A DNA stretch of 64,000 nucleotides from Xanthobacter agilis (GTDB lineage Bacteria; Pseudomonadota; Alphaproteobacteria; Rhizobiales; Xanthobacteraceae), in assembly GCF_021730435.1 (NCBI RefSeq), contig NZ_JABWGX010000007.1, forward strand, positions 1 through 64,000. Direction: 5' to 3'. This document shows, in pieces, positions 1 through 64,000 of this stretch. Below the pieces are notes generated by a model. The model ran no database searches, had not been told where the DNA came from, and worked only from the letters and a program-made list of their open reading frames with translations. The translations under genes and the position numbers were made by a program. Position 1 is the first letter of the stretch; the number at the start of each line of letters is the position of its first letter.

Positions 1-1390
1 CCACCGGGAACGAGAAGCTGACACCGCCGGACATGCTGAATCCGCCGCCCGATCCATACTCGAAATTGCCCCAGCCGCTCATGCCGCCGCCGCCAAGACC
101 ACTCCCACCGCCCGAAGGCGCCGCATAACCGGGCACGTAGCCGCCAAGGTTCGGACCGGTGAAGGAGATATTCGCGAGGTCAGAGAACGAACCGTAGCCG
201 AGCGCAGAATTTACGGCGTCCGGGGAGATGTAGGACTCAACGTTCGGCGCCGACCAGTCGATGCTACTCGTCACATCCCCACCCCAGGAGGATGTGAAGG
301 TGAGCTGAGTGGCGCTACCTGTATCTGATATTGCATTTCCAAATTGGCTAAATGCTTCGGAATACAGGCGATCCATATAATGTGCTACGAAATCGCCCGT
401 ATCGATGTCACCTCCGGCCGACCCAAGACCCAGCCCCCCGAGAAGATGTAAGGCGCCTGAAACTGCACCGGTTGAAAATGACACCCCATCCACGGCGACG
501 ATGGCATCATACATGGAATGATCTTCACCATATTTCAGCATGTCATCAAAATACAGATCCCCACCATTCACCAACTGCATGCGATATATACTATAGGCCA
601 TAGCGTCGATGCTATGGCCCTCATCAAACGATTCACCCAACGCAGACTTGAATGAATATACGCCAATCGCGAACAAAGATGCACTACCGACGACGCCCAT
701 TATCGGGACAGGTAAAAATGCTGTCGGCGCGGATAACGCCATCGCTTTTAAGCCAAATTCCATCCGCCCCACGAGAGCATCCGGATCTTCTCCCGTATAT
801 ACATACGCAACAGCGCCAGGAAAATAATTGCCCGCAGCCCGAGTAAACGCTGAAACAGGATCCGCGGTTGATGAAATATTAATTATATTTGATATATTAT
901 ATTTACTTTTGTAAAAATTATCAGAATTAGCAAACGGAGCGTCAAACGCTACTGCTGAGAAGCGATCGAGAATATTTGGCGTAAATTGTTCATATTTGCT
1001 GTTAATCAATGACGCTGCGACGGCAGCCTCGACACCACCAAACGAATGACCGGTCATAGCCACGTTATGTCCCGCCGCTAGCAGTCGACTCGCTTCTTTG
1101 GCGACATAAGAAGCCACCCCATTGAAGCTCTCGATATGAGACTCCCGCGCCAATATCTTCTTATCCGTTAGTATTTGATTATAGAATAGATCGCTATTTG
1201 GATCCGTACCCCTAAATGCAAACACATATGTATCAGTTATTTTATTATAAAATAAAGATACATCTGAATCTTCAGTTCTGAATTTAAACGAACCAACGAC
1301 ATCATATGAACGTGGCGTATTTATATCCTGCCCCGTATACGCAGCTTGACTAATTCGAACCAAATCGTGAATAGATATCTTGCTTGGCAT
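1..1390 (-). CDS. Class 3 lipase-like alpha/beta hydrolase, C-terminus cut by window edge
   Basis: The reading frame starts at the ATG at 1390 and stays open to the left edge (463 codons visible), so the 3' end is missing. An 'FRGTD' segment near residue 59 resembles the oxyanion region of class 3 lipases. The nucleophile elbow G-H-S-F-G-G gives Ser116, Asp180 lies in 'TADPVS', and His262 lies in 'EGHSID', a plausible catalytic triad. A hydrophobic stretch lies at about 220-250. The last visible 60 residues are rich in Gly and Ser. There is no N-terminal signal peptide. The gene starts 18 bases after the lipoprotein gene and is last in an operon with a type I secretion ABC transporter and adaptor, so I infer it is an exported cargo. 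The N-terminal part is AT-rich and the C-terminal part GC-rich. The lipase fold is well supported; the substrate is unknown. Confidence 0.75.
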   Translation of the reverse strand, partial: MPSKISIHDLVRISQAAYTGQDINTPRSYDVVGSFKFRTEDSDVSLFYNKITDTYVFAFRGTDPNSDLFYNQILTDKKILARESHIESFNGVASYVAKEASRLLAAGHNVAMTGHSFGGVEAAVAASLINSKYEQFTPNILDRFSAVAFDAPFANSDNFYKSKYNISNIINISSTADPVSAFTRAAGNYFPGAVAYVYTGEDPDALVGRMEFGLKAMALSAPTAFLPVPIMGVVGSASLFAIGVYSFKSALGESFDEGHSIDAMAYSIYRMQLVNGGDLYFDDMLKYGEDHSMYDAIVAVDGVSFSTGAVSGALHLLGGLGLGSAGGDIDTGDFVAHYMDRLYSEAFSQFGNAISDTGSATQLTFTSSWGGDVTSSIDWSAPNVESYISPDAVNSALGYGSFSDLANISFTGPNLGGYVPGYAAPSGGGSGLGGGGMSGWGNFEYGSGGGFSMSGGVSFSFPV

Positions 1391-1408
1391 TTCCGGTACA
1401 CCTGAGCG

Positions 1409-2605
1409 TTAGAATGAAAAAATAGACGCATACCCGTCCTGCGTTACGCACAGCACGCGTCCATTGGCGGAGACACTTGGCTTTCGCGGTTTCCTCCCCT
1501 CATATATGCGCCGCAACTCCTTCCCTGTGAACAGATCCCAAGCCGAAATTACACCATCTGAAAATTTACCATTTTTTGATATTAAATTACCTGTGGTAAT
1601 TACGATATCAAGGTCCGGGTGAATGCAGATATCACCTATAAATATATCTTCAGAAGAACCAACGCCTCCGAACTTTGATACTATATTAGATTGAGTATCG
1701 TATACACAACATATAGGCCTATACTTTACCTCCATGGCGGAATCAAAAGTTGGTCCATTTCCGGAAAATAGAACAATAATATTATTAGACTTTACAGATG
1801 TAAGGCACTTCAGCGCCAACCTTCCTGTATCCGGGTACTTATGACCGCCGTCATTCGACACATCATTAATTTTAATTGTATTTATTTTTGCATCTCTTCC
1901 TATAAATTTCATCGAAATTGCAGTGTGTGTGAAAAATGAATTATTTTTTTCGTTTTCTATTAATTCTATAAATCGCCCTGATAATAATGATAAATATATC
2001 GACTCGGATGTCGCCATAAACACTCCGCCGCCAAATATAGCGCCATCGTCATATGTTTTGTTTAAAATGTCATAATTCAATTTTACATTTTCATCGCTAT
2101 GTATATCATAAGCTATTATTTCATTCAAATTTACCTTACTATGCCTTAAGTTCTGGAAATAAAGCATATCACCATGAGGCGATATATGAGATCCTATTAA
2201 ACTCAAATCCTCATCCGTGCCAATTTCATGCACAGAAATAATAGTTCTTTTTCTTGAATCAAATAATGTTGCCCTATTATTCGTCACAACGCAAAGAATA
2301 AGACCGTCCGAGGTCCAGCTAAATGACGTATTTGGAATGATATTAAACCGCATCAACGCATGACTTTCTCCTGACTCAACTTCGACAATAAATACAATTC
2401 CGGTAGAAGATCCAGCTATAACGATGTATTTCGCGTCAGGACTAATTGAGTAAATAGCTAGATTATCCGGTAATTTTATATCTTTGATTTTATTCATTAT
2501 TGATCCATTCTCTTGAACTGGAGCGCACCCCATCAACGTACCTGAAAATACGGCGGAGGCCATGTAGCCTAATGCCATTCTCCTATCCATATTTTTCATG
2601 TTCAT
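1409..2605 (-). CDS. Predicted lipoprotein with beta-propeller-like repeats
   Basis: This is a 398-residue protein. Its N-terminus has Arg8-Arg9, a hydrophobic stretch and the lipobox L-M-G-C with Cys27, so it is probably a lipoprotein, possibly exported by Tat. The rest alternates short hydrophobic strands with motifs such as 'SISPDAKYIVIAG', 'SWTSDGLILCV', 'HISPHGDMLYF' and 'SVSANGRVLCV', which are typical of WD40/YVTN-like beta-propeller blades. No catalytic motif is visible. The gene is strikingly AT-rich compared with the rest of the window, a sign of transfer. It lies between the T1SS adaptor gene (62 bases upstream) and the lipase-like gene (18 bases downstream). It could be a surface partner or immunity factor of the cargo, but that is a guess. 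An internal ATG at 2596 is an alternative start. Confidence 0.7.
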   Translation of the reverse strand: MNMKNMDRRMALGYMASAVFSGTLMGCAPVQENGSIMNKIKDIKLPDNLAIYSISPDAKYIVIAGSSTGIVFIVEVESGESHALMRFNIIPNTSFSWTSDGLILCVVTNNRATLFDSRKRTIISVHEIGTDEDLSLIGSHISPHGDMLYFQNLRHSKVNLNEIIAYDIHSDENVKLNYDILNKTYDDGAIFGGGVFMATSESIYLSLLSGRFIELIENEKNNSFFTHTAISMKFIGRDAKINTIKINDVSNDGGHKYPDTGRLALKCLTSVKSNNIIVLFSGNGPTFDSAMEVKYRPICCVYDTQSNIVSKFGGVGSSEDIFIGDICIHPDLDIVITTGNLISKNGKFSDGVISAWDLFTGKELRRIYEGRKPRKPSVSANGRVLCVTQDGYASIFSF

Positions 2606-2667
2606 TTCATCATTCCAATTGCATTTGTTGAATGCGAAGCTCTTTTAGAGGAACAAGATTCTGCGCC

Positions 2668-4073
2668 TCATCTTTCCTTTCCCCCCTCGTGGGCATATCT
2701 AAGGAGGGGGGAGAGGAGGAAGTCGAGGATGCGGCGGCGGCCGGTCTTGATCTCGGCGGTCACGGACATGCCCGCCTCCAGGGGGCGGAAGCCCTGTTCG
2801 GTCTCAAGGCCCATCTCCCGCACCGAAAGACGGGCCACATAAGTGGGCTGGCGCGCCTGCCGGGCCGTCTCGTCGGCGGCGGCCTCGCCCGGGCGCGGCG
2901 CCGGCCCGCCCGTCACCGCGTCCCGGCTCACGCTCTCCACGACCCCATGCAGCAGGCCATAGCGGGTGTAGGTGAAGGCCTCCACTTTCACTTCCGCCTC
3001 CTGCCCCGCGTGCACGAACCCCACGTCCCGGTTCATCAGCTCCGCCTCGATCTCCAGCCGCCCGTCGCGGGGCACGATCACCATCAGTTGCTGCGCCGGC
3101 GTCACCACCCCGCCGATGGTGTGCACCGCCAATTGCTGCACGGTGCCGTCCACCGGAGCGGTCAGGGTCTGGTCAAGACGCCGCCGCGCCGCCTTCACCT
3201 TCTCCTCGCCGTGCTCCACCGCCTGCATCTGCGCCTTGGCGAGGTCCGACAACAGGCTCTTGCGATATTCGGAAGCCGCCTCCAGCCGCTGCTTCTCCAG
3301 CGCCCCGAGCGCCGCCGCCGCCTCCTCCGCCCGGTGCGCGTCCACCAGCAATTGCTGCTCCTGCTCCACCACCTTCTGCTGCGCGTCCAGATACAGCACT
3401 TTGGTGCCGAACCCTTTCGCCATCAAGGTCTCGCGCATGTCGCGCTGGTCTTTCAACAAGGGCAGCAGCGCCTCCCCCTTGGCGATTGTCGCCGCCATCG
3501 AACCGCGCTCCGCCTCCTTCTGCGCGATCTGCCGCTCAAGGGTGGACAGCCGCGCCTGATGCTCGGCCCGCTGCGCCTCCATCTGCCGCCGCGCGGTCTC
3601 CGCAAGCTCCCCCGCCACCCCCGGCGGCGGCGCGAACGCAGCCGGATCGTCCGCCAGCAGCGCCGCCAGCCGGGCGATGTCGAGCCGGTCCTGCGCCAGG
3701 TCATGGCCCAGCCGGCGGGCATCCGCGTCGCTCGCGGTCGGGTCGATCTCGATCAGAATGTCCCCGGCCTTGACCGCCATGCCGTCGCGCACGAGGATCG
3801 CCCGCACCACGCCGGTCTCCAGCGGCTGGATCATCTTGGTCCGCCCCGCCGGCACCACCCGCCCCTCGGCGGTGGCGATGATGTCGATGCTGCCGAACCA
3901 GCTCCAGGCGAGCGCGAGCAGCGAAAAGCCGACGATGCCGGCGCCGATGGCCCGCCCCACCGGCGAGGGCGGCGTTTCGATGATCTCCAGCGCCGCCGGC
4001 AGGAACTCCAGCTCCTGGCGGCCGCGTCGCGCCGCTTTCAGCGGCACCACGGGGGCGGAGGTCTCGCGCCCCA

Positions 4074-4077
<4 letters not shown>
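2668..4077 (-). CDS. Type I secretion membrane fusion protein, HlyD family
   Basis: This 469-residue protein bridges the inner-membrane ABC exporter and a TolC-like outer-membrane channel. A single membrane segment lies near residues 42-65. A biotinyl-lipoyl-like half follows ('VVPAGRTKMIQPLETGVV'), then a long coiled-coil hairpin rich in Glu, Gln, Arg and Ala (about 140-290), then the second lipoyl half ('LTAPVDGTVQQL') and a C-terminal beta domain. The ATG overlaps the stop of the ABC gene (ATGA at 4074-4077), so the two are probably translationally coupled. No TolC-like gene is visible nearby. The length fits the HlyD family. Confidence 0.93.
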
Positions 4078-6206
<2,129 letters not shown>

Positions 6207-6904
6207 GTGTGACCGCCCTGACACAACACGAGGTCAGAGCTAACAGCGCCCCAGATGCACGACAAGGTTGTTTTCGCGTCGAGGAACATGCCGCTACGAA
6301 AGGTGTTGCAGCACCGCATCACCCACCCAGGCCTCGCATGTAAGGTCTCGACCGAACCTCGTCGGCGCAAAAAACAGCACGGGCGCGACCGCCCTACGGG
6401 TTTGCCCGTGTCAGCCGGAGAGCATTCCCCTCCTGGCTGTCGAGCTGCCGCTGCTGTCGCGATCTGCCCCATCCGAAAACACCCCGTCCAGCCACGTCTT
6501 TGCAGCCGTTGCACCGGGCTCCTACCCCCGACGGGCAATGTTGCGGACGCGCGTGCACCCTTGATGGGCGAAAGACCCGCAAGCTCGCGCTCCGCACCAC
6601 GTCAAAGCTCAGAAGGAGGTAATATATTGACATTATCCAAATATCATGATACAATAAACAGCGCGCTTTTGCGCATAGACATGAACTGTAGGCGTCATCA
6701 TGAAACACTCAGAAATCATATATTATGTTCTGTTTTCGATGAACTTGGCTGTAAAGGGGCAGGCGGGGCGTTTTTCTGCTTCTGAATCAGAAACAACATC
6801 GCTCGCCGTCGAGAAGTACGGCGCCTCGGTTGTCGGCTTCACCGCCGAGGACGATGCCGATCTCCTCGCGGCCATTCCTGCCGGCCGGTTCGGCGAGAAC
6901 GACC
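6207..6904. other. Non-coding or decayed stretch upstream of the T1SS operon
   Basis: I see no recognisable gene here. The part next to 6206 must hold the promoter of the minus-strand secretion operon, but no clear element stands out. From about 6610 the DNA becomes AT-rich and carries a near-consensus plus-strand promoter. An open frame beginning at 6700 could be its residual target, but its product is not recognisable and it runs out of frame into the ArdC fragment. Confidence 0.4.
6627..6655 (+). promoter_or_regulatory. Near-consensus sigma-70 promoter
   Basis: TTGACA at 6627-6632 and TACAAT at 6650-6655 are separated by exactly 17 bases in an AT-rich patch. It points rightwards into the ArdC/DUF2958 remnant. 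Boxes this close to the enterobacterial consensus are unusual for this genome and suggest that the promoter came with the mobile island. Activity is inferred. Confidence 0.5.
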
Positions 6905-7347
6905 GTCCCCTGCTCACGGCGATATCGGCGGCAACCGGGCCTTCTACGTTCCGGCGCTCGACTATGTGCAGGTCCCGCCGCCCCAGGCGTATTTCGAGCC
7001 GATCAATTGGCACCGCACCGCGCTGCACGAACTCGGTCACGCTACGGGCCATCCGTCCAGTCTGGGCCGCGACATGGCCGGCGGCTTCGGCTCCAAGAAA
7101 TATGCGTTCGAGGAGCTCGTCGCCCAGATGACCGCCGCCTTCTGCTGCGCCTCGCTCGGCCATCGTGCCGACCGTCCGCCACGCCGACTATATCGGCTCG
7201 TGGCTGGAGGTGCTCCGCGAGGACAATCGCGCCATCGTCCGTGCCGCCAGCCGGGCGAGCAAGGCTGCCGACTGGTTACTCGGCTTCGTGCCCGCCGATA
7301 GCACCGAGGTTTCGGACGAGCCCTCGATTGACAGGAGGGCGGCATGA
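6905..7347 (+). pseudogene. ArdC-like antirestriction / zincin-like protein, N-terminally truncated and frameshifted
   Basis: From about 6918 the frame reads 'GDIGGNRAFYVPALDYVQ' and then the zinc metallopeptidase motif H-E-L-G-H in 'ALHELGHATGHPS', followed by 'YAFEELVAQMTAAFCCASLG'. These are hallmarks of the C-terminal domain of plasmid ArdC-type (DUF1738-associated) antirestriction proteins. An extra C in the GGCC at 7158-7161 shifts the frame. The C-terminus continues in the next frame as 'VRHADYIGSWLEVL' to the stop at 7345-7347. The N-terminal single-stranded-DNA-binding half is missing. The stop overlaps the ATG of the DUF2958 gene (ATGA), a coupled arrangement common on conjugative elements. 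It is almost certainly non-functional. Confidence 0.82.
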
Positions 7348-7679
7348 TCCTCCTCACGCCCGAGCTGCGCGAGCAGCTTCTCGCCAATGGCCGCCAACGC
7401 GACGTCGACCATGTCCCCGTGGTGAAGTTCTTCAATCCGCTCGGCGAAGGCGTCTGGCTCGCTACCGAACTCGACGAGGACGGCGACCCCCTGTTCGGCC
7501 TGGCCGATCTCGGCGAGCCGGAGCTGGGCTCGTTCAGCCTCGCCGAGATGACAGCGGTGCGCCTACCGCTCGGCCTCGGCATTGAGCGCGACATCCTGTT
7601 CGAAGGCCTGTTTCCGATCTCGGTCTGGGCGGAGACCGCGCATCGGACCGGAAGCATCCGGGACGCTGAGCGCGTGTGA
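7344..7679 (+). CDS. DUF2958 family protein
   Basis: This 111-residue protein matches the conserved pattern of DUF2958: 'LLTPELREQLLANG' at the start, then 'VPVVKFFNP', 'ATELDEDGDPLFGLADLG', 'PELGSFSLAEM' and 'LGLGIERD'. The family is typical of plasmids and integrative conjugative elements and often follows ardC; its biochemical role is unknown. The ATG overlaps the stop of the ArdC remnant. Its own TGA (7677-7679) consists of the first three bases of the IS3 element's left end, so the insertion has trimmed and re-terminated the gene. Most of the domain is present, so it may still fold. Without an intact ArdC partner or conjugation genes it is probably a relic. Confidence 0.82.
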   Translation: MILLTPELREQLLANGRQRDVDHVPVVKFFNPLGEGVWLATELDEDGDPLFGLADLGEPELGSFSLAEMTAVRLPLGLGIERDILFEGLFPISVWAETAHRTGSIRDAERV

Positions 7680-7740
7680 CGTTGCCGCTCCTGGCTAATC
7701 CAGTTTGAAGTTTGTTCTGGCCGATTGCGAGGACCAGGAC

Positions 7741-8007
7741 ATGAAGCGCAGTCGCTTTTCGGAAGAGCAGATCATCGGCATCGTGAAGGAGCACGAGGCC
7801 GGGATTCCGGTCGCGGAGCTCTGCCGCAAGCACGGTGTCAGTGACGCCAGCATTTACAAGTGGAAGGCGCGTTTCGGCGGGATGGAGGTGTCGGAAGCCA
7901 AACGGCTGCGGGCGCTCGAGGACGAGAATGCCAAGCTGAAGCGCATGCTGGCCGATGCCATGCTCGACAATGTGGCGCTGAAGGGCCTCTTGGGAAAGAA
8001 GTGGTGA
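7741..8007 (+). CDS. IS3-family transposase OrfA (helix-turn-helix subunit)
   Basis: This 88-residue protein begins 'MKRSRFSEEQIIGIVKEHE' and carries a transposase_8/HTH domain ('VAELCRKHGVSDASIYKWK') followed by a leucine-zipper-like helix ('LRALEDENAKLKRMLADAM') ending in 'LLGKKW'. This is the standard DNA-binding partner of IS3 elements. The ATG at 7741 is preferred over the earlier in-frame start at 7705, because known OrfA proteins start at MKRSRF. OrfB begins in the +2 frame at the OrfA stop, the place where IS3 elements normally use programmed frameshifting. Confidence 0.88.
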   Translation: MKRSRFSEEQIIGIVKEHEAGIPVAELCRKHGVSDASIYKWKARFGGMEVSEAKRLRALEDENAKLKRMLADAMLDNVALKGLLGKKW

Positions 8008-8646
8008 CGCCCGCAGCCAAGCGGAAAGCCGTCGCCCATCTCGTGGGGCACCACGGGATGAGCGAACGGCGGGCGTGTAAAGCCACCGGCTTCTGCCGCA
8101 TGAGCATGAGATACCAGGCGAAGCGGGTCGATGACGGCGCTCGCCCACGAGCGGCGCCGCTTTGGTTATCGGCGCCTGCACGTGCTGCTACGGCGGGAGG
8201 GCTTCACGGTCAACCACAAGCGCCTGTTCCGGCTTTATCGCGAGGAGCGCCTCAAGGTGCGGCGGCGAGGGGACCGTAAGCGGGCCATCGGGACGCGGGC
8301 GCCCATGACGATCCCGATGCGGCCGAACGAGCGCTGGTCGCTCGATTTCGTCTCAGACCAGTTCACCTGCGGCCGCCGCTTTCGCATCCTCACCGTCGTG
8401 GATGACTGCACCCGGGAATGCCTCACCCTGCTGGCGGATACATCGCTGTCCGGCGTGCGTGTCGTGCGGGAACTGGATCGTCTTGTGGCCGAGCGCGGCC
8501 GCCTTCGCCGCCACCTTCCACCCGCGACGGGATCTGACGCTGCGCCAAGCCAGAAGCGCCAAGCCAGAAGCTCCGCGCCAGATCCCGCCGCTCACCCGGC
8601 CGACAAGGCCAAATCCAACCGCCGGAGCAAACTCACCGCTGGATAA
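8004..8646 (+). pseudogene. IS3-family transposase OrfB, frameshifted and internally deleted
   Basis: The reading starts with 'VTPAAKRKAVAHLVGHHGMS' in one frame, shifts near 8130-8145 and continues as 'ERRRFGYRRLHVLLRREGF' and 'RWSLDFVSDQFT' with the first catalytic Asp. At about 8505 the integrase core breaks off, so the later catalytic Asp and Glu are lost. The DNA resumes with the C-terminal tail (an 'AAFAATFHPRRDLTLR'-type segment in another frame, and 'KAKSNRRSKLTAG' before the stop). A duplicated 14-base GCGCCAAGCCAGAA lies at about 8550-8578, near the scar. It is non-functional. Confidence 0.8.
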
Positions 8647-8879
8647 AACTTGGGGGCAACGTCAACAGGTTTCGACGAAGAGCAATCCAAACGGCTATTT
8701 CAATGCCGTGCTCACCGAGAAAGGATTGAAAAGGAACCTCGTCGTAACAGTCGGACACTTCTTGATGGCGCCGATTCCGGTCGATGCCTCCACCCTCGTG
8801 GCAACGAAACCCCGTCGTCTCTTGGCACCATTGGCCGGGCGGCTGCCGCTTCGACTTTTTCCGCCGCTACTGGACATTC

Positions 8880-9110
8880 AGTCCTTCCAAGTGGTGCAAA
8901 CTTGGCATGCTGGGATTAAACACCTAGTCGTCGCCCGAAATTGGAGGCGGTGACGAAGTCGGTAAGATGGGTCTGGAATTGTTGGTGGTCGTCGTCTTGG
9001 AAGTGTTTGACGGTGGCGTCTTTGATGGCGCAGTTCATCCGCTCCACATGGCTGCTGGTCCAAGGATGCTTCACCTTGGCGAGGCGGGACTTGATGCTGT
9101 TTTCTGGCAT
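8880..9110 (-). pseudogene. IS481-family transposase, C-terminal remnant
   Basis: The minus strand from 9110 reads 'RLAKVKHPWTSSHVERMNCA', 'IKDATVKHF' and 'HLTDFVTASNFGRRL'. This is the end of the IS481 integrase core, including the Glu of the DDE triad in the V-E-R-M-N segment. A stop interrupts it, and a degraded continuation ('SLHHLEGL') remains in another frame. The N-terminal two thirds and the ends of the element are absent. Confidence 0.72.
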
Positions 9111-9144
9111 CGGATGTCAAACCTGTCGGTCACGTCGCGTGCGG

Positions 9145-9443
9145 TCGGACCATCGGCGGAGCGCTACGGGTCCCATACAGCCCGCTACAATCGTTTCGTG
9201 CACTGGTGGGCGGCCGGGATCTGGGCCAAGCTGCCGCAATCCGTCGCGGCCGCCTCAGGCGGCGGCATTGTGATGATCGACAGTTCCTATGTTCGCGTGC
9301 ACTAACACGGCGTCGCAATCAAAAAAGGTGGTGACGATCGTTGCATGGGACGCTCCCGGGGCGGGGCCATCAAGTTCCGCGCCCTGGTGGATGTCGAAGG
9401 ACGTCGCGTCCGCTTCAAGCTGACCGCCGATGGGTGGCCTCGC
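9145..9443 (+). pseudogene. IS5-family transposase remnant with nonsense mutation
   Basis: The frame reads 'ERYGSHTARYNRFVHWWAAG', 'IVMIDSSYVRVH', a TAA stop at 9303-9305, then 'HGVAIKKGGDD', 'MGRSRGGAIKFRALVDVEG' and 'FKLTADG'. This is the N-terminal and first catalytic Asp region of IS5/IS427-type transposases. The TAA sits where relatives have Gln, so a single CAA-to-TAA change is likely. Similarity ends at about 9443, and the rest of the transposase is gone. Confidence 0.75.
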
Positions 9444-9977
9444 CACGTACCGCCCACATTGCACGACAATTTTTGGCAAAGATCCGATCGGGCTTTAAAG
9501 TTTCCGATTGATCTGACGGAGGGATCGGAGCCTTGCATGAGACCAAGTGTCGTCGCCGCCTTGATGCAAGGCCCGGGCGAGCACTTGTTCGACGCGTAAG
9601 AGCCGGCTTGAGAACTCCTGCGTCCTTGTCGTCGGCGTTCTGCTGTCAGGTCGAGCTGGATCGCGATCAACTGGTCCGCGTCGTCGTGAGGATCGCGCGG
9701 ATCGGATCGCGACCTTGGTGTCTTGCCCTCGACCGCACCCGTAGGAGGTTCGAGCGACGCGACGTCGATATCCTGATGCCACCGCGCGCGGTGACATCGC
9801 ATGGACACGATGTGTTTACCATTTCGTCGCCATCGCCGTAATTTCGCCGTCTTTGCCCGTCTTTCTGGCCGAGCGTGCCGATGTTTGGCGACTGCGTCGC
9901 GCGCGGTCTGATGCCGATGTGCTTCGCTGCCGTTGGCCGGACCTAACCAGAATGGCGATAACGGGGGCAAGCCGCGG
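9444..9977. other. Unassigned stretch between IS5 remnant and rlpA
   Basis: No intact gene is recognisable. Open frames on both strands have arginine-rich, low-complexity translations typical of shadow frames. The right end must carry the rlpA promoter and ribosome binding site, but neither is obvious. Confidence 0.4.
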
Positions 9978-11060
9978 ATGAGCAACGGGCGAGCGTCGAG
10001 CGATCTGGAGAAAGTCCCCGGACGGGAAGTCGACATTCGTTGCATTGCCTCTTCGTGGCGCGGTCTGGCCTTGACTGCGGGTAGCGTGTTGATCGGTCTT
10101 TCGATGGCCGGGTGCAGCGCCGTCGACAGCAAGCTTGATCCCACCTATGGCGTTGAAGTCAGCCCCCGCGTGGTTGCGGCTGGCCAGCCGGTTCCCAAGG
10201 GGGGCGGCCGGTACAAGGTCGGTAAGCCCTATCAGGTGGCCGGCCAAACCTATGTGCCCGCCGAAGACCCCAATTATGTCGCCGAGGGTACCGCCTCTTG
10301 GTATGGGCGTGATTTCCATGGGCGCATGACGGCGAACGGAGAGGTATTCGACATGGCGTCGATCTCCGTTGCACATCGCACGCTGCCCATGCCCTCTTAT
10401 GTGCGCGTGACCAATCTCGCCAACAACCGCTCGATCATCGCCCGCGTGAATAACCGCGGACCGTATGCGCGGGGCCGGTTGGTGGACGTCTCCTACAAAA
10501 CCGCCGAGCTTCTCGGCTTCGCGAAGTTCGGCGTTGCCCGCGTTCGGGTTGAATATGTCGGGCGCGCGCCGTTGGACGGCTCCGATGATACCAAGCTGGC
10601 GATGACGCTGCAGCAGGATGGTACGCCGGCGCGTGCGCCGGCGGAGTCCGGCGTCATGGTGGCATCCGCGAAGCCCTTCATCCCGGAGGTTCCGGAGGCC
10701 GTTCCCTCGAGCGTTGCCGAGGCGCCCTTGCCGCTTAGCCGGCCCTATGATCTGGGAGCGGGCGGCGAAACTGAGGTTGCATCCGCAGAGGATGAGGGGC
10801 CTGTGCAGGCCGCCGCTCAACCCGCGCCCTCGAAGCCAAAGACGGCATCGAACGCCAGCAAGCCGGTGGCGGCGAAGCCTGCGTCCAAGCCGGCTCAGAC
10901 TCACGTCGCAGAGTCGACGACCCAGGTGCGTTCGCCGTCCGCGGTGGCCGCGACGGTGCCTCAGCCGCGCCCGGTGAGCGTCGCGACCAACGGTTGGTCA
11001 ACCGGTCCCGCGCCGGTGAGTGGGTTGGGATTCGCGGGTGTTTCCCGCAACGGCAACTGA
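9978..11060 (+). CDS. rlpA: RlpA-like septal ring lipoprotein / lytic transglycosylase
   Basis: This is a protein of about 360 residues with an N-terminal hydrophobic segment and the lipobox S-M-A-G-C, so it is an outer-membrane lipoprotein. The double-psi beta-barrel RlpA domain (about 85-190) shows 'GTASWYGRDFHGRMTANGE', 'AHRTLPMPSYVRVTNL', 'VNNRGPYARGRLVDVS' and the conserved Asp. In Pseudomonas, RlpA cleaves denuded glycan strands at the septum. The tail is low-complexity Pro/Ala/Lys and lacks a recognisable SPOR domain, unlike many homologues. I chose the ATG at 9978; an upstream in-frame ATG at 9933 is less likely. It stands alone, and the DNA to its left is a mobile-element graveyard. 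Confidence 0.88.
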   Translation: MSNGRASSDLEKVPGREVDIRCIASSWRGLALTAGSVLIGLSMAGCSAVDSKLDPTYGVEVSPRVVAAGQPVPKGGGRYKVGKPYQVAGQTYVPAEDPNYVAEGTASWYGRDFHGRMTANGEVFDMASISVAHRTLPMPSYVRVTNLANNRSIIARVNNRGPYARGRLVDVSYKTAELLGFAKFGVARVRVEYVGRAPLDGSDDTKLAMTLQQDGTPARAPAESGVMVASAKPFIPEVPEAVPSSVAEAPLPLSRPYDLGAGGETEVASAEDEGPVQAAAQPAPSKPKTASNASKPVAAKPASKPAQTHVAESTTQVRSPSAVAATVPQPRPVSVATNGWSTGPAPVSGLGFAGVSRNGN

Positions 11061-11745
11061 CTGGCCCATCCCCTTTGGCCGCATGGACCTGAAACAGGCC
11101 GGCCGACAGTAACGCCGATCTGCATCAAGGTAATGGCGTCGCTTGCGTGCCGCGGTCCGCGGGTGAGGGCTGCGTGGACGCTGGGGAACTGCCTGAAGGG
11201 GGCGGACGGGCTGTTGTGTGCCTGATCCGGGGGCGTGCAGTGGTGTCAGGCGGCGCCGGACGGCGCGATCGGGTCTTGGCGTCCGATTCCGTCTTGGCTA
11301 ATACGCACAAGCTTTTTCGCCCGCGGATTGGTGGGCGCACCCCCTGAGCGCCTCGCTCAAGCCACATGGGGCGGGAAGCTGTGGTCTTCCTGCGCGTGGC
11401 AGCCTCCCGCTGCCGCCTTTTCCGCTGAAGCCGGGCCGGTCTGCAACGACAGCTGCGGGAAAGCTGTGCTAGGTAGGCGGCGCGTCGCGGGTTGCGGGCC
11501 GGCGGCGGATCTCCTTGATCCGTCCCATCCTGTCGCGCCAGCCCGGCCGCATGTGCGACGACTGCTTGAAATAAATGACGCCACCACCCAGAAACGCTCC
11601 TCCTGATGTTCCAAATGCCAGTTTGTCCGGCATCCCCCTCAGCTCTCGGCGCAGGCCTTGTCATGGGCACGAATAGGGGTGGTCCGGCCGGCACGCGAGC
11701 GCCTGAATGCAGCAGCGAACCGTCGCCGGGAAGAGAGTGGATCTG
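11061..11745. other. Long intergenic region between rlpA and the epimerase gene
   Basis: There are 685 bases without a convincing gene. Open frames on both strands have shadow-like Arg/Pro/Ala composition. A GAGAGTGG lies just before the epimerase start. A structured RNA cannot be excluded, but I see no known family. Confidence 0.4.
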
Positions 11746-12756
11746 ATGCGTTTCCTGATCACCGGCACTGCGGGATTCATCGGCTTTCATCTGGCAAAGC
11801 GGCTGCTGGAGGCCGGACACGATGTCGTCGGCTTCGACGGCATGACGCCCTATTACGACGTTCGCTTGAAGGCGGCGCGCCATGCCATCCTGGCGCGGTT
11901 TCCGTCCTTCCAGCCGGTTGAGGGGCGGCTTGAGGATGCCGCTGCCCTCGGGCAGGCGGCGGAATTGGCGCGGCCTGATGTCATTGTGCACCTGGCGGCC
12001 CAGGCGGGGGTCCGCTACAGCCTGGAAAATCCGAAGGCCTATGTGGACGCCAATCTGGTCGGTACCTGGAATGTGCTGGAAGTGGCGAAGCGCTGGCAGG
12101 TGCAGCATCTGCTAAGCGCGTCCAGCAGCTCCGTCTACGGGGCCGCCGAAACCGTCCCGTTTGGCGAGGTCGATAAGACAGACGAGCCGCTCACCCTCTA
12201 TGCCGCGACCAAGAAAGCGGGCGAGGTGATGGCGCATAGCTACGCCCATCTCTGGAAGATCCCCACAACTGCCTTTCGATTTTTCACCGTCTACGGCCCA
12301 TGGGGCCGGCCGGACATGGCGCTTTTCAAGTTCGTCGCAGCTATTCTGAAAGAGGAGCCCATCGAGATCTATGGGCAGGGGCAGATGCGGCGCGACTTTA
12401 CCTATATCGACGATCTTGTCGAGGCGGTGGTGCGCCTGCTCCCGGTTGCCCCCCAGGAGGCAAATCGCGTGACGGGCCCGCACGTGGTCGACTCGCTTTC
12501 GCGGGAAGGGCCGTTTCGCGTCGTGAACATCGGGGGCGGCCAGCCGGTCGGGCTTTTGCCGTTCATCGATACGGTCGAGGCGGCGCTGGGGCGTCCGGCC
12601 ATTCGCAAGATGCTGCCGATGCAGAAGGGCGATGTGCCCCAGACCTACGCCTCGCCGGCGCTGCTGGAGGCCCTGACAGGTTATAGTCCCCGGACACGGG
12701 TGGAAGACGGCGTCAAAGCCTTCGTTGCGTGGTATCGCGAGTATTATGGCGTGTGA
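11746..12756 (+). CDS. UDP-glucuronate 4-epimerase-like NAD-dependent sugar epimerase
   Basis: This 336-residue short-chain epimerase has the NAD-binding glycine motif G-T-A-G-F-I-G at residues 7-13, '[18 protein letters not shown]' and Ser-Ser-Ser in 'SASSSSVYG'. The catalytic Y-x-x-x-K is in 'YAATKKAGE', and '[17 protein letters not shown]' is typical of UDP-GlcA/UDP-Glc 4-epimerases of the LspL/CapI group. It should interconvert UDP-glucuronate and UDP-galacturonate in the cytoplasm for surface polysaccharide. The ATG at 11746 is preferred over 11707, because the family starts directly with the Rossmann strand and a purine-rich site precedes it. No other polysaccharide genes are adjacent. 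Confidence 0.9.
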
Positions 12757-12979
12757 TGGGTGGCGTCACATAAGCAATGGTATATCTCACGGGCGCAGCG
12801 GGTGGTGACGGGCGCGGGGGAGGGCTGTCACCGAGCCGCCGGGATGCTCTGTCGGCGACACAAGAATAGGGGATGACGTACATTTTGTTCCGCCGGCCTG
12901 ATGACGCCGCGACGCATCCCGTGTGGGTATCAATGTGCCTGCCGGGGCGACCCTTGGCGCACCGAGGCCGCGCGGCGGC

Positions 12980-13853
12980 ATGAAGGCGCCTCTTGGCGAT
13001 CGTCTGGAACGCCTTGTCGCCAGCCATGTCCATCTGGCGGGGCCTTGGCCCCTCATCACCTTTCGTAGCTATGTGCTCGCTGGGCGCCACATCATCTGGA
13101 GGGCGCGCCAGCATCGCAAGGGGCTTGATCGCCGGGCCCGCGCCCTGGAGGCGGTGCCCACCCCCTTTTGGCAGATCCGGGCCTACAACTGGTCCATGGG
13201 CCTCATCTTCGCCATCGGCTCGTTTCTGTTCATGCTCGGAAGCGCGTTGGCTCTGATTCCGGCTGGGGCATGGTCGCCGCCGGAACAGGTCGTCAACCTG
13301 GTCTTCTTCGCCGGTTCGCTGCCGTTCACCTGCGCCGGTTACATGCAGCATTTCCAGGCGGCCAATGCGGGCGGTTTCGCCATCGACCCGGCCTGCGCGC
13401 CACGACACCGGATCGCGTTCATCGGCTGGCACCCGCGCAGCATCGGCTGGCTGAGCACATTTACCCAGTTCCTCGGTACGATCGCCTTTAATATCAATAC
13501 GTTTGACACGCTTCTCGCCCCCCCGTGGCTGGTCTGCCCAGAACCTTGATATCTGGGGGCCGGACATGGTCGGTTCGCTGCTGTTCCTTGTGTCCGGCTA
13601 TCTTGCCTTCGTCGAGACCAGTCGCAGGTATTGGATCTGGAGGCCGAAATCGCTGGCGTGGCAGATTGTTTTTGCCAATCTCATAGGCTGCGTCGCGTTC
13701 ATGATTGCGGCCGTCCTTGCCTATGTGCCGGACGGTGCCGAAGCGTGGTGGATCCCGGTTCTCGCCAACATCCAACTATTTGCCGGCGCACTCGGATTCT
13801 TGATCGGCTCGGTGCTTGCCATGCGGGAGAGCGGATCGGCCGCCGCCGGATGA
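12980..13853 (+). pseudogene. Multi-pass membrane protein interrupted by a C7 frameshift
   Basis: Two overlapping frames form one protein. The first (from about 12980, possibly 12923) holds 'FWQIRAYNWSMGLIFAIGS', two or three membrane helices and 'IGWLSTFTQFLGTIAFNINT'. It then runs into a run of seven C at 13518-13524 and stops at 13549. Skipping one C gives 'TFDTLLAPRGWSAQNLDIWG' and continues in the second frame to 13853 with about three more helices ('MVGSLLFLVSGYLAFVE', 'ANIQLFAGALGFLIGSVLAM'). The reconstructed protein has about 290 residues and six helices and resembles conserved hypothetical membrane proteins with YrhK-like helices. The break could be a real mutation, slippage-based phase variation or a sequencing error. 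Confidence 0.7.
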
Positions 13854-13993
13854 CGCGTTCGAGGGCGGACAAACCTCCCTAAGGGCGCGCGTCTTGGCGC
13901 AAACTTCAAATCACGGATGTGTGTCGCAACGTAAATGACAGCCTTGTGATGCGCAAATTGCGGGGTAACGGCCAAAATTGCAATAATTGATTG

Positions 13994-14034
13994 CAGGAAA
14001 ATCCTCCGACTTTCACTTCTTCATAATTTTCCTG
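13994..14034. promoter_or_regulatory. Inverted repeat in the chitinase upstream region, candidate operator
   Basis: CAGGAAAAT at 13994-14002 is the exact reverse complement of ATTTTCCTG at 14026-14034, with 23 bases between them. It lies about 135 bases before the chitinase-like gene in an AT-rich 311-base intergenic region (13857-14167) that otherwise holds no gene. Its role as a regulator binding site is inference. Confidence 0.35.
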
Positions 14035-14167
14035 ACAAGAAAAGCGGGTAAAAATAGAGTTCACGAATGAGGCATCAACCGCATTCTCACAAACACATGA
14101 ATTTCTAGAACTTGACCGTGACGCCGAGCTGAGTTCCTTTCCGCATGGCGGCGAAAAAGGAGCCAGA

Positions 14168-16270
14168 ATGACGACAACATCAATCACTTGGGCGTGGGGC
14201 ACAAAGGCGACCCTCGACTTTGATCCCGCGACGGATACGCTCGACTTCGGCTGGATGGGGGCGGATAATTTCACCATTACCGAAGTGGACGGATCGGTGG
14301 TGATTTCGATTCCGTCCAACGATCAGACCTACACCTTGAGCGGCGTATCGCTCTCCGAACTGTCCTTGTCGAACATCACGGCCAAGGATAGCTCGGCCGT
14401 GACCGAATGGACCGAGGCCCTGTCGGGGTCCGGTGGCACCTCTTCAGGCGGCAGCTCTTCGGGCGGCTCCAGCTCGGGAACCGGTTCATCCGGCGGCACG
14501 TCTTCGGGCGGTACATCATCGGGCGGCAGCAGCTCCGGCACCACCACCATCACGTGGTCGTGGGGCACGGATACAGTGCTCAACTTCAACCCGGAGACCG
14601 ACAAGCTCGATTTCGGCTGGTTCTCGTCCGACAACTTCACCATCACCGAGAGCGATGGTTCGGTGGTCATTTCCATCCCCTCGAACGACCAGACCTACAC
14701 GCTCACCGGCGTGACCCTGGACGAGCTGACCATCGACAATATCGTCGCCAATGACAGCTCGGCCCTGGCGGAGTGGCAGGCGGCGCTTGCGGGTTCGGGT
14801 GGCTCCGGCAACTCGGGTGGCTCCGGTGACAATGGGGGCACCGGCGGTGATTCGGGCAACACGGGTGGCGACACGGGCAACACCGGTGGTGGCAACAGCG
14901 GCTCCGATACGACCGCGGACTATGCCGATTCCTGGGCCTCGACCAGCGTGTATGTGGCCGGCGACCAGGTGAGCGTCGGCAACGCCGTCTACGAAGCCAA
15001 CTGGTGGACCCAGGGCGACGATCCGTCCACCCACAGCGGCGCGGAGGGCAGCGGCAATGTGTGGAGCTTCGTGGGCTACATGGACACCACCCCGGTGGTT
15101 CCGGATGCGCCCGATGACCTTGCCGCCACGGGCGTTCAGGACACTTCGCTGACCCTGCGCTGGGATGCGGCCGAGGTGGATGGCGTCGGCACGGTCTCGG
15201 GTTACGAGATCTACCAGGATGGCGAGTTGATCGGCACCACCTCCAGCACCTACTTCAAGGTGTCGGATCTCGACGCGGCGACCTCCTATTCGTTCACGGT
15301 GGTGGCCATCGACGAGGCCGGGTCGTCCACGCCCTCCGACGCGCTGACGGTGACCACCGATGAGGCGGGAACGTCGTCGGGCACGGACAAGAGCTTCTCG
15401 CCCTATGTGGACATGTCGCTCACCACCAGCCAGGACCTGGTGAACATGGTGTCGGATGCGGGCCTTGAGTCCGTGACCCTCGCCTTCGTGCTGTCATCGG
15501 GCACGGACACCATCGGTTGGGGCGGGACCGGGAGCATCGACAACGACGCCTTGTCGAACGGCACCACGATCTCCTCCATCGTGGACGAACTGCACTCCAT
15601 GGGCGTGGACGTCACCATCTCCTTTGGTGGCGCCAACGGCCAGGAGGCCGCGCAGACCTTCTCCAGCGCGGAAGCGCTCGAGACGGCCTACCAGTCGGTG
15701 ATCGACAAGTACGGGGTCACGCATCTCGATTTCGACATCGAGGGCGCGTCGATCGCCAACGACTCGGCCAACGACATGCGCAACGAGGCCCTGGCGGCGC
15801 TGCAGCAGACGAACCCCGATCTCGAGGTGTCGTTCACCCTGCCGGTGCTCACCGACGGCCTCACCCAGGACGGCATCGACCTCCTGAAGTCGGCCATGGA
15901 CGCGGGCGTGGAGATTTCCACGGTCAACATCATGGCCATGGACTACGGCGCCTATTACGACAGCGGCGACATGGGCACCGATGCCATCGCGGCGTCGGAA
16001 GCCACCATCGCGCAGCTTGAGGCGATCGGGCTTGATGCCGATATCGTCATCACGCCGATGATCGGCATCAACGACGTGACCTCCGAGGTGTTCACCCTGG
16101 AGGACGCGCAGCAACTCGTGGACTATGTGGAGTCCAGCGACAATGTCGCCGGCATTTCCATGTGGTCGCTGGGCCGCGACAATGGCGACACCGTGGGAAC
16201 CGTCTCGCCGGTCGGCAGCGGCGTGACCCAGGACGACTACGACTTCAGCAAGATCTTCGCTACGGTCTGA
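14168..16270 (+). CDS. Multidomain GH18 chitinase-like protein, probable type I secretion substrate
   Basis: The protein has 700 residues and no signal peptide. Residues 6-86 and 128-208 are two copies of one module, sharing 'DGSVVISIPSNDQTYTL', separated by a Gly/Ser linker. A Gly/Asn linker leads to a CBM5/12-like chitin-binding domain (about 252-304: 'SWASTSVYVAGDQV', 'YEANWWTQGDDPS'). A fibronectin type III domain (about 311-397) and a GH18 barrel (about 409-700) follow. The GH18 signature reads T-H-L-D-F-D-I-E, keeping Asp521, Asp523 and the acid Glu525 but having Thr in place of the first Asp. The C-terminus ends in hydrophobic residues after acidic ones. AAGGAG precedes the ATG. A T1SS operon converges on it. 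The likely role is secreted hydrolysis of chitin-like polymers. Confidence 0.88.
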   Translation: MTTTSITWAWGTKATLDFDPATDTLDFGWMGADNFTITEVDGSVVISIPSNDQTYTLSGVSLSELSLSNITAKDSSAVTEWTEALSGSGGTSSGGSSSGGSSSGTGSSGGTSSGGTSSGGSSSGTTTITWSWGTDTVLNFNPETDKLDFGWFSSDNFTITESDGSVVISIPSNDQTYTLTGVTLDELTIDNIVANDSSALAEWQAALAGSGGSGNSGGSGDNGGTGGDSGNTGGDTGNTGGGNSGSDTTADYADSWASTSVYVAGDQVSVGNAVYEANWWTQGDDPSTHSGAEGSGNVWSFVGYMDTTPVVPDAPDDLAATGVQDTSLTLRWDAAEVDGVGTVSGYEIYQDGELIGTTSSTYFKVSDLDAATSYSFTVVAIDEAGSSTPSDALTVTTDEAGTSSGTDKSFSPYVDMSLTTSQDLVNMVSDAGLESVTLAFVLSSGTDTIGWGGTGSIDNDALSNGTTISSIVDELHSMGVDVTISFGGANGQEAAQTFSSAEALETAYQSVIDKYGVTHLDFDIEGASIANDSANDMRNEALAALQQTNPDLEVSFTLPVLTDGLTQDGIDLLKSAMDAGVEISTVNIMAMDYGAYYDSGDMGTDAIAASEATIAQLEAIGLDADIVITPMIGINDVTSEVFTLEDAQQLVDYVESSDNVAGISMWSLGRDNGDTVGTVSPVGSGVTQDDYDFSKIFATV

Positions 16271-16290
16271 AGATCTTCTCACATGTGGGG

Positions 16291-16325
16291 AAGCGGCCGG
16301 CCTTGCGCCGGCCGCTTTTCTTTTG
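16291..16325 (+). terminator. Rho-independent terminator of the chitinase gene
   Basis: A perfect 11-base inverted repeat (AAGCGGCCGGC at 16291-16301 with its complement at 16307-16317) encloses a 5-base loop and is followed by TTCTTTTG. It lies 20 bases after the stop codon. Confidence 0.85.
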
Positions 16326-16481
16326 CCCGGCGCACGATCGCCGCCCCCGCCCTTTATCAGGCAAGACTCCGCCCTGACCGGCATGGGCGAAATCCTCCGG
16401 CTATGGCAGTCCTGTGTGTCATGGTCGGCGCGGCGTATGCGCGCGTCGGACGAAAAGCCGAATTCAGGCCCTCAAGAGCAA

Positions 16482-16504
16482 ATGCCCGGCACGTGGCCGG
16501 GCAT
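16482..16504 (-). terminator. Hairpin downstream of the second T1SS operon
   Basis: ATGCCCGGC (16482-16490) and GCCGGGCAT (16496-16504) form a perfect 9-base stem with a 5-base loop, about 40 bases after the adaptor stop. On the minus strand it is followed only by TTTGCTC, so it may be a weak terminator. Confidence 0.5.
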
Positions 16505-16540
16505 CGCGATAGGTTCGTCGTCGGTCCGAGCGCGCAACCT

Positions 16541-18037
16541 TCACCGCTCGGTGAGGGCGTGGCTCATGGCGTCGGTGAAAGGCCGGACCAGATAGCTGAG
16601 CACCGAGCGCTCGCCGGTGCTGAACACCACTTCGGCGTTCATGCCCGGGCGAAGGCGGGTCTTCAGCTCCTGCGGAATGTCGGTGTCGGCCACCGCAACA
16701 CGGGCCAGGAAGAACGGCTCGTGGGTAGTCTCGTCCATCAGGCGGTCGCGGGAAACCGATTGCAGGTGGCCCAGAACCAGGGGCGTGGAGCGGGCGTGGA
16801 AGGCCGGGAACTTCACCTCCACCTCATTGTCTTTCGCCAGCCGGTCGATGTCCTGCACCGCGACCTGGGCATCCACCACCAAAGGCTCGTGAGTGGGCAC
16901 GATCTCCAGCATGGTGTCGCCGGGCCGCACCACCGCGCCCACCGTGTAGATGCGCGGGTTGATGTTCTGCACCGTGCCGGCGCGCGGGGCGCGAATCTCG
17001 ATGCGGTCCAGCACGCTCCGTGCCACCCGCACCCGTTCGCGCAGGTCGGAGAGCTTCTGCCGTACATCGAGAAGCTGCTCGCCGGCGTCCTGCACCCGCT
17101 GCTGGCGCACCTGCGCGATCTGCATTTTCACCTCGCTGATGGAGCCCCGCGCCTTGGCTGCGTCGGCGATGTTGCGTCCCACTAGGCCGTCGAGCCGTGC
17201 CTTCTCGCGTTCGAGCTGGGAAATGCGCGACTTGTTCACGAGCCCCTTGCGCTCCAGCTCGCGCACGGCACCAAGCTCGTCCTCGACGAAGGCGAGCTGC
17301 TGTTGAGCCGAACGGCGCTCCTGGTTGAGGCCCTCGATCTCGGTGCCGAACTGCGCCACGCGGCCTTCGAGAATCTCGATCTGGCTGTCGAAATTGGCGC
17401 GCCCGTCCCGGAACTGGGTGATCTGGTCGATCATGGCGCGCAGCACGGCCGGTCGGTCGGTCTGCTCCGACAGCTCCGGCGGAAAGCTGACCTCGGTCGC
17501 GCCGTCGCGCTCGGCGAGCAGGCGCGCCTCCATGGCGAGCCCCGCGCCGAGCTGGGCCAGGGCCGCGTCGTAATTGGCCTTGGACATGGTGTCGGCAAGG
17601 CGGAACAGCACCTGGTCCTTGGCCACGTCGTCGCCTTCCCTCACCAGGATCTCGCCGATGATGCCGCCTTCAAGATGCTGCACCACCTGGCGCATGCTCT
17701 CCACCGCGACCACGCCCGGCGCGATGACGGCGCTGCCCACGCTGCTCAGGGAGGCCCAGCCGCCGAGCCCGAGAAAGGTGAAGGCGATGAGCCCATAGCC
17801 GGCGCGGGCGAACACCCGATAGTCGCCAGTGGCCGGCGGCGCTGCCCCCGGCGGGAGCGGCTCCTCGGGTTTGGCCGAGATCGCGAGGGTGTCGCGCACC
17901 CAGCGCCACGCCGCGGCGAGCGTCGTGCTCTCCCTCAGGCGGCGCTCCAGGGAGACCAGCACGGCGCTGCTGCGCGCCCGCTGCACGGCATCACCCAGGG
18001 CGGCGCGGGTCTTCTGTCCATAATCCAGGATCGACAT
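16541..18037 (-). CDS. Type I secretion membrane fusion protein, HlyD/PrtE family
   Basis: This 498-residue periplasmic adaptor has a cytoplasmic N-terminus rich in Arg and Ala. A membrane segment lies near 95-118 ('GLIAFTFLGLGGWASLSSVG') and is followed by 'VVQHLEGGIIGEILVREGD', the first lipoyl half. A long coiled coil (about 190-370) includes 'LNQERRSAQQQLAFVEDELG'. Then come 'RIEIRAPRAGTVQNI' and a C-terminal beta domain with 'LKTRLRPGMNAEVVF'. It sits three bases downstream of the ABC gene, so they form one transcript. It should connect the ABC exporter to an outer-membrane factor encoded elsewhere. Confidence 0.93.
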   Translation of the reverse strand: MSILDYGQKTRAALGDAVQRARSSAVLVSLERRLRESTTLAAAWRWVRDTLAISAKPEEPLPPGAAPPATGDYRVFARAGYGLIAFTFLGLGGWASLSSVGSAVIAPGVVAVESMRQVVQHLEGGIIGEILVREGDDVAKDQVLFRLADTMSKANYDAALAQLGAGLAMEARLLAERDGATEVSFPPELSEQTDRPAVLRAMIDQITQFRDGRANFDSQIEILEGRVAQFGTEIEGLNQERRSAQQQLAFVEDELGAVRELERKGLVNKSRISQLEREKARLDGLVGRNIADAAKARGSISEVKMQIAQVRQQRVQDAGEQLLDVRQKLSDLRERVRVARSVLDRIEIRAPRAGTVQNINPRIYTVGAVVRPGDTMLEIVPTHEPLVVDAQVAVQDIDRLAKDNEVEVKFPAFHARSTPLVLGHLQSVSRDRLMDETTHEPFFLARVAVADTDIPQELKTRLRPGMNAEVVFSTGERSVLSYLVRPFTDAMSHALTER

Positions 18038-18040
18038 GGC

Positions 18041-19885
18041 TCACGCCTCCTTCTGCGCGACGGCCGGCAGCGCCGCGGGCGCGCCATGGGGCCAGTTGGC
18101 CGGCGTGCCGCCGACGCCGCGCGCGGCGGCCAGCTTCGGGGTGAGGGCCACCCGCTGGCGCACCGGCGGCGGACCGCCGGCGCTCGCCAGCTTGGCGAGG
18201 GTCTGCTCGCGCGGGCCGAAGGCCTGCAGCACGCCGTCCTTGATGCCCAGGATGAAATCGCACTGGCCGAGCCCGGCCGGGCGATGGCTGATGATGATGA
18301 CGGTCCGGCGCGCCGCCTTGAGCTGGCGCAGGGCCTCGGTGAGCGCCATCTCGCCGGGCGGGTCCAGGCTGGCGTTGGGTTCGTCGAGCACCACCAGCGC
18401 CGGCATGCCGTACACCGCGCGGGCAAGGCCGATGCGCTGGCGCTGGCCGCCGGACAAAGCGACGCCGCCCTCGCCGATCTGGGTGTTGTAGCCCTGCGGC
18501 AGGCGCTGGATCATCTCGTAGACGCCGGCGACGCGGGCCGCGCCCACCACCCCGGCGTCGTCGGGCGCCCCGAAGCGGGCGATGTTCTCGGCGACCGTGC
18601 CGGAGAACAATTCCACGTCCTGGGGCAGATAGCCCACCTGCCGGCCGAGCTGGTCCTCGTCCCAATGGGCGAGTTCCGAGCCGTCGAGGCGGATGGAGCC
18701 GGCCACCGCCGGCCACACCCCCACCAGCACCCGCGCCAGGGACGACTTGCCCGCCGCCGTGGGGCCGACGATGCCCAGCGAGCTGCCCGCCGGCAGCTTG
18801 AACGACAGATTGCGGATCACCGGCACGTCGCGCCCCGGCGCCCGGATGAACAGGGTCTCGGCCGTGATCTCGCCGCGGGCGTCGGGCAGGCGCAGGCGCG
18901 CCTCCGGGGCCGGGGCGGCCCGCAGCAGGAACTGCACGCGGTTGAAGGCGGTACGCATCTGCACCACCGATTTCCAATTGGTCACCGCCTGCTCGATGGG
19001 CTGGATGCAGCGACCGAGCAGGATGGAGCCGGCGATCATCATGCCCGGCGAAATCTCCCGCTCGATGGCGAGATAGGCCCCAAGGCCCAGAACCACGCTC
19101 TGCACCAGGGCGCGGTTGAACTTGGTGAGCGCGACCAGCACCGCGCCGCGGTCTCCCGCCTGTCCCTGCCAGCCGAGCGCATCGTCATGCACCTTGCGCC
19201 AGCGCCGGCGCAAAGGCTGGGCCATGCCCATGGCCTTGAGCACCTCCGCGTTGCGGAAGGTGGCGGTGGCCGCCGCCGTCGCGACGATGCTGGCGCGGCT
19301 GGCCTGCTCCAGCGCGCGACGGGTGGCGCGGTTGTTGAGCACGGCGATGATGCCGGAAAACAGGCAGCTCACCACCGCGAGCACCCCGTAGAGGGGGTGG
19401 AGAGCGGTCGCGCACACGATGTAGATGGGCACCCACGGCACGTCGCACAGGGAGACCACGCCGGCGCCGCCGAAGAAGTCGCGCACGGTTTCCAGGTCGC
19501 GCAAGGGCTGCGCCTGCCCCGAGCCGGGGCCGCGCGCCGCAAGGCGGAGCACCGCGTCGAACACCGGGCCGTTCACGGCCTCGTCGAAGGCGACGCCGGC
19601 CCGTGCCAGCACCCGCGCCCGCAACCCTTCCAGGGCCGCCCAGATCGCATAAAGAAAGGCGGCGATGACCGTCAGCACCACCAGCGTTTCAAGGTTGCGG
19701 CTCGCCAGGACGCGGTCGTAGACCTGCATCATGTAGAGCGGGCCGTTGAGGCCCAGGATATTGATGAAGAAGCTGAACACCACCACCGTCACGAAGGCCG
19801 GGCGGACGGTGTTCAGTCCCGCATCGAGTGCGGTTGGCGCAAAAGCTTGCTGTGGCGCCCGCCCGGTTCCGGGTGGAGTGCTCAT
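18041..19885 (-). CDS. Type I secretion ABC transporter, PrtD-like permease/ATPase
   Basis: This 614-residue half-transporter lacks an N-terminal C39-like domain, as in PrtD/AprD exporters. Membrane helices lie at about 30-330. The ATPase has Walker A 'GPTAAGKSS', signature '[15 protein letters not shown]', Walker B 'LVVLDEPNASLD' and the switch His in 'IIISHRPAGL'. The ATG is preceded by GAGG. PrtD-type systems export proteins with an uncleaved C-terminal signal. The converging chitinase-like gene, without a signal peptide, is the obvious candidate cargo, although a distant one is possible. Confidence 0.93.
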   Translation of the reverse strand: MSTPPGTGRAPQQAFAPTALDAGLNTVRPAFVTVVVFSFFINILGLNGPLYMMQVYDRVLASRNLETLVVLTVIAAFLYAIWAALEGLRARVLARAGVAFDEAVNGPVFDAVLRLAARGPGSGQAQPLRDLETVRDFFGGAGVVSLCDVPWVPIYIVCATALHPLYGVLAVVSCLFSGIIAVLNNRATRRALEQASRASIVATAAATATFRNAEVLKAMGMAQPLRRRWRKVHDDALGWQGQAGDRGAVLVALTKFNRALVQSVVLGLGAYLAIEREISPGMMIAGSILLGRCIQPIEQAVTNWKSVVQMRTAFNRVQFLLRAAPAPEARLRLPDARGEITAETLFIRAPGRDVPVIRNLSFKLPAGSSLGIVGPTAAGKSSLARVLVGVWPAVAGSIRLDGSELAHWDEDQLGRQVGYLPQDVELFSGTVAENIARFGAPDDAGVVGAARVAGVYEMIQRLPQGYNTQIGEGGVALSGGQRQRIGLARAVYGMPALVVLDEPNASLDPPGEMALTEALRQLKAARRTVIIISHRPAGLGQCDFILGIKDGVLQAFGPREQTLAKLASAGGPPPVRQRVALTPKLAAARGVGGTPANWPHGAPAALPAVAQKEA

Positions 19886-20488
19886 GTCTCATCCTCAATG
19901 ACGACCCTGGTGCCCCCGGATCGAGACGGGGAGAGGCTGCCTGTTCCCGCCCGTGGTGGAGCACCTAAGCTCCACAGAAACGCGACCTCAACCATGGAGA
20001 CGGTATCTTCCCACAGGAGGGGAGGTTTCAAGTCACGAGATGCGGCGCAGTGGACACAGAAACGCGATGTCGGCTTAGGGTTTTCTCGCCAGTGAACCAC
20101 TTTACCAGGGTCGATGCCGGCGCTCCCGATCCAGAATTGCGTCATGCGAAAATGCGCGCCAACGCTCCGGCAGCCTTCGTGCATGGTGTGCTTATATATT
20201 TTCATGCCTGTGTCGTATTCATAACTAAGGACACCTGCGGCCATGGAGCAGGTTGTCTCCCATCGAGATTGCCTTATTCTGCCGTGAGGTAATGACCCAC
20301 CGGAGGATCGAGGCCCGGTTCGGAGGTCAGCGGACCGGTACGAGGCATGAGCGCCGTGGAACGCGGCGCGTCCCGTGAGGCGTTCCCGGCTTCGTCGTAT
20401 GGCGGCGCGGGGGAACTGTTCTCCGTCAATGCCGCCACCGCGATCCATGGGCATGATGTCTCGACGCGTTATTGAGAGGATGCCGCGC
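19886..20488. other. Divergent intergenic region between T1SS operon and FIST receptor gene
   Basis: About 600 bases without a recognisable gene separate the two divergent genes. Both promoters must lie here, but no clear boxes are visible. The minus-strand open frame crossing it looks like a shadow. Confidence 0.4.
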
Positions 20489-22519
20489 ATGTACCCTCGC
20501 TCGCAGGACACCGTCCAGGCCGCCGAAAATCCAGGCTCCGACGATCCCGAGAGCGAGGTGGCGAGGGAGGCGCGCGGCGCCGACGACATCCGGGTGCTGG
20601 AAACCGACGGCGCCCTCGCCGGCCTCTCTCCATCGGCGTTCGACTTTCCCTCGGGCCATGCCGCCTTGGTGCTGGCCTATGTCTCGCCCCACCTCGATTT
20701 CGGCGCCGTGGCCAAGCGGATCAAGGCTCTGGCCGGGCGGGCTCCGGTGGTGGCGATATCGACCGCCGGCGAATTGTGCACCAGCTCGGATGGGCCGCTC
20801 TACCGCCCCACCGGCGCGCGCTGGACCACCTTGACGCTCCAGATCTTCCCGCCGGATCTTATTGCCGCCGCCGATATTCACACGGTGCCCCTGCACAATG
20901 AGGACATTCGCGCCGGGGCGCCGGCTCTGGCGCGGACGGAGCGGCTGGCGCGGATCGTTCAGTCGCTCGGCCTGGTGCATCCGGTGTTTCCGATCCATGC
21001 GCGTGATGTTTTCGCCCTCACGTTCGTGGACGGGCTTTCGGCCAGCGAGAATTATTTCACCGAGGCAGTCTACCAGTCCGGGCGCTTTCCGTGCCTGTTC
21101 ATCGGCGGTTCCGCCGGCGGCACCCTGGATTTTCGTGCCACGCGCATCTTCAACGGTGGCGACGTGGTGGAGAACCACGCCGTGGTCGTGTTCGTGAAGA
21201 TGGCAGCAGGCCGACGCTACGGGGTTTTCAAGAGCCAGAATTTCAAGACGACCGGAACGGCCTTTCTGATCGCCGATGCCGATCCGGATCGGCGGGAGGT
21301 GTTCGCGGTGCGCAGCGCCGATGGCGGCGCGGTGGTGCCCTTCGTCGCGGCGCTGGCCGAGGCCCTGGGCGTGAAGGCCGATGCGGTCTCACAAGCCCTT
21401 GAGGGGCGTACCTTCGGCATCCAGATCGCCGGTGAGTTGTTTGTACGCTCGATGGCCGAGCTCAATCCGCAGGCGGGCAGCGCCACCTTCTTCTGCGACG
21501 TGAATCCCGGCGACGCATTGTTGCTGCTGGAGGCGACCGATTTCACCGCGCAGACCAGACGTGATCTTCAGGCTTTCCTCAAGGATAAACCGCGGCCGCT
21601 TGGCGCTATTCTCAATGATTGCATTCTTCGCCGGCTGAACAATGCGCAAGCCCTGGCGGATGCCGCCGCGCTGTGGCCGTTCCCGGCGGCTGGATTTTCC
21701 ACATTTGGTGAGCTGTTCGGTATCAATGTCAACCAGACATTGAGTGCAATCATGTTTTTTGATGCCAGTTCTGGCGATTATAGAGACGATTTCATTGAGT
21801 CATTTCCCGTTCATTATGCGCGTTATCAGAATTATTTCACCACCTGTGCCCTTCAGCGCGCCGAGATGCTGAATGGGTTCCGCTCCCAGATCATCGAGCG
21901 CCTTGCCGGACAGATGGATTTCATTCGCGACATCGAAGCGGCGGTGGAGCGCACGGGTGAGATGCGGGAGGTGACGCAGGGCCTGCGGGCGACGCTGCTC
22001 ACCGTGTCCGGCCGTGGCTCGGAAGACCAGGACGTCGGGCTGGGGGCGGATGCCGAGGCCCTGTCCCACCAATTCACGTCGCTGGCAAGCTCCACACAGG
22101 TGCTGCGGGAAGTGCTGCTCATCATTGATGGTATTACGGGCCAGACAAATCTGCTCGCCCTCAACGCCACCATCGAAGCCGCGCGCGCCGGTGCCGCGGG
22201 ACGCGGCTTCGCCGTGGTCGCCTCGGAAGTAAAAAAGCTTGCCGGCGATACCAAATCGACCCTCGCTCGCACCCGCGCGGCGATCGATGAGATGGAGCAG
22301 GAACTAGCCCGGCTCGGCACGACCATTGAGGCGACCCACGCCCATTTTGGAATGGCGCAAGCCCGATATCGGGAGGTCATTGATCAGTTGGAGCGCCTCT
22401 TCGACGCGTCCGGCCCCATCGGTCGCACCCTGGACGATCTGGCCACCGCCGCATCCTCTCAGCGCGGTGCCATGGCGGAGATCGACGGCCAGATGGAGCG
22501 GCTGCGGCAGCTCGAATGA
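20489..22519 (+). CDS. Soluble FIST-domain methyl-accepting chemotaxis-type receptor
   Basis: This is a protein of about 676 residues without membrane segments. The first part is a FIST N domain ('[20 protein letters not shown]', '[13 protein letters not shown]', '[11 protein letters not shown]'), followed by a FIST C domain ('[19 protein letters not shown]', '[17 protein letters not shown]'). The C-terminal third is a methyl-accepting signalling domain with the hairpin tip '[17 protein letters not shown]' and '[15 protein letters not shown]', which contacts CheA and CheW. FIST domains are proposed sensors of small ligands such as amino acids. The ATG at 20489 follows GAGAGGA at 8 bases; an earlier in-frame start at 20375 is unlikely. 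No che genes are adjacent, so it must couple to an array encoded elsewhere. Confidence 0.88.
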
Positions 22520-22842
22520 AGGAGATGCGTCCCGCCGCCACCCATGCCCGTCACTCCGCCCCTTGGTGAGAGCCGACGCGGGGCGGTCGTGACGCCAAGG
22601 CGCGCGCCCCAAGGTCGATCGCCTGCGACCATGGCCGTGGCGGGTGCTTTATCGCCCCTGAACGCGCCGCTGGTCGCGTCATTCCGCGCCGGCCATCACG
22701 GACCCCCACACCGCATGTCCGGGCCATGCGCGAGCGCACCCGTTCGCGACCGGCCGCACGCTTGACACCTGGATGTCGGGTCAGGCCCCGTATGTGTGCG
22801 TGGATGCAGGCCTGGCGCGGGCCGAGGACCGGGGCCGTGGCA
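22520..22842. other. Convergent intergenic region
   Basis: The 323 bases between the FIST receptor gene and the Na/Pi cotransporter gene hold no gene or clear terminator that I can identify. Confidence 0.4.
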
Positions 22843-24483
22843 TCATAGGGAAAATTTGCGGTGCCCCTCGGCGAGATTGGCCGCGAAGCGTCGCAGAAGC
22901 CACACGCTCTGCTCGAACTCGTCCAAGGTGGACCAGAGCGCCTGCCGGTGCTGGGCGGAGAGATCCGGGGCCCGGTCTATGAAATCCTGCCTCAACTTCC
23001 GCAGAACATCGGCCCGATCGGAGGTTAGCGCCGCCACGAGCTGGAGCGAGGTTTCGTCGAAGGCATCGAGCTCATCGACGATCGCCCGCAGCATGGCGTG
23101 GCCCGACACTTCGAGGTTTGCGATCAAGGGCAGCAGGTCCGGCACCTTGGCGAGCCCCGACAGACCCTTGGCGAAGGTGGCGAGGGAGCCGTGGAGCCCG
23201 CGCAGCATCTGGTTGCGGTTCCACAGCAGCAGCAGCAACTCTTGTTCCTTCTGCCGGCCGGGGTGTTGCAAGGCTTTCGCCAGGAAGGCGTCGATGGCGG
23301 TGGCGAGCTGCTCGCCCCCCTCCCGCAGCGTGGCTGACGACACGCGCGTGGCGAGCCGCGCCACCTCATCCGTTTCCGGCGCCGGCTCCACGTTCGTGCA
23401 GATCCCATCCAGGAAGTGCGGGAGGCGGTGCACCAATCGCCCCTGCTCCTGCGCCACGAGAGTGGCCGCGACCATGGGCTGGCTGTCGGCTCCGGCGGTG
23501 ATGAAGACGGGGGCGGCGAGGGTTTCCGCGGTGGTCGCCGGGCTCCAGCGTTCCAGCAGGGTGAAGAGCGGACCGTTGACCGTGGAGGCGATGAGGGCCG
23601 ACACGATCTGGAACAGCCAGTGCATCGCCGTCACCTGCAACGCGGCGTCTGCGGTGAGCCCGGTGATGAAGGCGCGGATGAGCGGCACGCCGGTGTAATG
23701 TTCGATGGTCAAGGCCGGCAGTACCACGGCCACGCCGATCAGCTTCAGCACGAGCTGATAGAGATTGAGCTGGCGCGCCGTGCCGGTAAGGCCCGCGCCC
23801 TGAGTGATGGCCATGATTCCTGTGCCGAGATTGGCGCCGACCACGATCAGGAAGGTCTGGTCGATATCCAGCACGCCGCCGGCGGCGAGGGCCACCGCGA
23901 TCACCGACACTGTCTGCCCCTGAATGACGGAAGCCAGGACGGTGCCGGCGATGAAACCCCAGAAATAGAACCGGTCGGCGAAGCCGAGCACGGTCCGCAG
24001 CGCCTCCGAATCCCGCAGCGGGACCGCCGCCTGCACCATGATCTGCACGCCATAGAGCAGCAGGAACAACCCCAGCATGGCGGCGACGAGATTGCGGTAT
24101 CGCGCGTCGCGGTCGTAGCCCAGGAGAAAGGCGAAGCCGATGACGGCGATGCCCGACATGATGACGAGATCGATGTCGAACGAGGCCAGCAGCAGGCGCA
24201 GGGTGGAGCCGGCATAGGACCAGGTGACGATCGGCATGGCGCTGCGCACCGTCGCGGCGCCGGCGCTGACGAGGCTGATGACGATGAACGTGACCGCATT
24301 GGTGCTCTGGATGATGGCGCCGGCGGCAACGCCCACCATCGCCGCCTTGAGCGGATGACCCGTCGCGCGGGCGACCAGCTTGTGAAAGCCCGGGCCGGCC
24401 ACCTGCTTCATGTTCGCGGTCAGGAATTGTGTTCCGATGAAGATAAAGCCAAGCCCCGCCAGCAATCCCACGACGATCGACAT
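22843..24483 (-). CDS. Na/Pi cotransporter family protein with PhoU-like C-terminus
   Basis: This 546-residue inner-membrane protein has two inverted transport repeats with the family's 'GAIIQSTNAVTFIVISLVSA' and 'GANLGTGIMAITQGAG' segments and about eight membrane helices over residues 1-310. The rest is a helical PhoU-like domain ('LRGLHGSLATFAKGLSGLAK', 'TLDEFEQSVWLLRRFA'). Members move phosphate with sodium or act in phosphate sensing. It is single and divergent from poxB. YjbB-like phosphate export is an alternative role. Confidence 0.88.
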   Translation of the reverse strand: MSIVVGLLAGLGFIFIGTQFLTANMKQVAGPGFHKLVARATGHPLKAAMVGVAAGAIIQSTNAVTFIVISLVSAGAATVRSAMPIVTWSYAGSTLRLLLASFDIDLVIMSGIAVIGFAFLLGYDRDARYRNLVAAMLGLFLLLYGVQIMVQAAVPLRDSEALRTVLGFADRFYFWGFIAGTVLASVIQGQTVSVIAVALAAGGVLDIDQTFLIVVGANLGTGIMAITQGAGLTGTARQLNLYQLVLKLIGVAVVLPALTIEHYTGVPLIRAFITGLTADAALQVTAMHWLFQIVSALIASTVNGPLFTLLERWSPATTAETLAAPVFITAGADSQPMVAATLVAQEQGRLVHRLPHFLDGICTNVEPAPETDEVARLATRVSSATLREGGEQLATAIDAFLAKALQHPGRQKEQELLLLLWNRNQMLRGLHGSLATFAKGLSGLAKVPDLLPLIANLEVSGHAMLRAIVDELDAFDETSLQLVAALTSDRADVLRKLRQDFIDRAPDLSAQHRQALWSTLDEFEQSVWLLRRFAANLAEGHRKFSL

Positions 24484-24790
24484 TCAACACGCTCCGCAAC
24501 GCAGTCCAGCGCCGAAAATGCCCCATCGCGACCAGCCGGGAGAGTCCTTTTTGGCGGCATCGCCGCGACACGAGGCCACCCGACGCGGCACCTGATTCCG
24601 TTATGGGGGAGCCCGCGCCTGCGAGCTGGCCAAGAAAAATCAGCCGTGGTCATGCTGTGTCCATGGGATGATGATTCCTGATCCTTGGGGATCGAGCCCT
24701 CGTGGACGTCGTCTTGTACGCCGCCTCGGGCTTCCTTGCGCGCGGCGGCGGCGGGGATGGCGCGACACGTTCGGGGAAGAGGAGCAAGCC
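24484..24790. other. Divergent promoter region of the Na/Pi transporter and poxB genes
   Basis: The 307 bases hold no gene. Before the poxB GTG lies GGGGAAGAGGAG, a strong ribosome binding site. No promoter boxes or riboswitch are obvious. Confidence 0.4.
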
Positions 24791-26527
24791 GTGGGCAGGA
24801 CTGTTGCGGATCAGATGGTTGAAACCCTTGCGGCGGCCGGCGTCGAACGCATTTACGGCATCGTGGGCGACAGCCTGAACGGCATCACCGACGCCATGCG
24901 GCGACAGGGCAAGATCGCGTGGCTACATGTGCGGCACGAGGAAGTGGCCGCCTTCGCCGCCGGTGCCGAGGCCCATCTCACCGGAGGGCTGGCGGTGTGC
25001 GCCGGCAGTTGCGGCCCCGGCAACCTGCACCTCATCAACGGCCTGTTTGATTGCCATCGCTCCCGCGTGCCGGTGGTGGCCATCGCGGCGCACATTCCCT
25101 CGCCCGAGATCGGTTCGGGCTATTTCCAGGAAACCCACCCCGAGCAGTTGTTTCGCGAGTGCAGCCACTATTGCGAGCTGGTGTCCCACCCCAGCCAGCT
25201 CCCGCGTGTGCTGGAAACCGCCATCCGCGCGGCGGTGGGCAAGAGGGGTGTCGCGGTGGTGGTCATTCCGGGCGATGTCGCCTTGCAGGCCGCGAGCGCG
25301 GCGCCGGCGCCGAAGCCCGCCGGTCTACTGCCGGCCGCGCCCGTCACCACGCCGGCGCCGGACACGCTTTCGAACCTCGCTGAACTGTTGAATGGCGGTG
25401 CGCGCGTCACCCTGTTCTGTGGCTCCGGCTGCGCCGGGGCCCATGACGAACTGGTGGCGGTGGCCGGGCGCCTGAAGGCGCCGGTGGTGCACGCCCTGCG
25501 CGGCAAGGAGCATGTGGAATGGGACAATCCCCATGATGTGGGCATGACAGGGCTCATCGGCTTCTCATCCGGCTATTTCGCCATGATGGATTGCGATGTG
25601 CTGCTGCTGCTGGGCACCGATTTCCCCTATCGCCAGTTCTATCCGGAGGGCGAAAAGGTGCGCATCGCCCAAGTGGATCTGCGGCCCGAGCAGATCGGCC
25701 GGCGGGCTCCGGTGGATCTGGGCGTGGTGGGCGATGTGCGCGCCACCCTGCAGGCCCTGCTGCCGCTGCTGACGGAGAAGACAGACGACAGGCATCTCAC
25801 CCAGGCGCGCAATCATTATGTGAAGGCCCGCAAGGAGCTGGACGATCTCGCCACCACAACGCCCGGCTCCGGCCTCATTCACCCGCAGCAGGTCGCCAAG
25901 GCCCTCAGCGACCACGCGGCGGATGATGCGGTCTTCATCTGCGACGTGGGGCTGCCGACGGTGTGGGCGGCACGCTATCTCGCCATGAACGGGCGGCGGC
26001 GGCTCATCGGCTCCTTCAACCATGGCTCCATGGCCAATGCCATGGCGCAGGCCATCGGGGCGCAGGCCGCGTTTCCAGGACGGCAGGTCATCTCCATGTC
26101 GGGCGATGGCGGGTTCGCCATGCTCATGGGTGATCTTCTCAGCCTGTCCCAGCTTAAGGTTCCCGCCAAGATCGTCGTGTTCAACAACGGTTCGCTGGGG
26201 TTTGTGGAGCTGGAGCAGAAGTCCACGGGCTTCGTGAATACCGGCACGGATCTGCAAAATCCAAATTTCGCCGCCATGGCTAACGCCATCGGCGTGCACG
26301 GCATCCGGCTTGAAGATCCGCGCGATGTGGAGCGCGGCATTGCCGATGCCTTGGCGCACGACGGGCCGGTGCTGGTGGATGCGGTGGTCAACCGTACCGA
26401 GCTGGCCATGCCCCCCGCCGTGACCCTGGAAATGGCCAAGGGGTTCACCCTGTATATGATGAAGGCGGTGATGAGCGGACGCGGCGGCGACATCATCGAT
26501 CTCGCGCGCAGCAATCTGTGGCGGTGA
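24791..26527 (+). CDS. poxB: PoxB-type thiamine pyrophosphate enzyme, probable pyruvate dehydrogenase (quinone)
   Basis: This 578-residue enzyme has the three-domain layout of TPP oxidases and decarboxylases. The N-terminal Pyr domain shows '[20 protein letters not shown]' and the activating Glu in '[16 protein letters not shown]'. A central FAD/regulatory-type domain follows. The C-terminal PP domain has the TPP motif G-D-G-G-F...N-N in '[13 protein letters not shown]' and '[15 protein letters not shown]'. These details match E. coli PoxB, which oxidises pyruvate to acetate and CO2 at the membrane. I chose GTG 24791 because the homology begins there and GAAGAGGAG sits seven bases before it; the open frame to 24668 lacks homology. 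An acetolactate synthase-like role is less likely. Confidence 0.85.
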
Positions 26528-26581
26528 GCGCGGCGGCCGGCCATCCGCCGACGTGGGTGGCCGGGTCGGTGGATGTCGCTT

Positions 26582-26800
26582 TCAGAAGCCTTCGAGCACC
26601 AGCTTGCCGCGGGTGCTCCCGCTCTCGATCGCAGCATGGGCGTGCTTCAGGGTCGCGGCGTCGATGGGGCCCAGGGTCTCCACCAGGGTGGAGCGGACGC
26701 GTCGGGCCTCCACGAGGCCCGCGACCTCGGCGAGCAAGGCGCCCTGGGCCGCCATGTCCGCCGTCTCGAACAGGGAGCGCGTGAACATGAACTCCCACAT
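26582..26800 (-). pseudogene. Zinc-type alcohol dehydrogenase-like protein, C-terminal fragment
   Basis: The minus strand encodes 72 residues reading 'WEFMFTRSLFETADM', 'LLAEVAGLVEA' and 'HAAIESGSTRGKLVLEGF'. This is the closing segment of zinc-type alcohol dehydrogenase/quinone oxidoreductases of about 335 residues. The preceding 260 residues are missing, so it is a broken gene. Confidence 0.75.
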
Positions 26801-26825
26801 TGGTCGTGAAGCTGAGGCCCGCCAG

Positions 26826-26873
26826 GAGGATGGATGGAAGGTTCTGGGCTACGATGCCGCCGGCGTCGTGCGC
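26826..26873 (+). pseudogene. Zinc-type alcohol dehydrogenase-like protein, N-terminal scrap in opposite orientation
   Basis: The plus strand reads 'EDGWKVLGYDAAGVV', the segment near residue 65 of the same zinc-type dehydrogenase family whose tail lies just to the left on the minus strand. It is too short to be functional. The juxtaposition suggests inversion or deletion within one ancestral gene. Confidence 0.5.
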
Positions 26874-26883
26874 GGCGGGTGCC

Positions 26884-27113
26884 TGTTCCCTGCTGGGCGC
26901 TTTGCGCGATTTGCCGTGGGACGATGCGACGGAAGTCCTGCCGGCGGCGGTGACGGCGCTGGGCATCGTTTCACATTCTCCATCGCGACCGGAATCGGCC
27001 TCGGCTTCATGACCTATGTGGGGGTGAAGGGAAACGCGGGACGATGGCGCGAGATCGGTGGCGCGGTGTGGGTCGTCGCCGTGGCCTCGGCGGCGATGCT
27101 GGCTCTGGAATGA
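26884..27113 (+). pseudogene. NCS2-family purine permease, C-terminal remnant with frameshift
   Basis: One frame reads 'LLGALRDLPWDDATEVLPAA' followed by 'VTALG'. A shift near 26965 then gives 'FTFSIATGIGLGFMTYVGVK', 'WREIGGAVWVVAVAS' and the stop at 27111-27113. This matches the last two helices of AzgA-like guanine/hypoxanthine permeases. About 80% of the transporter is missing. Confidence 0.72.
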
Positions 27114-27249
27114 AGACGAGGGCGGGGCGCCGCCCCGATCCCGCTTCGGCTGGGCGCTTTCATGTTGCGCCGGGCAGGGCCGTCGCAGGGACGCGGAACG
27201 CAAAGCGCGATTCGGGCGCCGCGCATCGGGCTGCGACGCTGACCTAACC

Positions 27250-27981
27250 TCAGCTGAGGGGGATTTCCTGCGTTTGGGTTCCGCTGTCCGTGTAGATGTT
27301 CTTGATGGCGACGCCGCTTCCGTCATGGCTCAAGGTCACGACAGTCGGTCCATTGGGGATCGTGATTCCAATGGAGAACTGACCAAAGGCGAACGATCCG
27401 TCCGAACCGCGGGTATAGATGACACCGCTGATGTTCCGTGTGCGCTGGAGCTCTCCGAAACCGTCCTGGATATCACCGGGAGCGATGGAGATGATCGAAA
27501 CCGCGCGGCTGATCGAGTTCGTCACGGATGCGATCTTCTGCTTCAGATACTCGACCATCCGGTCGTCTGTCGCGGAATGCAGGTCCGCTTGGTAGCCCTG
27601 CAGTTCCTTCTCGAGCGAAGGCAAGGTGTTGAGTGTCTGGTTGAAGGTGATGATCGCGTCGATCAGCATATCCTCGTTTGTGATCGACAGCTTCTTGGAG
27701 CGCATCACCGACGAGGCGGTGGCGCTGCCGAGATCGGTAGAGGCCTTCGCTTCGGTCACCCCGCCGACCGCCGAGGCCTCATCGGTCGCGTTGGTGTTGG
27801 CGATCCAGGCGTCGGTGGCCAGACTTGAGCCCCTCAGCCATGCCGGGCTCGACTTCGCCGCGATCTGGTCGTCGAGCGCCTTGACCGCCTCCGTCGCCGC
27901 GCCGCTCGCGGTCGTCGCGAGATCCTGTCCGGTCGGTCGGGAGGACAGGAGGCTCATGGCGGAATCGACACTCGTCACCAT
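27250..27981 (-). CDS. Hypothetical protein of unknown function
   Basis: I do not recognise this 243-residue protein. The N-terminal 100 residues are rich in Ser, Ala and Thr and look disordered. A helical middle (about 105-165) with 'LINAI'-like heptads includes 'LEKELQGYQADLHSATDDRM'. The C-terminal third looks like beta strands ('FSIGITIPNGPTVVTLSHDG'). There is no signal peptide or membrane helix. The ATG at 27981 follows GAGGAGG, which decides it against the earlier frame start at 28017. It is a single gene between the permease remnant and secG, transcribed away from secG. Confidence 0.65.
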   Translation of the reverse strand: MVTSVDSAMSLLSSRPTGQDLATTASGAATEAVKALDDQIAAKSSPAWLRGSSLATDAWIANTNATDEASAVGGVTEAKASTDLGSATASSVMRSKKLSITNEDMLIDAIITFNQTLNTLPSLEKELQGYQADLHSATDDRMVEYLKQKIASVTNSISRAVSIISIAPGDIQDGFGELQRTRNISGVIYTRGSDGSFAFGQFSIGITIPNGPTVVTLSHDGSGVAIKNIYTDSGTQTQEIPLS

Positions 27982-28318
27982 TGCGCTCCTCCTCGGAGTC
28001 TGGGAATCGGCGGGCACGTCATGTGCCGACAGATCCGGAAACCAGCACCAACGTCATGTTGGCAGCGCGAAAGATGATGAAATATCTCGATAAGACGTTA
28101 CGATACCACAGACGCAGGCATCTCCGCAGCCGGAAAATGCACGCAACGGGGATTTCCTGCGTGAAATTCGGATGCGTGCGCGCGTCGATCCTGGGCCGCG
28201 CGACGGGCAAGCCCGTGCGATGCATGTCCGGGCCTTCCCTCCCGCGTCATGTTCGTGTAGATGACCCCCCAACTGGCGTGCCCGGTTCTTCGGCCGCGGC
28301 GCGAACATGATGGATTCC

Positions 28319-28735
28319 ATGCAAACGGTTCTGATCGTCATTCACCTGTTGGTGGTGCTCTCGCTCATCGGCGTGGTGCTGATCCAGCGCTCCGAAGGGG
28401 GCGGGCTCGGCATTGGCGGTGGTGGCGGCGGTGGCGGCTTCTTCACGGCGCGTGGCTCGGCCAATGTGCTTACCCGCGCCACGGCCATTCTGGCGCTGCT
28501 GTTCTTCATCACCTCGCTCAGCCTGACCATCGTCGCGGGCTGGGGCCGGGCGCCGCGCTCCATCCTGGCACCTGCCGGGCAGAGCCAGGGCGCGCCGGGT
28601 GTCCCGCAGAGCGGCGGGACCATCCTCGATCAGATCCGCCCGCAAGGCGGCGCGACCGAGCCTGGGCCGACTTCCGCCCCCGCCGTGCCGGTGCCGGCGG
28701 CTCCGACCGGTCCGCAGGTTCCGCAGTCCCGTTAA
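28319..28735 (+). CDS. secG: Preprotein translocase subunit SecG
   Basis: This is a SecYEG accessory subunit of about 138 residues. It has two membrane helices (about 2-22 and 51-73) separated by the conserved cytoplasmic loop 'VVLIQRSEGGGLGIGG', which here carries a long Gly run. The C-terminal extension is Pro/Ala/Gln-rich, as in other alphaproteobacteria. The family usually starts at M-Q-T-V, so I use the ATG at 28319; an in-frame ATG at 28307 would add four residues. pyrG follows 111 bases downstream on the same strand, a common alphaproteobacterial order. Confidence 0.92.
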   Translation: MQTVLIVIHLLVVLSLIGVVLIQRSEGGGLGIGGGGGGGGFFTARGSANVLTRATAILALLFFITSLSLTIVAGWGRAPRSILAPAGQSQGAPGVPQSGGTILDQIRPQGGATEPGPTSAPAVPVPAAPTGPQVPQSR

Positions 28736-30475
<1,740 letters not shown>

Positions 30476-30834
30476 GGTGCAGGTCCGGCAAATCGTTGCG
30501 GGCGCAACGATCACCGCAGTGGTAGCGGTGTGGTGCCGGACGGGAACGCGGGATCCCGGCGCGTGAACGCGGACGGGACCGCGGATTTTCATTTCGCAAT
30601 CCGGGCCGCCTGCGGCTAAGCTCGCACCCAGGAGACGGGGCGCGGGCAGCGTGCGGCTGTGGCCTTCAGGTCGCCTTCCGTCTTTCGGCCGTCCGAAGAC
30701 GCGTTCACGCGCGCGTCGGCGAGATTTGTCGCGGCCATTCCGGGCATCATGCTCGATGCATTGAACGCGTGTTCCAGGTTCGACCTCTGCACGAAGCGCG
30801 CCGGGTCGAACATCCTCGAAACTAAGGAGATGCC
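30476..30834. other. Intergenic region after pyrG
   Basis: The 359 bases hold no supported gene. A hairpin with an 8-base stem (ATCGTTGC at 30492-30499 and its complement at 30504-30511) lies just after the pyrG stop but has no T run. CTAAGGAG before 30835 is the ribosome binding site of the next gene. Confidence 0.45.
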
Positions 30835-31716
30835 ATGCGACGCGGCCTCGATCACGTGGTTCACCTCGTTCGGGACATCGACGCGGCTGGCGAGAGCTAC
30901 GACCTGCTGGGTTTCACGGTTGGCGCGCGCAATGCGCACCCCTGGGGCACGGAAAACCGCATCGTCCAATTGCCTGGATTTTTCATCGAGCTTTTGCAGA
31001 TCACCGATCCGTCCAAGATTTCAGCGGCCGCGCCCGGTCATGTTTCGTTCGGCGCATTCAACGCCCATTTTCTTGCCACCTGTGGCGAGGGATTTTCCAT
31101 GCTGGCATTTGAGGGGACAGACGCCGCAGCGGAAAAAGGCATTCTCGATCAGGCGGGTTTCGGCGGCTTCGAAACGGTGGATTTCTCGCGAAAGGCGCAC
31201 CGGCCCGATGGGCTGGATGTGGAAGTGAGCTTCTCACTCGCTTTTGCCAATGATCCGGCCTCCCCTGATTTTTCAGCCTTCATCTGCACACAACATCATC
31301 CGGAAAATTTCTGGTCGGCCGACTTCCAGCGCCACGCGAACATGGTGTCAGGACTGAAAGGCGTCGTGCTGGTTGCTGATACGCCGGTGGAGCACCAGCG
31401 GTTCTTGAATACGCTCTGCGACGTGCCGGTGCTGCGCGCCCGTGACGACTGGTACGTCGCCCAGACCCCGCGTGGCGAGATCGACGTGATGAGCCGGCCG
31501 CTGTTCACGGAACGCTATGGCGTGGCCGCTCCCAAAGGCCCCGGCTTGCGGGTGGCCGCGGTGCGTTTCGCCTCCAGTGGGGCGGAGGAACTGCGGCGGG
31601 CGCTGGCGGCCCGGCGCATGGTGGAGGAAACCATCGCGGGCATGGTGGTGGTGCCGCCGCGCGCGGTTGCGGGCGCCACCTTGGTGTTCGAGCAGACTGA
31701 ATCAAAAAGCGCATAG
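30835..31716 (+). CDS. VOC / glyoxalase-like domain protein
   Basis: This 293-residue cytoplasmic protein starts 'LDHVVHLVRDIDAAGESYDLLGF', a first VOC beta-alpha unit with the metal-ligand His, and contains 'ENRIVQLPGFFIELLQI' and a second glyoxalase-like half ('LKGVVLVADTPVEHQRFL'). This layout fits the glyoxalase_3 type (PF13468), whose members include enzymes of unknown substrate. A strong AAGGAG sits before the ATG. The gdx riboswitch and gene follow on the same strand, but probably as a separate unit. Confidence 0.8.
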   Translation: MRRGLDHVVHLVRDIDAAGESYDLLGFTVGARNAHPWGTENRIVQLPGFFIELLQITDPSKISAAAPGHVSFGAFNAHFLATCGEGFSMLAFEGTDAAAEKGILDQAGFGGFETVDFSRKAHRPDGLDVEVSFSLAFANDPASPDFSAFICTQHHPENFWSADFQRHANMVSGLKGVVLVADTPVEHQRFLNTLCDVPVLRARDDWYVAQTPRGEIDVMSRPLFTERYGVAAPKGPGLRVAAVRFASSGAEELRRALAARRMVEETIAGMVVVPPRAVAGATLVFEQTESKSA

Positions 31717-31800
31717 CACTTCACATTTATGCGGCGCCCGATCTGGCCGTACGCGCTGGATCGGGTAAAGGAGAGGCGCGGGGACAGCCGGTCCCCGCCG

Positions 31801-31850
31801 GGCGCGGACGGCCGCGCTGCTTTCCCTCGTGCGGCGGGGACGACCTCGCC
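31801..31850 (+). promoter_or_regulatory. Guanidine-II (mini-ykkC) riboswitch
   Basis: Two hairpins with ACGR tetraloops lie in the leader of the exporter gene. The first pairs GCGCGG (31802-31807) with CCGCGC (31812-31817) around ACGG. The second pairs GGCGGGG (31833-31839) with CCTCGCC (31844-31850), with one G-U pair, around ACGA. Two short stems with ACGR loops define the guanidine-II class, which turns on guanidinium exporters when guanidinium binds. The start codon lies 17 bases after the second hairpin, and CAGGTG between them is a plausible Shine-Dalgarno site, so translational control is likely. Gene context strongly supports the call. Confidence 0.88.
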
Positions 31851-31867
31851 TCCCAGGTGTCGACCCC

Positions 31868-32185
31868 ATGGCATGGGCGTATCTGTTCGCCGCCGGCCTC
31901 ACCGAAATCGCGTGGGCTATCGGCTTGAAGTATTCGGAAGGCTTCACGCGGCTGTGGCCCAGCGTGTTCACCATCAGCGGAATCGGTGTCAGCCTGCTCC
32001 TGCTCTCCCTCGCGCTGCGGGGGATTCCCATCGGCACCGCCTATGCGGTGTGGGCGGGCATCGGCACCGTTGGCACGGCGCTCGCCGGGATCATCCTTTA
32101 TTCCGAATCGACGGACCTTCTGCGGCTCGCCTGCATCGGACTCATCGCGGCCGGCATCGTCGGGCTGAAGCTCGTCACCCCTTGA
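31868..32185 (+). CDS. gdx: Guanidinium exporter Gdx/SugE, small multidrug resistance family
   Basis: This 105-residue protein has four membrane helices and the Gdx-type SMR signature. The essential Glu13 lies in 'AGLTEIAWAIGLKYSEGFTR', and 'PIGTAYAVWAGIGTVGTAL' follows. Relatives exchange guanidinium for protons as antiparallel dimers in the inner membrane. The two-hairpin guanidine-II riboswitch just upstream confirms the substrate class. The length is normal and the ATG at 31868 fits family starts. The protein was historically called SugE. Confidence 0.93.
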   Translation: MAWAYLFAAGLTEIAWAIGLKYSEGFTRLWPSVFTISGIGVSLLLLSLALRGIPIGTAYAVWAGIGTVGTALAGIILYSESTDLLRLACIGLIAAGIVGLKLVTP

Positions 32186-32215
32186 GCGAGCCGTGTGGTC
32201 GCGGGTCGTGCATCC

Positions 32216-32267
32216 GTGTTCCACGCCCGTGTTCAACGCCCGTGTTCAACGCCCGTGTTCAACGCCC
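32216..32267 (+). repeat. Four tandem 13-base repeats
   Basis: The unit GTGTTCAACGCCC occurs at 32229-32241, 32242-32254 and 32255-32267. A first copy with one change (C for A) lies at 32216-32228. The array is between the exporter gene and the lectin gene, about 78 bases before the lectin start. Copy number may vary between strains. Confidence 0.9.
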
Positions 32268-32344
32268 CTTGCCTCGCGGTAGGGCGCGCGGTCTTCTGCG
32301 CCGTGCGGAGGTGAATGGACCGGTCCTCCGCTGGGGAGGCGCCG

Positions 32345-32905
32345 ATGATTGCCCGTGTCGTGAGGTTGCTTGTGCTGGCGGCGCTGCTGGTGTGGTCCCC
32401 TGGGGTCCGTGCCGACTGGGTGTCCGCCGGTCCCATTTGGAACAATGCCGATGCCGAGGGCAAATGTCAGCGCGCATGTGGTGCGAACATCTGGGACGGC
32501 AATTGGAAAACCGTGGTGCCGGGCCAGGAGGCCATGTGTCGGTGCCAGCCGGCCGCGATGCGCGGAGAGAGCCATGGCCGCGCTGTCGAGATCGAAGCTG
32601 GGCCGATCTGGAATGACGCCGATGCGGCGGGCAAGTGCGCGCGCGTGTGTGGCGGCATGAACTGGTGGAACGGGCAATGGCGCACCACCATTTCAGGCCG
32701 GCAGTCGGTCTGCGGGTGCGTGTGGGACCGCTCTCAGAATCCGCGCGGAGGAACGATCATACCGGTGGACGCCGGGGTGATCTGGAATGAGGCCGAGGCG
32801 GAAACCATCTGCCCGCGCATCTGCGGCGGGTCCGATCGCTGGGATGGCAATTGGCGCACCCTCTCTCCGGGCCGTTCCACCTGCGATTGCCGGATGGGGC
32901 GCTGA
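32345..32905 (+). CDS. Secreted three-repeat mannan-binding (MVL-like) lectin
   Basis: This 186-residue protein has a signal peptide (helix 'VVRLLVLAALLVW', cleavage after V-R-A) and three tandem domains of about 40 residues. Each has the pattern A-G-x-I-W-N-x-A-[DE]-A near its start, W-[DN]-G-[NQ]-W in the middle and a closing Cys-x-Cys. This matches the mannan-binding protein family (PF12151), whose prototype is the oligomannose-binding lectin MVL of Microcystis. Each repeat here has four Cys, suggesting two disulfides per domain, as expected for an exported protein. The ATG at 32345 is preferred over 32315 because it begins the signal peptide. It is a single gene. A carbohydrate-binding role is inferred from the family. 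Confidence 0.8.
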   Translation: MIARVVRLLVLAALLVWSPGVRADWVSAGPIWNNADAEGKCQRACGANIWDGNWKTVVPGQEAMCRCQPAAMRGESHGRAVEIEAGPIWNDADAAGKCARVCGGMNWWNGQWRTTISGRQSVCGCVWDRSQNPRGGTIIPVDAGVIWNEAEAETICPRICGGSDRWDGNWRTLSPGRSTCDCRMGR

Positions 32906-33007
32906 TCGACGGCTCATGCCCGGCCGACTGCGCCGCCCGCGCGCAGCCTGAGCGCGGACGCGCCAGGATCGCCCGGAATCAACGACCTCAATTGGGCGCC
33001 AATGGCG

Positions 33008-34018
33008 TTAGTTGGGCGCCATGAGTTCGCCGCGTGCCCGATCATAGCGCCACATGGCGCCGGGCATGACCTGGAAGCCGCCCATGGCGCGCTCCACTGT
33101 GTTCTCGCAGGCGTGGTCGAAATGCCCCTTCAAGGCCGCGACGCCGGCCTTGGTGAGGCGAATCTCGGCGGCGGCATAGGCGCGATAGGTTCGCTCGGCC
33201 GGGCTTCCATCGCCAGGGGAAAAGGCGAGCGCGCTGCATTCGTTGGTTTGGAATGGCAGGCCGGCGATCAGCGGTTCATGGGCGAAGGCAAGCCCGTCGA
33301 GGCGCAGGAAAAAGGGCAGGTCGGCGAGAAACTGGGCTTCATCCATGGAATGCACGGCGGCGAACACATGTGCCACCTTGCGCGGCCCGTCGGCCAGATG
33401 TTCCAAGATGCGTTGCTCGGTCAGCGAAAGGCCGGAGCGCGGCGCCGGCAGTTCGGCGAGCAGGCGCCGCAGGGCAGGCGCAAGAAAGGGCAGGGCCTCG
33501 TGCTGCCGCATGGCGAAGGCGGCAAGGGTGGTGGGTGTCGGTGCGGTGAAGGCGTCCCAGGCCTCGCGGGCGGTTTCGATCTGTACCGCTGTGACCGGGG
33601 CGCGGTGATGCTCCAGGTCCTGGATCTGGCCCGCCTCCATCACGCCGATATAATGGTCGGCCTGCACCAGATGGAGGCCCATGCGCTCCGGCTCGTGGGA
33701 GAAATAGTGCAGCAATTGGATGAGCTGGAGCTGATCATAGAGATCATGCTCGAACCACAGCTCGACCTCGCCATAGGCCGAATGCACGTCTAGCTGGGCG
33801 TCGCGATGGGCGAAATCCGCGCGCACGCTGTCGAGGGGCAGGCCGAGCGCGGCGGAGAGGAAATCCGCCCGCGCATCGGAGACATTGTCGAGCACTTCGC
33901 CGGCGGGGACCGGACCATCATGCAGCATGTCCTGCCACGGCAGCAGGTGGCCGGCGATGTGCGCCGCCTTCAGGCGCTCCACGGCCGCATCCCCGTTGGT
34001 GACGATGAGCTTCGGCAT
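33008..34018 (-). CDS. DUF1835 (and DUF3658-like) domain protein
   Basis: This 336-residue cytoplasmic protein starts 'LIVTNGDAAVERLKAA' and contains 'LPWQDMLHDGPVP' and 'VELWFEHDLYDQLQLIQLL', diagnostic of DUF1835. The C-terminal part ('SLTEQRILEHLADGPRKVAH', 'RLTKAGVAALKG') resembles DUF3658 and a winged-helix end. The function is unknown. The ATG at 34018 follows AGGAGGAGAGG, so the longer open frame to 34363 is not used. It lies 32 bases downstream of queF in the same direction, probably in the same transcript. Confidence 0.82.
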   Translation of the reverse strand: MPKLIVTNGDAAVERLKAAHIAGHLLPWQDMLHDGPVPAGEVLDNVSDARADFLSAALGLPLDSVRADFAHRDAQLDVHSAYGEVELWFEHDLYDQLQLIQLLHYFSHEPERMGLHLVQADHYIGVMEAGQIQDLEHHRAPVTAVQIETAREAWDAFTAPTPTTLAAFAMRQHEALPFLAPALRRLLAELPAPRSGLSLTEQRILEHLADGPRKVAHVFAAVHSMDEAQFLADLPFFLRLDGLAFAHEPLIAGLPFQTNECSALAFSPGDGSPAERTYRAYAAAEIRLTKAGVAALKGHFDHACENTVERAMGGFQVMPGAMWRYDRARGELMAPN

Positions 34019-34050
34019 GAACCTCTCCTCCTGCGGCCCGGCGCGAGGGC

Positions 34051-34503
34051 TCAGCCACGGCCGCGATACGGCGCAACCCCCGTGTCCGGTAACCACGCGC
34101 CGGAGGGAAGGGTTCCGCTCTGCCAGAAAACGTCGATGGGGATGCCACCCCTTGGGTACCAATAGCCGGCGATGCGGAAGAAGCGCGGCCCGAGCAGATC
34201 CACCAGGCGCTTGCCGATGGCGACCGTGCAGTCCTCGTGGAAGGCGCCATGGTTGCGGAAGCTGGCGAGATAGAGCTTCAGCGATTTGGATTCCACCAGA
34301 TATCGGTCGGGCACATAGTCGATCACCAGATGGGCGAAATCCGGCTGTCCGGTCACCGGACACAGGGATGTGAACTCGGGGCAGGTGAAGCGGGCGACGT
34401 AGTCGGTATCGGCATGGGGGTTCGGCACGCGGTCGAGCACCGCGGATTCGGGCGAGGGGGGCAGCTCCGTCTTGGCGCCGAGCTGGAGCGGACGATCGGT
34501 CAT
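34051..34503 (-). CDS. queF: NADPH-dependent preQ0 (7-cyano-7-deazaguanine) reductase
   Basis: This 150-residue enzyme reduces preQ0 to preQ1 in queuosine biosynthesis in the cytoplasm. It belongs to the short, single-domain (YkvM-type) QueF group. It shows the catalytic Cys48 in '[16 protein letters not shown]' with Asp55, and the family signature '[20 protein letters not shown]' with Glu90. No other que genes are adjacent, and I see no preQ1 riboswitch upstream. Confidence 0.96.
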
Positions 34504-34613
34504 GGGGGCAAGGGTCCTTGAGGCGCGCCCGGAAGGCGCCGTTCGGCGGTGTTGTAGATCACGCCGGCCGTTTGCCCAACAGCGCCTGTCGTCCCGTCCG
34601 AGACTTGCGCCAA

Positions 34614-35135
34614 TCAGCGGAACAGGAAGAAGCCAATCACCGCGCAGCCGCCGATGAGGGGCAGGGGGTTCATGCGTGTCGCCAGCAGAATGCCGCACAC
34701 GCCGGCGCAGAGCAGGGCGCTGTCGAACCCCGTCAGCGTGCCCTTGCCGATGGAGATCGCGCCCGCCAGCAGCAGGCCGATGGACACCGGCGCGAGTCCG
34801 CGCTGAATGGAGGCCCGCCACCGCCAATGGTCGAGCCGCTTCCACAGTCGTCCCACCCACAAGGTGAACAGCCCGGTCGGCAGGAAGAACGCCAGCACCA
34901 CCACCAGCGCACCGACCGGGCCGGCGACCCATTGGCCCACGCCCGCGATCATCATCATGTTGGGACCGGGCGCCATCTGGCCGACGGAATACAGGTGGAT
35001 GAGCTGGGGAAACGTCATCCAGTGGTAGGTATCCACCACAAGCGTCTTCATTTCCGGAAAGGCCGCCATGCCCCCGCCGACGGTCAGCAGCGAGAGATAG
35101 GCGAACACGGCGATGAGGCCGAACAGCTGGTTCAC
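34614..35135 (-). CDS. chrA: Chromate transporter, second half-size subunit
   Basis: This 173-residue membrane protein has about five to six helices and the CHR signature '[18 protein letters not shown]', preceded by '[16 protein letters not shown]'. Its GTG start overlaps the stop of the other half (GTGA at 35132-35135), so the two are translationally coupled. Single-domain CHR proteins encoded in pairs assemble into a full ChrA-type transporter that exports chromate with sulfate-like recognition. Other substrates are possible. Confidence 0.87.
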
Positions 35136-35761
35136 GGCTGGTGCCCTCCCGGCGGCAGGCGGTCCGGCCGATACCAGAAGATGGCCAGGGCGCCCACCAC
35201 CAGCAGCACCAGCAGCACCGATTGGTGCAGCACGTTCACGCCGATGACGGTCAGCGCGACGAAGGCGAAATCGGCCCAATGGATGAGGGTCTTGCGCCCA
35301 AGCTGGATGGTCACGGAGAGCACGAGGCCGACCGCCGCCGCCGAAATGCCGTGCAGCGCCGCGCCGATGCCCACATGGGTGCCCTGGGAGGCGGCATAGG
35401 CCATGGCCGCCGCCATCATCAGGATGCCGCCGGGCAGGCAGATGCCGGCCAGGGCGACGGCGGCGCCGGCGGTGCCGCGCAGCCGGTCGCCGACCAGGAT
35501 CGCCATGTTGGAGGCATTGAGCCCCGGCAGGGTCTGACAGATGGAGAGCAGTTCCAGGAAGGTCTCGTCGGCGATCCATTTCCGCCGCCCGACGAGGCCG
35601 GTACGCAGATAGGCGACCACGCCCCCGCCGAAGCTGGTGGCGCCGATGACCAGAAAGCCCACGAAAATCTCGGTGAGGCTCACCTGCGGCACATCGTCCA
35701 CGGGGGCATCGCGCTGCGGCTGCGAGGCCGGGACTGCCGGCGGCGCGGGCGTGTCACTCAT
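35132..35761 (-). CDS. chrA: Chromate transporter, first half-size subunit
   Basis: This 209-residue CHR-domain protein has the motif '[18 protein letters not shown]' and '[20 protein letters not shown]', then about five helices. The short polar N-terminus (about 30 residues) is extra. The ATG overlaps the stop of the CYTH-like gene (eight bases shared), and its own stop overlaps the start of the second subunit. The three genes thus form one tightly packed unit. Confidence 0.88.
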
Positions 35762-36668
35762 GGCTTTGCGGCGGGTTGCCCTTGAGGCGGTAGACCGCCG
35801 CGGTCTTGGTGGTGCCGAGCAGGATCCAGTCCTTGGCCTCGTCCTGGAGGGCATGGAAGAAGGCGGTGCTGCGCTGGATCGCCTTGGCGCTCAGGTCCTC
35901 CCGGCGCAGGTAGTGCACCTGATAGGCGAACTCGCCCACGAGCTGGAACTGCTCGCCGCGGGTGCGCCAGACCGAGACGTTGCACGGCGCGATCATGCCC
36001 TTGCCGAAATCGAGCGTGCCGAGCTGCTGGAGCACCTCTTCCACCGCCGTGTGATTGACCAGCTCGACGTGCTCGCCGGAGTGCTCCAGGAGCGTGCCCA
36101 GGCAGGGGAAGACGCGGGTCAGGGTCTCCGGCGCGGTCGGGTCGGCGACGCCACGCGGGTGGTAGGGAAATTCCACATTGTGGGAAAACAGCGACCGCAC
36201 CCCGCCGAGATGATTCTTCAGGGGCAGGATTTCTTCCTTGAATTTGATGCGGTAATTCCCCGCAATCTGCGGGCGGACGTCGAGCGCGGCCGCCGTTTCC
36301 ATGTCCGGATGGCGGAATTTGAAGACGATCTCCGGGTCGCCGACCGGGAAACCATCCTCATAGGTGAAGCGGCGACGCAGAATGAAGGCGTTGTTGTAGA
36401 GCAGGAAGTCCTTGGTATCGAGGAACAGGACCTCACGGATCTGCGGGTGCAGGCCCCGCGCTGGTCGCGGGTCGAAATCGACACCCTCGCGTTTTGCAAC
36501 ACGCGCGACGATCTTCGCAAAATCGAAGAAGCTCTGCACCGAAGTAAAGCGCAGGCCCTGGAGAATAATTTTTGCTTCGAGGTAATGAACGTCGTCGAAC
36601 GGATGCCCATCAGCGTAGAGCCGTTCCTCACCGTCAGCAATGGCGGGCGTCATTTCGTCGTTGCTCAT
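35754..36668 (-). CDS. CYTH-like (triphosphate tunnel) protein of unknown function
   Basis: This 304-residue cytoplasmic protein is not assigned to a named family by me. Several segments recall CYTH/VTC enzymes: 'YLEAKIIL' (E-x-K near the N-terminus), 'DTKDFLLYNNAFILRRRF', 'EIVFKFRHPD' and 'YRIKFKEEIL', with basic and acidic residues alternating on strands. CYTH proteins bind triphosphates or long-chain phosphates with divalent metal. It is the first gene of the unit leading to the chromate transporter pair, so a link with oxyanion stress is possible but speculative. The ATG is supported by the frame and by divergence from eno. Confidence 0.6.
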   Translation of the reverse strand: MSNDEMTPAIADGEERLYADGHPFDDVHYLEAKIILQGLRFTSVQSFFDFAKIVARVAKREGVDFDPRPARGLHPQIREVLFLDTKDFLLYNNAFILRRRFTYEDGFPVGDPEIVFKFRHPDMETAAALDVRPQIAGNYRIKFKEEILPLKNHLGGVRSLFSHNVEFPYHPRGVADPTAPETLTRVFPCLGTLLEHSGEHVELVNHTAVEEVLQQLGTLDFGKGMIAPCNVSVWRTRGEQFQLVGEFAYQVHYLRREDLSAKAIQRSTAFFHALQDEAKDWILLGTTKTAAVYRLKGNPPQSHE

Positions 36669-38308
<1,640 letters not shown>

Positions 38309-38317
38309 GATGCGTCC

Positions 38318-38345
38318 GCGCCCCTTCCTGCACAGGGAGGGGCGC
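38318..38345. terminator. GC-rich hairpin between convergent eno and bpt
   Basis: GCGCCCCTTCCTG (38318-38330) pairs with CAGGGAGGGGCGC (38333-38345) with a single G-T mismatch in the DNA. There is no T run on either side. It may act as a bidirectional transcription stop. Confidence 0.55.
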
Positions 38346-38347
38346 GT

Positions 38348-39097
38348 TCAGCGCTCCACCCGTTCCCAGCCGTGGGGCGAAAGACGCTCCTGGGGCAGGT
38401 AGCGGCGCTTGTAGTCCATCTTGTGGGAGCCCTCGACCCAGTAGCCGAGATAGACATAGGGCAGGCCCATGCTTCTGGCCCGCGCCACATGGTCGAGAAT
38501 GAGGAAGGTGCCAAGGGACCGGTGGGGCACCTGCGGATTGTAGAAGGAATAGACCATCGACAGGCCGTCCGAGAGGACGTCCGTGAGCGCGACCGCCAGC
38601 AGGTCGCCGCTGCCGCGACCGAGGAAGCGCGAATCGACATTGCGATTGCGATATTCCACGAGGCGGGTGTCGACGTGGGTGTCCTCCACCATCATGGCGT
38701 AATCGAGCACGCTCATGTCGGCCATGCCGCCGTCCCCGTGCCGGGTGGTGACATAAGCGCGGAACAGGCCATATTGCTCGGAGGTCGGGGAGGGCGGACG
38801 CAGCGCCCCTATGAGATCGGAATTGGTCGCCTGCACCCGGCGAAAACTCTTGGTCTCGTGAAAATCGTCCACGCAGATGCGCACCGACACGCAGGCGCGG
38901 CAATTCTCGCAGGCAGGGCGATAGGCGATGGACTGGCTGCGCCGGAACCCGCCCTGGGTGAGCACATCGTTGAGGGTCGCCGCCCGTTCGCCCACAAGAT
39001 GCGTGAATACCTTGCGCTCCTCCCGGTCGGGGAGGTAGGGGCAGGGGGCGGGCGCCGTCAGATAGAATTGCGGCGTGTCGCGTGGATGCTCGCTCAA
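38348..39097 (-). CDS. bpt: Aspartate/glutamate leucyltransferase
   Basis: This 249-residue leucyl-tRNA-protein transferase of the ATE1-like Bpt type adds Leu to N-terminal Asp or Glu for N-degron degradation. It shows '[16 protein letters not shown]', the Cys-rich segment '[16 protein letters not shown]', '[19 protein letters not shown]' and '[20 protein letters not shown]', all highly conserved. It converges on eno. An RDD protein gene follows upstream on the same strand. Confidence 0.95.
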
Positions 39098-39176
39098 GGT
39101 CCTCTATCCTTAACTCAGGACAGGATCGCCGGAGCGGGACATCGCGTCAAAGGCGAAATGGCCGCTGCCGTCAATT

Positions 39177-39731
39177 TCATTGAATGCGCCGCAACATGGA
39201 CGCCCTCGCCGGGGTGTTCACCACCACCGTCCCGGCCACGAAATCGTGCAGCAGGCGACGACGATCATTCAACAGCGGCACGATGAGCACCAGCGGCGTC
39301 AGGGCGCTGATGGAGACCCAGAACAGCACCGCATGCACCGCCCCGAGCAGGGAATAGCAGGGGGCGCCGTACCAGGTGCGCATTTCGATATCCATCAGCC
39401 GCATGCCCAGCGTCGCCGAGGCGGGCGAGCCGAGGGTGATGGCGTTATAGGCGATGGCCCAGACCACGAACGCAGGGCCGAGCAGGGGAAACAGCAGCCA
39501 CCCCAGGCTCAAGGTGACGATGCCGAAGATGAAGATGAACACCGCCAGCCCGACGATGGGGCCGAGAATCATCATCACATCCACGCAGAAGGCGATGAGC
39601 CGCCGGGACAGCACGCCCTCGAAATATTCCGGCTGCGTCACCGGGTCGAACGCATGGGGCTTCGGTCCGTCCGCGGCGCCCGGATAGGGATCACGGTAGG
39701 GATCGCGATTGGCGTCGCCGGCGTTGCTCAT
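39177..39731 (-). CDS. RDD family membrane protein
   Basis: This 184-residue protein has the RDD motif in 'SRRLIAFCVDVMMILG' (Arg and Asp in the first helix), three to four membrane helices and 'SPASATLGMRLMDIEM', the conserved segment after helix two. A Pro/Asp-rich cytoplasmic N-terminus precedes it. Its role is unknown; some RDD proteins are transporters. It sits between ilvA and bpt on the same strand. Confidence 0.9.
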   Translation of the reverse strand: MSNAGDANRDPYRDPYPGAADGPKPHAFDPVTQPEYFEGVLSRRLIAFCVDVMMILGPIVGLAVFIFIFGIVTLSLGWLLFPLLGPAFVVWAIAYNAITLGSPASATLGMRLMDIEMRTWYGAPCYSLLGAVHAVLFWVSISALTPLVLIVPLLNDRRRLLHDFVAGTVVVNTPARASMLRRIQ

Positions 39732-39794
39732 GGGGCGGGGCTCCTTCGCTTCTCAACGTGGTGCTCCCGCTTCCTGTGCGCAAGGGACGGAGCC

Positions 39795-41054
39795 TCACCA
39801 GTCGGCACCGCCGGCCCCCAGCCGCTGCACCGGCAGGCCCTCGGCCTCCAGCGCCTTCTGAATCATGTCCGCATGGGCCTGGTCGCGGGTCTCCACCGTG
39901 AGGTCGAGCCGGGTGCCCTTGGCCGGCACGTCGAGGAAGGTGCGCCGGTGGTGCACCTCAAGAATGTTGGCGCCGAGCTTGCCGAGCAGGGTGGAGATGC
40001 GCCCCAGCATCCCCGGTCGATCCAGGATGGTGAGGCGGAAGGAGACGATGCGGCACTCCCGTTCCAGTTCGCGCATCAGGATGCCGGCGATCATGCGGGG
40101 ATCGATGTTGCCGCCGCACAGGACGAGGCCGACCGTCTTGTCCTTGAACCGTTCCGGCTCGGTGAGGAGGGCGGCAAGCCCCGCCGCCCCGGCGCCCTCG
40201 GCCAGGGTCTTCTGGTGCATGAGGAAGGCGTTTACCGCCCGCTCCAGGGCCGTCTCGTCCACCAGCACGATGTCGGGCACCAGCCGGCGGATGATCTGCG
40301 AGGGCATCACGCCCACGTTGCGCACCGCGATACCCTCGGCCAGGGTCGGCCCGCCGCAGGGGCGGGAGATGCCGGTCAACGCGCTCCACATGGCGGGGTA
40401 GAGAGCCGCCTCCACGCCCACGATCTCGGTCTGCGGCGCGCGGCCGGCAAAGGCGAGGGCCATGCCGGCCAACATGCCGCCGCCGCCGATGGGTACCACC
40501 ACCGCATCGAAGCTCGGGCCGTCCTCCATCATCTCAAGGGCGATGGAGCCTTGGCCGGCGATCACGTCCCGGTCGTCATAGGGATGAACGAACACTCGTC
40601 CTTCGGCCTCGGCCACCCGCTCGGCCTCGGATTGGGCATCGGCCACCGTTTCCCCGAACAGCAGCACACGGGCGCCGAAGGCCTCGGTGGCGCTGACCTT
40701 TACCTGCGGCGTGGTCTCCGGCATGACGATGGTGGTGGAGATGCCGAGCCGTGACCCGTGATAGGCCACCGCCTGGGCATGGTTGCCGGCCGACATGGCG
40801 ATGACGCCACGCTCGGCCTCCTGGGGCGTGAGGCGCGAGAGCTTCACCAAGGCCCCGCGCTCCTTGAACGAGGCGGTGACCTGGAAATTCTCGTATTTCA
40901 CCCACACGTCGGCGCCGGTGAGGGCCGAAAGCCGCGGCGCGCGCAGGGTCGGCGTGCGCAGGATGGCGCCGGCCAGCAGCGGGCGGGCCGCCTCCACGTC
41001 GGCGAGGGTCACGGGCAGGTCGTCGGTGATCGGGGCGGGATGGAGCTGCGGCAT
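39795..41054 (-). CDS. ilvA: Threonine ammonia-lyase, catabolic type with C-terminal ACT domain
   Basis: This 419-residue PLP enzyme deaminates threonine to 2-oxobutanoate. The PLP Lys lies in 'FQVTASFKERGALVKL', the phosphate-binding Gly loop in 'VPIGGGGMLAGMALAF', and 'AMSAGNHAQAVAYHG' is conserved. The last 80 residues form one ACT domain ('RLTILDRPGMLGRISTLLG'), the size usual for alphaproteobacterial enzymes with one regulatory domain. It could also act on serine. Confidence 0.93.
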   Translation of the reverse strand: MPQLHPAPITDDLPVTLADVEAARPLLAGAILRTPTLRAPRLSALTGADVWVKYENFQVTASFKERGALVKLSRLTPQEAERGVIAMSAGNHAQAVAYHGSRLGISTTIVMPETTPQVKVSATEAFGARVLLFGETVADAQSEAERVAEAEGRVFVHPYDDRDVIAGQGSIALEMMEDGPSFDAVVVPIGGGGMLAGMALAFAGRAPQTEIVGVEAALYPAMWSALTGISRPCGGPTLAEGIAVRNVGVMPSQIIRRLVPDIVLVDETALERAVNAFLMHQKTLAEGAGAAGLAALLTEPERFKDKTVGLVLCGGNIDPRMIAGILMRELERECRIVSFRLTILDRPGMLGRISTLLGKLGANILEVHHRRTFLDVPAKGTRLDLTVETRDQAHADMIQKALEAEGLPVQRLGAGGADW

Positions 41055-41177
41055 GGGCGTTCCTTCGCCGCGGATCGGTGCCGTCGGCTATTGTTATCGT
41101 TGGGGGCCGCCTCCGCAAGAGACTGGCGCCGGCCACCGAGCGGCGGAAGGCCCGTGCGAAAAAGCTGGCCGGAGGCG

Positions 41178-41200
41178 CGGGAGGCTTTGTGCCTCCCGCG
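41178..41200 (-). terminator. Hairpin after hemB
   Basis: GCGGGAGGC (41178-41186) and GCCTCCCGC (41192-41200) form a perfect 9-base stem with a 5-base loop, 12 bases past the hemB stop. The minus strand reaches a run of five T only about 10 bases later, so it is a probable but not ideal terminator. Confidence 0.55.
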
Positions 41201-41212
41201 TGATGCTTTGTC

Positions 41213-42430
<1,218 letters not shown>

Positions 42431-42476
42431 CTAACCCTCCCAGACCCGCTATGGGTGGTTTCGAAGAGAGGCGCGC

Positions 42477-43553
42477 ATGGAGAACCGGCCGGAACCCGAA
42501 GTCATCCTGGAGCGGAAGGGCGAGGCGGGCGTCATCACGCTCAACCGGCCGAAGGCGCTCAATGCGCTGAACCTGCCCATGGTGCGCGAGATCCTGCCGC
42601 GGCTGCGGGAGTGGGCGAAGGACCCCGCCATCACGCGCGTCATCATCAAGGCGGTAGGGGAGAAGGCGTTTTGCGCCGGCGGCGACGTGCGCACCCTCTA
42701 TGACCTCGGCCGCGCCGGCCGCACCGCCGAGGCGCTGGATTTCTGGCGCGAGGAATATGTGCTGAACCACTATATAGGCACCTTTCCGAAGCCCTATGTG
42801 GCGTTGGTGGACGGCATCTGCATGGGCGGCGGCTTCGGCCTTTCCGCCCATGGCGCGCACCGGGTGGCGGGCGAGCGCTACCTGTTCGCCATGCCCGAGG
42901 TGAACATCGGTCTGTTTCCGGATGTGGGCGGAACCCATGTGCTGCCGCGCCTGCCGGGCGCCTTCGGCGTGTTCCTGGCGCTGACCGGCACCCGCATCCG
43001 CGCGCCGGAGGCGTTGGCCTGTGGCCTCGCCACGGCCGTTGTTCCATCCTCCGTCTTCCCGGCGCTGGAGGAGGCCCTGCGCGCGGGCGGTGACGTCGCT
43101 ACCACCATTGCCGCCCATGGTGTGCAGCCCGCGCCGAGCGCCTTCGCCGATCGGGCGGAGCTCATCGCCGACCTGTTCTCGCGTGGCAACCTTCCGGCGA
43201 TTCTCTCCGGTCTGGACGAGACCGCGGCCGGCGGCGGGCCGTTCGCGACGTTCGCCGCCACCACGGCGCAGGACATCCGCGCCAAATCACCCACCAGCCT
43301 CTCCATCGCCATGGAGCAGATGAAGCGCGGGCCGGCGCTCGACCTCGGCGGCTGCCTGAAGGCGGAATTCCGGGCGGTGACGCGGGTGGCCGCCGGACAC
43401 GACTTCTACGAAGGCGTGCGGGCGGTGCTGGTGGACCGGGACAATGCCCCCCGTTGGCAGCCGGCAAGCCTCGCAGATGTGGACCCGAACATTATTGCGG
43501 CCCATTTCGATCCCATCCCCCATGAGCTTGAGCTTCTGGCACCGGGCGCATGA
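42477..43553 (+). CDS. Enoyl-CoA hydratase/isomerase family, probable 3-hydroxyisobutyryl-CoA hydrolase
   Basis: This 358-residue crotonase-fold enzyme shows 'LNRPKALNALNLPMVREILP', the oxyanion-hole 'KAFCAGGDVRTLYD', 'GICMGGGFGLSAHGAHRVA' and 'AMPEVNIGLFPDVGGTHVL' with the catalytic Glu. A C-terminal extension ('SPTSLSIAMEQMKRG', 'ALVDRDNAPRWQPASLADV'-like end) defines the HIBYL-CoA hydrolase group of valine breakdown. Its stop overlaps the ATG of the next gene. A plain enoyl-CoA hydratase is less likely given the length and the tail. Confidence 0.87.
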   Translation: MENRPEPEVILERKGEAGVITLNRPKALNALNLPMVREILPRLREWAKDPAITRVIIKAVGEKAFCAGGDVRTLYDLGRAGRTAEALDFWREEYVLNHYIGTFPKPYVALVDGICMGGGFGLSAHGAHRVAGERYLFAMPEVNIGLFPDVGGTHVLPRLPGAFGVFLALTGTRIRAPEALACGLATAVVPSSVFPALEEALRAGGDVATTIAAHGVQPAPSAFADRAELIADLFSRGNLPAILSGLDETAAGGGPFATFAATTAQDIRAKSPTSLSIAMEQMKRGPALDLGGCLKAEFRAVTRVAAGHDFYEGVRAVLVDRDNAPRWQPASLADVDPNIIAAHFDPIPHELELLAPGA

Positions 43554-43981
43554 GCCACTACGATCCCATCGATGCCAGCGCCCGCGCCCACTGGGAGAGC
43601 CTTTCCCCTTGGCGGCGGCGCCTGTTCCTGTTCCTGCGCGGGGTGGCGCTGTTCCTGCTCGTCGAGGGCGTCATCCATTGGGTGGTGATTCTCGGCATCG
43701 GCGAGGGCACGCCCTCCTGGTTCGAGGAGCTGCCGATGGCCGCACAGGGGGCGGTGATCTGGGCCGCCATCATCGATCCCATTGCCGGGGTGGGGCTGTG
43801 GCTGCGCGCCGGCTGGGCCATCGTGCTGTGGCTGATCGCGACCCTGACGCAGGCGGTGCTGGCCGCCTGGGCGCCCTCGGGCATGACGCCGCTGCTGCTG
43901 TTCACCCTGGTGGAGCTGGGGCTCGTGGTGGCCTATGCGGTGCTCTCCATCCGCGCCGCGCGGGAAAGCGACGAAACCTGA
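43550..43981 (+). CDS. Small membrane protein of unknown function
   Basis: This 143-residue protein has an amphipathic N-terminus and four predicted membrane helices ('LFLFLRGVALFLLVEGVIHW', 'AVIWAAIIDPIAGVGLWL', 'IVLWLIATLTQAVLAAW', 'LLLFTLVELGLVVAYAVL'). It overlaps the stop of the hydrolase gene and is followed 17 bases later by the O-methyltransferase gene, so all three are probably co-transcribed. I do not recognise the family. Confidence 0.8.
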   Translation: MSHYDPIDASARAHWESLSPWRRRLFLFLRGVALFLLVEGVIHWVVILGIGEGTPSWFEELPMAAQGAVIWAAIIDPIAGVGLWLRAGWAIVLWLIATLTQAVLAAWAPSGMTPLLLFTLVELGLVVAYAVLSIRAARESDET

Positions 43982-43998
43982 CGAACCGGAGTGAAGTC

Positions 43999-44694
43999 AT
44001 GAGCGGGCAGGGCGCGAATGAATCGACGGAGGCGGTGTGGAGCGCCGTAGATGACTACCTGACGGGGCACCTTCTGCCCGACGATCCGGTGCTGGCGGCC
44101 ACCCTGGAAGCCAGCACCGCGGCGGGCCTGCCGCCCATCGCCGTCTCCGCGGCCCAGGGCCAGATGCTGCACCTGTTCGCGCTGATGCTGGGCGCGCGCC
44201 GGATTCTGGAGATTGGCACCCTGGGCGGCTACAGCACCCTTTTCCTGGCGCGCGCCCTGCCGGCGGATGGCCGTCTCGTGACCCTGGAAGCCATGCCCCA
44301 TCACGCGGAGGTGGCGGCGGCGAACTTCAAGCGGGCGGGGCTCGACCACAAGATTGATTTGCGTGTCGCGCCCGCCATTGAGACCCTGCCGAAGCTGGAG
44401 GCAGAGGGGGCGGGTCCGTTCGACCTCGTGTTCATCGATGCCGACAAGCCGAGCAACACCGATTACCTGCGCTGGGCTTTGCGCCTGACGCGTCCGGGCG
44501 GCATCATCATCTGCGATAATGTGGTGCGCAACGGCGCGGTGCTTGATGGCGCCAGCGCCGATGCCTCGGTCCAGGGCGTGCGGTGCTTCTTCGACGCTCT
44601 TTCGGCAGAGACCGGCGTGACAGCCACCGCCATTCAGACGGTGGGCGCCAAGGGTTACGACGGCTTCGCGATGATCCGCGTGTGTGCGGCCTGA
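43999..44694 (+). CDS. Class I SAM-dependent O-methyltransferase
   Basis: This 231-residue protein resembles caffeoyl-CoA/catechol O-methyltransferases. It has the SAM motif I region 'ARRILEIGTLGGYSTLFLA', the acidic end 'VTLEAMPHH', and the metal-binding 'DLVFIDADKPSNTDYLRWAL' plus 'GGIIICDNVVRNG'. Substrates of bacterial members are usually phenolic compounds; here the substrate is unknown. The ATG at 43999 follows GGAGTGAAG. Last gene of the probable three-gene operon. Confidence 0.93.
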   Translation: MSGQGANESTEAVWSAVDDYLTGHLLPDDPVLAATLEASTAAGLPPIAVSAAQGQMLHLFALMLGARRILEIGTLGGYSTLFLARALPADGRLVTLEAMPHHAEVAAANFKRAGLDHKIDLRVAPAIETLPKLEAEGAGPFDLVFIDADKPSNTDYLRWALRLTRPGGIIICDNVVRNGAVLDGASADASVQGVRCFFDALSAETGVTATAIQTVGAKGYDGFAMIRVCAA

Positions 44695-44698
44695 GGGT

Positions 44699-44791
44699 TC
44701 AGGACCAGCTTCCCAGGTAGGCCAGAACGGCCACGATGAGGATGATGGCCACCACGATGTAGTGACGCGCCGCGATTTTGTGGAGAATCAT
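44699..44791 (-). CDS. Possible small single-pass membrane protein (30 residues)
   Basis: An ATG-initiated frame encodes M-I-L-H-K-I-A-A-R followed by a 17-residue hydrophobic helix ('YIVVAIILIVAVLAYLG') and S-W-S. The positive N-terminus and single helix are typical of small membrane proteins. The ribosome binding site is weak and conservation is unknown, so it is only a candidate. It faces the methyltransferase gene tail to tail. Confidence 0.4.
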   Translation of the reverse strand: MILHKIAARHYIVVAIILIVAVLAYLGSWS

Positions 44792-44955
44792 AATGTGGTC
44801 CGCTGTGTTGGGCTGCCAGGAAAGCACAGGCGTGACCGAAGGGCATCCGGATTCGGCGGCACTTCCCTGGCCGACGCAGTGAGCCGTGCGCGCCGTGCGT
44901 TACCTGAACCCGCATGGCGCATCTGCTCGACGGCCCCGATCGGTCGCGCCCTGCG

Positions 44956-45240
44956 TCAATCGTCGTTGGAGGCGTTGAGTTCGTCGGGGCGCAGGCCGTC
45001 CTCCGCGGGAACCAGCTGCACACCCGGTGCCGGGCTGGCCAAAAAGACGATTCGCTCGCCTTCGAGCACATCCACGAGCTGGTTTCGGGTCGGGGCGAGC
45101 GCCGACAGGCCGGTGTCGTCGGTCTCGACGATCTTGACCGTGGCGGCGGTTACGCCGGCGCGGGCGGCGAGGACTTCGCGGGTCCATCCCAAAATGGCGC
45201 GGGCGGCCTTGATCTGCCGGCCGGAAACCGTGTTGTCCAT
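44956..45240 (-). CDS. Small XRE-type helix-turn-helix regulator
   Basis: This 94-residue protein has an N-terminal XRE-like HTH ('GRQIKAARAILGWTREVLAA', 'AGVTAATVKIVE', residues about 6-45) and a short C-terminal strand region ending in acidic residues. GGAG precedes the ATG at 45240. Target genes are unknown; self-regulation is common for this type. Confidence 0.78.
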   Translation of the reverse strand: MDNTVSGRQIKAARAILGWTREVLAARAGVTAATVKIVETDDTGLSALAPTRNQLVDVLEGERIVFLASPAPGVQLVPAEDGLRPDELNASNDD

Positions 45241-45458
45241 GGGGCAATGCTCCAAAATGATCCCTGTTCCTATCGCACGGCGGAGAGGATGCGTCGACGC
45301 GGCATCGAACAGGGCCCGCAATGAGGACTAATCCGGAGCCTTTGCCATCTTTATGCAATAGGCGCCGTCTAGTATTGTGCAGTGCACTATTCGCCAGCGG
45401 TCCCAAGCTGGAGGATGGCCGAACCGGATGACGCCGCCCATGCGGCGGGGAGGACCGC

Positions 45459-47867
45459 TTGAACGCTCAGCTCATGCCCTCGAAGTTCACCAACCCGTTC
45501 TTCGCCAAGGTGACGGATGGCAATGCCTGGACCGCGCGCCAGCGCGCTTTGGCCCTGACGGCGCAGCTGTCCGAGTTGTCCACCATGAGCCAGTTGACGT
45601 CCAAGGCTGCCGGACGGCACTTCATGAATATCTCGGCCACCCACGGCGGGCGGCTGCGGGCGACCTTCGACGAATTGACGGCCCTCATGGGCACCATCAC
45701 CAGCACGGAGCGTTCGCTTTCGGACCGGGTGAAGGACGCGCAGGCCTATGTGATCGACCGCACCCAGCGCGCGGTGCTTACCCTCGACACCCTGCGCCAG
45801 CGCGGCGACAATTTCTTCGAGCACGAGGCGGCCGGCTGCCCGCCGGTGCTCATCTATGACTATGACGTGGTCATGGACGGTCGCAGCCTGCCCCGGCCCT
45901 GCAATTACGCCCTGCTGAAGATCAAGCCGCCGGAGGGGGTGGAAGTCTATCCCTGGAAGCGCCCCTATGTGATTATTGACCCTCGCGCGGGCCATGGCGC
46001 CGGCATCGGCGGCTTCAAGTCCGATAGTCAGGTGGGCGTGGCGCTGAAGGCTGGCCATCCGGTCTATTTCGTCAGCTTCAGCCGCAATCCCGAGCCCGGC
46101 CAGACCCTGGCCGATGTGTCGCGGGCCGAAGCGACGTTTGTGCGCTACGTGCAGGAGCAGCATCCGGACGCGTCGAAGCCCGTGGTCATCGGCAATTGCC
46201 AGGGCGGATGGGCGACCCTCCTGCTCGGCGCCGCCAACCCGGACATCACCGGCCCGCTGGTGCTGAACGGCGCCCCGGTGGAGACCTGGTCTGGCGACGT
46301 GGGGGCGAACCCCATGCGCTACAATGCCGGTCTGCTCGGTGGCCAGGTCCAGCCCATGTTCTGGTCCGACTACGGTGACGGCGTGTTCGACGGGGCATCG
46401 CTGGTGCTCAATTTCGAGATGCTGAATCCGGGCCGCACCTGGTTCCGCAAATATTACGACCTGTTCGAGAAGGTCGATACCGAGAGCGGCCGCTTCCTGG
46501 AATTCGAGAAGTGGTGGAGCGGCTTCTTCCTGCTCAACGAGCCGGAGATCGTGTGGATCGTGCGGGAGCTGTTCGTCGGCAACAAGCTGGCGCGCAACGA
46601 GGCGCGGCTGGAGCATGGCCGCGTTCTCGACGTCAAGCAGATCCGCTCGCCCATCATCGTGTTCGCCAGCCATGGCGACAACATCACGCCGGTGAAGCAG
46701 GCGATCAACTGGATCATCGACACCTATGCGGACGAGACGGAAATCCGCATCCGTGGCCAGCGCATCGTCTACATGGTGCACGACAAGGTGGGCCATCTCG
46801 GCATCTTCGTCTCGGCCTCCATCGCCAAGCGCGAGCACACCCAGGTGTCCTCGGTGCTGAAGACCATCGAGGCGCTGGCGCCGGGTCTCTATGAGATGAC
46901 CATTGATGACGTCCGCGGCGAAGGGCAAGACGCGCAGTTCACCGTCTCCTTTGCCGAACGCAAGATGAGCGAGCTGCCCGGCTATGGCGACGGGCGCGAG
47001 GACGAGGTGCCCTTCGCCGCCGTGCAGCATCTCTCCGAGTTGCAGGGCGAGCTCTACGACGTGTTCCTGCGGCCCATGGTGCAGGCGTCGGTGACGCGCG
47101 CGAGCGCGGAGATCGGCCGCATGATGCATCCGCTGCGGGTGCAGCGCGCCCTCACCTCGTCGCGCAATCCGGTGATGATGCCGCTCGAGGCCCTTTCCAA
47201 GGTGGTGAGCGAGAGCCGCAAGCCGGTGGAAAAGGAGAATCCCTTCGTCCTGGCGGAGCGCCTGATGGCCGATGCCTTCGAGCAGACCATCGACGTCGTC
47301 CGCGATATTCGCGACGCCTGGTACGAAGTGACCTTCTATTCCATCTACGCCACGCCCTTCATGCGCTGGTTCGGCCGGAACTACAATTTCGAGCGGACGC
47401 GCAAGACCAAGGAAGAGCTGGTGGGTCTGCCGGAGGTGCGCGCGGCCTTGCTGCACGTCAATTCCGGTGGTTTCGTCGAGGCTGTGATCCGCATGCTGAT
47501 CCTGCTCGCCGATGCCCGCGGCAATGTGCGCCGCGATCGCCTGGAGCGCTCGGCCAAGGTGCTCACCAAGGACGAGCCCTTCCTGTCCCTGCCGGTGGCC
47601 CGCAAGGCGGAGATCATCCACGAGCAGAGCCTGGTTGTGGAATATGCGCGCGAGGCGGCGATCGAGGCACTGCCCGAGATGCTGCGGACTCCGGAGGAGC
47701 GCCGCAAGGCGGCCGAGGTGGTGCAGTTCGTGCCCGGCCCGCTTGAGGAGATGGATCCGCGGACCCTCTCCATGTTGCAGCGCATCCGCCATGTGCTCGG
47801 CCTGGAGCCCGCGACGGCCGACATCGCGCTTGATCCGCTGGAGGTGACCGCGCAAGCGGCTCAGTGA
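45459..47867 (+). CDS. DUF3141 family PhaC-like alpha/beta hydrolase
   Basis: This is a protein of about 800 residues. It has a helical N-terminus resembling phasin/PhaC regions ('ALTAQLSELSTMSQL', 'ERSLSDRVKDAQAYVID'). An alpha/beta-hydrolase core follows with 'YVIIDPRAGHGAGIGG', 'VYFVSFSRNPEPGQTL' and the nucleophile box G-N-C-Q-G-G with Cys, as in PHA synthases. The catalytic Asp lies in 'FASHGDNITP' and His in 'VGHLGIFVS'. A long helical tail makes it DUF3141. Members are annotated as poly(3-hydroxyalkanoate) synthetase-like, but polymerase activity is not shown for them as far as I know. The TTG start at 45459 has GGGGAGG before it; an in-frame ATG lies at 45474. Confidence 0.85.
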   Translation: MNAQLMPSKFTNPFFAKVTDGNAWTARQRALALTAQLSELSTMSQLTSKAAGRHFMNISATHGGRLRATFDELTALMGTITSTERSLSDRVKDAQAYVIDRTQRAVLTLDTLRQRGDNFFEHEAAGCPPVLIYDYDVVMDGRSLPRPCNYALLKIKPPEGVEVYPWKRPYVIIDPRAGHGAGIGGFKSDSQVGVALKAGHPVYFVSFSRNPEPGQTLADVSRAEATFVRYVQEQHPDASKPVVIGNCQGGWATLLLGAANPDITGPLVLNGAPVETWSGDVGANPMRYNAGLLGGQVQPMFWSDYGDGVFDGASLVLNFEMLNPGRTWFRKYYDLFEKVDTESGRFLEFEKWWSGFFLLNEPEIVWIVRELFVGNKLARNEARLEHGRVLDVKQIRSPIIVFASHGDNITPVKQAINWIIDTYADETEIRIRGQRIVYMVHDKVGHLGIFVSASIAKREHTQVSSVLKTIEALAPGLYEMTIDDVRGEGQDAQFTVSFAERKMSELPGYGDGREDEVPFAAVQHLSELQGELYDVFLRPMVQASVTRASAEIGRMMHPLRVQRALTSSRNPVMMPLEALSKVVSESRKPVEKENPFVLAERLMADAFEQTIDVVRDIRDAWYEVTFYSIYATPFMRWFGRNYNFERTRKTKEELVGLPEVRAALLHVNSGGFVEAVIRMLILLADARGNVRRDRLERSAKVLTKDEPFLSLPVARKAEIIHEQSLVVEYAREAAIEALPEMLRTPEERRKAAEVVQFVPGPLEEMDPRTLSMLQRIRHVLGLEPATADIALDPLEVTAQAAQ

Positions 47868-47888
47868 GGACACTCGCCGTGTGAAGAC

Positions 47889-47922
47889 GCAATGCCGCGG
47901 CGCATAAGCGCCGCGGCATTGC
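47889..47922 (+). terminator. Strong hairpin after the DUF3141 gene
   Basis: A perfect 15-base inverted repeat (GCAATGCCGCGGCGC at 47889-47903 and its complement at 47908-47922) surrounds an ATAA loop and is followed by GCTTTC. It separates the DUF3141 gene from the lanmodulin-like gene. Confidence 0.8.
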
Positions 47923-47977
47923 GCTTTCAAGGGGGGCAGCATAGGCTTCCCGAAAATCTGGTTTAGGGGGAGCTTTC

Positions 47978-48391
47978 ATGGCGCGCTCGTTTTTTCGGTT
48001 CGGTGTTGCAGCGGCGGTTGCCGGGGTGCTGGCCTTCGCGCCATCGGCCATGGCCGCGATGTCCGGCAAGGACGCGCTTGCCAAGCTCAACAAGGATGGC
48101 GACGACACCCTGGAGATCGTCGAGGTGATCGATCTCGGCACCCAGACCTTCAAGGCCATCAACAAGGATCATGACACCACCTTGGAAGCCCCGGAGACCA
48201 AGGGGCGCCTGACGCCCGAGGACTGGGCGCTGGTCAACAAGGACGGGGACCAGACCTTGGAGCTCGACGAGTGGCTGACGATTGTCCGCTCCCGCTTCAA
48301 TGCGGCCGACGCGAACAAAGACGGCAAGCTGACCGCGGCGGAGCTTGATTCCGAGCCGGGCCAGAAGCTGCTTCTGCTGATCGTGAAGTGA
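47978..48391 (+). CDS. Periplasmic four-EF-hand protein, lanmodulin-like
   Basis: This 137-residue protein has a signal peptide (cleavage after A-M-A, residue 26) and four EF-hand loops at residues 38-49, 62-73, 87-98 and 111-122. They read N-K-D-G-D-D-T-L-E-I-V-E, N-K-D-H-D-T-T-L-E-A-P-E, N-K-D-G-D-Q-T-L-E-L-D-E and D-A-N-K-D-G-K-L-T-A-A-E. The gaps between loops are only 12, 13 and 12 residues, the unusual compact spacing of lanmodulin. 'KGRLTPEDW' between loops 2 and 3 and the 'R-F-x-A-A' before loop 4 also align with lanmodulin. It lacks lanmodulin's Pro at loop position 2 and Asp at position 9. Metal preference (rare earth, calcium or other) cannot be told from sequence. Confidence 0.85.
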   Translation: MARSFFRFGVAAAVAGVLAFAPSAMAAMSGKDALAKLNKDGDDTLEIVEVIDLGTQTFKAINKDHDTTLEAPETKGRLTPEDWALVNKDGDQTLELDEWLTIVRSRFNAADANKDGKLTAAELDSEPGQKLLLLIVK

Positions 48392-48567
48392 CCTAAGGCC
48401 GCCGCACGCTCATCGGCGGCTGGGGCAGGACACGAGCAAATGGGCTGCCGCTTGAAGCCGCGTCTGGGCGACGCGGTTTCTTTGTCATAGCCCGGTTTGC
48501 GGTGCCACAGGAGTGGCTCCCGTGCCGGCGACGGCGGTCCAGCCCTCCGCGTCGGCGGAGAGCAGTA

Positions 48568-49263
48568 TCAGAATTTCTCCACCCAGGGGCGCAGGTCCAC
48601 CTCGAAGCTCCACGCCGAGCGATGCTGACGGTGGGTGGACAGGTAGGTTTCCGCGATGGCCTCCGGCGCCAGCCATTTGTCGGCGGGACCGCCCTCGCCG
48701 GGCGTGGCCCAGGATGACGAGATGCCGCCATCGATGACGAAATGCGCCACATGGATGTTGCGCGGACCAAGCTCGCGGGCGAGGCTCTGGGCCAAGCCAC
48801 GCAGCGCGAATTTCTGCATGGCGAAGGGGATGGAGTGGGGCATCCCCTTGATGCTGGCCGTGGCCCCCGTGAAGAAGATGGAGCCGGATCCGCGCGCCAG
48901 CATGCGCCGGGCGGCGGCCTGGGCGGTGAGGAAGCCGCCGAAGGCGCCGACCGCATAAGCGTCCAGCACCTCGCCGGGGTCCAGTTCCTCCACCGCCCCA
49001 CGGTAGCGGGCCGCCGCGTTGAACACCACGAGGGAGGGCGGACCCAGGGTCCGGTCCACCGCCGTGAACGCCGTTTCCACGGCCTGTGGGTTTTGTACGT
49101 CCCCGGAGAGCGCCAGCGCGCCGGTTTCCGCGACGAGGGGGGCGAGCTTCTCCACATTGCGGGCCACGAGGGCGATGCGAAAGCCCTCTTGGTGGAGGCG
49201 GCGGGCCAATGCGGCGCTGAGGCCCTTGCCGGCCCCGACGATGACGGCGATGTCTTCACTCAC
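48568..49263 (-). CDS. SDR family NAD(P)-dependent oxidoreductase
   Basis: This 231-residue short-chain dehydrogenase has the N-terminal 'IVGAGKGLSAALARRL' (G-x-G-x-G-L-type NAD(P) motif). The middle contains 'VVFNAAARYRG', where other members have N-A-G. 'GSIFFTGATASIKG' follows with Ser replaced by Thr or Ala around the catalytic position, and 'PFAMQKFALRGLAQSLAREL' has K but no obvious Y of the Y-x-x-x-K motif (F/A-M-Q-K instead). It may be a divergent or weakly active member. The Rieske gene lies 33 bases upstream in the same direction. Confidence 0.85.
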   Translation of the reverse strand: MSEDIAVIVGAGKGLSAALARRLHQEGFRIALVARNVEKLAPLVAETGALALSGDVQNPQAVETAFTAVDRTLGPPSLVVFNAAARYRGAVEELDPGEVLDAYAVGAFGGFLTAQAAARRMLARGSGSIFFTGATASIKGMPHSIPFAMQKFALRGLAQSLARELGPRNIHVAHFVIDGGISSSWATPGEGGPADKWLAPEAIAETYLSTHRQHRSAWSFEVDLRPWVEKF

Positions 49264-49296
49264 TTCAGCTTCTCCCAGGCTGGCGGGGCAGCGGCC

Positions 49297-49629
49297 TCAA
49301 CGTGCCGCGAACAGGGGCGAAACCCCTGCCGTGTCGATAAAGACGACACCGTCCTCGACCTTCACCGGATACTCGGCAAGCGGGCTTTCCTGCGGTTCTA
49401 TGGGCGCGCCGGAGGCAAGGTCCCAGGTCCAGTTGTGGATCGGGCAGGTCAGTACGCGGCCGTCGAATTCCGCATCGGAAAGCGGCGCGTTGGTGTGCGG
49501 GCACACCCCCTGAAAGGCCTTGAGCGCGCCGTCCTCCGGCCAGGCCAGAACGATGAGGTGGCTGTCGGCGATGACGAGCCGCATGCCCCCCTCGGGCACG
49601 GTTTCAGCTTTGCAGACACGGGTAAACAT
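49297..49629 (-). CDS. Rieske [2Fe-2S] ferredoxin-like protein
   Basis: This 110-residue protein carries the Rieske motifs Cys-Pro-His ('GVCPHTNAPLSD') and Cys-Pro-Ile-His ('VLTCPIHNWTWDLASG'), with 17 residues between the first His and the second Cys, so it should bind a [2Fe-2S] cluster through two Cys and two His. It resembles small electron-transfer ferredoxins of aromatic oxygenases or the NirD-like domain. The oxygenase partner is not in view. It is upstream of, and probably co-transcribed with, the SDR gene. Confidence 0.88.
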   Translation of the reverse strand: MFTRVCKAETVPEGGMRLVIADSHLIVLAWPEDGALKAFQGVCPHTNAPLSDAEFDGRVLTCPIHNWTWDLASGAPIEPQESPLAEYPVKVEDGVVFIDTAGVSPLFAAR

Positions 49630-49818
49630 TCAAAAAATCTCGCCAGTATCGAAAGAAATCGAGGCTATGATGGCGCGTCTTGGCGGTGCTGAAAAGCCCG
49701 ACGACGCGGAAGGAGCGCCGCGCGCGACTGGCCAATGGGCCCGAAATCTGTGACGCTCCCCGTGGCGCAGCATTTTTTAAGGGGCGCGCCACCCCGATCC
49801 CGTTTGGACGTTTCATCC

Positions 49819-50640
49819 ATGCCTTTGCCGGAAAACAGCCGTCTCAAGCCTTTCATTCTCCAGCGCAAGGACCAGCTCACGAAGGCCAAGGTCCGGCGCT
49901 CTCTCGGCCAGATGCAGGGCAAGATTGGAGAGCTGCCGCTCACCCTGGGATTTCAGGGCGCGCTCACCGCGAAATTCAAGGACGCGGGGGCGCCGGTGGT
50001 GATCGCCGAACTGAAGGGCGGCACGCCGTTCGATCCCAGCCTGCGCCTGATGGTCCCCTACAAGAACCTGGCCGAGGATTTCGAGGCGGTGGGCGCCGCC
50101 GCGCTCTCGGTGGCGGTGGAACGCCAGTCTTTTCGCGGTTCGGCGTCCGACCTGTCCACCGTGCGCGGGGCCGTGGGCCTGCCGGTGATCGCCCAGGACA
50201 TCATCTTCGACGTGTATCAGATCCTGGAAGCCCGGCTCGCCGGGGCCGATGCCATCATGCTGTCGGCGGCTCTGCTCGGCGACAAGCTGGCGGCGTTCCG
50301 CGAGCGTGCCGCGGCCATCGCCCTCGATGTGCTGGTGCAGGTGCATACCCCGGCCGAGGTGGAATTGGCGCTGGCCTCCGGCGCGGATTTCATCTGCGTG
50401 ACCAACCGGGACATCAATACCTTCGAGCTGAAGCCAGGCACCTGCGAGGCGCTGCTGCCGCTGTTGCCGGCGGACAAGGTGTTCGCCGTGGCCGAGGGCG
50501 GGCTGTCCACCGCCGATGATCGCGCGCGCCTGGGTGCTCTGGGCGCGAAGGCGATCCTGGTGGGCGCGGCGCTGATGAAGGACGAGGACCCCGCCGGTGT
50601 GCTGGAGCGCATCCTGGGCGTGGAAACGCCGGTGGAGTGA
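49819..50640 (+). CDS. Indole-3-glycerol-phosphate synthase-like (TrpC-family) protein, probable divergent paralogue
   Basis: This 273-residue TIM-barrel protein aligns with TrpC along its length: 'VVIAELKGGTPFDPSLRLM', 'AVGAAALSVAVERQSFRGSA', 'LPVIAQDIIFDVYQILEARL', 'FICVTNRDINTFELK' and 'VFAVAEGGLSTADD'. In true enzymes the third segment has L-R-K-D-F with an essential Lys; here it is A-Q-D. The S-P-S of the first segment is T-P-F, and E-S-G-I is E-G-G-L. It may therefore be inactive for indoleglycerol phosphate synthesis. There are no trp genes nearby. It starts at the ATG at 49819. Confidence 0.85.
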   Translation: MPLPENSRLKPFILQRKDQLTKAKVRRSLGQMQGKIGELPLTLGFQGALTAKFKDAGAPVVIAELKGGTPFDPSLRLMVPYKNLAEDFEAVGAAALSVAVERQSFRGSASDLSTVRGAVGLPVIAQDIIFDVYQILEARLAGADAIMLSAALLGDKLAAFRERAAAIALDVLVQVHTPAEVELALASGADFICVTNRDINTFELKPGTCEALLPLLPADKVFAVAEGGLSTADDRARLGALGAKAILVGAALMKDEDPAGVLERILGVETPVE

Positions 50641-50748
50641 CCGGGGCTCCCCCCTGCGGGCGGGGACCCCGCCCGCAGGCACGCGCATTGCACGGGAGAC
50701 GCGGCGGAGCCGGCGTCAGGCCGGCGCCGGCTCGGAAGGAGCTAAGAC

Positions 50749-50937
50749 ATGCCCTTGAAGGAAGAGGATATCCAGCCCGGCAAGTGCTACAAAACCAAGG
50801 GGCCGGAGAACTACAAGGTCATCGCCATCACGCGCGGCATTGTCACCTATCAGACATGGACCTCGCCCCTGCGCATCAATACCGGCATCAAGGTATTCGC
50901 GGACGCCGTCTACAAGATGGTGCCCTGCCCGAATTAG
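50749..50937 (+). CDS. Small conserved-looking hypothetical protein (62 residues)
   Basis: AAGGAG nine bases upstream supports the ATG at 50749. The protein has an SH3-like beta pattern ('DIQPGKCYKTKG', 'YKVIAITRGIVTYQTW', 'GIKVFADAVYKMVP') and no membrane helix. I do not recognise the family. It lies downstream of the TrpC-like gene on the same strand. Confidence 0.65.
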   Translation: MPLKEEDIQPGKCYKTKGPENYKVIAITRGIVTYQTWTSPLRINTGIKVFADAVYKMVPCPN

Positions 50938-51027
50938 GGGCGCGGACACCGGCAGCAGGCGCGGGGAGATGACCATGGCCAAGGATCGTCGAGGGGCGAG
51001 GCCGTCTTTCAGGGCGCGGGGCGGGGC

Positions 51028-51696
51028 ATGAGCGCCATCGCCGAGGGACCGAAGATCGCGGCGCTATCGTGCGGCAAGCCGGTGTATCTCGTGGTGCTGC
51101 TGCACGGCGAGGGCGACAGCGGCGCGGCCATCCTCGACCACGCCCTCAATTGGGCGCCGGCCCTGCCGAAGGCCGATTTTCTGGCCGCCGAGGCGCCGCT
51201 TTCCGGTCCTGGCGGGGCCGGGCGGCACTGGTTTGACGGCGGGGTGGGCGTGCACGCCGCCCTACCGGAGGCAGCGGCCGCGTTGAACCGGTTTCTGGAT
51301 GCGGCCCTGGCGGCGCGGCGGCTGCCGGACAGTCATCTGGCCTTGGTCGGCTTTTCCCAAGGCGCCACCCTCGCCCTCTGCGCCGCGCTCATGCGGCCAC
51401 ACCCGGTGGCGGCTGTGGTGGGGTTTTCCGGCGCCTTGCCCGAGGGGTTGCCCGCAGCCATCACGGCCCAGCCGCAGGTGCTGATGATCCATGGTGAGGA
51501 TGACCCGCTGGTGCCGTTCGCGGCCATGGGGGCGACGAAGGAACGCCTTAAGGCCGCTGGCGTGCCCGCGAAAAGTATGCGTCGGCCGGGCCTCGGGCAC
51601 GCCATGGATGATGATGGCATCATCGCCGCCGGTGATTTCCTCACCCGGAATTTGGCCCAGAAGCCCGCGACCGCACCGCACGACCATCACCACTGA
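51028..51696 (+). CDS. Phospholipase/carboxylesterase family alpha/beta hydrolase
   Basis: This 222-residue serine hydrolase of the YpfH-like/abhydrolase_2 type shows 'YLVVLLHGEGDSGAAILDHA', the nucleophile elbow G-F-S-Q-G in 'LALVGFSQGATLALCAAL', the Asp in 'MIHGEDDPLVPFAAM' and the His in 'RPGLGHAMDDDGI'. The last residues are His-rich. It acts in the cytoplasm; its substrate is unknown. The cupin gene follows 16 bases later, so they may be co-transcribed. Confidence 0.92.
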   Translation: MSAIAEGPKIAALSCGKPVYLVVLLHGEGDSGAAILDHALNWAPALPKADFLAAEAPLSGPGGAGRHWFDGGVGVHAALPEAAAALNRFLDAALAARRLPDSHLALVGFSQGATLALCAALMRPHPVAAVVGFSGALPEGLPAAITAQPQVLMIHGEDDPLVPFAAMGATKERLKAAGVPAKSMRRPGLGHAMDDDGIIAAGDFLTRNLAQKPATAPHDHHH

Positions 51697-51712
51697 CAGT
51701 TGGGGGATATTC

Positions 51713-52285
51713 ATGACCGCGCGTGTGCCCGAGGCGTTGCGGCGCTTCATCTGGGATATCCAATCCATGGTGGAGCTAGCCGATAGTCCGCGCGAGATCC
51801 TCTTCATCGGGCGGGATCTGATGGGCCGGCTGGTGGCCTCCGACGATTGGCTGCCGCCGGTGTTCGCTCCGGACGGCGACGGGCCCTGTCTCTATGAACT
51901 TTACCGCGACGACATGGAGCGTTTTTGCGTGGTTGCGTCGGTGTTCGCGGCAGGCCAGGGCTGGCCCTGTTTCCAGGATGGGGTTTGGGAGATCAGCGGC
52001 GTGCTGCGCGGCGAGGTGGTCCGCAGCGGGCCGGGAGCTGATGCGCGGGTGCTGGCGCCGGGCCGCGTTGAAACAGCTCTCGGTGGCGAAGCGGCGGCAT
52101 GGACCCAGGCGGGCGCCCCTGGGGCGGCGGTCGTGATCCACGTTTATGGGGGGGGCATCGGGCGCATGGCGCGCGGCCAGGTGGGTCCCGATGGGGTGGT
52201 CACACCCAGCGTGGTCGGCTATGCCAATCCGCCGGACGCTCCCGCCTATGACATTCTCTCGATTCAGGCGGAAGTGACCGACTGA
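51713..52285 (+). CDS. Cysteine-dioxygenase-like cupin with missing metal ligands
   Basis: This 190-residue protein resembles the predicted metal-dependent double-stranded beta-helix enzymes: 'CLYELYRDDMERFCVVAS', 'GVWEISGVLRGEVV' and 'VVIHVYGGGIGRM'. Active relatives have H-x-H just before the conserved Trp; here that place reads P-C-F-Q-D-G-V-W, so both His are absent. It may be a binding protein rather than a dioxygenase. The ATG at 51713 fits; GGGGGAT precedes it. Confidence 0.72.
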   Translation: MTARVPEALRRFIWDIQSMVELADSPREILFIGRDLMGRLVASDDWLPPVFAPDGDGPCLYELYRDDMERFCVVASVFAAGQGWPCFQDGVWEISGVLRGEVVRSGPGADARVLAPGRVETALGGEAAAWTQAGAPGAAVVIHVYGGGIGRMARGQVGPDGVVTPSVVGYANPPDAPAYDILSIQAEVTD

Positions 52286-52485
52286 GGGAGAAAAGGCCGG
52301 GCGACCTCTTTGGGGGGGCGAAGCCTGACGCGGTGGCGGCGGGTGTCGGACATTCGACACATGCGGCGGGCCGTCTCGCGAGGATCCATCGGTGCGATCA
52401 CGCCCTGCGGCCCAGGCCACGCGGCGGTTGGATCTGCGGCGCGCCGAGGGGAACGGGTGGGCGCGAGGCCCACCCGAAGTGATGT

Positions 52486-52677
52486 TTACTTCTTGACCTT
52501 CCTCAGCATCATCTCGATAGCCGTCACGGACTCAGAGACGTTCAGCCAATTTTCGGCCTGTTCGTCATTCTTGAATTCACGGCCCAGGTTGATGGGGGCC
52601 TCTTCACCTTCAACATGAAGGAAGCAAGCCCACTTTCCGGTCGGAAGCTGGTCAACGGTCACTTTATAATCTGCCAT
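52486..52677 (-). CDS. Small hypothetical protein (63 residues)
   Basis: The ATG at 52677 begins 'MADYKVTVDQLPTGKWACFL' followed by 'GEEAPINLGREFKNDEQAEN', a likely beta-beta-alpha fold, and ends in basic residues. No signal or membrane helix is seen. I do not recognise the family. It converges on the cupin gene. Confidence 0.65.
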   Translation of the reverse strand: MADYKVTVDQLPTGKWACFLHVEGEEAPINLGREFKNDEQAENWLNVSESVTAIEMMLRKVKK

Positions 52678-53515
52678 AGTCAGATCCTTCGCCTTTGGTT
52701 TTCCACCCGATGACGGGCGATTTACCCGTTTGGCGCCTCTCCGCGCGCGCACCCCTGATGCAAATCGGCGGCCAGACGCAGAGCGGAGAGGAAGGCAAGG
52801 CGAAGGATGTGGGCAGCGCCGGCTCACGCAGCTTTCAAGACGCCATGCGTGGCATGGGGACGAAGGCGCGGTGGTCGTGGCGCGGCGCTTTCCGCTGGCG
52901 AGGGGCAGGGCGGTATGAAAGGCCCGGCAAGCGGCGCGGAATCCGGTGCGCGCTGAAAGGTGGCAATCAGCAATCCGGTCTTGGGCCTACGACGCAGGGG
53001 CTGGGCCTATTGCAGCAGCCATCCCATGCTGAGAGCGCACAACATCGTGGTAATGGCCGCGGTGCGAATGACCTCGCGCGGCGACAAGTTGGACATGTTG
53101 CCCTCCACCATTGCAGAGCGGATCAGAGCGTTAACCGTAACGCATCCTGCGGGTGGGTACATCATCTATTTGGGTGGTGTTTCTGATTCCTTAAATATTT
53201 CGGTATGATAGTCCTATTTTCTTGCGGTTCATGGCGCTTGCGAATGTTTTTTCTGATGCGCTGCACTGTTGTTTGCTGCGATGCGGCGGCGCCGCGAACC
53301 TTATCTCTGGTACCAGCTTGCGGATATCTCTCCACGCAGTTGATTCATGTGCTGTTTCGAGGGCTACCGGAAGCTTTCCCGTTTGAAAGCCACATCGGGT
53401 GGCGCGACACTGGCACCATGTGTCCGCCGCGCCCCGGCTCATGCGGGGATGTCTCGCGGATGGCTGCTCTCATTTTCCGGAGTTCGAGCGTCCGGCGGCG
53501 GCGCGGGGCCTGGGC
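52678..53515. other. Long gene-poor region
   Basis: The 838 bases hold no gene I can name. The left part is GC-rich with shadow frames. The part around 53160-53240 is AT-rich. One small minus-strand frame inside it (53007-53096) is listed separately. Confidence 0.4.
53007..53096 (-). CDS. Possible small hydrophobic protein (29 residues)
   Basis: The frame begins M-S-N-L-S-P-R-E-V-I-R and continues as a hydrophobic helix ('TAAITTMLCALSMGWLLQ'). GGAGGG lies four bases before the ATG. It could be a small membrane peptide in an otherwise gene-free stretch. Without conservation data it stays a candidate. Confidence 0.38.
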   Translation of the reverse strand: MSNLSPREVIRTAAITTMLCALSMGWLLQ

Positions 53516-54664
53516 TCAGCCGCCGAGGTAGCGCCGGGCATAGCGCGCGCCGAGGCTGGTCAAAAGCTCATAGCCAATGGTACCGGCGGCGCGGGCGAGG
53601 GCGTCGAGGTCCTGGTCGGGACCGATGAGGTCCACTGCATCGCCGGGCGAAAGCGTCCCATCGGGCAGGGCGCTGATATCGAGGATGATGCTGTCCATGG
53701 AGACCCGGCCGATGAGCGGCAGGCGTGTTCCCCGGTGCCAGGCGGCGCCAGTGTTGGACAGGCTGCGCAGGAAGCCGTCGGCATAGCCCATCCCCACGGT
53801 GGCGAGCCGCGCCGCCGTGGGGGTGGTTGCGGTATGGCCGTAGCCCACGGGTGTCCCCGCCGCGGCCTGCCGCAACTGCACCACCCGCCCCTCAAGCCGA
53901 ACCACGGGCCGCAGCGGGTTGGGCGCGCCCGCCTGGGGCGCGATGCCGTAGAGCGCGGCGCCGGGGCGCACGAGATCGAAATGAAAATCGCCGCCGAGGA
54001 AAATGGCGGAGGAAGCCGACAGGCTGGCCGGCACACCGGGAAGGAGCCGGCGCGCGGCGAGGAAGGCCTGCCGTTGTGCTCCGTTGGCCGGATGATCCGG
54101 CGTGTCGGCACAGGCGAGGTGGCTCATGTGCAGAACCACATCCAAGCCTTCGAGCGCGTCGGCGGCAACGAGGCTCGTAAGCTCCGAAAGGGTCAGGCCG
54201 AAGCGGGACATGCCGGTGTCGCTCTGCACGACGGCGGGTAGCTTGCGTCCCAGGTGGTGGGCATGAGCGGCGAAGCCCGCTACCTGCTCCAGCGAATTGA
54301 GCACTGGAAGAAGGTGGTGGGCTGTGAAATCGGCCTCGGTTCCAGGCATCGGCCCATGCAGCACGGCAATGCGCGTGGGCGACGGCAGAATGTGCCGCAG
54401 CGCGATGCCCTCGTCCAGGTGCGCGACGAAGAAGGTCCGGCAACCGGCGGCTGAGAGTGCGCGCGCCACCTCTCGCGCGCCGAGGCCATAGGCGTCCGCC
54501 TTCACCACCGCCGCGCAGACGGCGGGGGCGACGCGGGCCGCCAGCGCGCGCCAGTTCTGCGTGATGGCATCAAGATTGATGGTCAGCACCGCGCCGGCGC
54601 GGGCAAGGGAGGGATCAGCGGGACGCGGGGGGATGATGCTGGGAGAGGGCGCGATCGCGGTCAT
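53516..54664 (-). CDS. alr: Alanine racemase
   Basis: This 382-residue PLP enzyme supplies D-alanine for peptidoglycan. It shows the PLP Lys in 'AAVVKADAYGLGAREVARAL', 'GMSRFGLTLSELTSL', 'RPGAALYGIAPQAG' and the catalytic Tyr/Asp region 'VGMGYADGFLRSLSNTG' with 'IIGRVSMDSIILDIS'-type signature at the C-terminal domain. The length is typical. It is a single gene; the replicative helicase often found beside it is absent. Confidence 0.96.
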   Translation of the reverse strand: MTAIAPSPSIIPPRPADPSLARAGAVLTINLDAITQNWRALAARVAPAVCAAVVKADAYGLGAREVARALSAAGCRTFFVAHLDEGIALRHILPSPTRIAVLHGPMPGTEADFTAHHLLPVLNSLEQVAGFAAHAHHLGRKLPAVVQSDTGMSRFGLTLSELTSLVAADALEGLDVVLHMSHLACADTPDHPANGAQRQAFLAARRLLPGVPASLSASSAIFLGGDFHFDLVRPGAALYGIAPQAGAPNPLRPVVRLEGRVVQLRQAAAGTPVGYGHTATTPTAARLATVGMGYADGFLRSLSNTGAAWHRGTRLPLIGRVSMDSIILDISALPDGTLSPGDAVDLIGPDQDLDALARAAGTIGYELLTSLGARYARRYLGG

Positions 54665-54878
54665 GGGGAGCAGACAACCGGGGTGGAAACTGGACAGAAC
54701 ATTACGCGCGGCTTGCGCGAATCTCCCGCCGATCTCTGCCCGATGGTGTCATTCGAGGGGAGGGCATCGAACGATCTGCTGTGTTTTCGCAGAAAATGCG
54801 AGGCTGCCCCCGTCATGCGCGCCTGCGTTTTCGGCCGGGGTTGGCACCATGCACCCATGCACCCATGCCGGCCGCCGG

Positions 54879-55502
54879 CTAGATCGCCCCTTCAATGTCG
54901 ATGAGGCGGATGCACTCCCGGCATCGCCTGATGATGTACGCTGCGTGCCTGTTGAAGGTTTCCCGTTCCTCCGTGCCCATCGGCGGCGGGGTGGAATCGC
55001 CAAAGGCGCTGTTGAACAAGTGAATCCCGCGATTGATCAGGGTGATACGGGAGTGCAGTTCGTCGCTGATGCGCCAGATGTCCGGATCGATCGCGAGCCG
55101 TTTGAATTCCAAGTGTTCTTCGGTGAAGCTGCGGCGCAATGTGTCCCAGTTCAATTGCTCGGGCTCGGAACGGCTGATGGTCGTGAAGTCCGCCTCGGTC
55201 GCGACCAGCGTCGCGCGCACGTTGTTGAGGATTTTTCGGAGTCGACTTCTGTGTTCGGCGGTGGCGAGATCCAGCATTCGGGTCTGGGCCTCGATCTGCT
55301 GTTGGGCGGCGGTCCAGGCGAGCACGCCCGCGCCCACGCCGAGAAGGCCGCCCACCAGACCGCCCGTGACCGATCCATAGAAGCCGAGCCAGTCGCCCGA
55401 AAGCTTGGATAGCGCAGGTATTGCGCTCCACGCGAGTGCCACGCCGAAGACGGTTCCTCCGGCGAGCAAGGCCAACGGGTTCCAGAGGTCGGTCTTTTTC
55501 AT
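54879..55502 (-). CDS. Hypothetical membrane protein with coiled-coil/helical cytoplasmic part
   Basis: This is a protein of about 207 residues with two membrane helices near the N-terminus ('LALLAGGTVFGVALAW', 'GSVTGGLVGGLLGVGAGVLAW') followed by helices with heptads ('AAQQQIEAQTRMLDLA', 'RSRLRKILNNVRATLVA'). I do not recognise the family. I chose the ATG at 55502; an in-frame TTG at 55517 is an alternative. It lies upstream of alr on the same strand but 214 bases away. Confidence 0.65.
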   Translation of the reverse strand: MKKTDLWNPLALLAGGTVFGVALAWSAIPALSKLSGDWLGFYGSVTGGLVGGLLGVGAGVLAWTAAQQQIEAQTRMLDLATAEHRSRLRKILNNVRATLVATEADFTTISRSEPEQLNWDTLRRSFTEEHLEFKRLAIDPDIWRISDELHSRITLINRGIHLFNSAFGDSTPPPMGTEERETFNRHAAYIIRRCRECIRLIDIEGAI

Positions 55503-55517
55503 GCGGCGAAATTGCAA

Positions 55518-56050
55518 TTTTGCTGCAAAATTGTCGAGTAATAAGAGCCTCGTGCTGAGTGTTCCCGGTTATCGTAAGGTTATGTGGACAGCTTTACCTT
55601 TGGGAGGACCCTTGGGAACCTTGCGCTCCACGGGAAGGTGTCTCGTGGATCCCCAATAAGGCTGTGCCCGCTCCCGGAAGGCATCCAAGGGGCGTCTGCG
55701 TAGGGCTCTTGCGCCCCCGCACGGCGAAGGTGTCCGCGTGAAAGGGCAGTCGAGCGTCACCTGGGCAAAATAGACGCTTGCCGCGCGCCGGATCCCGCGC
55801 GCCGCGATGCGGCGTATTTTCCCGCAGACGCGCCTTCAGCCGCGCAGCGATGCGCCGCGTCATTTTTGGGCAGCGGCAAGCGACGCGCGGCTATCGCGTC
55901 GCTTGCCGGTTCAATGCGCCCAAGCCTTGGCGAGCGACCGCCACGCCAGATGGCAAGACAAGGGCATTCTATCGCGGTTTCCTCCGCCTTGTTTCAGTTC
56001 GCCGATGGCGGCGTTTGTCCACGAAGACGACGCTCCGATCCAGGCGGGCA
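55518..56050. other. Intergenic region beside the autotransporter gene
   Basis: The 533 bases hold no supported gene. Shadow frames on both strands are Arg- and Pro-rich. A long hairpin near 55875-55907 is listed separately. Confidence 0.4.
55875..55907 (-). terminator. Perfect 13-base inverted repeat downstream of the autotransporter gene
   Basis: GGCAAGCGACGCG (55875-55887) and its exact complement (55895-55907) enclose a 7-base loop, about 145 bases after the autotransporter stop. The minus strand has no T run after it, so it is a possible, not certain, terminator. Confidence 0.5.
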
Positions 56051-59000
56051 TCACCACCGCAGCCGAAGAACGCCACTGGCGCCCAAGGTGGAGTAACCGG
56101 ACGCGATCTGTGCATCGAGCCCGGCGGACAGGGTGATGTTCCCGCCCGCCGCAAACTGAAGGCCCGCATGCAGATCCAGCGCGTCGCTCACGGTTGGTAT
56201 CGCCGTGTCGGAAAAGGTCAACCCGGGCAGCTCGGCGAAGCTGCGTGGCACATCCCGGTCCGGGCTGAAGTCGTGCATCCACGCGGCGCGCAGAGAGGGA
56301 ATGTAGACTTGCCCATCGCTCGCGGTCCACCTGCCCTCGATCTGCATGCCGAGGTAGGTGGGCAACGACGTGATGGTGGTCGCTTCATATTGCAAGCCGG
56401 GGCCCAGCCGGCCAAAGCTCTCATCGGCCCCGCCGAGCCACAGGCCCATCGGCTGGAACGCGGCGAACGGCGTCAGGTTGAGACCCGCTGCGGCCAGGGC
56501 AAACCGATAGCCCATCTCAATCCGCGCGCCAAAGAGGGTGCCGTCGAAGCCCGTGTCGGCCGAATAGCTCGATTGGAACAGTGTGCGGTCGAAGCCGGCG
56601 TGGGCATAGCCGAGGGTGGCGATGGCCGAGACGTAGCTCGCTCCCGACGTGTACATGCCATAGAGGCTGGCGCCGCCGTAATTGGTTGTGACGCTTGCGT
56701 TCTCGCCTGCCACCGAGAGGCTGGCGGTGGAGAGTGTCACGGCCGCTCCCAACAGCACGGGCAAATCAGCCCATTCTCCATCCAGCCCGACGCTGCCACC
56801 GAAGGTGGAGCCCGAGAGGTTGCCACCGGTGGTGAGGCTGCCAGCGGTGCCTGCCCAGAGATAACGGGCCGCGCTGATCGCCGCGTCGTCGTCGCCTTGC
56901 GGCCCCGACGCAACAGGTGCGCCGCCGCCGGCACTGGAAGCCGAGCGCAGCCCCGAGCGCCAAAGGTCGAGTTGGCTGGTCACTGAGGCGATCGTGTTCG
57001 AGGCTGCATTGACCATGGTCTGAGGCACCATGGAAACGGCGCCGCCGCCGACCGTCTCGTAAGCCGATTCAAGATCCGCCGTTGTGCCCACATTCAGCAG
57101 TTGGGGCACGATTTCCTGAAACACGGACGATGAGCCGCGCGCCTGGATCGTGCTCACCAGCGCACCGATCACCTGCCCCTGGTTGGAGAGGCCGGCGGGC
57201 GTGAAATCCACGCTGGTGCCGAGTGTCAGGCCGGATGTGGAGGTCGAGAGCGTGAAATCCACAATGGCCGTATCGCCGGCGGTCCGAAGGTTCGAGGCCG
57301 ACACCCCACCGAGCGCGGTCAGGATGGTCTGGTCAAAATGGCCTGACACGACACGGCCGGTGTTGGAGAGGCTGCCGCGCACCGTTCCGGAAAGATCGGC
57401 GTGGCCGGTGATGTCCAGCCGGTCGGTGCGGCCGGCGAGGAGATCGGTGCGCACCGAAAGCACGCCACTTTGCGTCTGAATGAAATTGCCGGCGATCGAG
57501 GTGCCGCCGAAGGTCAGCGCGGCGGAACGCAGGGTGCCGGAGTTGGTGAGCGTACCGCTGACGCCGCCGAGATCCAGCGTGGAGCCGGCCCAGATCGTAC
57601 CCCCCACTTGGTTCTCGACGCGGTTTGCCTCACCCTGTGCGAGCGAGAAATTGCCGATGATCGTGCCGGCGTTGACCACCTCCGCGAAGCCCCCGCTGGC
57701 CTTGATGACCAACCCTTCGCCGCCCTCGACGGTGGCGAGCGTGCCGGCACTGTGGATGTGAGTCTCGGTTCCGTCGCTGGTGATGGCGGTGCCGCCGGCC
57801 CCACCGATGACGTTCGCCCCTGCCGCGACGGTGATGTCGGGGTCGCCACTGCCCTGGGCGTAGATGGCTGTAGCTCCCGTGCCCGTTGTCACCACCGAGC
57901 CGCCCGTCTCGATATTCACCACCACTACGCCGGTTACCTCCTCCATGGTGGTGCCATTCATGACGAGCCCGCCACCATAGCTCGCCGACTGGGCGATGAT
58001 GCCGTTGGCTCCCGTGCCCGACGTGGTGATGGGCGCGCTCACATTGACGGTAACGGCGCCACCGTTACCGGCCCCCCCGGACGGGGCGGTGTAGGTGAGG
58101 GCGGTGTCGTTCGTCACCGCCACGCCACCGCCACCGCCGATGGACTGGGCCAGAACGCCCACCGCATTGGTGCCGCTGGTGGTGACGGCGGCGCCCACGT
58201 CCACGTTCACGCTGCCGCCGTCGCCGGACGTGCCCGCGAAGCTGACGGTGGAATTGGAACGGCCGAGGCCGCCGCCGCCGCCGATGGACTGCGCGACGAT
58301 GCCGATGGACGAGGACCCGGTGGTGATGATCTGGCTCGATGTGGTGACGCTCACCGTTCCGCCGTTCCCGCCGGAGCTGCCGCCCAGGATCAGCGAGTCC
58401 GCCTTCATGGTGGCGATGCCGCCGCCGCCGCCGATGGACTGCGCGACGATGCCATAGGCGGCGTTACCGGTGGTGGAGATGGTCCAGCCGCCGATGGCGG
58501 ACACGGACACGCTGGCACCATTGCCGCCTGCCGACCCGCCCAGAGTCACGGAGCCCGCAAAGGACAGGCTCGCCTGATCCGCCGTCGGCAGGCCTGCCAT
58601 GCCGCCACCGCCGCCGATGGACTGGGCGACGATGCCTATGGCAAGCCCGCCGCTGGTGCTGACGTTGGTGCTGACGTTCAGCGTCACCGCGCCGCCATCA
58701 CCGCTGGTGCCGCCGCTGGCGCCCAGCACGGTCGTGTGCTGTGTGTTGACCGATGTCGTCCCGTCGCCGATCAGCAGGACGCCCGCGAACCCGCCGCCGC
58801 CGGCGACGGACTGGGCGACGATGCCGTGCGATTCCTCGCCCGTGGTCGCAACAGACCGATAAGTGTCGACGCTCACCTGCCCGGCATCGGCAGACAAGCC
58901 ATCCGTTCCGCCAAGGGACAAGGTCACATTCCGGCTGGCAAGGCTACCGGTCACCGCCGCGATTCCGGAAGCGACCCCGCCGCCCCCGGCGATCGACTGG

Positions 59001-62000
59001 ACCAGCACCGCCGGGGCAAAATCGCCGGTGGTGGAGGTGGTTACCCAATTTTCGAGACTGACCGCTCCGCCGGCTCCGCCGCTGCTGCCCCCCAGGAGAA
59101 GGGTGCTTTGATAAGCGGCGCTGCCGGACCCGTTGGCCTCCGAGGCCATGGCCGCGCTGCTGCCGGCGGTCCCGCCGCCGCCACCGACGGACTGCACCAG
59201 CAGCCCGATGGCGCCCGCTCCCGACGTGGCAACCACCGCGTCATCGGTCATCACGCTGACATTTCCACCCGCACCAACGCCCCCGCCGAGCGCGAACGTG
59301 GTGGTGACGCTGCCCGCGCCGGTGGCGCCGTCATTGCTCACGTCGGCGATGCCGCCGCCGCCGCCGATGGACTGCGCGACCAGGGCGTAGGCATTCACCC
59401 CCGTGGTGACAAGGCTCGGCCCCCCGTCCGGGCTGTCGCTGAAATTCGCGAAGACCCCGCCCCCGTTCCCGCTCGCGGAGCCGCTGGCGCCGAGGGTCAG
59501 GGTGGCGGTCACCGTGCCCAGGGCCGCGCTCGTGGTGGTGGCGACAGAGGCGATGCCGCCGCCCCCGCCCACCGACTGGGCGACCAGGGCGGCCGCATTG
59601 GCGCCCGCCGTGGAGACACTTTCGAGCATGTTCGCGGAGACATTGCCGCCATCACCGTCGCCGCCAGAGGCGCCCAGGGCCAGCGTCGTCGCCGCGTCTC
59701 CGTTGGACCCGCTGGAAAAGGCCGCGCCGGCGACACCGCCGCCCCCGCCCACGGATTGCGCGAGGATGCCGGCCGCCCCCGCCCCCGTCGTGATCACGTT
59801 CGCCGACGCGGTCGCGGAGACGATGCCCGCGTTCAATCCGCTCCCGCCCGAAGCGCCCAGGGTCATCTCCATGGACGCATCGCCGCTGGTGGCCGTGGTC
59901 GAACTGACGTCCCCGACGAGGCCGCCGCCGCCGCCCACGGATTGCGCGAGGATGCCGTGCGCGAGCGCCCCCGAGGTGGAAATGGCGCCGCTCTGGGTGA
60001 CGGTCACGGCATTGCCCGTGCTGTCCGTGGCGGATGAAGTGCCCAGCGTGAAGCTGAGCAGATAGGTCGCATTGGCCGTATTCGTCGTGCCGGAGCCGCT
60101 GATGCCGCCGCCACCGCCCAGCGACTGGGCGACGATGCCCACCGCTTGCGCCCCCAATGTGGTGATGGGCGTCGCCGAAGTGACCGTCACGAGCCCGCCC
60201 GAGCCACCATTGCCCGATGAGCCCTGAGCAATGGCGACGCCAATGCCCGCATCGGTGATGACGCTGGACCCCGTGGTGGCCGAATAGGTTTCTCCGCCCG
60301 TGCCGGTGACATATTGATAGGTATTCGCCGTCGAGGTGACGAAGGAGCCGGCAGAGCCGCCGCCTCCGCCTACGGATTGCGCGACGATGCCATAGGACTG
60401 GGCGCCGGATGTCCAGATGCCCGGTGTCACGCCGAAGGCATCCACCCCTGCCGTCACGTTCACCGTCACCGTGCCGCCGTCACCGCCGCCCGTGCCCGAG
60501 CCGCCGAGCCCCAGGGCGAGGGACGCGGTGGTCACCCCGCCCAGCGAGGAGGCGGCGTTGCCGCCATTGCCGCCGCCGCCGCCAACGGACTGGGCCAGGA
60601 TGGCCGCCGAATTGTTGCCCAGGGTCACCAGGGTGCCCTGGGTGTCCACGCTCACCGTGCCACCGGGCGCCGCGCTGCCGCCGTCGCCGCCGAGCGACAT
60701 GGAGGTGCTGAATTCGTTGGCGGAGGAATGGTATCGCGAAGAGCCGCCATTGCCGCCGCCACCGCCCACCGACTGCGCAACGATGGCCGGGGAATTGTCG
60801 GGGTCTTCCACCGCCGCCTCAGTATCGCTGGTCAGCGGCGTTCCCGTCACGATCACCGCGTAATTGGTGATGCTCACCGCCCCACCATATCCGGCGCCGC
60901 CGCCGGAGCCGCCAATGCTGAGCCCGACCGCATCGCCGGTGGAGTCGATATAGGTCTGCGATCCCTTGCCCTGCTTGTTGTCGAAGGCCACCCCCGACGA
61001 TGACCCGGCGCCTTCGAGCTGGCCGGCGAAGTTCAGCCCGAGCGCGGTGTAGGCTTTAGCCTCTGTGGTGGACAGGGTCACCTTGACTTGGGTTATGGTC
61101 GACACGCTGGTGGAGCCGCCATTGCCGCCACCGCCGCCCACCGACTGGGCGAAGATGCCAGGCGCCGAGGCGCCAAGGGTGTTGATGTAGGAACCTAAGC
61201 CTTCGGCACCCGACACGACGGTGACCGCGCCACCGACCCCGCCACTGCCACCCGTGCCGCCGATCGCCATCGCCGCAACGCCCCGCTGGCGCGACGATGT
61301 GCTGTTGGAGTTGCCGCCCTTCACCGAACTGACGGCCGAGCCGCCATTGCCGCCGCCGCCGCCCACCGACTGGGCGATGATGCCGGCCGATTGGGTGCCC
61401 AGCGTCTGGATGTTGCTACCGGATTGCACATAGACCGTGCCGCCATTGCCGCCGTCGCCGCCGGACCCGCCAATGGTCAGCGACGCCCCATAGGTCTTGC
61501 CCGCGGAATTGGCGACACCATTGCCACCATTACCGCCGCCGCCGCCCACCGATTGGGCGAACACCGCTGGGGACAGAGTTCCAGACGTCTGGATGGACAT
61601 GGCACTGACGGTGACCGCGTTGCCATCGCCCCCGGCGCCCGCCGCGCCGCCGACGGAAAGCGAGGCGGCCGTGACATTCTTGGACTTGCTGGTGCTTTGC
61701 GTGGGCGTCGCGCCGAAATAGCTGGACGCGATCCAATAGGCATAATCGGTGTCTTCCACGGCCTCGCTGCCTGCCGAACCCGCCGCCGCGATGATGACCT
61801 GCGCGGCGGCGCTGGTCAGGAGGCTGTTGGCGTCGGTCGTGCTGGCCCCGCCATTGCCGCCGCCGCCACCGATGGACTGGGCGATGATGCCAGCCGAATA
61901 ATCGCCATAGGTGACGATGGGATTGGCCTGATCCACCTCCACGGTGCCGCCATTGCCGCCGCCGGTGCCGTCCCCGCCAATGGCGATCTCGGCGGTGTAA

Positions 62001-64000
62001 TTGGAGCTGTATTTCTTGTATTGGCTGTAGGCTTCCGAAGCCCCGCCATTGCCGCCGCCGCCGCCCACGGACTGGGCGATGATCGCCGGCGACTGGTCGC
62101 CATAGGTCACGATGCCGCCGCTCAACCTCCCCACGGTGAAGGACACCAGGACCGCGCCGCCATCGCCGCCCGCGCCGCCCGTGCCGCCGATGGCCAGGGA
62201 CAGGGACACCTCGTTTGCGGTGGACATGGAATCGGCGGAGCCGCCATTGCCGCCCGATCCGCCGATGGACTGGGCAAGGATACCGGGCGCGAAGGATGTC
62301 AGTGTGGTGGTGTCAGAGGTCAGTGCCGTGCCCGTCTGGATGTAGCCATTCCCGTTGTAGTCCGGGGCCACGGTGACGGTCACGTCGCCCGCATTTCCAC
62401 CCGACGCTCCGTCGCCGCCCAGCGTGAGCGACATGGAGTAACCCGACGCGCTCGGGGTATAGGAGGTGCCCTCAACGCCCACGCTGGAGAGGCTTTCGGC
62501 ACGGCTCTCGCCCCCGTTGCCACCCGCTCCGCCGATGGACTGGGCCACGATGCCGGCGGAGAGCAGCCCCTGCGTATAGATGTTGCTGTTGGTGGAGACG
62601 CTGACATCCCCGGCATTTTGCCCGGAGCCGCCCGTGCCGCCGAAGGCAGAGGCATCGCCGATGCTCATCTCGCCGCCGTTGCCGACACCATAGGCACCAG
62701 CGAGCGCATAACCGCCCGACCCGCCCGACCCGCCAATGGATTGAGCCAGGACGCCGATGGACTGATCCTGAGCGGTGGTGATCACGCCGCTGAGAGTAAC
62801 GGTGACGTCATCGGAGGCTCCGCCGGTTCCACCGCCGGCGCCGATGGCAAAGCTGGCCGCCGACTGCATGGCCAGCGTCGCACCCGCGCTGAAGCCGCCA
62901 TTGCCGCCATTGCCGCCAATGGACTGCGCGACCACACCGGGCGACAGCAGGCCATCGGTGGTGACCGCACCCGTGACGGTGACGGTGGTTGTCCCCGCGA
63001 CCTTGCCGCCCGCACCGCCCGTGCCACCGACACTGAGCGTGACCGCCGCGTCATCACCCACCTGTGCCGCCACGTCCCAGCCGCCATTGCCCCCCGCTCC
63101 ACCAATGGACTGGGCGAGCACGCCGGGGGATTGACTGCCGGCCGTGCTGATCGAGGCTGCGATGACCCCGACGCCGTAGGAGATGCCGCCGGCCCCGCCG
63201 CCGCCACCGATGCTGATCGAGGCCGCGGTCCCACCGGACAGGCCGCCGGCAACGGCAAGCCCGCCGTTTCCGCCCGCCCCGCCGATGCTCTGGTCGATCA
63301 CGCCGGCCGAGAGGGCGCCTGACGTGGTGACCGATCCGTACGTGTAAGCATAAGCGACCCCGCTGGTGCCGCCCGTGCCGCCGCTGCCGCCAAGAGCGAG
63401 CGAAAGGCTGCCGCTGGCCATGGAGCCGCTGACCGCGAAGCCGCCATTGCCCCCCGAGCCGCCCAGCGCCTGCACCACGACGCCCGGCGCATTCCCCGCC
63501 GTGCCCGCCTCCGAGATGATATTGCCGTAGCTGAGAACCCCGACCTCGTTGCCGAGCGAGCCGGCGCCGCCGCCGCCGCCAATGGCGAGGCTCGCGCCGT
63601 TGGAATCCGAGATGTTGCCGGCGATGGCGAAGCCGCCGGCGCCGCCGCCGCCGCCGATGGATTGGGCGAGCACCACCGGCGCCCCGCCGCCATAGGCCGC
63701 GAGCTGGCCGTAATTATAGACGTTGACGGTCCCCGCCGCGCCGCCGCTGCCGCCCGTGCCGCCGATGGACACGGCTGCGCCGGACGTGAGGGACACATCA
63801 GCGTCCACCGAAACCCCACCCACGCCGCCACCGCCGCCAATGGACTGGGCGATCAGGGCACTGGCGCCATAGCCATAAGTGGTGATATTCGCCGAGCCGT
63901 AGGCTGAATTGACCGAGCTGTCCTCGTTATAGACAAGGACGGTGCCGCCGGTGCCGCCCGACCCGCCCGAGCCGCCGATGGCAAGGCCCACCGAATAGTC
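56051..64000 (-). CDS. Giant autotransporter with Gly-rich repeat passenger, N-terminus beyond the window
   Basis: The frame is open from the right edge (2,650 codons including the stop), so the signal peptide is not seen. Dozens of repeats of about 45-70 residues carry A-Q-S-[IV]-G-G-G-G-G-x-G-G, followed by 'LGGxGGxGGxGG'-like strands and 'TTGxxSxGI'-like turns, as expected for a beta-solenoid passenger. After a non-repetitive linker (about 57.9-56.9 kb) the last 265 residues form an autotransporter beta-barrel ('LWAGTAGSLTTGG', 'TTNYGGASLYGMYTSG', 'ATLGYAHAGFDRTLF', 'LSAGLDAQIASGYS') ending in L-R-L-R-W, the aromatic terminus recognised by the BAM complex. It probably serves as an adhesin or surface layer. 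Confidence 0.9.
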   Translation of the reverse strand, partial: DYSVGLAIGGSGGSGGTGGTVLVYNEDSSVNSAYGSANITTYGYGASALIAQSIGGGGGVGGVSVDADVSLTSGAAVSIGGTGGSGGAAGTVNVYNYGQLAAYGGGAPVVLAQSIGGGGGAGGFAIAGNISDSNGASLAIGGGGGAGSLGNEVGVLSYGNIISEAGTAGNAPGVVVQALGGSGGNGGFAVSGSMASGSLSLALGGSGGTGGTSGVAYAYTYGSVTTSGALSAGVIDQSIGGAGGNGGLAVAGGLSGGTAASISIGGGGGAGGISYGVGVIAASISTAGSQSPGVLAQSIGGAGGNGGWDVAAQVGDDAAVTLSVGGTGGAGGKVAGTTTVTVTGAVTTDGLLSPGVVAQSIGGNGGNGGFSAGATLAMQSAASFAIGAGGGTGGASDDVTVTLSGVITTAQDQSIGVLAQSIGGSGGSGGYALAGAYGVGNGGEMSIGDASAFGGTGGSGQNAGDVSVSTNSNIYTQGLLSAGIVAQSIGGAGGNGGESRAESLSSVGVEGTSYTPSASGYSMSLTLGGDGASGGNAGDVTVTVAPDYNGNGYIQTGTALTSDTTTLTSFAPGILAQSIGGSGGNGGSADSMSTANEVSLSLAIGGTGGAGGDGGAVLVSFTVGRLSGGIVTYGDQSPAIIAQSVGGGGGNGGASEAYSQYKKYSSNYTAEIAIGGDGTGGGNGGTVEVDQANPIVTYGDYSAGIIAQSIGGGGGNGGASTTDANSLLTSAAAQVIIAAAGSAGSEAVEDTDYAYWIASSYFGATPTQSTSKSKNVTAASLSVGGAAGAGGDGNAVTVSAMSIQTSGTLSPAVFAQSVGGGGGNGGNGVANSAGKTYGASLTIGGSGGDGGNGGTVYVQSGSNIQTLGTQSAGIIAQSVGGGGGNGGSAVSSVKGGNSNSTSSRQRGVAAMAIGGTGGSGGVGGAVTVVSGAEGLGSYINTLGASAPGIFAQSVGGGGGNGGSTSVSTITQVKVTLSTTEAKAYTALGLNFAGQLEGAGSSSGVAFDNKQGKGSQTYIDSTGDAVGLSIGGSGGGAGYGGAVSITNYAVIVTGTPLTSDTEAAVEDPDNSPAIVAQSVGGGGGNGGSSRYHSSANEFSTSMSLGGDGGSAAPGGTVSVDTQGTLVTLGNNSAAILAQSVGGGGGNGGNAASSLGGVTTASLALGLGGSGTGGGDGGTVTVNVTAGVDAFGVTPGIWTSGAQSYGIVAQSVGGGGGSAGSFVTSTANTYQYVTGTGGETYSATTGSSVITDAGIGVAIAQGSSGNGGSGGLVTVTSATPITTLGAQAVGIVAQSLGGGGGISGSGTTNTANATYLLSFTLGTSSATDSTGNAVTVTQSGAISTSGALAHGILAQSVGGGGGLVGDVSSTTATSGDASMEMTLGASGGSGLNAGIVSATASANVITTGAGAAGILAQSVGGGGGVAGAAFSSGSNGDAATTLALGASGGDGDGGNVSANMLESVSTAGANAAALVAQSVGGGGGIASVATTTSAALGTVTATLTLGASGSASGNGGGVFANFSDSPDGGPSLVTTGVNAYALVAQSIGGGGGIADVSNDGATGAGSVTTTFALGGGVGAGGNVSVMTDDAVVATSGAGAIGLLVQSVGGGGGTAGSSAAMASEANGSGSAAYQSTLLLGGSSGGAGGAVSLENWVTTSTTGDFAPAVLVQSIAGGGGVASGIAAVTGSLASRNVTLSLGGTDGLSADAGQVSVDTYRSVATTGEESHGIVAQSVAGGGGFAGVLLIGDGTTSVNTQHTTVLGASGGTSGDGGAVTLNVSTNVSTSGGLAIGIVAQSIGGGGGMAGLPTADQASLSFAGSVTLGGSAGGNGASVSVSAIGGWTISTTGNAAYGIVAQSIGGGGGIATMKADSLILGGSSGGNGGTVSVTTSSQIITTGSSSIGIVAQSIGGGGGLGRSNSTVSFAGTSGDGGSVNVDVGAAVTTSGTNAVGVLAQSIGGGGGVAVTNDTALTYTAPSGGAGNGGAVTVNVSAPITTSGTGANGIIAQSASYGGGLVMNGTTMEEVTGVVVVNIETGGSVVTTGTGATAIYAQGSGDPDITVAAGANVIGGAGGTAITSDGTETHIHSAGTLATVEGGEGLVIKASGGFAEVVNAGTIIGNFSLAQGEANRVENQVGGTIWAGSTLDLGGVSGTLTNSGTLRSAALTFGGTSIAGNFIQTQSGVLSVRTDLLAGRTDRLDITGHADLSGTVRGSLSNTGRVVSGHFDQTILTALGGVSASNLRTAGDTAIVDFTLSTSTSGLTLGTSVDFTPAGLSNQGQVIGALVSTIQARGSSSVFQEIVPQLLNVGTTADLESAYETVGGGAVSMVPQTMVNAASNTIASVTSQLDLWRSGLRSASSAGGGAPVASGPQGDDDAAISAARYLWAGTAGSLTTGGNLSGSTFGGSVGLDGEWADLPVLLGAAVTLSTASLSVAGENASVTTNYGGASLYGMYTSGASYVSAIATLGYAHAGFDRTLFQSSYSADTGFDGTLFGARIEMGYRFALAAAGLNLTPFAAFQPMGLWLGGADESFGRLGPGLQYEATTITSLPTYLGMQIEGRWTASDGQVYIPSLRAAWMHDFSPDRDVPRSFAELPGLTFSDTAIPTVSDALDLHAGLQFAAGGNITLSAGLDAQIASGYSTLGASGVLRLRW

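What the first reader, a model, noticed from the sequence alone, without database searches (positions are those of the whole stretch)
47978..48391. Lanmodulin-like protein with altered EF-hand loops
Seen: a signal peptide, four EF loops and gaps of exactly 12, 13 and 12 residues between loops, plus matching linkers. Known: lanmodulin of methylotrophs has this compact spacing and binds rare earth ions with very high selectivity, helped by Pro at loop position 2. Here position 2 is Lys/Lys/Lys/Ala, position 1 is Asn in three loops, position 6 is Asp/Thr/Gln in three loops, and position 9 is Glu in those loops. This could be a lanmodulin branch with different metal choice.
Basis: partly seen in the sequence, partly recalled or inferred. 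Interest (0 to 1): 0.82.

Follow-up and report, generated by a model that had tools for sequence, protein, structure and literature searches.

The report
Hans-type lanmodulin from a Xanthobacter
This is a small secreted protein that very probably holds rare-earth metals for a methanol-eating bacterium; it belongs to a lanmodulin group described in 2023, and its one unusual trait is that none of its four metal loops has the proline thought to help reject calcium.

Summary
In detail: the 137-residue ORF at 47978-48391 has a signal-peptide-like start and four EF loops spaced 12/13/12, with loop residues as listed. The interpretation, a lanmodulin branch with different metal choice, is right in kind, but the branch is already known: the Hans cluster (Mattocks 2023, PMC10232371), which the paper says includes Xanthobacter. 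Closest solved proteins are Ancylobacter lacus 9pi2 (E 7e-46) and Hansschlegelia quercus 8dq2 (4e-44); Mex-LanM lies at 4e-14. A tree puts it in a fully supported Hans clade, and the AlphaFold model matches 8dq2 at Z 20.1, 1.3 A. N1, E9 and non-Gly position 6 are cluster features: the side-chain La ligands of EF1-3 and the Arg100 dimer network are conserved. The genome, a Xanthobacter species, has two XoxF-type and one MxaF-type dehydrogenase, a lut-like cluster and a TonB receptor near it. What differs is EF2: Lys for Pro at position 2 and His for Gly at 4, so no loop has P2, a proposed lanmodulin hallmark. P2-free forms make up 7 of 66 family sequences, this one included. Predicted: a dimerising light-lanthanide binder; calcium discrimination is the open question.

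The parts
47978..48391 (+). lanM, Hans-type lanmodulin, 137 aa
   Evidence: Translation; PDB matches; tree; fold
47978..48055 (+). probable signal peptide, residues 1-26, ending A-M-A
   Evidence: Seen in the translation; residues 9-23 have low confidence in the model; the 8dq2 chain aligns from residue 28
48089..48124 (+). EF1 loop NKDGDDTLEIVE
   Evidence: N38, D40, D42, E46, E49 equal the side-chain La ligands of Hans EF1; the backbone ligand S40 there is T44 here
48161..48196 (+). EF2 loop NKDHDTTLEAPE: ligand set kept, Pro2 to Lys, Gly4 to His, Pro at position 11
48236..48271 (+). EF3 loop NKDGDQTLELDE, with D97 (= Asp93 of Hans)
48287..48289 (+). Arg104 codon, equivalent of Hans Arg100, which anchors the light-lanthanide dimer
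   Evidence: role in Hans-LanM from PMC10232371
48308..48343 (+). EF4 loop DANKDGKLTAAE, identical to the weak EF4 of Hans-LanM
47888..47923 (.). perfect 16-base-pair inverted repeat (loop ATAA) between the upstream DUF3141 gene and lanM; possibly a terminator (only TTT follows), which would leave lanM transcribed on its own
   Evidence: Read directly in the sequence; no terminator scan or fold run
45459..47867 (+). upstream neighbour, DUF3141 protein; found next to lanM only in L012 of 18 related loci

Best explanation
A periplasmic lanmodulin of the Hans cluster. Shown: homology, fold and complete conservation of the side-chain ligands and dimer residues. Inferred: the largely unfolded apo-protein is exported and binds light lanthanides (La to Nd) in EF1-3 through N1, D3, D5, the carbonyl of residue 7, E9 and E12, ten-coordinate and without water; binding folds the three-helix bundle, and Arg104 of one monomer locks D89/E95/D97 at EF3 of the other, giving a dimer that favours light over heavy lanthanides; EF4 is a weak site. 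In the cell it would buffer or pass lanthanides between outer-membrane uptake, the XoxF methanol dehydrogenases and the lut-like inner-membrane transporter. Lack of Pro at position 2 in all loops most likely leaves lanthanide affinity intact and may raise the response to calcium.
For: Best solved relatives are lanmodulins: 9pi2 7.3e-46, 8dq2/8fnr 3.7e-44, then Mex-LanM 4.1e-14 and 5.1e-14; the next is calmodulin at 0.0089. The Hans clade, 19 of 19 rows, is one side of a branch with support 100/100. Model (pLDDT 84.1) against 8dq2: Z 20.1, 1.3 A over 110 residues, 70% identity; the best non-lanmodulin has Z 7.7. Every side-chain La ligand of Hans EF1-3 is identical; residue 7, a backbone ligand, is T where Hans EF1 has S. 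The four-residue dimer network is identical (D89, E95, D97, R104), and EF4 is 12/12 identical. Purifying selection, dN 0.06 against dS 0.90-1.81. Genome: two dehydrogenases with the XoxF Asp (WDYDGVNE), one MxaF-type (WDYAGVN); on one contig with a xoxF: a methanol-metabolism cytochrome, a MoxJ-like protein, lut-like TIGR03863/03864/03861/03866 genes and a TonB receptor. Across 296 genomes of the family, 60 of 63 with a lanmodulin (E up to 1e-6) also have the TIGR03863 gene (E up to 1e-60) against 63 of 233 without (Fisher p 3e-24, not corrected for phylogeny).
Against: No binding data. The P2 hallmark is absent. It scores 99 bits on NCBI's lanmodulin model, below the 135-bit cut-off. Hans-type lanM genes lie apart from the lut-like cluster (0 of 11 genomes within 40 kb, though 8 of the 11 have the two genes on different contigs), so linkage gives no support. 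lanM deletion in Methylobacterium aquaticum 22A and M. extorquens PA1 gives no methanol growth defect (PMC9260416 passages), so the cellular role is unproven even in the model species.
Confidence: 0.9

Rival explanations
1. A lanmodulin whose loss of P2 (plus His4 in EF2) has weakened the barrier to calcium, so that it answers to both Ca and lanthanides and acts as a mixed sensor or buffer.
For: No Pro at position 2. In Mex-LanM, Pro-to-Ala at position 2 is reported to cut selectivity over Ca while keeping lanthanide affinity (stated in PMC12603986, passage). Hans-LanM, with a single P2, answers to Ca with Kd,app 60 uM (PMC10232371).
Against: All side-chain lanthanide ligands and the dimer network are kept; Hans-LanM answers to Ca only weakly although it already has Lys at position 2 of EF1 and EF3.
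Confidence: 0.2
2. An ordinary calcium-binding EF-hand protein of the periplasm.
For: Pfam families over their cut-off are only the generic EF-hand_1 and EF-hand_6.
Against: 12/13/12 spacing; lanmodulin crystal structures at Z 18-20 against at most 7.7 for non-lanmodulins; place inside the lanmodulins, away from seven of eight hand-picked outgroup EF-hand proteins, the eighth (L066) being a very long branch of unsure place.
Confidence: 0.03
3. A decaying, non-functional lanmodulin copy.
For: One relative, Ancylobacter crimeensis, has a ruined EF1 loop (L021/L050), so decay does occur in the cluster.
Against: dN/dS about 0.07 (NG86) or 0.03 (YN00) against L012, and an intact ORF with all side-chain ligands.
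Confidence: 0.02

Closest known systems
Hans-LanM, Hansschlegelia quercus (PDB 8dq2, 8fnr; Mattocks 2023)
   Same: 77 of 110 mature residues; all EF1-3 side-chain ligands; Asp/Glu/Asp/Arg dimer network; EF4 identical; fold
   Different: EF2 P59 to Lys and G61 to His; Pro at EF2 position 11; S40 to T in EF1
Ancylobacter lacus lanmodulin (PDB 9pi2, La-bound)
   Same: Closest solved relative by sequence (E 7.3e-46); same loop pattern (N1, E9 in EF1-3; L019/L047)
   Different: Keeps Pro at EF2 position 2; its Pro11 is in EF1, not EF2
Mex-LanM, Methylorubrum extorquens (6mi5, 8fns)
   Same: Same fold (Z 18.1 to 8fns)
   Different: 35% identity; Asp1/Pro2/Gly6/Asp9 in EF1-3 against Asn1/Lys2/Asp-Thr-Gln6/Glu9; the 2023 paper reports two waters per site in Mex and none in Hans
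Lanmodulin of Xanthobacter oligotrophicus 29k (L045, same as L016)
   Same: Hans-type; also without any Pro at position 2 (Ala in EF2)
   Different: Groups with P2-bearing L015 and X. autotrophicus sequences, so its loss looks independent

Membership tests
Lanmodulin (hallmarks proposed in PMC10232371) | Four EF-hand motifs | tested here: met
Lanmodulin (hallmarks proposed in PMC10232371) | Adjacent EF hands 12-13 residues apart | tested here: met
   12, 13, 12
Lanmodulin (hallmarks proposed in PMC10232371) | Pro at position 2 of at least one loop | tested here: not met
   Position 2 is K, K, K, A. The paper collected its 696 sequences by the first two hallmarks and a length limit, so this one did not bound its set
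Lanmodulin | Three-helix bundle with peripheral EF sites | tested here: met
   Model against 8dq2, 8fnr, 8fns: Z 20.1, 18.5, 18.1
Lanmodulin | Picomolar lanthanide binding and selectivity over Ca | not testable with these tools
   Needs purified protein
NCBIfam NF053806 lanmodulin LanM | Score over the curated cut-off of 135 bits | tested here: not met
   99.2 bits, nearly full length. All 16 Hans-type members scanned match the model, best E 2.2e-33 (bits shown only for the window protein)
Hans cluster of lanmodulins | At least 65% identity to a cluster member, apart from Mex-type | tested here: met
   70% to Hans-LanM over 110 residues; 71-72% to two X. autotrophicus sequences; clade support 100/100. 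The network itself was not rebuilt
Hans cluster of lanmodulins | N1, D3, D5, E9, E12 in EF1-3 | tested here: met
Hans cluster of lanmodulins | Arg100-Asp85-Glu91-Asp93 network, said to be fully conserved in the cluster | tested here: met
   R104, D89, E95, D97; these four columns are invariant in the 12- and 16-row alignments
Hans cluster of lanmodulins | Light-lanthanide-dependent dimer | not testable with these tools
   Only a monomer was modelled
Calmodulin-like calcium EF-hand protein | About 25 residues between EF hands and calmodulin fold | tested here: not met
   Spacing 12/13/12; by sequence calmodulin reaches only E 0.0089, by Foldseek 0.015 or worse

The most novel reading that the evidence does not exclude
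A natural lanmodulin that keeps picomolar, light-lanthanide-selective binding with no position-2 proline at all, having replaced its role by the all-protein Asn1/Glu9 coordination sphere, the dimer lock and perhaps Pro at position 11 of EF2; or, in the other direction, one whose EF2 (Lys2, His4) has shifted metal choice. Independent P2 losses in Xanthobacter would make it a ready-made natural experiment on what P2 does.
Probability: 0.45. Interest if true: 0.45.

Novelty: new member of a known kind. Interest (0 to 1): 0.3.

Why it matters
Lanmodulins are used to separate rare earths, and Hans-LanM separates light from heavy ones better than Mex-LanM (PMC10232371). This gene adds a P2-free member of that cluster. 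Together with L012 and X. oligotrophicus it allows a clean test, in natural sequences, of whether the position-2 proline is needed to reject calcium. For the genome it marks a probable lanthanide-using methylotroph with both XoxF- and MxaF-type dehydrogenases.

Tried and rejected
Calcium-binding or calmodulin-like protein: tested by sequence, tree and fold, rejected. Decaying copy: rejected by dN/dS. A new branch of lanmodulin: rejected, the sequence falls inside the Hans clade.

Claim that Mex-type lanM is always linked to the lut-like genes: a first table with 30 hand-picked genomes suggested it. The full table of the 60 genomes with both genes corrected it: Mex-type 20 of 49 within 40 kb, 8 on the same contig but farther, 21 on different contigs; Hans-type 0 of 11 near, 3 far, 8 on different contigs. 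Only the 3 Hans and 28 Mex same-contig cases are informative (Fisher p 0.04).

Linkage of this lanM to lanthanide genes: 14 proteins of the xoxF/lut-like contig were searched against the window and against 18 related loci (L041-L055 with up to 6 kb of flank, L012, L015, L020 with 1.5 kb); nothing matched except two weak ABC-ATPase resemblances in the window. Conserved neighbours of the window lanM were found only in L012, apart from one 24% match of a short-chain dehydrogenase in L051.

Tree: the outgroup rows were 8 of the 19 non-Hans loci, chosen by hand; of the unnamed Hans-type loci only the three without a named twin were used; the tree is rooted at the midpoint and the program warns of long branches. 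9pi2 did not appear in the fold library's results.

Literature: lanmodulin with Xanthobacter gave one paper; lanmodulin, Hans-LanM, second position and proline, at least three of four, gave four papers, of which I saw passages of two besides PMC10232371 and none of PMC11845868 (one search failed); LanM with lanthanide and Ancylobacter gave one paper. In what I saw no lanmodulin without any P2 is described; the library lacks most subscription journals and no supplement was read. No paper from 2025 on with both 'Ancylobacter lacus' and 'lanmodulin' was listed (10 of 44 listed, two-term papers come first).

L116 (26% identity) is probably not a lanmodulin proper but was kept in the counts. L110 was not counted in the 66 because its EF1 has Ala at loop position 8, which the script's pattern excludes; read by eye it has 12/13/12 spacing and Pro at position 2. 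Many of the 66 are near-copies from one genus.

Full report
The ORF at 47978-48391 on the + strand encodes 137 residues. Its four EF loops are NKDGDDTLEIVE, NKDHDTTLEAPE, NKDGDQTLELDE and DANKDGKLTAAE with gaps of 12, 13 and 12 residues. The N-terminus looks like a signal peptide ending in A-M-A; no signal-peptide program was at hand.

What it is. By sequence the best solved proteins are the La-bound protein of Ancylobacter lacus (9pi2, E 7.3e-46) and Hans-LanM of Hansschlegelia quercus (8dq2 and 8fnr, 3.7e-44), then Mex-LanM (8fns 4.1e-14, 6mi5 5.1e-14); calmodulin follows at 0.0089. NCBI's lanmodulin model covers residues 9-135 at 99.2 bits, under the 135-bit cut-off; all 16 Hans-type sequences scanned match that model, best E 2.2e-33, and 9 of 16 also touch a transaldolase model, far below its cut-off for the one whose score is shown. 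One outgroup row, L066, is a very long branch whose place is unsure. The AlphaFold model (pLDDT 84.1, pTM 0.74, 16 sequences) aligns to 8dq2 over 110 residues at 1.3 A, Z 20.1, and to 8fns at Z 18.1; the best non-lanmodulin chain has Z 7.7. Foldseek likewise ranks the four lanmodulin entries first.

Organism. The genome has 66 contigs and 4.81 Mb. Five other genomes of its genus have the gene on contigs of the same length as named Xanthobacter records that bear the same gene (346104, 166034, 5392410, 197278 and 244149 bases; X. autotrophicus DSM 432 and AM5, Xanthobacter sp. YC-JY1, X. aminoxidans, X. oligotrophicus). So the window comes from a Xanthobacter species in the broad sense (inference).

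How it works. Mattocks and others (PMC10232371; I read the sections on selectivity and on the structural basis of dimerization, the first of two parts of the Extended Data text, and passages elsewhere; [quoted passage not shown] In La-bound Hans-LanM, EF1-3 are ten-coordinate through N1, D3, D5, E9, E12 and the carbonyl of residue 7, with no water; EF4 shows no La and was modelled with Na; Arg100 of one monomer contacts Asp85, Glu91 and Asp93 of the other at EF3 and supports a dimer that La favours over Dy. In the window protein every side-chain ligand is identical (N38, D40, D42, E46, E49; N62, D64, D66, E70, E73; N87, D89, D91, E95, E98), residue 7 is T in all three loops, the dimer network is identical (D89, E95, D97, R104), and EF4 is 12/12 identical. 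Hence the inferred behaviour: three light-lanthanide sites, metal-driven folding, a lanthanide-size-sensitive dimer, and a weak EF4. None of this has been measured for this protein.

What differs. EF2 has Lys at position 2 where 16 of 19 distinct Hans-type sequences, Hans-LanM among them, have Pro, and His at position 4 where Hans-LanM has Gly. With Lys, Lys and Ala in the other loops there is no P2 anywhere. P2 in at least one loop is one of the proposed hallmarks of lanmodulin, though the authors collected sequences by the other two. PMC12603986 (passages) lists P2 in 3, 2 and 1 of 4 loops for three published lanmodulins besides Mex-LanM, which has 4 of 4, and states that Pro-to-Ala changes in Mex-LanM lower selectivity over Ca but not lanthanide affinity. 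In my sample of the family, 66 of 67 matches fit the script's 12/13/12 pattern and 7 of these 66 have no P2: the window, L012, L016 (X. oligotrophicus 29k), L036, L102, L109 and the doubtful L116. The window and L012 share Lys2; X. oligotrophicus has Ala2 and groups with Pro-bearing sequences, so at least two losses in Xanthobacter are likely. The window and L012 EF2 loops also carry Pro at position 11, which the other Hans-type EF2 loops seen here lack; whether it compensates is speculation. The gene is under purifying selection between the two genomes (dN 0.06, dS 0.90 by NG86 and 1.81 by YN00).

Genome context. The genome has four PQQ-alcohol dehydrogenases. Two carry the XoxF-type Asp (WDYDGVNE), one the MxaF-type Ala (WDYAGVN), one neither (WDFTATQ) (the meaning of this residue is recalled knowledge). 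On the contig of one xoxF lie a methanol-metabolism cytochrome, a MoxJ-like gene, a CXXCW protein and genes matching TIGR03863, TIGR03864, TIGR03861 and TIGR03866, all over their cut-offs, which I equate from recalled knowledge with the lut transporter of M. extorquens (PMC9260416 passages mention that cluster). The barrel match of a TonB-dependent receptor starts about 5 kb beyond that xoxF. lanM itself stands on another contig, behind a DUF3141 gene and a 16-base-pair inverted repeat, and the DUF3141 setting was found only in L012 among the 18 loci compared. In 296 genomes of the family, 63 have a lanmodulin (E up to 1e-6) and 123 the TIGR03863 gene (E up to 1e-60; 114 over the curated cut-off); 60 have both (p 3e-24, not corrected for relatedness; the three without it are 60-89% complete). 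In the genus, 9 of 14 genomes have a lanmodulin, all 9 with the TIGR03863 gene; of the other 5, 2 have it. Within 40 kb of that gene lie 20 of 49 other lanmodulins and 0 of 11 Hans-type ones.

Verdict. A real, intact, conserved lanmodulin of a known cluster. The P2-free state is the part worth a measurement. Membership: it meets the tested features of the Hans cluster and the first two lanmodulin hallmarks; it does not meet the third.

Noticed in passing
L050:5875-6288 (same protein as L021), Ancylobacter crimeensis 6x-1: A Hans-type lanmodulin whose EF1 loop is ruined (GKKPTDTLTVQE) while EF2-4 are intact: a natural lanmodulin short of one strong site.
   Followed up: no
Genomes G000, G192, G041, G130, G160, G113, G145, G073, G094, G233, G252: Hans-type lanM lies within 40 kb of the TIGR03863 (lutA-like) gene in 0 of 11 genomes (8 of them have the two on different contigs), other lanmodulins of the family in 20 of 49.
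   Followed up: partly
G241, G204, G131, G162: Four genomes of the family have two lanmodulin matches each.
   Followed up: no
G000:C9 (L075, L076), G000:C6 (L077), G000:C65 (L078): Two XoxF-type dehydrogenases in one genome, one on a contig with a lut-like cluster and a TonB receptor, besides an MxaF-type one on C65 whose neighbours look like other mxa genes by eye (not scanned).
   Followed up: partly
NCBIfam NF053806: The curated lanmodulin cut-off (135 bits) is above the score of this Hans-type protein (99 bits); with a best E of 2.2e-33 among the 16 scanned, the others probably miss it too, so such genes would be annotated only as EF-hand proteins.
   Followed up: partly
   Followed up: no
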